Shown here in pieces: positions 1 through 42,909 of a DNA stretch of 42,909 nt. The stretch lies in the NCBI GenBank assembly GCA_002170125.1, contig NHGD01000033.1, forward strand, positions 1 through 42,909, read 5' to 3'. The notes below the pieces were generated by a model. That model did not search any database and was not told the DNA's origin. It was given only the letters and a program-made list of their open reading frames with translations. Positions within the stretch are counted from its first letter, which is position 1, and each line of letters starts with the position of its first letter. The DNA comes from Candidatus Pelagibacter sp. TMED128 (GTDB lineage Bacteria; Pseudomonadota; Alphaproteobacteria; Pelagibacterales; Pelagibacteraceae). The position numbers and the translations under genes were made by a program.

Positions 1-77
1 AAAAAGAAGAACCAAAAGCAGAAGCTAAAAAAGAAGAACCAAAAGCAGAAGCTAAAAAAGAAGAACCAAAAAAGTAA
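1..77 (+). CDS. 3' end of a truncated CDS, probably ribosomal protein S16 with a Lys/Glu/Pro/Ala-rich tail
   Basis: Frame starting at base 3 reads KEEPKAEAK KEEPKAEAK KEEPKK* with stop at 75-77. It lies immediately upstream of trmD-rplS, where rpsP (or rimM) normally sits. The gene body is outside the window. Confidence 0.5.
   Translation, partial: KEEPKAEAKKEEPKAEAKKEEPKK
3..71 (+). repeat. 27-bp in-frame tandem repeat (2 full copies plus a partial third) encoding KEEPKAEAK
   Basis: aaagaagaaccaaaagcagaagctaaa at 3-29 and 30-56, partial copy from 57. Confidence 0.85.
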
Positions 78-90
78 TAGGTAAATAGTT

Positions 91-792
91 ATGTTTGAAG
101 TGAAAATTTTTACTTTATATCCAGATTTGTATCCAGGACCACTTAATATGGGTATTTATAAAAAGGCTCAAGAAAATAGAATTTGGAATTTGAAAGTGAT
201 AAATATTAGAGATTATGCAATTGATAAACATGGTTCAGTCGATGATACTCCTTTTGGTGGAGGAAGCGGAATGTTGCTTAGGCCAGACGTAGTCGCATCA
301 GCACTTGATAATAATTTAAAGAATAATGAAACTACAATTTATTTATCTCCTAAAGGTAAACAATTTAATCAAAAAGAAGCAAAAGAATTTAGTAGTAAAA
401 AAAATTTAAATTTATTGTGCGGTCATTTTGAAGGAATTGATCAAAGACTTTTAGAAACAAGAAATATTCAAGAATATAGCGTAGGTGACTTTGTTTTATC
501 TGGAGGTGAGACAGCTTCATTTGTTTTGATTGATTCTATAATTCGTTTGCTTCCCGGGGTACTAGGAAACGATACTTCAATTAAAGATGAAACATTTGAA
601 AATGATCTATTAGAATATCCTCAGTTCACAAAACCTAAAAATTGGGAAGGAAAAAGTCCTCCAGAGGTACTTTTATCAGGAGATCATGCTAAAATTAAGG
701 GCTGGCGTTTATCACAATCTGAGGCTATAACACGACGCCAGAGACCTGATCTTTGGAAGAAATATTTAAACAAAAAAAATGAAAAACATTGA
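91..792 (+). CDS. trmD: tRNA (guanine-N1)-methyltransferase
   Basis: [16 protein letters not shown]..., [49 protein letters not shown] motifs. Confidence 0.96.
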
Positions 793-1285
793 AGACATAA
801 ACAAAGAAGCAGTAAAAAAAATTCTTGCTAATAAAAAGATAACTGATTTTTCTCCAGGCGATACAATTAAAGTTGGAGTAAAAATTGTAGAGGGTAAGAG
901 AGAAAGAATTCAATATTTTGAGGGAGTTTGTATAGCTAAAAAGAATAGAGATCTAAATTCCTCTTTTACTGTAAGAAAAATATCGTTTGGAGAAGGAGTA
1001 GAAAGAACATTTGCTTTATATAGCCCCAATGTAGACTCAATAAAAGTAATTAGATCTGGTAAAGTAAGAAGAGCAAAACTTTATTATTTGAGAGATAGGA
1101 AAGGTAAATCTGCAAGAATAGCAGAAAAAATTAAGAAGAAGATCGGTATAGACATTTCCGTTAAACCGACTGAAACTATAAAAAAAGATGATCCAGTTGC
1201 CGAAGAAAAAGAAAAGGTACAAGATAAAAAAGAAACTATAGTTGTCCAGAAGAAAACTGAGAGTCAAACTAACGATAAAAAATAA
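779..1285 (+). CDS. rplS: 50S ribosomal protein L19 with charged C-terminal extension
   Basis: [55 protein letters not shown]; follows trmD with overlap. Confidence 0.95.
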
Positions 1286-1296
1286 TTAAATTTTAA

Positions 1297-2694
1297 ATGG
1301 CAAAAACTCTATATGATAAGATATGGGAAAGTCATCTTGTCCATCAACAGTCAGATGGTACTTCGTTGATATATGTTGATCGTCATCTAGTTCATGAGGT
1401 TACCAGTCCTCAAGCTTTTGAGGGACTAAGAATTCAAAAAAGAAATGTAAGAAGACCGGAACTTACTTTAGCTGTACCAGATCATAACGTTCCAACTACA
1501 GATAGATCAAAAGGAATTAACGACCAGGAGTCAAAAATTCAAGTGGATACACTGAGAAAAAATTGTAAAGAGTTCGGTGTAAAACTTTTTGATGTAAATG
1601 ATAAAAGGCAAGGAATAGTTCACATCATTGGTCCCGAACAAGGTTTTACCCAACCAGGTACAGTTATTGTTTGTGGTGACAGTCATACAGCTACACATGG
1701 AGCTTTCGGCTCTTTAGCTTTTGGAATCGGTACTTCAGAGGTAGAACACGTTCTTGCAACTCAAACACTTATTCAAAAAAAATCAAAAAATTTTAGGGTA
1801 AATGTTAGTGGAATTTTACCTAAAGGAGTAACTGCGAAAGATGTTATTTTAAAAATCATTGGAACAATCGGAACAGCTGGAGGAACTGGTTATGTAATTG
1901 AGTTTGCTGGAGAAATAATTAAAAATTTGAGCATGGAAGAAAGAATGACTGTTTGTAATATGACTATTGAAGCTGGAGCTAGAGCTGGTTTAATAGCACC
2001 AGATGAAAAAACATTCGAATATCTAAAAGGAAAAACAATGTCTCCAAAGGGCGAAAACTGGTCCAAAGCTACAGAATTTTGGAAAACTTTGTATTCAGAT
2101 AAAAATTGCAATTTTGATAAAGAGGTAAATATTGATGGAAAAGATATTGAACCACTAGTTACTTGGGGTACGTCACCTCAAGATGTATCTCCTGTTACTG
2201 GTGTAGTGCCAGATCCTGAAAAGGAAAAGAATGAAGATAGAAAAATGGCCATGAGAAGATCTCTTGAATATATGGGATTAAAGGCAAATACAAAAATTTC
2301 AGATATTAAGATAGATAAAATTTTTATTGGAAGTTGCACAAATGGAAGAATAGAAGATCTAAGAGTTGCAGCAGAGCTTTTAAAGGGTAAAAAAATCGCT
2401 AATAGTGTTAGCGCTATGGTCGTACCAGGATCAGGATTAGTAAAAGAACAAGCAGAGAAAGAGGGATTAGATAAAATATTTAAATCCGCTGGGTTTGAGT
2501 GGAGAGAGCCGGGCTGTTCAATGTGTCTAGGAATGAATCCAGATCAGCTTAAACCCAAAGAAAGATGTGCTTCAACATCAAACAGAAATTTTGAGGGAAG
2601 ACAAGGCCGAGGAGGAAGAACTCACTTGGTGAGTCCAGGCATGGCAATAGCTGCAGCAATCAATGGTCATCTAACAGATGTTAGAGAAATATAA
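1297..2694 (+). CDS. leuC: 3-isopropylmalate dehydratase large subunit
   Basis: [67 protein letters not shown]. Confidence 0.97.
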
Positions 2695-2695
2695 G

Positions 2696-3304
2696 ATGGA
2701 AAAATTTAATAATTTAAAATCAATACCCTCATATTTATCTCTTCAAAATATCGATACTGATATGATAATTCCTAAACAATTTTTAAAAACAATTAAAAGA
2801 ACAGGTTTAGGAAAAAGTTTGTTTTATGAAATGCGATATGATGAAAATGGTAGAATTAATGATAAATTTTTATTAAATCAAAAACCATATAATAATTCAA
2901 AAATCTTATTAGCTGGAAAAAATTTTGGATGCGGTTCATCGAGAGAACACGCGCCTTGGGCCCTATCCGATTTTGGAATAAAGTGTGTAATCAGCTCTAG
3001 TTTTGCAGACATCTTTTATAATAATTGTTTTAAAAATGGAATCTTACCAATTAAGATTGAAGATAAATTTGTATTAGAATTAGCTGAATATTCAAAAAGA
3101 AAAGAAGAAATAGAAATTAGCCTAGAGAAACAAGAGATTAAACACGGAAATAAAATTATAAAATTTGAAGTTGATGCTTTTAAAAAAAAGTGTCTGATGG
3201 AAGGTTTGGATGATATTGCTCTTTCAATGGAAAAAATTCAAAAAATAGATGATTATGAAAAAAAATTACTAACCACAAAACCTTGGGTACTAACTAATGG
3301 TTAA
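2696..3304 (+). CDS. leuD: 3-isopropylmalate dehydratase small subunit
   Basis: [36 protein letters not shown] at 2696 just after the leuC stop is preferred over the ORF-track start at 2678. Confidence 0.96.
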
Positions 3305-4412
3305 AAAAACAAGAAAAATTTTACTTTTGCCTGGTGATGGAATAGGGCCCGAGGTTATAGCTGAAGTAAAAAAAATATTGGAATGGATGAACAAAACTAA
3401 GTCGTTAGACTTTGTTCTCAGCCAAGAATTGATAGGAGGTGCATCTATTGATGCAAATAAAGTTCCAATTACCGATGAGGTTTTTTACAAATCATTGGAG
3501 TCAGATGCGGTTATATTAGGAGCATGCGGTGGCCCAAAGTGGGATAATTTAGAGTTCTCAAAAAAACCAGAAAGAGCTCTTTTAAAACTTAGAAAAGAAT
3601 TAAAATTATTTGCTAATCTACGACCAGCTATATGTTTTAAACAGTTAGTTGATTCATCAACACTGAAACCAGAAATAGTGTCCGGTCTTGATATTATGAT
3701 AGTAAGAGAGTTGACAGGAGGTATTTATTTTGGTGAACCACGTGGTATAGAGCCAATGGAAAATAATCAAAGAAAAGGAATTAATACTCACACATATACA
3801 ACCTCTGAAATTCAAAGAATAGCACGTGTAGCTTTTGACCTAGCAAAAAAAAGAAGGAATAAAGTAACATCTTGTGAAAAATCAAATGTAATGGAGGCAG
3901 GTGTTTTGTGGAGAGAAGAAGTTCAAATTTTAAAAGATAAGGAATTTAAGAAGGTGGATCTAAACCACATGCTAGCGGACAACTGCGCGATGCAGCTTTT
4001 AAGGAACCCAAAACAATTTGATGTTATTCTTGCTGATAATTTATTCGGAGATATGTTATCTGATGAGGCCGCTATGCTTACAGGATCACTTGGCTTATTA
4101 CCTTCTGCTTCCCTAGGTATAAAAGACAAAAATGGGAGAGTAAGATCTCTTTATGAACCTGTGCACGGTTCCGCCCCTGACATCGAAGGTAAAAATATTG
4201 CAAATCCAATAGCTACAATTTTAAGTTTATCAATGGCTTTAAGATATTCTTTAGATTTAGAACAGGAGGCTGATCTAATTGATAAAGCAGTTGAGCAAGT
4301 TCTTGATAATGGATTGAGAACAAAAGATATAATTTCTCCTAATAAAAAAGAAGTGAGCACTTCAGTGATGGGAGATGCCATCATAAACGAGCTTTCAAAA
4401 AATTTACATTAA
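3297..4412 (+). CDS. leuB: 3-isopropylmalate dehydrogenase
   Basis: [65 protein letters not shown]. Confidence 0.97.
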
Positions 4413-4421
4413 TTTTTTTAA

Positions 4422-5204
4422 TTAGAAAGTTTTTTCTATAATTTTAAATTGTTCTATATCTTTGATCTTTTTTTTAAATAAAAGAATTAATTTCAATATT
4501 AAAATGAAAAAAGAAAAAAATCTAAATGGACGTGCTGCAGAGTCTTTTGCCATATTTAGCCATAAACTAATTAATTTTGAAAAAGAGTATGTACTTTGAC
4601 CTTGAAACCTAGTTTGGTGATTTATTGGTATGGAAGTTATTTTTGGTGATAATTTTAAAATTATTGAGTCAATGTATATATCGTTACTTTTATTTTTTAT
4701 TATCTGCATCATGATGTTTCTTTTTAATCCTCTAAAAGAAGATAAGTATAATTTATAAGGTTTATTAAGTAAGTGACTTGAGATTATATTATTTATCCAA
4801 CTAACTAAATGTTTCCAAAAAGCGTGTTTTCTATTAACATAATTCGTATAGCAGACATCAAATCCTTGAAGAAGTTTTTCTATTATAGGTCCAATATATT
4901 GGGGCGGATGCTGCAAATCATCATCCATAGTAATAATATAATCTCCAGAACAAAAATTAAAACCTGCCATCACAGCATTATGTTGTCCATAATTTTTATC
5001 TAATGCAAGACCTTTAATCTGTGGATGTTTTTTTACAAGTTGTTTAATTTTTAACCAACATGTGTCTAGACCATTATCATTCACTAAAAAAATTTCATAT
5101 GAAACTGGTGTAGATAAACTTGTTAATGACTCTAATAACTCTTTTAACAACTGATCAATGATTAATTCACTTTTAAATACTGGAATGATTATTGAAATCT
5201 TCAT
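4422..5204 (-). CDS. Family 2 glycosyltransferase (polyprenyl-phosphate sugar transferase-like)
   Basis: SIIIPVFKSELIIDQLLKEL, FLVNDNGLD, DDDLQHPP, C-terminal hydrophobic segment. Confidence 0.85.
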   Translation of the reverse strand: MKISIIIPVFKSELIIDQLLKELLESLTSLSTPVSYEIFLVNDNGLDTCWLKIKQLVKKHPQIKGLALDKNYGQHNAVMAGFNFCSGDYIITMDDDLQHPPQYIGPIIEKLLQGFDVCYTNYVNRKHAFWKHLVSWINNIISSHLLNKPYKLYLSSFRGLKRNIMMQIIKNKSNDIYIDSIILKLSPKITSIPINHQTRFQGQSTYSFSKLISLWLNMAKDSAARPFRFFSFFILILKLILLFKKKIKDIEQFKIIEKTF

Positions 5205-5263
5205 TTTGGGTAATATTTATTTAGCATAGATTAAAATAGTATTTTATAATAAATCTTTATTCA

Positions 5264-5875
5264 ATGAGTCAGAAAACAAATAATCTTTATAAAGTATTAT
5301 CATCTCCAGTTATTTACTCTATTTTCCAAAAACTTATGAAGGGTGATAAAATAAGAAAAAAAATCTTAACATCTAATATTAAAAAGAAAAATCCTAAAAT
5401 TCTAGATATTGGTTGTGGACTAGGGGATAGTTTGGAATATATAAAAAACCCACTTTATTTTGGATATGATATAAGTAAAGAATATATCGAATATGCAAAG
5501 AGAAAATATAAGACAAAAGGTATTTTTGTTTGTAGAAATTTTACTCAAAAAGAAATCAAAAAATTACCAAAATTTGATTACATCCTGTTAATTGGAATTC
5601 TTCATCATTTGAAAGACAAACAGATATTAAATTTATTAAAATTAATAAAGAAAACTTTAAAAAAAGATGGCAGGTTAATTACCCTAGATCCTATATTTTC
5701 AAAGAATCAAAATTACTTAGCTAAGTTTTTAATTTCTCATGATAGAGGAAAAAATATTAAAACAAAAAAAGAATATTTAAAGCTATTAAAATTTTTTTTT
5801 AAAAATAGTATTAGCAAAACCTACAACCAAACATTTATACCTTACACTTGGTTTACTATGAATTGTAAAAATTAA
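5264..5875 (+). CDS. Class I SAM-dependent methyltransferase
   Basis: ILDIGCGLGDSLEYI motif I; ILHHLKDKQ; LKKDGRLITLDPI. Confidence 0.8.
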   Translation: MSQKTNNLYKVLSSPVIYSIFQKLMKGDKIRKKILTSNIKKKNPKILDIGCGLGDSLEYIKNPLYFGYDISKEYIEYAKRKYKTKGIFVCRNFTQKEIKKLPKFDYILLIGILHHLKDKQILNLLKLIKKTLKKDGRLITLDPIFSKNQNYLAKFLISHDRGKNIKTKKEYLKLLKFFFKNSISKTYNQTFIPYTWFTMNCKN

Positions 5876-5877
5876 AA

Positions 5878-6552
5878 TTATTTTTTCAAAATTAATAAAT
5901 ATTGAGCACCCAAAGGTAGCCAAACTAAAAATTTTTCTAAAAATCTTAAAAAAGATAATTGTTTTGGAAAAAAGAGTGTATATTTTAAACTGATAATTTT
6001 TAGTTTTGCTTTTACAGCTCTATCTACTAGTATCTTTGATGGCACCATTTCTGCATTTTTATCAATAGGAGAGTTTTTGAAAACATAATTAGTAAGAGGG
6101 TTTATTGGATTATGTTCAAAGATATATAAAACACCAGAGTCTTTTAAAAATTTTCTACAATTTGATAAAATCTTATTGTGATTTTTTTTATTTATATGAT
6201 GTAAAACGTTAGAAATAAAAATTAAATCAAATTTTTTTTTGGGAATTTTTTTTAAATTAGTAGTTAATTTAATATTTTTTTTCCTTTTTTTAATTTTTTT
6301 AATAAATTCATTGGATACATCATATCCCCATAGTTTAGAGGATTTAAAATATTTAGAAAAAATACTTAATGAGGTGCCTGCACCACATCCGAAATCTAAG
6401 ATATTAATATTTTTTTTATTTTTTGTTAAATCATGAACTAACTTAATCTTATAGGTACTAAAATAATTAACCTCTTCAAGCGCAGTAGGAAAACTTTTTT
6501 TTAGCGCCTCATCATAATTACCGCTTAGATAATCAAATTCTGTTTTTTTCAT
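5878..6552 (-). CDS. Class I SAM-dependent methyltransferase
   Basis: NILDFGCGAGTSLSIFSKYF motif I; SNVLHHINKK; LKDSGVLYIFEHNP. Confidence 0.8.
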   Translation of the reverse strand: MKKTEFDYLSGNYDEALKKSFPTALEEVNYFSTYKIKLVHDLTKNKKNINILDFGCGAGTSLSIFSKYFKSSKLWGYDVSNEFIKKIKKRKKNIKLTTNLKKIPKKKFDLIFISNVLHHINKKNHNKILSNCRKFLKDSGVLYIFEHNPINPLTNYVFKNSPIDKNAEMVPSKILVDRAVKAKLKIISLKYTLFFPKQLSFLRFLEKFLVWLPLGAQYLLILKK

Positions 6553-6684
6553 TTATCTAGCCTCTTTCAAATCTAACTGAATTGTTAAAAAAGTGTTATA
6601 ATTAATTTTTACTTAATTAAATAATTTAAAATTTATATATTATTTTAGTAGATTTAAAAAGGCGTGTTATATAGTTGAAATAAA

Positions 6685-8328
6685 ATGGAAACTAAAAATA
6701 TAAAGAAAACCATTATATATACTTTTTTTTTATTTTACTTTTTAGTCGGGTGTCTAACTTATGATGATTATGGAATTAATATTGAGGAACACACTCAACT
6801 ATTTTCTGGAATATATTGGTTAAATCATAGTTTTGATTTTCTTAATATAGACTTATTCAAAGAAGAAATTTTACAGTATTTAAAAAAATTTGGTGATGAT
6901 GCTTACTACCTGCCTAATCCTAGCTTTTATACCTATGGTCCAATTTTTGATGTTCCAACAGCATTAATCGATGTAATAATTAATACTCAAAAAACTATAA
7001 TAAATTTTGAATATAGACATTTTTTAGTTTTTTTAATTTTTTATCTAACTTCAATATTCATTTTTAAACTTTTATTAAAAAGATTTAATAATTTTTTTAT
7101 AAGCTTTTTTGGAACAATACTTTATATATTTTCACCAAGAATTTATGGAGATAGTTTTCATAATAATAAAGATATTATATTCTTGTCATTTGTAGTTTTT
7201 TCAATCTATTTTGCTTTTAAAATTTTTGAAAAGAAAAAAATTAAAAATATTTTATTATTTTCTTTTTTTGCTGCTGTTGCAACATCAACACGAATAATGG
7301 GATTATTTTTACCTTTTTCTTTAATATTTTTTTTATTTCTAGTAAAATTAAATGATAACTCAAAAAATAACCTAAAATATATTTTAATAATATCATTTTC
7401 TTATTTATTTTTTCTATACGCTCATTGGCCTTATTTATGGGATAGCCCTATTACGAATTTTATAGACTTTATATACAAAACAAAACTTTGGATTTGGAAA
7501 TTAGGATTTATATTTAATGGTGATTATATTTATTCAACTAGTGTTCCTGACACTTTTATTTTTATTTGGATTGGAATTTCAACTCCAATTTTAAACTTAG
7601 TTTTATTTTTATTTGGATTTTTTTATCTTGGAAAAAGGCTTCTTTCAAGATTTATGTCTATCGATCAAGCAAAATTATATAAGTGCGATTTTTGGAGAAG
7701 TACAAATGAAATGAAAGATAATTATATATTTTTTAATTTATTAGTGATTGTTTCGCTCTTAATAAGCCTAAGCGCACCACTTGCAAATGCTTGGCGTCAT
7801 TTATATTTTCTGAATTTTTTTATTATTTATATTTCTACTTATTTTATAATGATTTTAACTTTCATATTTAAAAAGCATATTAGCAAACTATTTTTAATAT
7901 TGTTTTTTTTATTAATTCCTAATATTTATAAGTTAATAATTTTTCATCCTTATCAGAGTTTATATTTAAATGAGATTTTAACTAACAAAAATAAAAACAA
8001 TTTTCAAATTGATAGAGAGGGACTTACAAGACTAGAGTCAATTAACAAAATTTTATCTTTAGAGCCTAATAAGAATAAAAAAATAAAGATTGCCAATGCT
8101 TCATATCTACCATATTACCGAATTAAAGATGCTTTATCTCTAAGTAACCAAAGAAGAATAGAATTTGTTGGGCAAGAGTACCATTTAGCAGATTATATTT
8201 ATGATAATTATGTTTATGAAGTGGATCCAAGGTATAACGATAAATACAATATTCCTCTAAATTTTAAAAAAGTTTTTGAATTAGAGATAAATGGTGTAAA
8301 AATGTATAGGATTTATAAAAAAAAATAA
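6685..8328 (+). CDS. Polytopic membrane protein, probable GT-C type (PMT/ArnT-like) glycosyltransferase
   Basis: 547 aa with many hydrophobic helices; ED/EH-type acidic motif in the first loop (YGINIEEHTQ); SPRIYGDSFHNNKDI, TSTRIMGL, LANAWRHLYFL. Confidence 0.6.
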   Translation: METKNIKKTIIYTFFLFYFLVGCLTYDDYGINIEEHTQLFSGIYWLNHSFDFLNIDLFKEEILQYLKKFGDDAYYLPNPSFYTYGPIFDVPTALIDVIINTQKTIINFEYRHFLVFLIFYLTSIFIFKLLLKRFNNFFISFFGTILYIFSPRIYGDSFHNNKDIIFLSFVVFSIYFAFKIFEKKKIKNILLFSFFAAVATSTRIMGLFLPFSLIFFLFLVKLNDNSKNNLKYILIISFSYLFFLYAHWPYLWDSPITNFIDFIYKTKLWIWKLGFIFNGDYIYSTSVPDTFIFIWIGISTPILNLVLFLFGFFYLGKRLLSRFMSIDQAKLYKCDFWRSTNEMKDNYIFFNLLVIVSLLISLSAPLANAWRHLYFLNFFIIYISTYFIMILTFIFKKHISKLFLILFFLLIPNIYKLIIFHPYQSLYLNEILTNKNKNNFQIDREGLTRLESINKILSLEPNKNKKIKIANASYLPYYRIKDALSLSNQRRIEFVGQEYHLADYIYDNYVYEVDPRYNDKYNIPLNFKKVFELEINGVKMYRIYKKK

Positions 8329-8339
8329 TATTAATATTA

Positions 8340-8603
8340 ATGAAAATTTTTGTTTACAAGGTTGTTTTTATAATGATTTCTCTATTCTTTTTATTTAATT
8401 TTACTGTTGGTTATCAAATTAGAAAGATTGAAGACAAAATTATAAATATAAATTCAGCAGAGCAGATTAATAATATTAAAGCAAAGCTAAGGAAGGAAAT
8501 GAATTCAGCTATTAATAAAGATAAGATTTTTAATGAAGATGATAAATTGTTAATTAACAGATTTATTAAAAAAATAATCTTAGAGTTGGAGCTAGATAAA
8601 TAA
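8340..8603 (+). CDS. Small protein of unknown function with one N-terminal transmembrane segment
   Basis: 87 aa; VVFIMISLFFLFNFTVGY hydrophobic stretch then a charged helical tail; tightly packed between neighbours. Confidence 0.55.
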   Translation: MKIFVYKVVFIMISLFFLFNFTVGYQIRKIEDKIININSAEQINNIKAKLRKEMNSAINKDKIFNEDDKLLINRFIKKIILELELDK

Positions 8604-8618
8604 TCTAGAAATTTTTAA

Positions 8619-9611
8619 ATGAATTTTGCAATTATTGGTGCCACAGGTAACGTAGGTCGAAAAACTATTGACATTCTAGAGAAATCAAGAATTAAAATAG
8701 AAAATCTTTTCTTAGTTGCTTCAAAAAAAAGTGCTGGAAAAACAATTATTTTCAAAAAAAAAAAAATTAAGATTGAGTCTTTAGAAAAGTATGATTTTGC
8801 AAAAGCGAAAATAACTTTTTTTGCAGCTGGTAGTCAGATAGCAAAAGAATGGGTACCCAAAGCAGCTAAAAAAACTATAGTAATTGACAACTCTAGCTAT
8901 TTTAGAATGCAAAAAGATATTCCGTTGGTTGTTCCCGAAGTTAATGCTGATGCTTTAGATAAACATAAAAATATTATATCTAACCCGAACTGTTCAACAA
9001 TTCAGATGGTTCTTGCTCTTAAACCTTTACATGATGAATATAAAATTAATAGAGTAGTTGTATCAACATATCAAGCAGTATCAGGGGCTGGAAAAGCTTC
9101 TATGGATGAACTTTTTGATCAGACGAAAAATTTTTTGAATAAAAAAAAAATTAATTTAAAAAACTTTACCAAACAAATTGCTTTTAATTTGATACCACAC
9201 ATCGATGTTTTTGATAAAGATGGCTATACAAAAGAAGAATTAAAAATGACCAATGAAACAAAAAAGATTTTAGATGAAGAAATTAATGTTACAGCCACAT
9301 GTGTAAGAGTTCCTGTAAACACGGGACACTCAGAGTCAATCAATATTGAATTTGATAATTTATATGATTTCAAGAATATTATTAGAATTTTAAATAATGC
9401 ACCAGGTTGCAAAGTAATTGATGAAAGAAAAGATGGCGGGTACATGACACCTCTTGAAGCTGAAGGAGATTACACAACTTATATCTCTAGAATCAGGAAA
9501 GATAATTCTAACGTAAAAGCAATTAATATTTGGGTTGTATCAGATAATTTACTTAAAGGAGCTGCTTTAAATACAGTCCAAATTGCCGAGCATTTAGTTA
9601 AAAAATTATAA
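8619..9611 (+). CDS. asd: Aspartate-semialdehyde dehydrogenase
   Basis: IIGATGNVGRKTIDIL, SNPNCSTIQMVLALKPLHD, VSTYQAVSGAGKASMDEL, RVPVNTGHSESINIEF. Confidence 0.95.
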   Translation: MNFAIIGATGNVGRKTIDILEKSRIKIENLFLVASKKSAGKTIIFKKKKIKIESLEKYDFAKAKITFFAAGSQIAKEWVPKAAKKTIVIDNSSYFRMQKDIPLVVPEVNADALDKHKNIISNPNCSTIQMVLALKPLHDEYKINRVVVSTYQAVSGAGKASMDELFDQTKNFLNKKKINLKNFTKQIAFNLIPHIDVFDKDGYTKEELKMTNETKKILDEEINVTATCVRVPVNTGHSESINIEFDNLYDFKNIIRILNNAPGCKVIDERKDGGYMTPLEAEGDYTTYISRIRKDNSNVKAINIWVVSDNLLKGAALNTVQIAEHLVKKL

Positions 9612-9635
9612 CTTTAGATTATAAAGAAAGCACCT

Positions 9636-10022
9636 ATGGAAAAAAAAGATAATCCTCTAAGTCCACATCTTCAAATTTATAAATGGCAGATATCTTCTTT
9701 GCTTTCTATTACACACAGAATAGTGGGGATAATAAATATTTTAGCCATTACTGTAATTTGTTTTTGGAGTTTATCTTTATTATTAGGTTTTGAAAGCTAT
9801 CAAGTTATTAATAATATTTTTAAAAGTTTTTTTGGTAAATTTATAGCTATTAGTCTCTGCTGGACATTTAGTTTTCATATTTTGAATGAACTAAGACATT
9901 TATGTTGGGATATTGGTTTTGGCTTTGATTTAAAAGTATCAAAGATAACTGGAGTTCTAGCTTTAATTGGTTCATTCGTTCTTACAGTCTTATTTTTTTT
10001 AATTGGGAGAAATATCTTTTAA
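9636..10022 (+). CDS. sdhC: Succinate dehydrogenase cytochrome b556 subunit
   Basis: NPLSPHLQIYKWQISSLLSITHRIVGI, FHILNELRHLCWD; upstream of sdhD and sdhA. Confidence 0.94.
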   Translation: MEKKDNPLSPHLQIYKWQISSLLSITHRIVGIINILAITVICFWSLSLLLGFESYQVINNIFKSFFGKFIAISLCWTFSFHILNELRHLCWDIGFGFDLKVSKITGVLALIGSFVLTVLFFLIGRNIF

Positions 10023-10023
10023 T

Positions 10024-10347
10024 ATGCACTATTCAACAAAAAAATGGATATACACTAAGGTGAGCTCACTAATTTTGATCCCATTTATGGCTTGGTTCAT
10101 TATAAATTTTGTCTCTATTTATGATAATGATTACTCAGAAGTAGTTCTTTTTTTTACAGAACAACCATCAAAAATTATATTCTCTATTTTTATTGTTATT
10201 GCTTTCTTTTTCTCAGCTCTAACAATAAGTGAGATATTTGAGGATTATATAAAAGATGAAAAAATCAAATATGTCGCAAATAAACTATTGAATATATTTG
10301 CTATAGTAATGCCAGTTTTAACTATACTTGGAATACACAATTTATAA
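10024..10347 (+). CDS. sdhD: Succinate dehydrogenase membrane anchor subunit
   Basis: Three hydrophobic segments, position between sdhC and sdhA. ATG at 10024 preferred over the ORF-track start at 10003. Confidence 0.88.
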
Positions 10348-10349
10348 AT

Positions 10350-12125
10350 ATGAGTGCATATAAAATTATAGATCATGAGTATGATGTTGTTGTACTAGGC
10401 GCAGGTGGATCTGGTCTAAGAGCAGCCGTAGGTTTATCAGAAGCTGGATTAAAAACAGCATGTATTTCAAAAGTTTTTCCCACAAGGAGTCATACCTCTG
10501 CTGCTCAAGGAGGTATATCTGCAGCTTTAGGCAATATGGGCGAGGATGATTGGAGATGGCATATGTACGACACTGTAAAAGGTTCAGATTGGCTTGGGGA
10601 TCAAGATGCGATTGAGTATTTATGTAAAGAAGCACCTAGAGCTGTTGTTGAATTGGAAAGATACGGTGTTCCTTTTAGTAGAACAGATGATGGAAAAATT
10701 TATCAAAGACCCTTCGGAGGTATGACTAAAAATTATGGAAATGGAACAGCCCAAAGAACTTGTGCAGCTGCTGATAGAACAGGTCATGCAATACTTCATA
10801 CTCTTTATGGGCAAGCATTAAAACAAAATACAGAATTTTTCATTGAGTATTTTGCTATGGATTTGATTATGAAGAATGGAGAATGTAAAGGAGTAATAGC
10901 TTGGAACTTAACTGATGGTACAATACATAGGTTTAGATCTCATATCACTATAATTGCTACCGGCGGTTATGGAAAAGTTTATTATTCGGCGACCTCTGCT
11001 CACACTTGCACAGGAGACGGTAATGCAATGGTATTAAGGGCAGGCCTTCCATTACAGGATATGGAATTCGTCCAATTTCATCCAACTGGTATTTATGGTG
11101 TTGGATGTTTGATTACAGAGGGAGTAAGAGGAGAAGGTGGTTTTTTAGTTAATGGAAAAGGCGAAAGGTTTATGGAAAGATATGCTCCAAACGCAAAAGA
11201 TCTAGCATCAAGAGACGTTGTTAGTAGATCTATGGAGATGGAAATTAATGAAGGGAGAGGTGTAGGTAAAAATAAAGATCACATTAATCTCCATTTGGAC
11301 CATTTAGATAAAAAAGTAATTGATGAAAGGTTACCAGGGATTTCAGAGGCAGCAAAAACATTTGCCAACGTTGATGTAAGCAAAGATCCTATACCAGTTG
11401 TTCCAACCGTGCATTATAATATGGGAGGTATACCAACAAACTATAAAGCTGAAGTTTTGACTTTAAATGGATCTGAAAAAACCGTGCCTGGCCTTATGGC
11501 CATTGGCGAAGCAGCTTGTGTATCGGTTCATGGCGCTAATAGATTAGGATCGAACTCTCTTATCGACTTAGTAGTTTTTGGAAGAGCAGCTGCTAAACGC
11601 GCAGCAGAACTAGTAAAACCAGGCATGCCACATGAAGAAGTTTCAAATCTAGAAACCGACAAATGTTTAGAAAGATTTGATAACATTAGGAGCTCAAAAG
11701 GTTCTACGAAAACATCTGAATTAAGGACAAAAATGCAAAAAACAATGCAATCAAAATGTGCAGTTTTTAGAAGTGAGAAAACACTTAAAGAGGGAGTAGA
11801 ACAAATTAGGATTCCTTATGAAGGATTGAAAGATGTTTCAGTTAAAGATAAATCACTGTTGTTTAATACGGATTTAGTTGAAACTTTAGAATTTGATAAC
11901 TTAATAAGTCAAGCTTTAACAACTATGGACTCTGCTTATAATAGAAAAGAAAGTAGAGGAGCTCATGCAAGAGAAGATTTTACTAAAAGAGATGATAAAA
12001 ATTTTATGAAGCATACTTTAGCTTGGAAAAATGGTAATAAAATAGAAATAAAATATAGAGATGTTCATTCAAGAACTTTAACTAATGATGTTCAATATTT
12101 TCCACCAAAAGAAAGAGTTTATTAG
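10350..12125 (+). CDS. sdhA: Succinate dehydrogenase flavoprotein subunit
   Basis: [76 protein letters not shown]. Confidence 0.98.
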
Positions 12126-12127
12126 AA

Positions 12128-12904
12128 ATGGTTCAATTTAACTTGCCACAAAATTCAAAAATTGAGGTAGGTAAGTATTATAAAGATTTAACAAATTCTC
12201 AAAATCTTAAAAAAATAAATATTTACAGATGGGATCCTACTACTGGCCAAAACCCTCGAGTAGATACTTTTGAAGTCGATATGGATAACTGTGGTCCAAA
12301 AGTTTTAGATATATTGTTCAAAATCAAAAATGAAATAGACCCTTCACTAACATTTCGAAGATCTTGTGCTCATGGTGTTTGTGGTTCATGCGCAATGAAT
12401 ATTGATGGAGTAAATACATTAGCTTGTATAAAATCTTATACAGATATCAAAGGTGATCTTAACGTTTACCCTCTTCCTCATCTAAAAGTTATTAAAGATC
12501 TAATTGGAGACCTAACAACATTATATAAACAATATGAATCTATAAAACCTTGGTTAGAGACAAAACAAACTGGAGAAGAAAAAATAGAATTAAAACAATC
12601 TCAAAAAGATAGAGAGAAATTAGATGGATATTATGAGTGTATTTTATGTGCTTGTTGTTCAACTTCTTGTCCTAGTTACTGGTGGAATGGGGATAAATAT
12701 TTAGGCCCCGCAGTTCTTTTGCAAGCTTATCGCTGGATCAACGATAGTAGGGATGGAGACAAACAAGCAAGATTAAAAAAAGTTGCAGATGAATTAAAAT
12801 TGTACAGGTGTCATACTATTATGAATTGTACTAATTCTTGTCCTAAAGGATTAAATCCAGCAAAAGCTATTGGTTCTATTAAGAAAATGCTTGCAACAAG
12901 CTAA
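12128..12904 (+). CDS. sdhB: Succinate dehydrogenase iron-sulfur subunit
   Basis: [55 protein letters not shown]. Confidence 0.98.
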
Positions 12905-12927
12905 AACCTTATTTATTGAGTTACATC

Positions 12928-14421
12928 ATGAAAACTATTGAACATTTTGTTAATGGCAATTCTTTCAGCGGTGAGTCTAAAAAAAAAGCAAAAATTTTTA
13001 ACCCAGCTACAGGCGAACAAAGTGCAGAAGTAAAATTAGCTACTTTAAAAGATGTAAACGAAGCTGTTGCTAATTCAAAACAAGCATTTGAGAAATGGTC
13101 TAACAAACCTCCACTTCAAAGAGCTCGTGTGATGTTTAAATTTAAAGAACTAATTGAAAAAAATTCAGATGAACTTACGAAAATAATAGTATCTGAACAT
13201 GGAAAAGTTTATGAAGATGCAAAAGGTTCATTAATTAGAGGATTAGAAGTCGTAGAATATGCATGTGGCATTCCTCAAATGCTTAAAGGAGAATTTACTG
13301 AGAACGTCGGATCAGATGTAGACAGTTGGTCTATGAGACAACCTTTAGGAGTTTGTGCAGGAATAACACCTTTTAATTTTCCTGCCATGGTTCCAATGTG
13401 GATGTTTCCAATGGCAATTGCTTGTGGAAATACCTTTGTTTTAAAACCATCTGAAAAAGATCCATCATGTTCAATGAGATTAGCAGAGTTATTAAAAGAA
13501 GCAGGATTACCTGATGGAGTTTTAAATGTTGTTAATGGAGACAAAGAAGCAGTAGATGCATTAATAAATAATAAGGATGTGGTTGCAATGAGTTTTGTAG
13601 GCTCAACACCAATTGCAAAATATATTTATGAAAATTGTGCTAAGAATGAAAAAAGAGTTCAAGCTCTAGGAGGTGCTAAAAATCATTGTGTAGTAATGCC
13701 TGATTGCGATTTAGATCAAGCAGTTAATGGTCTAATGGGTGCAGCGTATGGATCTGCTGGTGAGAGATGTATGGCACAATCTGTCGCTGTAGCAGTAGGG
13801 GGAATTGGGAATAAACTAGTTAGTTCTTTAGCAAAAAAAGTAGAAGCACTTAAAGTTGGGCCAGGTATGGACAAAGCATCTGAAATGGGCCCTTTGGTTA
13901 CTAAAGAGCATTTATCAAAAGTAAAAGAATACGTTGATATAGGGGAGAAAGAAGGAGCTAAATTAGTTGTAGATGGAAGAAATTTTAAACTTCAAGGATA
14001 TGAAAACGGATATTATATCGGAGGGTGCTTGTTTGATAATGTGACTAAAGATATGAGGATTTATAAGGAAGAAATTTTTGGACCAGTTTTATCAGTCATT
14101 AGAGCAAAAGATTTTGAAGAGGCACTACAATTAGTAAATGATCATGAATTTGGGAATGGAGTTAGTATTTTTACTCGTGATGGAGACACAGGTAGAACTT
14201 TTTCAAATAAAGCAAAAATTGGTATGGTTGGTATAAATATACCTATTCCTGTGCCTATGGCTTTTCATAGTTTTGGAGGCTGGAAAAGATCTTTGTTTGG
14301 AGATCAACATATGCATGGACCTGAAGGAGTTAGGTTTTATACTAAATTAAAAACTGTAACTTCTAGATGGCCATCAGGATTAAGATCCAATCCAGAATTT
14401 ATAATGCCAACAATGAAATAA
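12928..14421 (+). CDS. mmsA: Methylmalonate-semialdehyde dehydrogenase (CoA-acylating)
   Basis: FNFPAMVPMWMFPMAIACGNTFVLKPSEKDPS, GGAKNHCVVMPD, GERCMAQS. ATG at 12928 preferred over TTG at 12916. Confidence 0.92.
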   Translation: MKTIEHFVNGNSFSGESKKKAKIFNPATGEQSAEVKLATLKDVNEAVANSKQAFEKWSNKPPLQRARVMFKFKELIEKNSDELTKIIVSEHGKVYEDAKGSLIRGLEVVEYACGIPQMLKGEFTENVGSDVDSWSMRQPLGVCAGITPFNFPAMVPMWMFPMAIACGNTFVLKPSEKDPSCSMRLAELLKEAGLPDGVLNVVNGDKEAVDALINNKDVVAMSFVGSTPIAKYIYENCAKNEKRVQALGGAKNHCVVMPDCDLDQAVNGLMGAAYGSAGERCMAQSVAVAVGGIGNKLVSSLAKKVEALKVGPGMDKASEMGPLVTKEHLSKVKEYVDIGEKEGAKLVVDGRNFKLQGYENGYYIGGCLFDNVTKDMRIYKEEIFGPVLSVIRAKDFEEALQLVNDHEFGNGVSIFTRDGDTGRTFSNKAKIGMVGINIPIPVPMAFHSFGGWKRSLFGDQHMHGPEGVRFYTKLKTVTSRWPSGLRSNPEFIMPTMK

Positions 14422-14436
14422 AATTTTAAGAGAAAG

Positions 14437-15396
14437 ATGAAAAAAAAAATTACATTAATTGGAGCTGGGCAAATTGGTGGAACACTAGCTCATTTAATAG
14501 CGTTAAAGGAGTTAGGAGATGTAGTATTATTTGATGTTGCTCCTGGAATTGCTAAAGGAAAAGCCCTTGATATTGCCCAATCTTCTCCTGTAAATGGATT
14601 TAATGTTAATTTATCGGGAACAAATGAATATGAAGACACAAAAAACTCTGATGTAATAATTATCACAGCTGGAGTGCCCAGAAAACCTGGAATGACAAGA
14701 GATGATTTATTAGAGATCAACTTAAAGATTATAAAGCAAGTAGCGGAGGGAATTAAAAAAACATCACCAAATGCATTCGTTATATGTATTACAAATCCAT
14801 TAGATATTATTGTAATGGCTTTACAGAAATATTCAGGTTTTCCTAAGAATAAAGTTGTAGGAATGGCAGGAATTTTAGATTCTTCAAGATTTATTTATTT
14901 TCTTTCTCAAGAATTAAATATACCTCCTAAAAAAATACGTTCATTAGTGCTTGGAGGACATGGAGACAGTATGGTTGCTATTCTTGGTTCTACAGAGATA
15001 GAAGGAAAGAAAATAGATGAGTTAGTTAAAGAGGGTAGAATAAAAAAAGAAAGGCTTAATGAAATAGTGGAAAGAACAAAAAAAGGTGGGGCTGAAATTG
15101 TTAAATACTTAGAAAAAGGTTCTGCATTTTATGCGCCTGCAGCATCTGGAGTTGAAATGGCAGAAAGTTATTTAAAAGATTTAAAAAAAGAGCTCCCATG
15201 TGCTGCCTATTTAAATGGAGAATATGGATTTAAAGAAATTTATGCTGGAGTTCCAGTAGTTATAGGAAGTAAAGGTGTAGAAAAAATTATAGAGTTAAAT
15301 TTAAACGAAGAAGAGAAGAAAAATTTTGCAAAATCAATAAAGTCAGTTCAAAATTTGTTAGATTCAGCTAAGAAAATTGATCCTAGCTTAATATAA
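14437..15396 (+). CDS. mdh: Malate dehydrogenase
   Basis: [68 protein letters not shown]. Confidence 0.97.
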
Positions 15397-15398
15397 GT

Positions 15399-16199
15399 TT
15401 ATTTTTTCTCTAAAACTATTTTGTAAGCAAGAGAAAATATTTTTGGAAACAAAAAGCTTAAAAATCTATCAAAATATTTTATAAATTTTAAGAAAAAAAA
15501 ATTAAGTGGAATATAAAATGTTTTTGAAGATACTCCACCAGAATTTAAAAAAAGTAAACATTCACAAATTTTTAATTTTTTTATATTGAATTTTGAACCT
15601 AGTTTTTCTGCAAATATTTTTTTATTATTAAAAATTAAATAAGGTATCGCACTGTTTCCTGACCATAAATCATTATCATCTGTCGAAGGTTCTTTTAAAC
15701 TCCAAACATCTTTTGTAAAATCAAACCCCTCATGTTTCATTATAATTAATACTAACTGTAATAAGACAGAACAATGAGCATCGAAAATAATTAATTTTCC
15801 ACCTTTTTTTAATATTCTATTCATTTCATTAAAAAATTTTAACGGGTAAGGAAGATGATGAATCATATTTGATGCAATAACAAAATCAAATTCATCATCT
15901 TTAAAACCTGTATTCTGAGCATCAATATTTTTGAAGTCTAAATGTGGATGATCTGAGTAATCACTTATTTTAAAGTTTTTTGATTTAATAAATTTTTTCG
16001 AAAATCCTGCTGCAGCACCTACTTCTATACCCTTATGATTTATATCAATAAAATCATTCATCCAAAGAAATCTTTCACTTAAAAGCATGTGTAAATTTTT
16101 ATTTTTTTCAAAGCGATTAATCGATTGATTAATATCGCCCTCATCTTTCATCAGATTTTCTGAGTGCTTGAATTTAATTTTATCTTTAATTCTTAACAT
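15399..16199 (-). CDS. Class I SAM-dependent methyltransferase (type 11-like)
   Basis: IEVGAAAGFSKKFIK, DDEFDFVIASNMIHHLPYPLKFFNEMNRILKKGGKLIIFDAH. Confidence 0.78.
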   Translation of the reverse strand: MLRIKDKIKFKHSENLMKDEGDINQSINRFEKNKNLHMLLSERFLWMNDFIDINHKGIEVGAAAGFSKKFIKSKNFKISDYSDHPHLDFKNIDAQNTGFKDDEFDFVIASNMIHHLPYPLKFFNEMNRILKKGGKLIIFDAHCSVLLQLVLIIMKHEGFDFTKDVWSLKEPSTDDNDLWSGNSAIPYLIFNNKKIFAEKLGSKFNIKKLKICECLLFLNSGGVSSKTFYIPLNFFFLKFIKYFDRFLSFLFPKIFSLAYKIVLEKK

Positions 16200-16240
16200 T
16201 AAGATTTTGCTAATATATAATTCATGATATTAAATTTGTC

Positions 16241-17842
16241 ATGAATAAATTAGTTTCTTTTAAATTAATTTTATATATTTTACTTGCTACCTTTGCTTTT
16301 TATATAAACTATTACTACGCAAATAAAGGCTTATATCCTATTGATACTTTTACATTTTTTGATGCAAGCTATTATATTACAAAAGGCTTGCACCCAATAA
16401 AAGATTTTTGGGTTATGTCAGGCATACTTGTTGATTATATCCAAGCAGTTTTTTTTTATATATTTGGATTTAATTGGAACGCTTATATTTTTCATTCATC
16501 TTTTTTTAATTTAATTATTACATTATTTTTTTTTTATTTTTTAAATATATTTAATAAAAATTTATTTCATAACTTTCTATTATCTTTAAGTGTTGCAGTA
16601 CTATGTTATCCTGTAGCTGGAACACCCTTTCCTTATCAACATTCATTTATTTTAAGTTTATTATCTTTAATGGTTTTTTATTTGGCTGTTTATAAAGAAG
16701 AAAAGAAATATTGGATTATATTACCATTTTTAATGGGTTTTGCTTTTTTAAGTATGCAATTGCCTTCAGGTATAATTAATTTATTAATACTTATTTTTTC
16801 ATCACTATATTTTATCACTGTAAGTGTAAAAAATATAAAATATTTTTTTATAGGTTTTATTTTATTTTTGATTATTTTATTTATTTATTTTTTTCTCACA
16901 AAAGTTTCATTACAAGATTTTCTAATTCAGATTATTTTTTTTCCTTTAGAAATTGGGCAAGGAAGAATTCATAGCACTGAAGGTGCTTTCGAGTCCGCTA
17001 AATTAATCAATAAATTAACAATTAGAGGTACAGTTGGACATTTTAAATTTATAAACATTTTTTTATTAGCAAATTTAATATTGTTAGTCATTTATATAAG
17101 AAGAAAAAAATTCATAAAATTTGAAAAAAAAATATTAATAAATATTTTAATATTTTTTAGTGCTTGTGGTTTTATGTTTCATCAATTAATAACAGCCAAT
17201 CAAACTTTTATTTTTGCTTTAGTCCCAATATTATGTGGTTTTTTTATAATTCAAATAAATGAATTTTTAAATATTAATGTAAAAGAAAATATTAAATTAA
17301 TATCAATTTTGTTAATTGTCTTTGTGACCGTAAAATATCATTTTGTTTTTAATGAACAAAGGAAGTTTATGGATTTACAAAATGTTGATTTATCAAGTGC
17401 AGTAGAGGCAAAATATTTAGACAAAAAATTTAATGGACTTAAATGGATTACTCCAGGTCATTATAGTAAAAATCCAAATGAAGAACTTGAGTTATTAGGT
17501 CAATCGTTAAATATTATAAAAAATGATGCGGATGCAAAGATGTTGATTACACATTACCAATTTTTTTCAATAATTCTTGATGATAATTTAAATATTCCAA
17601 ATAGATGGTATTTTCCTAATCAAACCTTTCCAGCCTCAAAAGATATTAAATATTATAAGGAATATCTAAAAAAATTTAATCAAAAGCTTGATGAAAACAA
17701 AATTAATACAATTTATATAGCAGAGACTTTCCCCGGGGAATTTGATTTTATAAATTTTGATGATTTGCTTGAAAATAAATGTTTTTTAAAAGAAGACTAC
17801 AACAAAATATTGTACTCAATAAAGATTAAAAAATGCAATTAA
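16241..17842 (+). CDS. Polytopic membrane protein, possible GT-C glycosyltransferase
   Basis: 533 aa, many hydrophobic helices, soluble C-terminal region; flanked by a methyltransferase and a GT2. Confidence 0.5.
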   Translation: MNKLVSFKLILYILLATFAFYINYYYANKGLYPIDTFTFFDASYYITKGLHPIKDFWVMSGILVDYIQAVFFYIFGFNWNAYIFHSSFFNLIITLFFFYFLNIFNKNLFHNFLLSLSVAVLCYPVAGTPFPYQHSFILSLLSLMVFYLAVYKEEKKYWIILPFLMGFAFLSMQLPSGIINLLILIFSSLYFITVSVKNIKYFFIGFILFLIILFIYFFLTKVSLQDFLIQIIFFPLEIGQGRIHSTEGAFESAKLINKLTIRGTVGHFKFINIFLLANLILLVIYIRRKKFIKFEKKILINILIFFSACGFMFHQLITANQTFIFALVPILCGFFIIQINEFLNINVKENIKLISILLIVFVTVKYHFVFNEQRKFMDLQNVDLSSAVEAKYLDKKFNGLKWITPGHYSKNPNEELELLGQSLNIIKNDADAKMLITHYQFFSIILDDNLNIPNRWYFPNQTFPASKDIKYYKEYLKKFNQKLDENKINTIYIAETFPGEFDFINFDDLLENKCFLKEDYNKILYSIKIKKCN

Positions 17843-18714
17843 ATACGACGGATCTTAGCTTTTTTAAAATTATATAAAAAATTTTTTTTATTAGAGTAAG
17901 TCATAATAAAATTACTTAAATTTAATAAAAATAAACAAAATAGAATTAAGTAAAAAATTATAAAGAATTCGTATTTATAAAACATAAAGAAAGCAAAAAA
18001 TAAATAAATAACAGATGAAATAATTATTTTTGATCTTAATGCAGAAAAAACTCTTAGAGCATGAAGAAATAATCCAAAAAAGTTCATCTTAGAATCACCA
18101 GAAAATCTTTTTTCTCTATCCATAGTAATATAACTAATGTTTTTTAAATTATTTGAAACTATAGGGGGAAAAGCACTCCAAAGATCTTTATCATTAGAAA
18201 TATTCTTAATATCTTTTGAGTTTAAGTAACTAAAGTTTCCAAATCTTAATTTTTTTCCAGTAAATAGTTTAACTAGAATATTGTAAACTTCATAAAATAT
18301 TTTAAACCATAAAGACTCTTTTCTTTGACCACGATTTACTACTATTGCATTATTAGGTTTTAGATTACTTACCTTTAACATTTTTAATATACCTTTTGGA
18401 TTATCTTGACCATCGGAGTCAATTATTATTGTTCTATAATTTTTTTTATACATTTTATTTATAAATTTTATTCCAATTGCGAGAGCTCTTTGACTACCAA
18501 CATTCTTAAATAAAGAAATGAGGGTAATTTTATTTAAATTTTTAAATTTTAATTTTTTATAGTTAAAACTTTCAGTTGAACAATCGTTTACAACCACTAA
18601 GTCAAAATTAGTTTTAATTTTATTTTTAAAGATCATGTTAATTTTGGCTAAAAGCTTGGATAAATTTTTCCAATCATTATAAACAGGAGTTAAAATTACA
18701 ATTTTCGCTTTCAT
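17839..18714 (-). CDS. Family 2 glycosyltransferase
   Basis: IVILTPVYNDWKNLSKLL, LVVVNDCSTESF, IDSDGQDNP; two C-terminal hydrophobic segments. Confidence 0.82.
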   Translation of the reverse strand: MKAKIVILTPVYNDWKNLSKLLAKINMIFKNKIKTNFDLVVVNDCSTESFNYKKLKFKNLNKITLISLFKNVGSQRALAIGIKFINKMYKKNYRTIIIDSDGQDNPKGILKMLKVSNLKPNNAIVVNRGQRKESLWFKIFYEVYNILVKLFTGKKLRFGNFSYLNSKDIKNISNDKDLWSAFPPIVSNNLKNISYITMDREKRFSGDSKMNFFGLFLHALRVFSALRSKIIISSVIYLFFAFFMFYKYEFFIIFYLILFCLFLLNLSNFIMTYSNKKNFLYNFKKAKIRRI

Positions 18715-18755
18715 AATGGATTAATTTAAATTTTATGATAGTAATAGCAACTAAA

Positions 18756-19916
18756 ATGAACATTCACGAACATCAAGCTAAAGAGATATTGAAAGAATTC
18801 GGAGCACCAGTTTCTAAAGGAGTAGTAATTTTTTCATCTGCTGAGATAAAAGAAAAAATATTACAATTAAATAGTAAGGAATTTGTTCTAAAAGCTCAAA
18901 TACATGCTGGTGGTAGAGGAAAAGCTGGAGGGGTTAAATTGATCAAAAACCGGAATGAATTAGAAAAAGAAGCTGATTTAATGATGGGAAAGATTTTAAT
19001 TACACATCAAACCGGACCTGAGGGAAGAAAAGTTAAAAGATTATATATTGAAGAAGCCTCAGAAATATCAAAAGAACTTTATTTATCATGCTTAGTTGAT
19101 AGAGAAAGTTCAAAAATTGCCTTCATTAGTAGTACTGAAGGAGGAATGGATATTGAAAAGGTAGCATCCGAAACACCAATTAAAATAATTACTACAAAAG
19201 TTGAACTTAAAGAAGAAATAGAAAATCAAGATATTCAAAAAATAATTTCCCCTTTTAAATTGAATGATAATCAAAAAGAAGAAGCTTTAAGATTAGTAAA
19301 AGCAATGTATAAGATTTTAATTCAAAGAGATGCAAGTTTAATCGAAATAAATCCTTTAATAATAACTAAAAAAGGAAATTTAGTTTGTTTAGATGCTAAA
19401 ATGAATTTTGATGATAATGCTATTTTTAGAAGACCAGAGATTTTAAAATTAAAAGATTTAAATGAAGAGGATCCAATCGAAACAGAAGCAAGTAAGCATG
19501 ATATAGCTTACATAAAGCTTAACGGGTCTATTGGATGCATGGTCAATGGAGCAGGTTTAGCGATGGCGACTATGGATATAATAAAACTTTATGGAAAAGA
19601 GCCAGCTAATTTTTTAGACGTAGGAGGTGGAGCTTCTAAAGAAAAAGTTTCAGCAGCATTTAAATTAATATTATCAGATAAAAATGTAAAAGGAATTTTA
19701 ATTAATATTTTTGGAGGCATTATGCAATGTGATGTACTTGCTCAAGGCTTGGTAGATGCTGCAAAAGAAATTAATCTATCTGTACCCTTAGTTGTTAGAC
19801 TAGCTGGAACAAATTTTGAAGCTGGACAAAAAATATTAGATAAATCAAATTTAAAAATATTGACAGCATCTGACTTAAATGATGCTGCAAAAAAAATTGT
19901 GGAAGCTATTAAATAA
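18756..19916 (+). CDS. sucC: Succinate-CoA ligase beta subunit
   Basis: [63 protein letters not shown] at 18756 preferred over 18735. Confidence 0.97.
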
Positions 19917-20792
19917 ATGTCAATTTTAGTAAAAAAAGATACTAAGGTAATTTGTCAAGGATTTACTGGCACTCATGGAACTTTTCATTCTCAACAGGCA
20001 ATTAAATATGGCACTAAATTAGTAGGAGGAGTAACACCCAAAAAAGGTGGTCAAATGCATTTAGATCTTCCAGTTTTTAATACAGTTAAAGAAGCTAAGG
20101 ACAAAACAGAAGCTAACGCAACTATGATATACGTTCCTCCTAAATTTGCGGCCGAAGCAATATTAGAAGCAATACATGCTGAGATAGAATTAATAGTGTG
20201 CATTACAGAGGGAATACCATTAATAGATATGCTAAAAGTAAAAAAAGAATTGAAATCAAAAAAATCAAGATTAATTGGGCCCAACTGTCCTGGTGTAATC
20301 ACACCCGACGAATGTAAAATTGGAATAATGCCAGGCAATATTCACAAAAAAGGATCAGTCGGTATTGTTTCGAGGTCAGGAACTTTAACTTATGAAGCTG
20401 TAGCACAAACAACTGAAAATGGTATGGGTCAATCAACATGTATAGGAATTGGTGGAGATCCTATTAATGGAACTAATTTTATAGATTGCTTAGAGCTTTT
20501 TTTAAAAGATGAAGAAACCAAATCAATAATTATGATTGGAGAAATAGGCGGAACAGCAGAAGAGGAGGCTGCAGAATTTTTAAAGAAAGAAAAAATTAAA
20601 AAACCTATGGTAGGTTTTATAGCTGGTTTAACTGCCCCTCCTGGAAGAAGGATGGGACATGCTGGAGCCATAATATCTGGAGGCAAAGGAGGAGCAGAAG
20701 ATAAAATAGAGGTCTTGAAATCTGCTGGAATCACCATCTCTAAATCACCAGCTGATATAGGCAAGACACTTTTGCAGAAACTAAATGGTTAA
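19917..20792 (+). CDS. sucD: Succinate-CoA ligase alpha subunit
   Basis: [55 protein letters not shown]. Confidence 0.98.
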
Positions 20793-20825
20793 ATTTTCAT
20801 AATTTATGTTAAAATATATACATAA

Positions 20826-23708
20826 ATGTCATCATCAAAAGATAATACTATATATAAAAAAACTTCCTTTTTAGCAGGTAATAATTCAGAGTTTATTAAT
20901 GAATTTTATGCTGATTATATTTCAAATCCAAAATCAATACCAGAAAGTTGGAGAAAATTTTTTGAAGGATTAAGTGATGAAGAAAAATTAATTTATAACG
21001 ACCTTAAAGGCCCTAGCTGGTCACCAGAAAAAAAAGATAAAAAAATTAATATAAATCAGTTGAATAAGAAAAAAGAGGAAAAATCTTCTGATATAAACTT
21101 AGACTTGGCTAATCAAGCAACAAAAGATTCTGTTAGAGCAATAATGTTAATAAGAGCTTTTAGAATTAGAGGTCATTTGATTTCATCTTTAGACCCTCTT
21201 TCTCTTTTAAAAAAAGAAGAGCATCCTGAGTTAAAACCAGAAACTTATGGTTTTATAAAAAAAGATTATGATCGAAAAATATTTTTAGATGGAGTTCTTG
21301 GATTACAATACGCTGATTTAAATCAAATATTAAGAATTGTAAAAAAAACTTATTGCTCAAATATTGGTTATGAATTCATGCACATGGGAGATCCAGACGA
21401 AAAAACTTGGATAAGAAATAGAATTGAAGGGCCAGAAAAAGAAATTAGATTTACTGAAAATGGTAAAAAAGCAATTTTAAATAAGATGGTCGAAGCTGAA
21501 GGATTTGAAAAATACCTACACGTAAAATTTGTTGGTACAAAAAGATTTGGCTTAGATGGAGGAGAGTCTTTGGTCCCAGCTTTAGAACAGATCATTAAAC
21601 GAGGAGGAAATTTAGAAGCTAAAGAGATCAAGATAGGAATGCCTCATAGAGGAAGATTAAATGTTTTAGCAAATGTAATGGGGAAACCATATAAAGCCAT
21701 ATTTAGTGAATTTTTTGGTAAGAGCGCTAATCAAGAAATTGGAGGAGACGTCAAATATCATTTAGGAGCATCATCTAATCGAGAATTTGATGGAAACTCT
21801 GTTCATATAAGTTTGACTGATAATCCATCTCATTTAGAAGCAGTAAATCCTGTTGTTTTGGGCCAAGTAAGAGCCAAGCAATTTTTTCACAAGGATGCTA
21901 AAAGAAAAAAAGTTATTCCTGTATTAATACATGGAGACGCTGCATTTGCTGGGCAAGGAATAGTAGCTGAGTGTTTTGCAATGTCTGGATTACCTGGTCA
22001 CAATATAGGAGGCACAATTCATATTATAGTTAATAATCAAATAGGATTTACAACTGCTCCTCGTTTTGCTAGATCTTCTCCTTACCCTTCAGATGTAGCT
22101 AAAATTGCCCAAGCTCCAATTTTTCATGTCAACGGTGATGACCCTGAGGCAGTAGTACATTGTGCAAAAATTGCTACAGAATATCGTCAAAAATTTAATA
22201 GAGATGTTGTTATAGATATGGTTTGCTACAGACGTTTTGGTCATAATGAAGGTGATGAGCCTTCTTTTACTCAACCAATCATGTATAAAAAGATAAAAAC
22301 CCACCCTACAACTTTAAAAATATACGGAAATAAATTGAGCAATGAAGGTTTAACCTCATTAGAAGAGATCGAAGATAAAAAAGAAAAGTTTAAAAAATTT
22401 TTACAAAAAGAATTAGAATTATCCAAAACTTACAAATCTGAGTTGACCTGGTTCGAAGGTGCTTGGTCTAGGTTTAAACCTGGACTGGGAAAAGATAAAA
22501 GAGGTGTAAGTGGAGTAGATAAAGATAGATTAACGGATATAGGAAAAAAAATTTCTATTATTCCTGAAAATTTAAATGCTCACAAAACTATAAAGAAGAT
22601 ATTTGATTTAAAATATGAAATGTTTGAAAAAAATAAACCGATAGATTGGTCTACAGCTGAAAATCTGGCTATTGGAAGCTTATTAACCGAAGGATTTTCT
22701 GTAAGGTTATCTGGCCAAGACTCTGGTCGAGGTACTTTTAGTCAAAGACATGCGGTATTAAGAAATCAGGACAACCATGATAGATATATACCTCTCAATA
22801 ATATTAAAACTAAACAAAAAAAATTTGAAATAATTGATAGCTTACTATCAGAGCTTGCAGTTTTAGGTTTTGAGTTTGGGTATTCTTTATCAGAGCCAGA
22901 AACTTTAGTTATATGGGAAGCACAATTTGGTGATTTTGCTAACGGAGCTCAAGTAATTATCGATCAATTTATTGCATCAGGAGAATCTAAATGGGGTAGA
23001 GCGAGTGGTCTTGTGATGTTGTTACCCCATGGATACGAGGGACAGGGTCCAGATCACTCATCAGCACGACTAGAAAGATTTTTACAATTATGTGCTGGTG
23101 AAAACATGCAAGTAGTAAACTGCACAACACCATCAAATTATTTTCACGCATTGAGAAGACAAATGCATAGAGATTTTAGGAAACCTCTAATAGTTATGAC
23201 CCCTAAATCTTTGTTGAGACACAAGAGATGTATTTCAAACTTAAATGAATTTACAAAAAAAAATACATTTCATAGAGTTTTAGAAGATGATGCCTATAAA
23301 AAACATAACAGTTTAATTAAATTAAAAAAAGATAATGAGATAAAAAAAGTTATTATGTGTTCAGGAAAAATTTACTATGATCTAGTTGAAGCTCGAGAAA
23401 AAGCTAAAAATGATAGCGTTGTTTTTATACGTATCGAGCAACTATATCCTTTTCCTGCAAAAACTTTAGCAAATTTATTAAAAAAATTTGAAAAAGCTGA
23501 GTTTATTTGGTGTCAAGAAGAGCCAAAAAATATGGGTGCCTGGAATACTGTAAGAAATTATATAGATAGAACCTTAGAAATTATATATTTTACAAGAGAT
23601 AAGGTTAAATATGTGGGAAGAAAAGCTTCTTCTTCTACTGCGACCGGAAATCTAAATAAACATCTTGCACAACAAAAAGAAATATTAGAAAAGATACTTG
23701 GAAAGTAA
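20826..23708 (+). CDS. sucA: 2-oxoglutarate dehydrogenase E1
   Basis: 960 aa; PESWRKFFEGL, IGMPHRGRLNVLANV, HGDAAFAGQGIVAEC, HGYEGQGPDHSSARLERFLQL. Confidence 0.98.
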   Translation: MSSSKDNTIYKKTSFLAGNNSEFINEFYADYISNPKSIPESWRKFFEGLSDEEKLIYNDLKGPSWSPEKKDKKININQLNKKKEEKSSDINLDLANQATKDSVRAIMLIRAFRIRGHLISSLDPLSLLKKEEHPELKPETYGFIKKDYDRKIFLDGVLGLQYADLNQILRIVKKTYCSNIGYEFMHMGDPDEKTWIRNRIEGPEKEIRFTENGKKAILNKMVEAEGFEKYLHVKFVGTKRFGLDGGESLVPALEQIIKRGGNLEAKEIKIGMPHRGRLNVLANVMGKPYKAIFSEFFGKSANQEIGGDVKYHLGASSNREFDGNSVHISLTDNPSHLEAVNPVVLGQVRAKQFFHKDAKRKKVIPVLIHGDAAFAGQGIVAECFAMSGLPGHNIGGTIHIIVNNQIGFTTAPRFARSSPYPSDVAKIAQAPIFHVNGDDPEAVVHCAKIATEYRQKFNRDVVIDMVCYRRFGHNEGDEPSFTQPIMYKKIKTHPTTLKIYGNKLSNEGLTSLEEIEDKKEKFKKFLQKELELSKTYKSELTWFEGAWSRFKPGLGKDKRGVSGVDKDRLTDIGKKISIIPENLNAHKTIKKIFDLKYEMFEKNKPIDWSTAENLAIGSLLTEGFSVRLSGQDSGRGTFSQRHAVLRNQDNHDRYIPLNNIKTKQKKFEIIDSLLSELAVLGFEFGYSLSEPETLVIWEAQFGDFANGAQVIIDQFIASGESKWGRASGLVMLLPHGYEGQGPDHSSARLERFLQLCAGENMQVVNCTTPSNYFHALRRQMHRDFRKPLIVMTPKSLLRHKRCISNLNEFTKKNTFHRVLEDDAYKKHNSLIKLKKDNEIKKVIMCSGKIYYDLVEAREKAKNDSVVFIRIEQLYPFPAKTLANLLKKFEKAEFIWCQEEPKNMGAWNTVRNYIDRTLEIIYFTRDKVKYVGRKASSSTATGNLNKHLAQQKEILEKILGK

Positions 23709-25031
23709 ATGTCAGATAAAATTATAGTACCAACTTTAGGTGAGTCTGTGACAGAAGCAACAGTTTCAAAATGGCTTAAAAGTCAAGGTGAAAAAGTATC
23801 AATTGATGAAGCAGTAGTAGAACTGGAAACAGATAAAGTAAACGTAGAAGTACCTTCACCATCAAGTGGTATTTTAGAAAGTATTTCTGTTAAAGAAGGA
23901 GAAACAGTGAATGTTGGTTCTTTGCTAGGGATGATTAATGGATCATCTGATAATAAAGTATCTCAAGAATTTAAAGAAGTAAAAACTTATTCTCCACCAA
24001 AAAAAAAGAATGGGACTCCAGAAAAATCCATAAAAGTTAACAAAACTGTTCAAGAAGAAACTGAGCCTCTAAATCTTGATAAGGAATTTCAAACTGAAGA
24101 TGAAGATCCACTAATTTTAGATAATTTTCATGAAGAAGAAAAAATAAAAAAAAATCTTGATATAAAAAATCATAAAGCATCTTTTTCTCCTGCTGCAAGA
24201 AAAATGGCAACAGAAGCAAAGTTAGACCTAGATAAAATTCAAGGTTCTGGAAAACATGGAGTTGTTTTAAAAGAAGACATTATGAGTTTAATGGGATCTA
24301 AACCTTCTCCTTCAGAAAGAATAATTAAATTTGGCCCAGAAGAAAGAATTAAAATGACAAGATTAAGGTTAACTATTGCAAAAAGATTAAAAGAAGCACA
24401 AGAAAATGCAGCAATGTTAACTACCTTTAATGAAGTTGATATGAGTGAAGTAATTGCAATGCGAAACCAGTATAAAGAAGAATTTCAAAAAAAATATTCT
24501 GTAAAACTTGGCTTTATGTCATTTTTTGTAAAAGCAAGTGTTATTGGATTAAAAAATTTTCCAGCTATTAATGCTGAGATACAGAAAGATGAAATAGTTT
24601 ATAAAAATTATTATAATATAAGTATAGCCGTAGGGACTGATAGAGGTTTAGTGGTACCAGTACTAAGAAAAACTGATGAAATGTCTTTTGCTGATATTGA
24701 AAAAAATATTGGAGAAATGGGACAAAAAGCTCGAGAAGGTAAAATCACTATAGATGATTTGCAAGGAGGCACTTTTACTATCACAAATGGCGGCATATAT
24801 GGTTCTATGTTATCAACTCCAATTTTAAATCCTCCTCAATCAGCAGTGTTAGGTATGCACAATATAATAGAGAGACCTGTAGTAATAGAGGGAAATGTGG
24901 AAGTTAGACCAATTATGTATTTGGCTTTGTCATATGATCACAGAATAATTGATGGTAAAGAAGCGGTATCATTTTTAAAAATAATAAAAGATTCTTTAGA
25001 ACAACCTAAAAGACTTTTTCTTAATATTTAG
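23709..25031 (+). CDS. sucB: Dihydrolipoamide succinyltransferase (2-oxoglutarate dehydrogenase E2)
   Basis: Lipoyl domain [19 protein letters not shown], peripheral-subunit-binding segment, catalytic [14 protein letters not shown]. Confidence 0.96.
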
Positions 25032-25033
25032 TA

Positions 25034-26440
25034 ATGGAAAATAATTTTGATGTAGTAGTAATTGGAGGAGGTCCAGGAGGATACGTTTGTGCAATAAGAG
25101 CTGCTCAATTAGGACTTAAAACTGCATGTGTAGAGTCAAGGGGTGCTTTAGGGGGCACATGTCTCAACGTTGGATGCATACCTTCAAAAAGTTTATTAAA
25201 TTTATCTGAAAATTTTCATAAAGCTAAAAAAGATTTTAATAATCAAGGAATAGAAATTGATGGTATTAGATTAAATATAAAAAAAATGATGTCAAATAAA
25301 GATAAATCAATTCAAGTGTTAACAAAGGGAGTAGAATTTTTATTTAAAAAAAATAAAGTTACATATTTTAAAGGTAAAGGAGTTCTTTTTTCTAAAAATG
25401 ATATAATTGTTTATGAAAGTGACAGTAAAAAAAATACTATAAAAGGAGAAAATATTGTTATAGCCACAGGTTCAGACGTTGCATCTTTGCCAGGAATTGA
25501 AATAAATGAGAAAAATATAGTTTCTTCAACCGGAGCTTTATCTTTTGATAAAGTGCCAAAAAAATTAGCAGTTATAGGTGGTGGTTATATAGGTTTAGAA
25601 ATGGGATCGGTTTGGTCTAGATTAGGTTCAGAAGTAACAGTTATAGAGTATCTAGATTATATTACTCCAGGAATGGATAGAGAAATTTCTAATGAATTTC
25701 AAAAAATATTAACAAAACAAGGAATTAAATTTATTATGGGATCAAAGGTTGATGATATTAATGATAAGGGAAATTCAATAAGTATTAGTTATACGGACAT
25801 TAAAAAATCTAAAAAAGAAAATATTACCGTAGATAAAGTTTTAGTTTCAGTTGGAAGAAGACCTTACACTGAAGGCTTAAATTTATCTAAAATTGGAGTC
25901 AAAAAAGATAGCAAAGGAAGAATTGAAGTGAACAACAAACTTCAAACATCCATAAAAAATATTTATGCTATAGGAGATGTTATAAAAGGACCGATGTTGG
26001 CACACAAAGCTGAAGATGAAGGAATAGCTGTTGCAGAAATTTTAGCTGGCCAAGCTGGCCATGTGAATTATGATGTTATTCCTGGAGTAATTTATACATC
26101 ACCAGAAGTTGCCACAGTAGGTAAAACAGAAGAGCAACTTAAAGATGAAAATATGTCTTATAAAGTTGGGAAGTTTCCTTTTTTAGCTAATTCAAGAGCA
26201 AAAGTTAATAATGAGACTGATGGATTTGTAAAAATTTTAGCAGATAGCAAAACTGATAAAGTTTTAGGTGTCCATATTATTGGACCTCATTGTGGAGATA
26301 TGATTGCTGAGATGGCATTAGCAATGGAATTTGGTGCGAGCTCAGAAGATATAGCAAGAACTTGTCATGCTCACCCTACTCATACTGAGGCAATAAAAGA
26401 AGCTGCATTAGCTGTTGATAAAAGACCAATTCATTTTTAA
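25034..26440 (+). CDS. lpdA: Dihydrolipoamide dehydrogenase (E3)
   Basis: VVIGGGPGGYVCAIRAAQLG, GGTCLNVGCIPSKSLL, AIGDVIKGPMLAHKAEDEG, CHAHPTHTEAIKEA. Confidence 0.97.
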   Translation: MENNFDVVVIGGGPGGYVCAIRAAQLGLKTACVESRGALGGTCLNVGCIPSKSLLNLSENFHKAKKDFNNQGIEIDGIRLNIKKMMSNKDKSIQVLTKGVEFLFKKNKVTYFKGKGVLFSKNDIIVYESDSKKNTIKGENIVIATGSDVASLPGIEINEKNIVSSTGALSFDKVPKKLAVIGGGYIGLEMGSVWSRLGSEVTVIEYLDYITPGMDREISNEFQKILTKQGIKFIMGSKVDDINDKGNSISISYTDIKKSKKENITVDKVLVSVGRRPYTEGLNLSKIGVKKDSKGRIEVNNKLQTSIKNIYAIGDVIKGPMLAHKAEDEGIAVAEILAGQAGHVNYDVIPGVIYTSPEVATVGKTEEQLKDENMSYKVGKFPFLANSRAKVNNETDGFVKILADSKTDKVLGVHIIGPHCGDMIAEMALAMEFGASSEDIARTCHAHPTHTEAIKEAALAVDKRPIHF

Positions 26441-26468
26441 ATAATTTAAATTCAATTACTATTGATCT

Positions 26469-28418
26469 ATGAAAGCAGAAGTATTGTTGCCGAAAATATT
26501 CAATTTTCCCTTTACATATAATTCAAACGACATTTCAGTCAAAACTGGAGATTTAGTCGAAGTGCCATTTGGAAAAAAGAAAGAATTAGGAATTGTGTGG
26601 AAAAATAGAAGTAGAGAGTTAAAAGATATAAAAATTAAAAATATTAGTAAAAAAATTAAAAATTATTCTATAGATACAAAACTGGTTAATTTCATCCATT
26701 GGTTTTCTGCCTATAACATGGTTCCTTTAGGTTTAGTTTTAAAGATGACAATAGGTAGTGATGATAATTTTATAAAAAAAGACTATCCAATTATTAATCA
26801 AAACAAAAAAGCAATAAAAAATTATAATCTAAATAGTGAACAAAAAAATGCATTAAATTTTTTAAATGTTATAGATAATAAATTTGATGTATCTGTTCTA
26901 CAAGGTAGAACTGGTTCAGGAAAAACTTTAGTTTATTTTGAGAGAATTAAAAGGATAATTGAAAAAAAGAAGCAAGCTTTAGTTTTACTTCCAGAAATTT
27001 TTTTAACAAATGAATTCAAATCTAGATTTGAAGATTTTTTTGGATATGAACCAGCCATATGGCATTCAAAAATAACTCCTAAGAAAAAAAGAATAATTTG
27101 GAAAGGAATTATAACAAATAAATTAAAATTAGTTGTAGGTGCTAGATCTGCTTTACTTTTACCATTTAAAAAACTTGGAGTCATAGTAGTTGATGAAGAG
27201 CATGACACTTCATACAAACAAGATGATGGAGTGATTTATAACGCAAGAGATATGGCTATATCAAGAGCTTCATATGAAAAAATTCCAATACACTTGGTTA
27301 GCTCTATTCCTTCAGTAGAAACTTATAACAATATCCAAAATAAAAAGTTTAGACATATAAAGATATTTAAAAGGTTCAATAATTATCCTTTACCTAAAAC
27401 AAAAATTATAAACCTTAATATAAATAAAATTAAAGATAAGTTTATTTCTGATGAAACAATTATTCATGTAAATAAATTTTTGAAAAAAAAAGAGCAAATA
27501 TTATTTTTTATTAACAGAAGAGGTTATGCTCCTTATTTGATTTGTAAAAAATGTGGTTTTAAGCAAACTTGTTCAAATTGTTCAATGTATCTTACTTTTC
27601 ATAAAACAAAAAATAAGGCTATCTGTCATCATTGTTCCTTTGAAAGAAAAGTAATTAATACCTGCAAGAACGGTGGCAACTGTGATTTTATTATGTATGG
27701 CCCGGGTGTTGAAAAAATATTTGATGAAGTAAAAAGAATTTTTCCAAATAAAAAAGTTGAAATTTTTTCAAGTGATTATATGAAAAAAAAAGATCAGGCA
27801 TCGTCTTTATTTAAGAAGGTAAATAATAACCAAGTAGATATTTTAATTGGAACTCAAATGATATCAAAAGGATTTAACTTTCCAAAATTAAATTGTGTAG
27901 TTGTCATTGATGCAGATTTTTCTGGAAGAGGTTATGATTTAAGAACGACAGAAAAAAATATTCAATTATATCATCAACTCAGCGGCAGAGCGGGACGTTT
28001 CAGTTTTAATTCTTTAATAATTTATCAAACCCTCTCTCCTAAAGACATTACCCTTAATAAATTAATTGAAGATAAATCTGAGGAATTATTAAAAAATGAG
28101 TTAATTATTAGAAAAAATAATAAATTACCTCCTTTCTCAAGATTAATTGCAATTATAGTTTCTTCTAATCAACATAGTTTAAGCATTAAAGGAGCAAAAG
28201 AAATAAAGTTACAATTAAAAAAGATTAATAACATAGAGATTATGGGACCAGTAGACTCACCATTTCTAAAAATTAAAAAGAAATTTAGAGCTAGGTTATT
28301 AGTAAGGTTTGATAGGAAGAACTTAATTCAAAAAAAAATTACGAATCTTCTTAATTCCTTAAAAATTTCATCTAAAATTAAACTTACGGTTGATGTAGAC
28401 CCTGTAAATTTTGCTTAA
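26469..28418 (+). CDS. priA: Primosomal protein N' (replication restart helicase)
   Basis: LQGRTGSGKTLVYF, VVDEEHDTSYKQ, zinc-binding CKKCGFKQTCSNC...CHHC, IGTQMISKGFNFP, QLSGRAGR. Confidence 0.96.
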   Translation: MKAEVLLPKIFNFPFTYNSNDISVKTGDLVEVPFGKKKELGIVWKNRSRELKDIKIKNISKKIKNYSIDTKLVNFIHWFSAYNMVPLGLVLKMTIGSDDNFIKKDYPIINQNKKAIKNYNLNSEQKNALNFLNVIDNKFDVSVLQGRTGSGKTLVYFERIKRIIEKKKQALVLLPEIFLTNEFKSRFEDFFGYEPAIWHSKITPKKKRIIWKGIITNKLKLVVGARSALLLPFKKLGVIVVDEEHDTSYKQDDGVIYNARDMAISRASYEKIPIHLVSSIPSVETYNNIQNKKFRHIKIFKRFNNYPLPKTKIINLNINKIKDKFISDETIIHVNKFLKKKEQILFFINRRGYAPYLICKKCGFKQTCSNCSMYLTFHKTKNKAICHHCSFERKVINTCKNGGNCDFIMYGPGVEKIFDEVKRIFPNKKVEIFSSDYMKKKDQASSLFKKVNNNQVDILIGTQMISKGFNFPKLNCVVVIDADFSGRGYDLRTTEKNIQLYHQLSGRAGRFSFNSLIIYQTLSPKDITLNKLIEDKSEELLKNELIIRKNNKLPPFSRLIAIIVSSNQHSLSIKGAKEIKLQLKKINNIEIMGPVDSPFLKIKKKFRARLLVRFDRKNLIQKKITNLLNSLKISSKIKLTVDVDPVNFA

Positions 28419-28502
28419 TGATGTATTTGTGAACTTGATCAACATATTTTCTTATGATACGACACGCTCATTATTTCACAATAATTTCATAAAAAATAAA
28501 AA

Positions 28503-29060
28503 ATGAGCACTAACAAATCTTTCTCTACTGAAACTTCAGAAAGGTACTCTCGTGCCCTCTTTGAAGTTGTGAAAGAAACGGGCGAGTTAGAGCAAGTAGA
28601 AAATGATATTAAGAATTTTCAGAATATTTTTAATAATAGTCCAGAATTAATAAATTTTATTCAAAATCCTACTCAGACCATTAAAACTCAACAAAGTGTG
28701 ATGAATTTACTGTCAGAAAAATTAAATTTTTCAAAAAATTTAAAGAACTTTTTTTTACTATTAATTGAAAAAAGAAGAATTTTTTTTATTAAGAAAATAA
28801 TTATTAGCTTTTTAAGATTGTGTTCAAAAAAAAGAGGAGAAATTAAAGCGTCTTTAATATCATCTAAAGAATTATCAAAATCTGAACTAGAAAATATTAG
28901 CAAAGAACTTTCTTTATCAATGGGATCTAAAATTAAATTTGACTACAAAGTAGATCAAGATTTAATTGGTGGTTTGAAATTGCAATTAGGTAGCTTTATG
29001 ATTGATACTTCAATTAGAAATAAACTAAAAAAATATGAACAATTAATGTTAGAAAACTAG
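28503..29060 (+). CDS. atpH: ATP synthase F1 delta subunit
   Basis: [24 protein letters not shown]-terminal [23 protein letters not shown]; first gene of atpHAGDC. Confidence 0.95.
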
Positions 29061-29061
29061 A

Positions 29062-30590
29062 ATGTCTATTAATCCTTCAGAAGTAACAAAATTATTAAAA
29101 GACCAAATTAAAAACTATGGTGAAAAAGCCGAAGTTTCAGAAATAGGTAAAGTTTTATCGGTAGGTGATGGTATTGCTCGTGTTTATGGATTAGACAACG
29201 TCCAAGCCGGAGAAATGGTTGAATTTGAAGATGGTTCAAAAGGAATGGCTCTAAATTTAGAAAATGACAATGTTGGAGTAGTTATTTTTGGGGATGATAG
29301 GAAAATTAAAGAAGGTGATACAATAAAAAGAACCAATGCAATTGTTGACGTTCCGGTAGGCAAAGAACTTTTAGGCAGAGTTGTAGATGGTTTGGGGAAT
29401 CCTATTGACGGTAAAGGAGCTCTTTCTGCAAAAAATAGAAAAAGAGTTGAAGTAAAAGCTCCTGGTATCATTCCAAGACAATCAGTTAGTGAACCTATGC
29501 AAACAGGACTGAAACCTATTGACTCTTTGATTCCTATTGGTCGAGGGCAAAGAGAATTAATTATAGGTGACAGGCAAACAGGTAAAACAGCAGTAGCAAT
29601 TGATGCAATAATAAATCAAAAAAAAATAAACGAATCTTCAGATGAAAAGAAAAAATTGTATTGTGTTTATGTAGCTATTGGTCAAAAACGATCAACAGTA
29701 GCCCAAATAACTAAAACTTTGGAAGAAGCTGGTGCCTTAAAGTACACAACAATAGTTGCGGCAACGGCATCTGATTCTGCACCTCTGCAATTTTTAGCTC
29801 CTTACACAGGTTGTACTATTGGAGAATATTTTAGAGACAATGGGATGCATGCATTAATTATTTATGATGATTTATCAAAACAAGCAGTAGCTTACAGACA
29901 AATGTCTTTATTGTTAAGAAGACCTCCAGGACGAGAAGCTTATCCAGGAGATGTTTTTTATCTACATAGCAGATTATTAGAGAGAGCAGCAAAACTTAGT
30001 GATAAAAATGGTGGTGGTTCATTAACAGCATTACCTATAATTGAAACTCAAGCAGGAGATGTTTCAGCCTATATTCCTACAAATGTAATTTCTATTACAG
30101 ACGGACAGATATTTTTAGAAACGGAGTTATTTAACCAAGGAATTCGACCAGCTGTTAATGTAGGATTATCTGTTTCAAGAGTAGGATCTGCTGCTCAAAC
30201 TAAAGCTATGAAAAAAGTTGCTGGTTCAATTAAACTAGAGCTAGCTCAATATAGAGAAATGGCTGCTTTTGCTCAATTTGGATCAGATCTTGATGCATCG
30301 ACACAACAATTATTAAATCGTGGAGCTAAGTTAACCGAGCTTTTAAAGCAAGATCAATATTCTCCAATGACAGTAGCTGAGCAAGTAATCTCAGTGTTTA
30401 CCGGAGTAAAAGGTTTTCTTGATGATGTTGAATTAAATAAAATAAAAAGATTTGAAAAAGATATACTTGAAAAAATAAAGTCAGAAAAACCTGAAATATT
30501 AGATGAAATTCAATTATCAGGTAAATTAGAAGAAAATAACGAAAAACTTTTAACAGAAATAATTAATCAATACAAAAAAGATAATAAATA

Positions 30591-30591
<1 letters not shown>
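29062..30591 (+). CDS. atpA: ATP synthase F1 alpha subunit
   Basis: [51 protein letters not shown]. Confidence 0.98.
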
Positions 30592-32895
<2,304 letters not shown>

Positions 32896-32896
<1 letters not shown>

Positions 32897-33285
32897 TGTC
32901 TGAAAAATTTACAGTTGAAATTATCTCTCCCGATAGGTTGATTATTAAATCTGAGGCTACAGAAGTAACAATTCCATCATACGAGGGTCAAATGGGTATT
33001 TTAAAAGATCATATACCTTTAATTACTTTTTTAAGACCAGGTTTAATTATAATTTATGGAAATGAAAAAAAAAGTTACTATGTGGAAGAAGGAACTGTTG
33101 AATTTTCAAATAATAATTTACTGATATTAACTTCTAAAGCGAAAGTATTAGAAAACATTGATAAAAAATCTTTGGAAGAAATTAAAGATCTTGCTAAGAA
33201 AAAATTAAATGAATCTGAAATTTCAGATAAAGAAAAATATTTACTGTCTTATAAAATTGAAACAATCAACGAAATTAATCAATAA
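32896..33285 (+). CDS. atpC: ATP synthase F1 epsilon subunit
   Basis: FTVEIISPDRLIIKSEATEVTIPSYEGQMGILKDHIPLIT; follows atpD. Confidence 0.95.
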
Positions 33286-33745
33286 ATTTTTTTAGTTCTG
33301 AAAGTAGTTTCACATAAACATTTCTTTTAAAATTAACAATTACCTCCGGAAGTTTATTCATTTCTATCCATTTCCACTCAATAAATTCTGGATATTTTGT
33401 TTCCAAATTAATTTCAGAGTCAGTACCAGTAAATCTGACTATAAACCATTTTTGCTTTTGTCCCCTAAATTTACCTTTCCAAATAATCCCTAAAAGATTT
33501 TTTGGCAATTCATATTCAAGCCAACCATCTATTTCTTTTATAATTTTTATATTATCAATACTTGTTTCTTCTTTTAATTCTCTTTTCATCGCAGTTATAA
33601 AATCTTCACCTTTATCTACACCTCCTTGAGGCATTTGCCATTTATCAACGGGGTTATCTTTACGTTTTCCAACAAAGATTTTATTTTCATGATTGAGAAC
33701 AATTATCCCTACACCAATTCTTAAAGGAAGTTTTTCTTTATCCAT
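33275..33745 (-). CDS. rppH: RNA pyrophosphohydrolase (Nudix)
   Basis: VGIIVLNHENKIFVGKRKD, WQMPQGGVDKGEDFITAMKRELKEETSI Nudix box. Confidence 0.92.
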   Translation of the reverse strand: MDKEKLPLRIGVGIIVLNHENKIFVGKRKDNPVDKWQMPQGGVDKGEDFITAMKRELKEETSIDNIKIIKEIDGWLEYELPKNLLGIIWKGKFRGQKQKWFIVRFTGTDSEINLETKYPEFIEWKWIEMNKLPEVIVNFKRNVYVKLLSELKKFID

Positions 33746-33747
33746 TA

Positions 33748-34884
33748 TTAAGAATTAAATAATTGCAAAGCGTAATTTAGTTGATTGTCAGTTTTTGAGT
33801 TAATTGCAAAATTATCTTCTGTTTCTCTGACTACGATATCTGGTGTAACGCCTACTTCAGATATAGAACTACCAGAAGGCAAGTAATATTTTGATATTGT
33901 CAATCTCATCCCCCCACCGTTGCGCAAAGGAACTATTGATTGCACAGAGCCTTTTCCATAGGAATTTTCTCCCAAAATAATTGCTCTTTTATGGTCCTTA
34001 AGAGCGCCTGCAAATATTTCTGAAGCAGAGGCAGAACCATTATTTATTAATATTATTATTGGTTTACCCTTAATTTCATCACCTTTTTTCGCAAAAAACT
34101 TTCGTGTTTCTGACGCTTTACGTCCTTTTGTTGAAACTATTTCTCCTCTATCTAAAAAAAAATTCGTAATATTTATTGCTTGGGTTAACAATCCTCCAGG
34201 ATTATTTCTTAAATCTAATATGTAATTTTCTATTTTAGAATTTTTTTCAAATTTTTTTACAATATTAAGTAATTGTTTATCACTATTCTCATTAAAAGAT
34301 TTAAGTCTTATATATCCTACCTTTTTTCTCTCTCCTAAGATTTCAGAACTAACTGATTTAATTTCAATTATTTTTCGAGTAATATTAAATTCTAAGGGCT
34401 TTTTTTTATTTTTTCTTCTTATAGTTAGTTTAATTGAACTACCTACAGGCCCTCTCATCAATTTAACGGCTTCCATTAAAGATTTTCCTTGGACCTGACT
34501 ATCACCTATTTTTACAATATAATCTCCAGCTTTAATTCCAGCTATTGCTGCTGGTGTATCATCTATTGGTGCTATTACTTTCACTACTCCAGCCTCCATA
34601 CCTATTTCAATTCCCAAACCTCCGAACTCTCCCCGGGTATCGGTTTGCATTTCTTTAAATAATTCTGGGCTCATGTATGCAGAATAGGGATCAAGAGATT
34701 GCAAGATACCATTAATTGCAGAGTCCATCATTTCCGATTGATTTACATCATCTACATAATCTTTTTTTATTTTTTCTAATACTTCCCCGAAAAGATCTAT
34801 TTTTTCATATAACTCATTATTTGAATAGGCATGACTAAGATTTAAATTTAAATATAGAATAATTAAAAAAATAATTTTTTTCAT
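33748..34884 (-). CDS. ctpA: C-terminal processing peptidase (S41, PDZ)
   Basis: N-terminal signal, PDZ GIEIGMEAGVVKVIAPIDDTPAAIAGIKAGDYIVKI, catalytic INNGSASASEIFAGALKDHKRAIILGENSYGKGSVQ. Confidence 0.94.
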   Translation of the reverse strand: MKKIIFLIILYLNLNLSHAYSNNELYEKIDLFGEVLEKIKKDYVDDVNQSEMMDSAINGILQSLDPYSAYMSPELFKEMQTDTRGEFGGLGIEIGMEAGVVKVIAPIDDTPAAIAGIKAGDYIVKIGDSQVQGKSLMEAVKLMRGPVGSSIKLTIRRKNKKKPLEFNITRKIIEIKSVSSEILGERKKVGYIRLKSFNENSDKQLLNIVKKFEKNSKIENYILDLRNNPGGLLTQAINITNFFLDRGEIVSTKGRKASETRKFFAKKGDEIKGKPIIILINNGSASASEIFAGALKDHKRAIILGENSYGKGSVQSIVPLRNGGGMRLTISKYYLPSGSSISEVGVTPDIVVRETEDNFAINSKTDNQLNYALQLFNS

Positions 34885-35228
34885 ACCATGGCCTTTTCTT
34901 TAGGAATCTCTTCTGACCACATTTTTTCTAAATCATAAAATTCTCTCTTTTCAGGATGAAAAATATGTACTATGATGTCACTAGCATCTACTAGTTTCCA
35001 GTCATTGCTTTCTCTTCCTTCTATACGACAATTTTCTAATCCAATTTTTTTTAACTCTACTAACAAGATGTCAGAGAGAGCTTGCAAATGTCTTGATGAA
35101 GTACCTGAAGCAATAATCATATAGTCAGCGATAAAAGACTTATTTTCTAAATTGATAGATATTATGTTAGTAGCCTTGTTATTATCTAAAATTTTCTCTA
35201 TATTTTTTTTTATATCTACTATTTTCAT
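34881..35228 (-). CDS. rsfS: Ribosomal silencing factor
   Basis: DYMIIASGTSSRHLQALSDIL, EGRESNDWKLVDASDIIVHIFHPEKREFYDLEKMW. Confidence 0.94.
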   Translation of the reverse strand: MKIVDIKKNIEKILDNNKATNIISINLENKSFIADYMIIASGTSSRHLQALSDILLVELKKIGLENCRIEGRESNDWKLVDASDIIVHIFHPEKREFYDLEKMWSEEIPKEKAMV

Positions 35229-35770
35229 TAAAATTTTTTAAAATAATCTTTTTTAATGCTCGATGAAGAAACATTGATTAATTTATTATTTATATAGATA
35301 ATATTTTTTTTATTTAGATATTTTACCACAATAGATTCTTTACTCTTTTTATCATATCCTTTTCTAGAAAAAACAACTAATTTTGTTAATTTAACTATCT
35401 TTTTCCATTTTGTCCACTTATGAAAGTTTATTAAGTTATCAGAACCTAAAATTAAGCATAAATTTTTTTGTTTTTTTATTTTTCTAAAGTAGTTAATGAC
35501 GTTAATAGTTCTGGAGGATTTGATTTTATCCTCTAAATATAGAATTTTAATTTTTTTATATTTTTTTGTAGTTTTTTTAGATTTTAATATTCTTTCCTTT
35601 AAGGAGAAAAATGTTTTTTTTTTAAAAGGATTTTTTTTTGTAATAATCCAATAAATGTTTTTAAGTTTTAACTTTTTTAAACTAATTTTTGAAATTTCGA
35701 CATGTCCTTTGTGCGGAGGATCAAAACTTCCGCCATAAATACCAATTGTTTTTTCACTTAAAGTTGACAT
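35228..35770 (-). CDS. nadD: Nicotinate-nucleotide adenylyltransferase
   Basis: IGIYGGSFDPPHKGHVEIS, LILGSDNLINFHKWTKWKKI. Confidence 0.93.
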   Translation of the reverse strand: MSTLSEKTIGIYGGSFDPPHKGHVEISKISLKKLKLKNIYWIITKKNPFKKKTFFSLKERILKSKKTTKKYKKIKILYLEDKIKSSRTINVINYFRKIKKQKNLCLILGSDNLINFHKWTKWKKIVKLTKLVVFSRKGYDKKSKESIVVKYLNKKNIIYINNKLINVSSSSIKKDYFKKF

Positions 35771-35773
35771 TAG

Positions 35774-37015
35774 TTATGGTCTTATAATCCCTTTGCCAGA
35801 TAAAATATATTTGTAAGATGTTAGCTGATTAATTCCGACGGGGCCTCTTGGAGGAAGTTTATTCGTAGAAATTCCAATTTCACCTCCAAATCCAAACTCT
35901 CCTCCGTCTGCAAATTGAGTTGAAACGTTATGCATTGCAATAGAGCTGTTAACTCCTTCTAAGAATATTTTAGCATTTTTAGAATTATTTGTAATAATAC
36001 TATCTGTATGCATAGTTCCATATTTTAAAATATGATTTACCGCCTCTTTAACATTTTTCACAGTTTTTACAGATATTTTTGCATCTAAATATTCTGTTTT
36101 CCAATCAATCTCTTTTGCATTTTTAAGTCTATTATTAAAAAGTTTATTAATTTTACTGTCCACTAGGACTTCACAACCAGAAGAAATTAAAGACTCTATT
36201 ATGATTTTTCCATGAGATTTTATTGCTGTCTCATTAATTAATAAAGTTTCTAGAGCACCGCAAATGCTTGTTCTCCGCATTTTTGCATTGATAATAATTT
36301 TTTTTGCCATACTTATGCTCGCGCTTTTTTCTAAATAAATATGGCACAACCCTTCAAGGTGACCAATCACATGTATATTCGAAAATTTTTGAACTTTTTT
36401 TACTAATCCTTTACCTCCTCTTGGCACTATTACATCTATATAGTTTTTCATTTTAGAGAGAAGTAAATCAACAACTTTTCTATCTCTCTTTTCAATAAAT
36501 TGAACACAATTTTTATTTATTTTGTTTTTACTCAATGACTCTCGGAACAAATTTGCTAGTAATTTATTTGAGTTATAAGCTTCAGATCCTCCTTTTAAAA
36601 TAGAACAATTTCCCGATTTTAAACATAAAGCTGCAACGTCTGCAGTAACGTTAGGCCTACTTTCATAAATTACTCCTATAACTCCTATTGGGGTAGAAAC
36701 TTTTTTAATTTTAATTTTATTAGGTCTTTGCCAACTTTCTAATACTCGACCTATTGGATTCTTAAATTTAGCTATTTCATTAATAGAATGTCTAATTGAC
36801 TCGATTCTGTTATTATTTAAGATTAATCTATCTATTAAATTTTTTCTTTTAGCACTTTTAATATCTTTTAAATTTTCTCTGATTATTTTTTGTTTATTTT
36901 TTAAAATAATAGAATTATAATTTTCTAAAATTAATTTAATTTTGTTATGTTTTACAGCTTTAAGTTCTTCAAAAGCTTTTCTAGAATTTAAACCCAATTT
37001 ATCTAAATATTTCAT
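35774..37015 (-). CDS. proA: Glutamate-5-semialdehyde dehydrogenase
   Basis: PIGVIGVIYESRPNVTADVAALCLKSGNCSILKGGSEA, VPRGGKGLVKKVQ, GEIGISTNKLPPRGPVGINQLTSYKY. Confidence 0.96.
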   Translation of the reverse strand: MKYLDKLGLNSRKAFEELKAVKHNKIKLILENYNSIILKNKQKIIRENLKDIKSAKRKNLIDRLILNNNRIESIRHSINEIAKFKNPIGRVLESWQRPNKIKIKKVSTPIGVIGVIYESRPNVTADVAALCLKSGNCSILKGGSEAYNSNKLLANLFRESLSKNKINKNCVQFIEKRDRKVVDLLLSKMKNYIDVIVPRGGKGLVKKVQKFSNIHVIGHLEGLCHIYLEKSASISMAKKIIINAKMRRTSICGALETLLINETAIKSHGKIIIESLISSGCEVLVDSKINKLFNNRLKNAKEIDWKTEYLDAKISVKTVKNVKEAVNHILKYGTMHTDSIITNNSKNAKIFLEGVNSSIAMHNVSTQFADGGEFGFGGEIGISTNKLPPRGPVGINQLTSYKYILSGKGIIRP

Positions 37016-37016
37016 C

Positions 37017-39117
<2,101 letters not shown>

Positions 39118-39118
39118 A

Positions 39119-39373
39119 TTAATTGGGGATTACAGAAACAAAAGTTCTGTTTAATTTAGACTTTTTAAATTTAACTTTTCCTTTTATCAGAGAAAAAATT
39201 GAATGATCTTTACCCATACCTACATTATCTCCAGGATGTATTTTAGTTCCTCTTTGTCTTATAATGATATTTCCAGGAATTACTAATTGATCACCATATC
39301 TTTTTACTCCAAGACGTCTGCCCTTACTATCTCGGCCATTTTTCGATGATCCACCTGCTTTTTTCGTTGCCAT
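39119..39373 (-). CDS. rpmA: 50S ribosomal protein L27
   Basis: [56 protein letters not shown]. Confidence 0.98.
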
Positions 39374-39381
39374 TTAATTTC

Positions 39382-39789
39382 CTACTTTTTAGATTCCTTT
39401 TCTATATCTTTTTTTCCTTTTTTCAAAGTTTTCTTTTTTTCAACTATTTTTGCCTCATCAATTACTTTTCCACCTTTAGCTAATATTTTTGTTATTTGAA
39501 TTTTAGCATGTCTTTGTCTGTGACCATTTTTTTTTCTAGAATGTTTTCTTCTTCTTTTATGAAAAACTAATACTGTTCTATCTTTAACATTATCTAGGAG
39601 TTTTGCCTCAACTGTGGCACCCTCAATGTTTGGGCTTCCAATTTCAGTTTTTGAGTTGTCATTTAAAAGCAAAACATTTTTAAATTTAATTGTTTCACCT
39701 ATTTTAGCATTAAGTTTTTCTATTTCTAATATTTTACTTGCAGAAACTTTGTATTGTTTTCCACCAGTTTCAATTATTGCAAATGACAT
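39382..39789 (-). CDS. rplU: 50S ribosomal protein L21 with Lys-rich C-terminal extension
   Basis: MSFAIIETGGKQYKVS, HKRRRKHSRKKNGHRQRHAKIQI. Start at 39789 (MSFAII) preferred over 39813. Confidence 0.95.
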   Translation of the reverse strand: MSFAIIETGGKQYKVSASKILEIEKLNAKIGETIKFKNVLLLNDNSKTEIGSPNIEGATVEAKLLDNVKDRTVLVFHKRRRKHSRKKNGHRQRHAKIQITKILAKGGKVIDEAKIVEKKKTLKKGKKDIEKESKK

Positions 39790-39815
39790 AAAATTTCTTT
39801 CTATTGTTTCCACGC

Positions 39816-39843
39816 AATATAGCTGTCAAAAATATCAAGTCAA
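39816..39843 (-). promoter_or_regulatory. Candidate sigma-70 promoter for rplU-rpmA operon (TTGACT-16-TATATT)
   Basis: Minus strand: TTGACT at 39843-39838, 16-nt spacer, TATATT at 39821-39816; 27 bp upstream of the preferred rplU ATG. Confidence 0.5.
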
Positions 39844-39854
39844 GATTATTGAAG

Positions 39855-40622
39855 CTAAAAAGCATCCTTTAAATCACGCAATTTTGCAAATATCTCCTGA
39901 TCAGAGGAGTCTTTTAGACTTAATGCTTGTTTAATAGCTTTATCTTCACATCTCAAAAAAATGTTCGTTTTTATTTCATCACCTATACTAGTAGGAATAG
40001 TAGGCAAATTATCCTTTAATCTTAAATTTACTTCTTTTATTTTATCTTTCAAAAATTGATTTTTATTATCATACTTCAAACAAAAATCTAAATTTCTTTT
40101 AGTATATTCATGCCCACAATAAACTTTTGTATCAGAAGGAAGGCTTTTAAGTTTGTTTAATGAATTAAGCATTTCAGCATGAGTCCCTTCAAATACTCTA
40201 CCGCAACCTAAAGAAAACAAAGTATCACCGGAAAAAAGAATTTTTTCTTTTTTAAAATAAAAGGCAATATGCCCACTAGTATGTCCAGGGATAAAAATTA
40301 TTTTAAATTCTAAATTACCAATTTTAAATATTTGTTTATCTTTTAGTAAAATATCTATACCAGGAATTCGTCTCTTATCTTTTTCAGAAGCTAATATTTT
40401 TGAATTATATTTATCTTTCAGCTCTAAATTTCCACCTACATGGTCTAAATGGTGATGCGTATTTAAAATATAGTCTAATTTTTTGTATTTTCTTATTACT
40501 TCATCACAAGCATTAAAATCTGAGGGGTCTACTATCGAAATTATGTTAGTTTCTTTTTCAAAGATTAAATAACTATAATTATCATTTAAACATGAGATTA
40601 TTTCTATTTTCATTTTAACCAA
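39855..40622 (-). CDS. gloB: Hydroxyacylglutathione hydrolase (glyoxalase II)
   Basis: LNTHHHLDHVGGNLELK, IPGHTSGHIAFYF, LFSGDTLFSLGCGRVFEG, YCGHEYTKRNLDF. Confidence 0.94.
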   Translation of the reverse strand: MVKMKIEIISCLNDNYSYLIFEKETNIISIVDPSDFNACDEVIRKYKKLDYILNTHHHLDHVGGNLELKDKYNSKILASEKDKRRIPGIDILLKDKQIFKIGNLEFKIIFIPGHTSGHIAFYFKKEKILFSGDTLFSLGCGRVFEGTHAEMLNSLNKLKSLPSDTKVYCGHEYTKRNLDFCLKYDNKNQFLKDKIKEVNLRLKDNLPTIPTSIGDEIKTNIFLRCEDKAIKQALSLKDSSDQEIFAKLRDLKDAF

Positions 40623-41223
40623 TTAGAAATATACCTAATTTTGAAAAAAGATTTTTAATTTCTAAATTACTTTTTTTTATTAATGAAGTTTTATCTTCGT
40701 TAACTCCAACAACTTTTTTAATCTGAAAACTTTGTTCATCACAAAAGTTGAAAAGATCTTTTATTGTACACATATGTAAATTTGGAGTGTTGTACCATTT
40801 ATTTGGTAAAGTTTTTGTAACCGGCATTTTACCAAAAAATAGTAACTTAGTTCTTACTTTCCAATATCCAAAATTAGGAATTGAAACTATTACTGATTTT
40901 CCTATTCTTAAAAGTTCTTTCAAAACTTTATCAGGTTCATAAAAAGCTTGAAGTGTTTGACTTAACACGACGTAGTCAAAAGACTGTTTAGGAAATTGAT
41001 GTAACTCAGTTTCTGCATCACCTTGTATTACTGGTAAGCCTTTGTGAATACATTTTTGAACATTGTCTTTATTAAGTTCTAGTCCTCTTACTTCAATATT
41101 TTTTTCTTTTTGCAGAAAATTCATTAGAGAACCGTCTCCACAACCCACATCTAATACTCGTATATTATTAGGTAATAAATCTGCTATTACTTTAAATTCT
41201 TTTTTCATTTTTAAATTTTTCAT
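40615..41223 (-). CDS. metW: Methionine biosynthesis protein MetW
   Basis: RVLDVGCGDGSLMNFL, DYVVLSQTLQAFYEPDKVLKELLRIGKSVIVSIPNFGYWKVR; adjacent to metX. Confidence 0.95.
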   Translation of the reverse strand: MKNLKMKKEFKVIADLLPNNIRVLDVGCGDGSLMNFLQKEKNIEVRGLELNKDNVQKCIHKGLPVIQGDAETELHQFPKQSFDYVVLSQTLQAFYEPDKVLKELLRIGKSVIVSIPNFGYWKVRTKLLFFGKMPVTKTLPNKWYNTPNLHMCTIKDLFNFCDEQSFQIKKVVGVNEDKTSLIKKSNLEIKNLFSKLGIFLIG

Positions 41224-42331
41224 GCATAGATTCTATAAAACCTTTTAAAGTTTTTAAAAATTCTGGTTCATTAAGTAAAAAGGAGTCATGACCTTTATCT
41301 GTGATTATTTCAGAATATGAAACGTCAGCTCCAGACGAGTTAAGAGCAATCACAATATCTTTATTGTCTTTAGTAGTATAAAGCCAGTCGGAAGAAAATG
41401 ACATTACTAAAAATTTTGTACTTTGATTTTTAAAAGCTTCTACAAGACCACCTTTAAATTGTTTTGAAAGATCAAAATAATCCATCGCTCTGGTTATATA
41501 GAGTATTGAATTAGCATCAAACCGTTCCACAAAAGTATAACCTTGATGCCTTAAGTAACTTTCTACTTGAAAGTCTGCATTGAAACTAAATTCATAATCA
41601 GCTTTTTCTTGTAACTTTCTACCAAATTTTTCTTGCATTCCTTTTTCTGATAAATAACTTATATGGCCAACCATCCTAGCAACAGCTAGTCCATTTTTTG
41701 GTTGAACATTTTTAAGAAGATATTTTCCGTTATCCCATACCGGATCAGCCATGATAGCTTGACGCGCTAATTCATTTAATGCAATGTTCTGAGCGCTATG
41801 ACTAGAACTACATGCTATTGGTATTGCTGAAAAAGTTTTTTTAGGAAATGTCGCACAAAACTGTAAAACTTGCATTCCTCCCATGGATCCTCCCGTAGCA
41901 CAAAGAAGTTTATTTATTCCAAGATGGTCAAGCAAAGACTCTTGAGCTCTAACAATATCTCTTATTGTAATAACTGGAAAATCCAATCCATAAGGTTGAT
42001 TGGTTTCTTGATTAATATTTTTTGGCCCCAGTGATCCCATACATCCACCAATTACATTTGCACAAATCACAAAATATTTATTAGTGTCTATTGCTTTCCC
42101 CGGTCCAACTGCCGTAGTCCACCAACCCTCCTTGTTAGTAATTGGGTTTGTACCTGTAACAAATTGATCACCAGTTAATGCGTGAAAAATAAGAATTGCA
42201 TTATCTTTATTAGAACTCAATTTTCCATAGGTTTCGTAAGCTAATGGAAAATTATTAATGGTCTTACCACAATCTAATTTAAGTGGTTTAGATACCTTTA
42301 TCTTTTTAATATTCTCAAGTTTACTATTCAT
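41192..42331 (-). CDS. metX: Homoserine O-acyltransferase
   Basis: LAYETYGKLSSNKDNAILIFHALTG, GGCMGSLGPKNIN, CATGGSMGGMQVLQF. The ORF track starts at 42361, but that ATG lies at the edge of a terminator hairpin; MNSKLE at 42331 is preferred. Confidence 0.94.
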   Translation of the reverse strand: MNSKLENIKKIKVSKPLKLDCGKTINNFPLAYETYGKLSSNKDNAILIFHALTGDQFVTGTNPITNKEGWWTTAVGPGKAIDTNKYFVICANVIGGCMGSLGPKNINQETNQPYGLDFPVITIRDIVRAQESLLDHLGINKLLCATGGSMGGMQVLQFCATFPKKTFSAIPIACSSSHSAQNIALNELARQAIMADPVWDNGKYLLKNVQPKNGLAVARMVGHISYLSEKGMQEKFGRKLQEKADYEFSFNADFQVESYLRHQGYTFVERFDANSILYITRAMDYFDLSKQFKGGLVEAFKNQSTKFLVMSFSSDWLYTTKDNKDIVIALNSSGADVSYSEIITDKGHDSFLLNEPEFLKTLKGFIESMHEKFKNEKRI

Positions 42332-42333
42332 CC

Positions 42334-42359
42334 AAAAAAAAAGCCCAGCTAAACTGGGC
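42334..42359 (-). terminator. Intrinsic terminator between SAM-II aptamer and metX
   Basis: Minus strand GCCCAG-TTTAG-CTGGGC followed by nine T. Confidence 0.85.
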
Positions 42360-42361
42360 AT

Positions 42362-42413
42362 CCCCTTTTTAGCTACATTTATTAAGCGCTTGCAATACGG
42401 TTAAATCAGCGCC
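42362..42413 (-). promoter_or_regulatory. SAM-II riboswitch aptamer upstream of metX
   Basis: Minus strand GGCGCTGATTTAACCGTATTGCAAGCGCTTAATAAATGTAGCTAAAAAGGGG; closely matches the SAM-II (metX/metA motif) consensus as I recall it, with P1 GCGCU/AGCGC, conserved L1 GAUUUAACCGUAUUGCA and 3' strand GUAGCUAAAAAGGG. Confidence 0.95.
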
Positions 42414-42418
42414 TTTTA

Positions 42419-42447
42419 CTTTTACTAAATCGTCTTAAACTTGTCAA
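42419..42447 (-). promoter_or_regulatory. Candidate sigma-70 promoter driving the SAM-II/metX transcript (TTGACA-17-TAAAAG)
   Basis: Minus strand TTGACA at 42447-42442, 17-nt spacer, TAAAAG at 42424-42419; predicted start near G42412, the first base of the P1 5' strand. Confidence 0.55.
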
Positions 42448-42509
42448 TTTTATATGAAATGAAAGATTTATAGAAATAATCGAACATTTTATATATTACA
42501 TTAATAAAT

Positions 42510-42909
42510 ATGAGACTGCCGAAACCAAATAAAATTATAGGGATTAAATATACAGCTGGTTTAAGCTTATTTAAGCGTAAATTAGTTAAAATTAAGATGT
42601 CCGCAAATGAGTCTGCATTAGGACCAAGTCCCAGGGCTATTAAAGAATATAATAAGGTTTCTAGAAATTTTAAAAGATATCCTGACACCAATGGAAATTC
42701 ATTGAAAAATGTTATAGCTAAAAAATTCAAGCTCGATAGAAATAGAATTATCTTAGGTTCTGGTTCTGATCAGATATTCGAATTAATTTGTAGAGCTTAT
42801 ATTAAAAAAGGTGATGAAGTAATAGTTCCTAAATATAGTTTCATAATTTATAGACTTTATAGTAAGAGTAATGGAGCAAAAATAATTTACTCAAAAGAAA
42901 AAAATTTTA
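42510..42909 (+). CDS. hisC: Histidinol-phosphate/aromatic aminotransferase, 5' part (runs off the window)
   Basis: Own translation: MRLPKPNKIIGIKYTAGLSLFKRKLVKIKMSANESALGPSPRAIKEYNKVSRNFKRYPDTNGNSLKNVIAKKFKLDRNRIILGSGSDQIFELICRAY...; no stop before the window end, so absent from the ORF track. Confidence 0.88.
   Translation, partial: MRLPKPNKIIGIKYTAGLSLFKRKLVKIKMSANESALGPSPRAIKEYNKVSRNFKRYPDTNGNSLKNVIAKKFKLDRNRIILGSGSDQIFELICRAYIKKGDEVIVPKYSFIIYRLYSKSNGAKIIYSKEKNF

Follow-up and report, generated by a model that had tools for sequence, protein, structure and literature searches.

The metX leader of a SAR11 genome: a SAM-II riboswitch with a probable antiterminator directed at the terminator loop

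The metX locus and its leader

The window, that is, the whole stretch of 42,909 nucleotides that was analysed, comes from an incomplete 737 kb assembly of Candidatus Pelagibacter sp. TMED128, a member of the Pelagibacteraceae (SAR11). The gene metX, coding for homoserine O-acetyltransferase, lies on the minus strand at 41192..42331 (NCBIfam PRK00175 MetX, E 1.2e-152 for the ORF), and its likely start is the AUG at 42331, referred to here as AUG2. It is followed on the same strand by metW (ORF at 40615..41223; TIGR02081 metW, E 2.5e-70), which overlaps the end of metX in ORF coordinates and is presumably under the same control. A hisC-like aminotransferase fragment (42510-42908, plus strand) is divergent from both genes at the end of the window. 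A MetX protein search placed the nearest proteins, with 90-91% identity, in Pelagibacteraceae single cells and in 'SAR11 cluster bacterium PRT-SC02'.

The metX leader reads, on the minus strand and 5' to 3' from 42414, AGGCGCUGAUUUAACCGUAUUGCAAGCGCUUAAUAAAUGUAGCUAAAAAGGGGAUGCCCAGUUUAGCUGGGCUUUUUUUUUGGAUGAAU. Judged from its letters and its position, this leader is a SAM-II riboswitch. The P1 hairpin of the aptamer (42384..42414 in the RNA fold) is formed by the 5' strand AGGCGCU (about 42414-42408) and the 3' strand AGCGCUU (about 42390-42384), and its loop contains L1 and the 5' strand of P2. The 3' strand of the P2 pseudoknot, AGCUAAAAAGG, is found at 42364..42374. The letters conserved in the solved structure (GAUUU, UUGC and UGUAGCUAAAAAGG) are present in the P1, L1 and P2 strands, and the aptamer stands before a methionine/SAM gene, metX, which is followed by metW. 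It was found that 48 of 52 letters are identical to the SAM-II-WT construct, a 52-nt RNA which we take to be the metX RNA of the PDB 2QWY crystal structure (Sargasso Sea metagenome). The four differences lie in the base of P1 and its flanks, where a C-G pair has become G-U and pairing is retained. Two leaders from the same genus (L032 and L033) carry exactly the 52-nt construct sequence that is printed in PMC8494917, followed by GAUGCCCAGUUUAGCUGGGCU9GGAUG, i.e. the same intrinsic terminator as in the window.

The Rfam search of the window at the gathering level, which for RF00521 demands at least 36 bits, returned no SAM-II match. In a sub-threshold search scored over the whole genome, RF00521 matched positions 42422-42348 with 28.8 bits (E 4.6e-5). 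The SAR11 SAM-II members of family f1, collected by the family search in genus and order, score about 20-35 bits and thus also stay below the gathering score of 36. The low score therefore reflects the model and not the RNA, and such riboswitches are missed by standard annotation.

Behind the aptamer stands an intrinsic terminator, the hairpin GCCCAGUUUAGCUGGGC (42343..42359) with a tract of nine U (42334..42342), to which the fold, a pattern scan and compensatory change in relatives all point. The pattern scan found one such site in the window against 0.1 expected in shuffles. The terminator (42359-42334) lies between aptamer and start codon, as in transcription attenuation. The start codon comes right behind the U-tract, and SAM-V gave no match within the window. 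From P1 at about 42414 to the end of the U-tract the leader measures about 80 nt, so that the aptamer and the overlapping expression platform do fit in the space which a sequence-only reading of this DNA had allotted to them. A second AUG in frame with metX (AUG1, 42359..42361) precedes the terminator. It should be noted here that with the parts in the order AUG1, terminator, AUG2 (42361-42331), automatic gene calling would start metX too early.

Pairing between the aptamer and the terminator loop

The same reading had pointed to AGCUAAA (42374-42368), the first seven bases of AGCUAAAAAGG, as the exact complement of UUUAGCU (42353-42347) in the RNA of the minus strand, and the letters bear this out. 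UUUAGCU consists, as had been stated, of the terminator loop UUUAG and the first two bases of the 3' arm, and AGCUAAA indeed belongs to the P2 3' strand, whose letters are those at the end of the SAM-II-WT construct. The 7+3 bp hairpin put forward at that time, with AGCUAAA/UUUAGCU as outer stem and GGG/CCC as inner pairing, comes out as the minimum-energy structure when 42374-42347 is folded by computer (-12.0 kcal/mol). When the terminator is folded by itself within its flanks the energy is also -12.0 kcal/mol, and the two structures are thus balanced.

Taken alone, the 7-bp match in one leader is suggestive only. The chance of a Watson-Crick run of at least 7 with the aptamer 3' strand is 0.27-0.34% when the stem is fixed and the loop is random and A+T-rich, and 0.8% when stem and loop are both random. 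Some of these pairs come at no cost, since AGCU is palindromic and AG/CU is already the innermost part of the terminator stem; what is informative is the loop, UUUAG.

Folding of growing transcripts gave the two states that were predicted. With the aptamer strand free, the antiterminator in the window leader had a probability of 0.96-1.00 at lengths between the first appearance of UUUAGCU and the sixth U, and with the strand blocked the probability of the terminator was 1.00; the blocked strand is here a proxy for the SAM-bound state, and neither the pseudoknot itself nor the footprint of the polymerase is represented in the folds. The saddle on the way from antiterminator to terminator is estimated at about 13 kcal/mol above the antiterminator. 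The full-length SAM-free RNA takes up a longer terminator with A-tract/U-tract pairing, with a probability above 0.9 once two G past the U-tract are out, and the antitermination decision must therefore be kinetic, made during transcription. The claim of mutually exclusive folds thus stands for the two states with the aptamer strand free or blocked, and has to be amended for the finished SAM-free RNA, which prefers the terminator.

The same behaviour was seen across relatives. In 64 distinct metX leaders the median probability of the terminator was 0.16 with the strand free and 1.00 with the strand blocked; when only the loop letters were permuted it rose to 0.98 with the strand free and the switch was abolished. 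In this simple folding model 45 of the 64 leaders switch and 19 do not, mainly those with a shorter inner pairing. The free and blocked folds, the loop permutation and the permutation test described below agree on an antiterminator which excludes both the terminator and the ligand-bound aptamer.

Leaders were gathered by the SAM-II family search in genus and order, by region fetches and by the MetX protein search, and the metX counts given here refer to 74 distinct leaders possessing a terminator. UUUAGCU is present in 67 of them. The other seven carry UCUAGCU (2), UAUAGCU (2), UUUAGCC, AUUAGCU or CUUAGCU and all keep at least UAGC; the antiterminator pairing is only 5-6 bp in some relatives, and duplex mismatches (UCUAGCU, UAUAGCU, CGCUUCAGC) occur in some SAR11 leaders. 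The spacer between aptamer and terminator is variable (GGGGAU, GGAGAUA, GGAGGUA, GGGUUUUU and others). The terminator stem changes from CCCAG/CUGGG to CCCGG/CCGGG in L052, and G-U intermediates are found in L109, L169 and L181; this compensatory change shows that the stem is real. A U-tract of exactly nine is shared by 71 of the 74. All 21 distinct combinations of metX strand and terminator pair better than stem-preserving permutations (every p <= 0.014), with a mean duplex energy of -8.9 vs -3.1 kcal/mol.

Family f2 is an exception to the expectation that the complementarity is kept wherever the terminator is. Its metX leaders (L002-L031) have a terminator with a loop of 14 nt, and in the permutation test and the folds they showed no significant antiterminator of the loop-capture type. 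The loop motif UUAGUU of f2, considered as a sign of the pairing, was ruled out by these two analyses, and the f2 leaders are therefore not counted as support.

A different set of leaders carries another terminator. A pattern search in which only GCTAAA and the distal GGTGG-U7 arm were fixed yielded 71 different leaders of SAM-II type, whose spacers come in 66 distinct forms. Among those inspected, the downstream genes were metY, metF and a homocysteine methyltransferase gene (bhmT-like), and SAM-V lies downstream in four of five metY/bhmT/metF-type loci checked. The terminator stem of the metY/bhmT-type leaders is CCACCG/CGGUGG, unlike that of metX. About 50 of the 71 possess a 9-nt complement, GCUAAAGCG/CGCUUUAGC. 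Five genomes that form a clade have UAG/CUA in place of GCG/CGC, with GCUAAAUAG facing CUAUUUA or CUCUUUAG; one leader among the 71 has GUG with CGC, a G-U pair, and some members of the set have one mismatch. When the strands were swapped, the GCG type gave -12.0 kcal/mol on its own terminators vs -3.2 on those of the UAG type, and the UAG type gave -4.1 kcal/mol on its own vs -4.6 on those of the GCG type. GCG is thus strongly specific and UAG little specific, and the covariation is therefore partial. As the aptamer strand is fixed by ligand binding, real covariation is possible only in its variable last bases. That loop letters are conserved beside a spacer saturated with change is difficult to understand unless they pair with something, and the aptamer 3' strand would fit this part.

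One leader upstream of a methylenetetrahydrofolate reductase gene (metF-like; L258) has a SAM-II-like strand and a GGUGG terminator, and the locus gave no gathering-level SAM-V match.

Pelagibacter proper has lost the terminator and the partner strand together. In these metX leaders (L084-L090, L092, L094, L095, L097, L099, L100, L183, L185-L230) seven to nine U come directly after the P2 3' strand, followed by a conserved CUC(A/U/C or none)CAAUUC. All 55 distinct Pelagibacter leaders show complementarity between this element and the aptamer letters GAAUUG-C-GAG, 8 of them in a shortened form, CUCAAUUC, and the base opposite the unpaired C is never G. From its complementarity it looks like a separate anti-aptamer expression platform.

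Control of metX and alternative explanations

It is likely that this leader is a SAM-II riboswitch which controls metX(W) by transcription attenuation through a loop-capturing antiterminator, a proposal that builds on the sequences, their conservation, the predicted folds and the dependence of these folds on the loop sequence. When SAM is scarce, the pseudoknot 3' strand AGCUAAA would be free and would capture UUUAGCU upon its emergence. The GGG/CCC pairing beneath the captured duplex would occupy the 5' arm of the terminator, RNA polymerase would pass the U-tract ahead of terminator formation, and metX would be made. With SAM bound, AGCUAAAAAGG would be locked in the pseudoknot, the terminator GCCCAG-UUUAG-CUGGGC would form and transcription would halt just upstream of AUG2. 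Our inference is that SAM alters termination in the cell and that the timing offers a suitable kinetic window. In the metX SAM-II RNA, whose aptamer is nearly identical, P2 and L1 are exposed without SAM and protected with SAM (PMC10907184). The mechanism of the sequence-only reading appears well supported by the leaders compared here once it is corrected in three respects: the decision is kinetic, the pairing is 5-6 bp in some relatives and missing in f2, and AUG1 is not conserved.

SAM-II riboswitches are mostly associated with terminators in Alphaproteobacteria (PMC2258182), and SAM-II attenuation itself is already known. New are the loop-directed register and the terminator behind the exact published SAM-II-WT sequence, and earlier literature may already draw parts of this.

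Attenuation may be extended by a second layer of control, in which the purine run of P2 would serve AUG2 at a distance in the read-through mRNA. In S. meliloti metA, translation from AUG2 is aided by a distant SD in the SAM-II aptamer (PMC9373788). The order of parts (SD, AUG1, terminator, AUG2) is the same in both leaders and no obvious SD is seen between the U-tract and AUG2 in the present one. However, the authors of the S. meliloti study were unable to predict for metA an antiterminator that SAM-II would drive, and AUG2, coming right after the U-tract, may use S1-assisted or SD-less initiation. Such dual control is possible but on the whole rather unlikely.

It is improbable that the terminator limits metX regardless of SAM and that the loop match is merely left over from the palindrome AGCU and a short loop rich in A+T. 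For a single leader the chance of a 7-base run is non-negligible (0.3-0.8%), the full-length RNA is always in the terminator fold and the f2 leaders have a terminator without an antiterminator. A constitutive attenuator would leave unaccounted for the genus-wide conservation of the loop, the 9-nt match in a different terminator together with its co-change, and the outcome of the loop-permutation control.

In the literature the metX SAM-II is classed as translational (PMC5352136), acting by occlusion of the ribosome binding site (PMC6061858, PMC10907184, PMC9373788). Here SAM would hide the SD (AAGGGG) in P2 and block initiation, and the hairpin would be incidental. The purine run is located in P2, and the in-frame AUG1 follows it in the window and in 42 of the 74 distinct leaders. 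However, AUG1 is absent in the other 32, the 0-1 nt that separate it from the purines leave too little room for normal initiation, and it is probably not a true start codon. A conserved start at about 5-10 nt from the SD in P2 was not found among the 74 distinct leaders; in all those inspected an AUG stands past the U-tract, with AUG2 about 30 nt further downstream. A purely translational switch also leaves unexplained the conserved stem with its compensatory change, the nine U in 71 of 74 leaders and the conserved loop, and for the native leader we hold it to be quite implausible. AUG1 (42361) was considered as the metX start and ruled out because of its absence in 32 of 74 leaders, and the idea that the repeat derives from a coding sequence (leader peptide MPSLAG...) was ruled out on the same non-conservation.

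Finally, it is very hard to believe that the UUUAG loop is conserved as a protein site (e.g. for Nus or an RNA chaperone) with the aptamer match secondary, for although UUAG or UAG recurs in the loops of three terminator types, the match extends past UUAG differently in each type (by A/U on one side in metX and by GCG/CGC on the opposite side in metY/bhmT) and changes along with the aptamer in the UAG clade.

Taking transcription attenuation with loop capture as the preferred explanation, the best-studied SAM-II (metX, 2QWY), the model of direct ribosome-site occlusion, is probably a transcription attenuator in its native setting. Its ligand-contacting strand would then also be an antiterminator aimed at the terminator loop, and loop capture would operate in SAR11 metX, metY, bhmT and metF leaders. 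The main interest lies in this reassignment of the standard metX SAM-II model RNA. It would imply that conformational work on the metX SAM-II (smFRET, NMR, simulations) is to be read as a race against the terminator and not in terms of ribosome access, and it would show how a very abundant group of SAM riboswitches, that of SAR11, accommodates its expression platform in about 80 nt.

Comparison with known SAM riboswitches

SAM-I (S-box) attenuators are OFF switches for SAM in which an aptamer strand, an antiterminator and a terminator compete. The logic of competition proposed for the SAR11 leader is the same, but the aptamer fold and the pairing are different and there is no homology.

Other alphaproteobacterial SAM-II riboswitches with terminators, such as that of S. 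meliloti metZ, are alike in aptamer class, in the methionine genes they precede and in OFF logic, and their P2 3' strand is likewise complementary to the terminator, thus being a possible antiterminator arm. Complementarity between a P2 3' strand of the GGUCGG type and the terminator 5' arm was seen in 42 SAM-II leaders from Alphaproteobacteria that possess a terminator-like hairpin; the mean energy was -12.1 kcal/mol vs -7.9 +/- 0.4 kcal/mol in permutations, and none of 300 permutation rounds reached the observed mean. The P2 3' strand as antiterminator thus looks like a general SAM-II design. In the S. meliloti metZ type it is the GC-rich distal P2 (GGUCGG) that pairs with the terminator 5' arm, whereas in SAR11 metX it is the proximal, ligand-contacting AGCUAAA, and its partner is the terminator loop with the beginning of the 3' arm. 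In SAR11, with P2a reduced to about two G-C pairs, the pairing register is shifted to the part of the strand that contacts the ligand and to the terminator loop.

The Sargasso Sea metX SAM-II (2QWY) shares 48 of 52 letters with the aptamer of the window, and the exact construct stands upstream of the same terminator in L032 and L033. The literature treats it as translational, whereas its genomic context indicates a transcription attenuator.

The SAM-II/SAM-V tandems of SAR11 (bhmT, metY) likewise place SAM-II before a terminator, with complementarity between the terminator loop and the 3' strand of the aptamer. They differ from the metX leader, which has a single aptamer, in the stem CCACCG/CGGUGG, the 9-nt match and a second aptamer for translation. 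In these tandems SAM-II is always found upstream of a terminator (PMC9481103), and in a full-length tandem the linker masks SAM-II (PMC11508383), which is what pairing between the aptamer and the terminator loop would predict.
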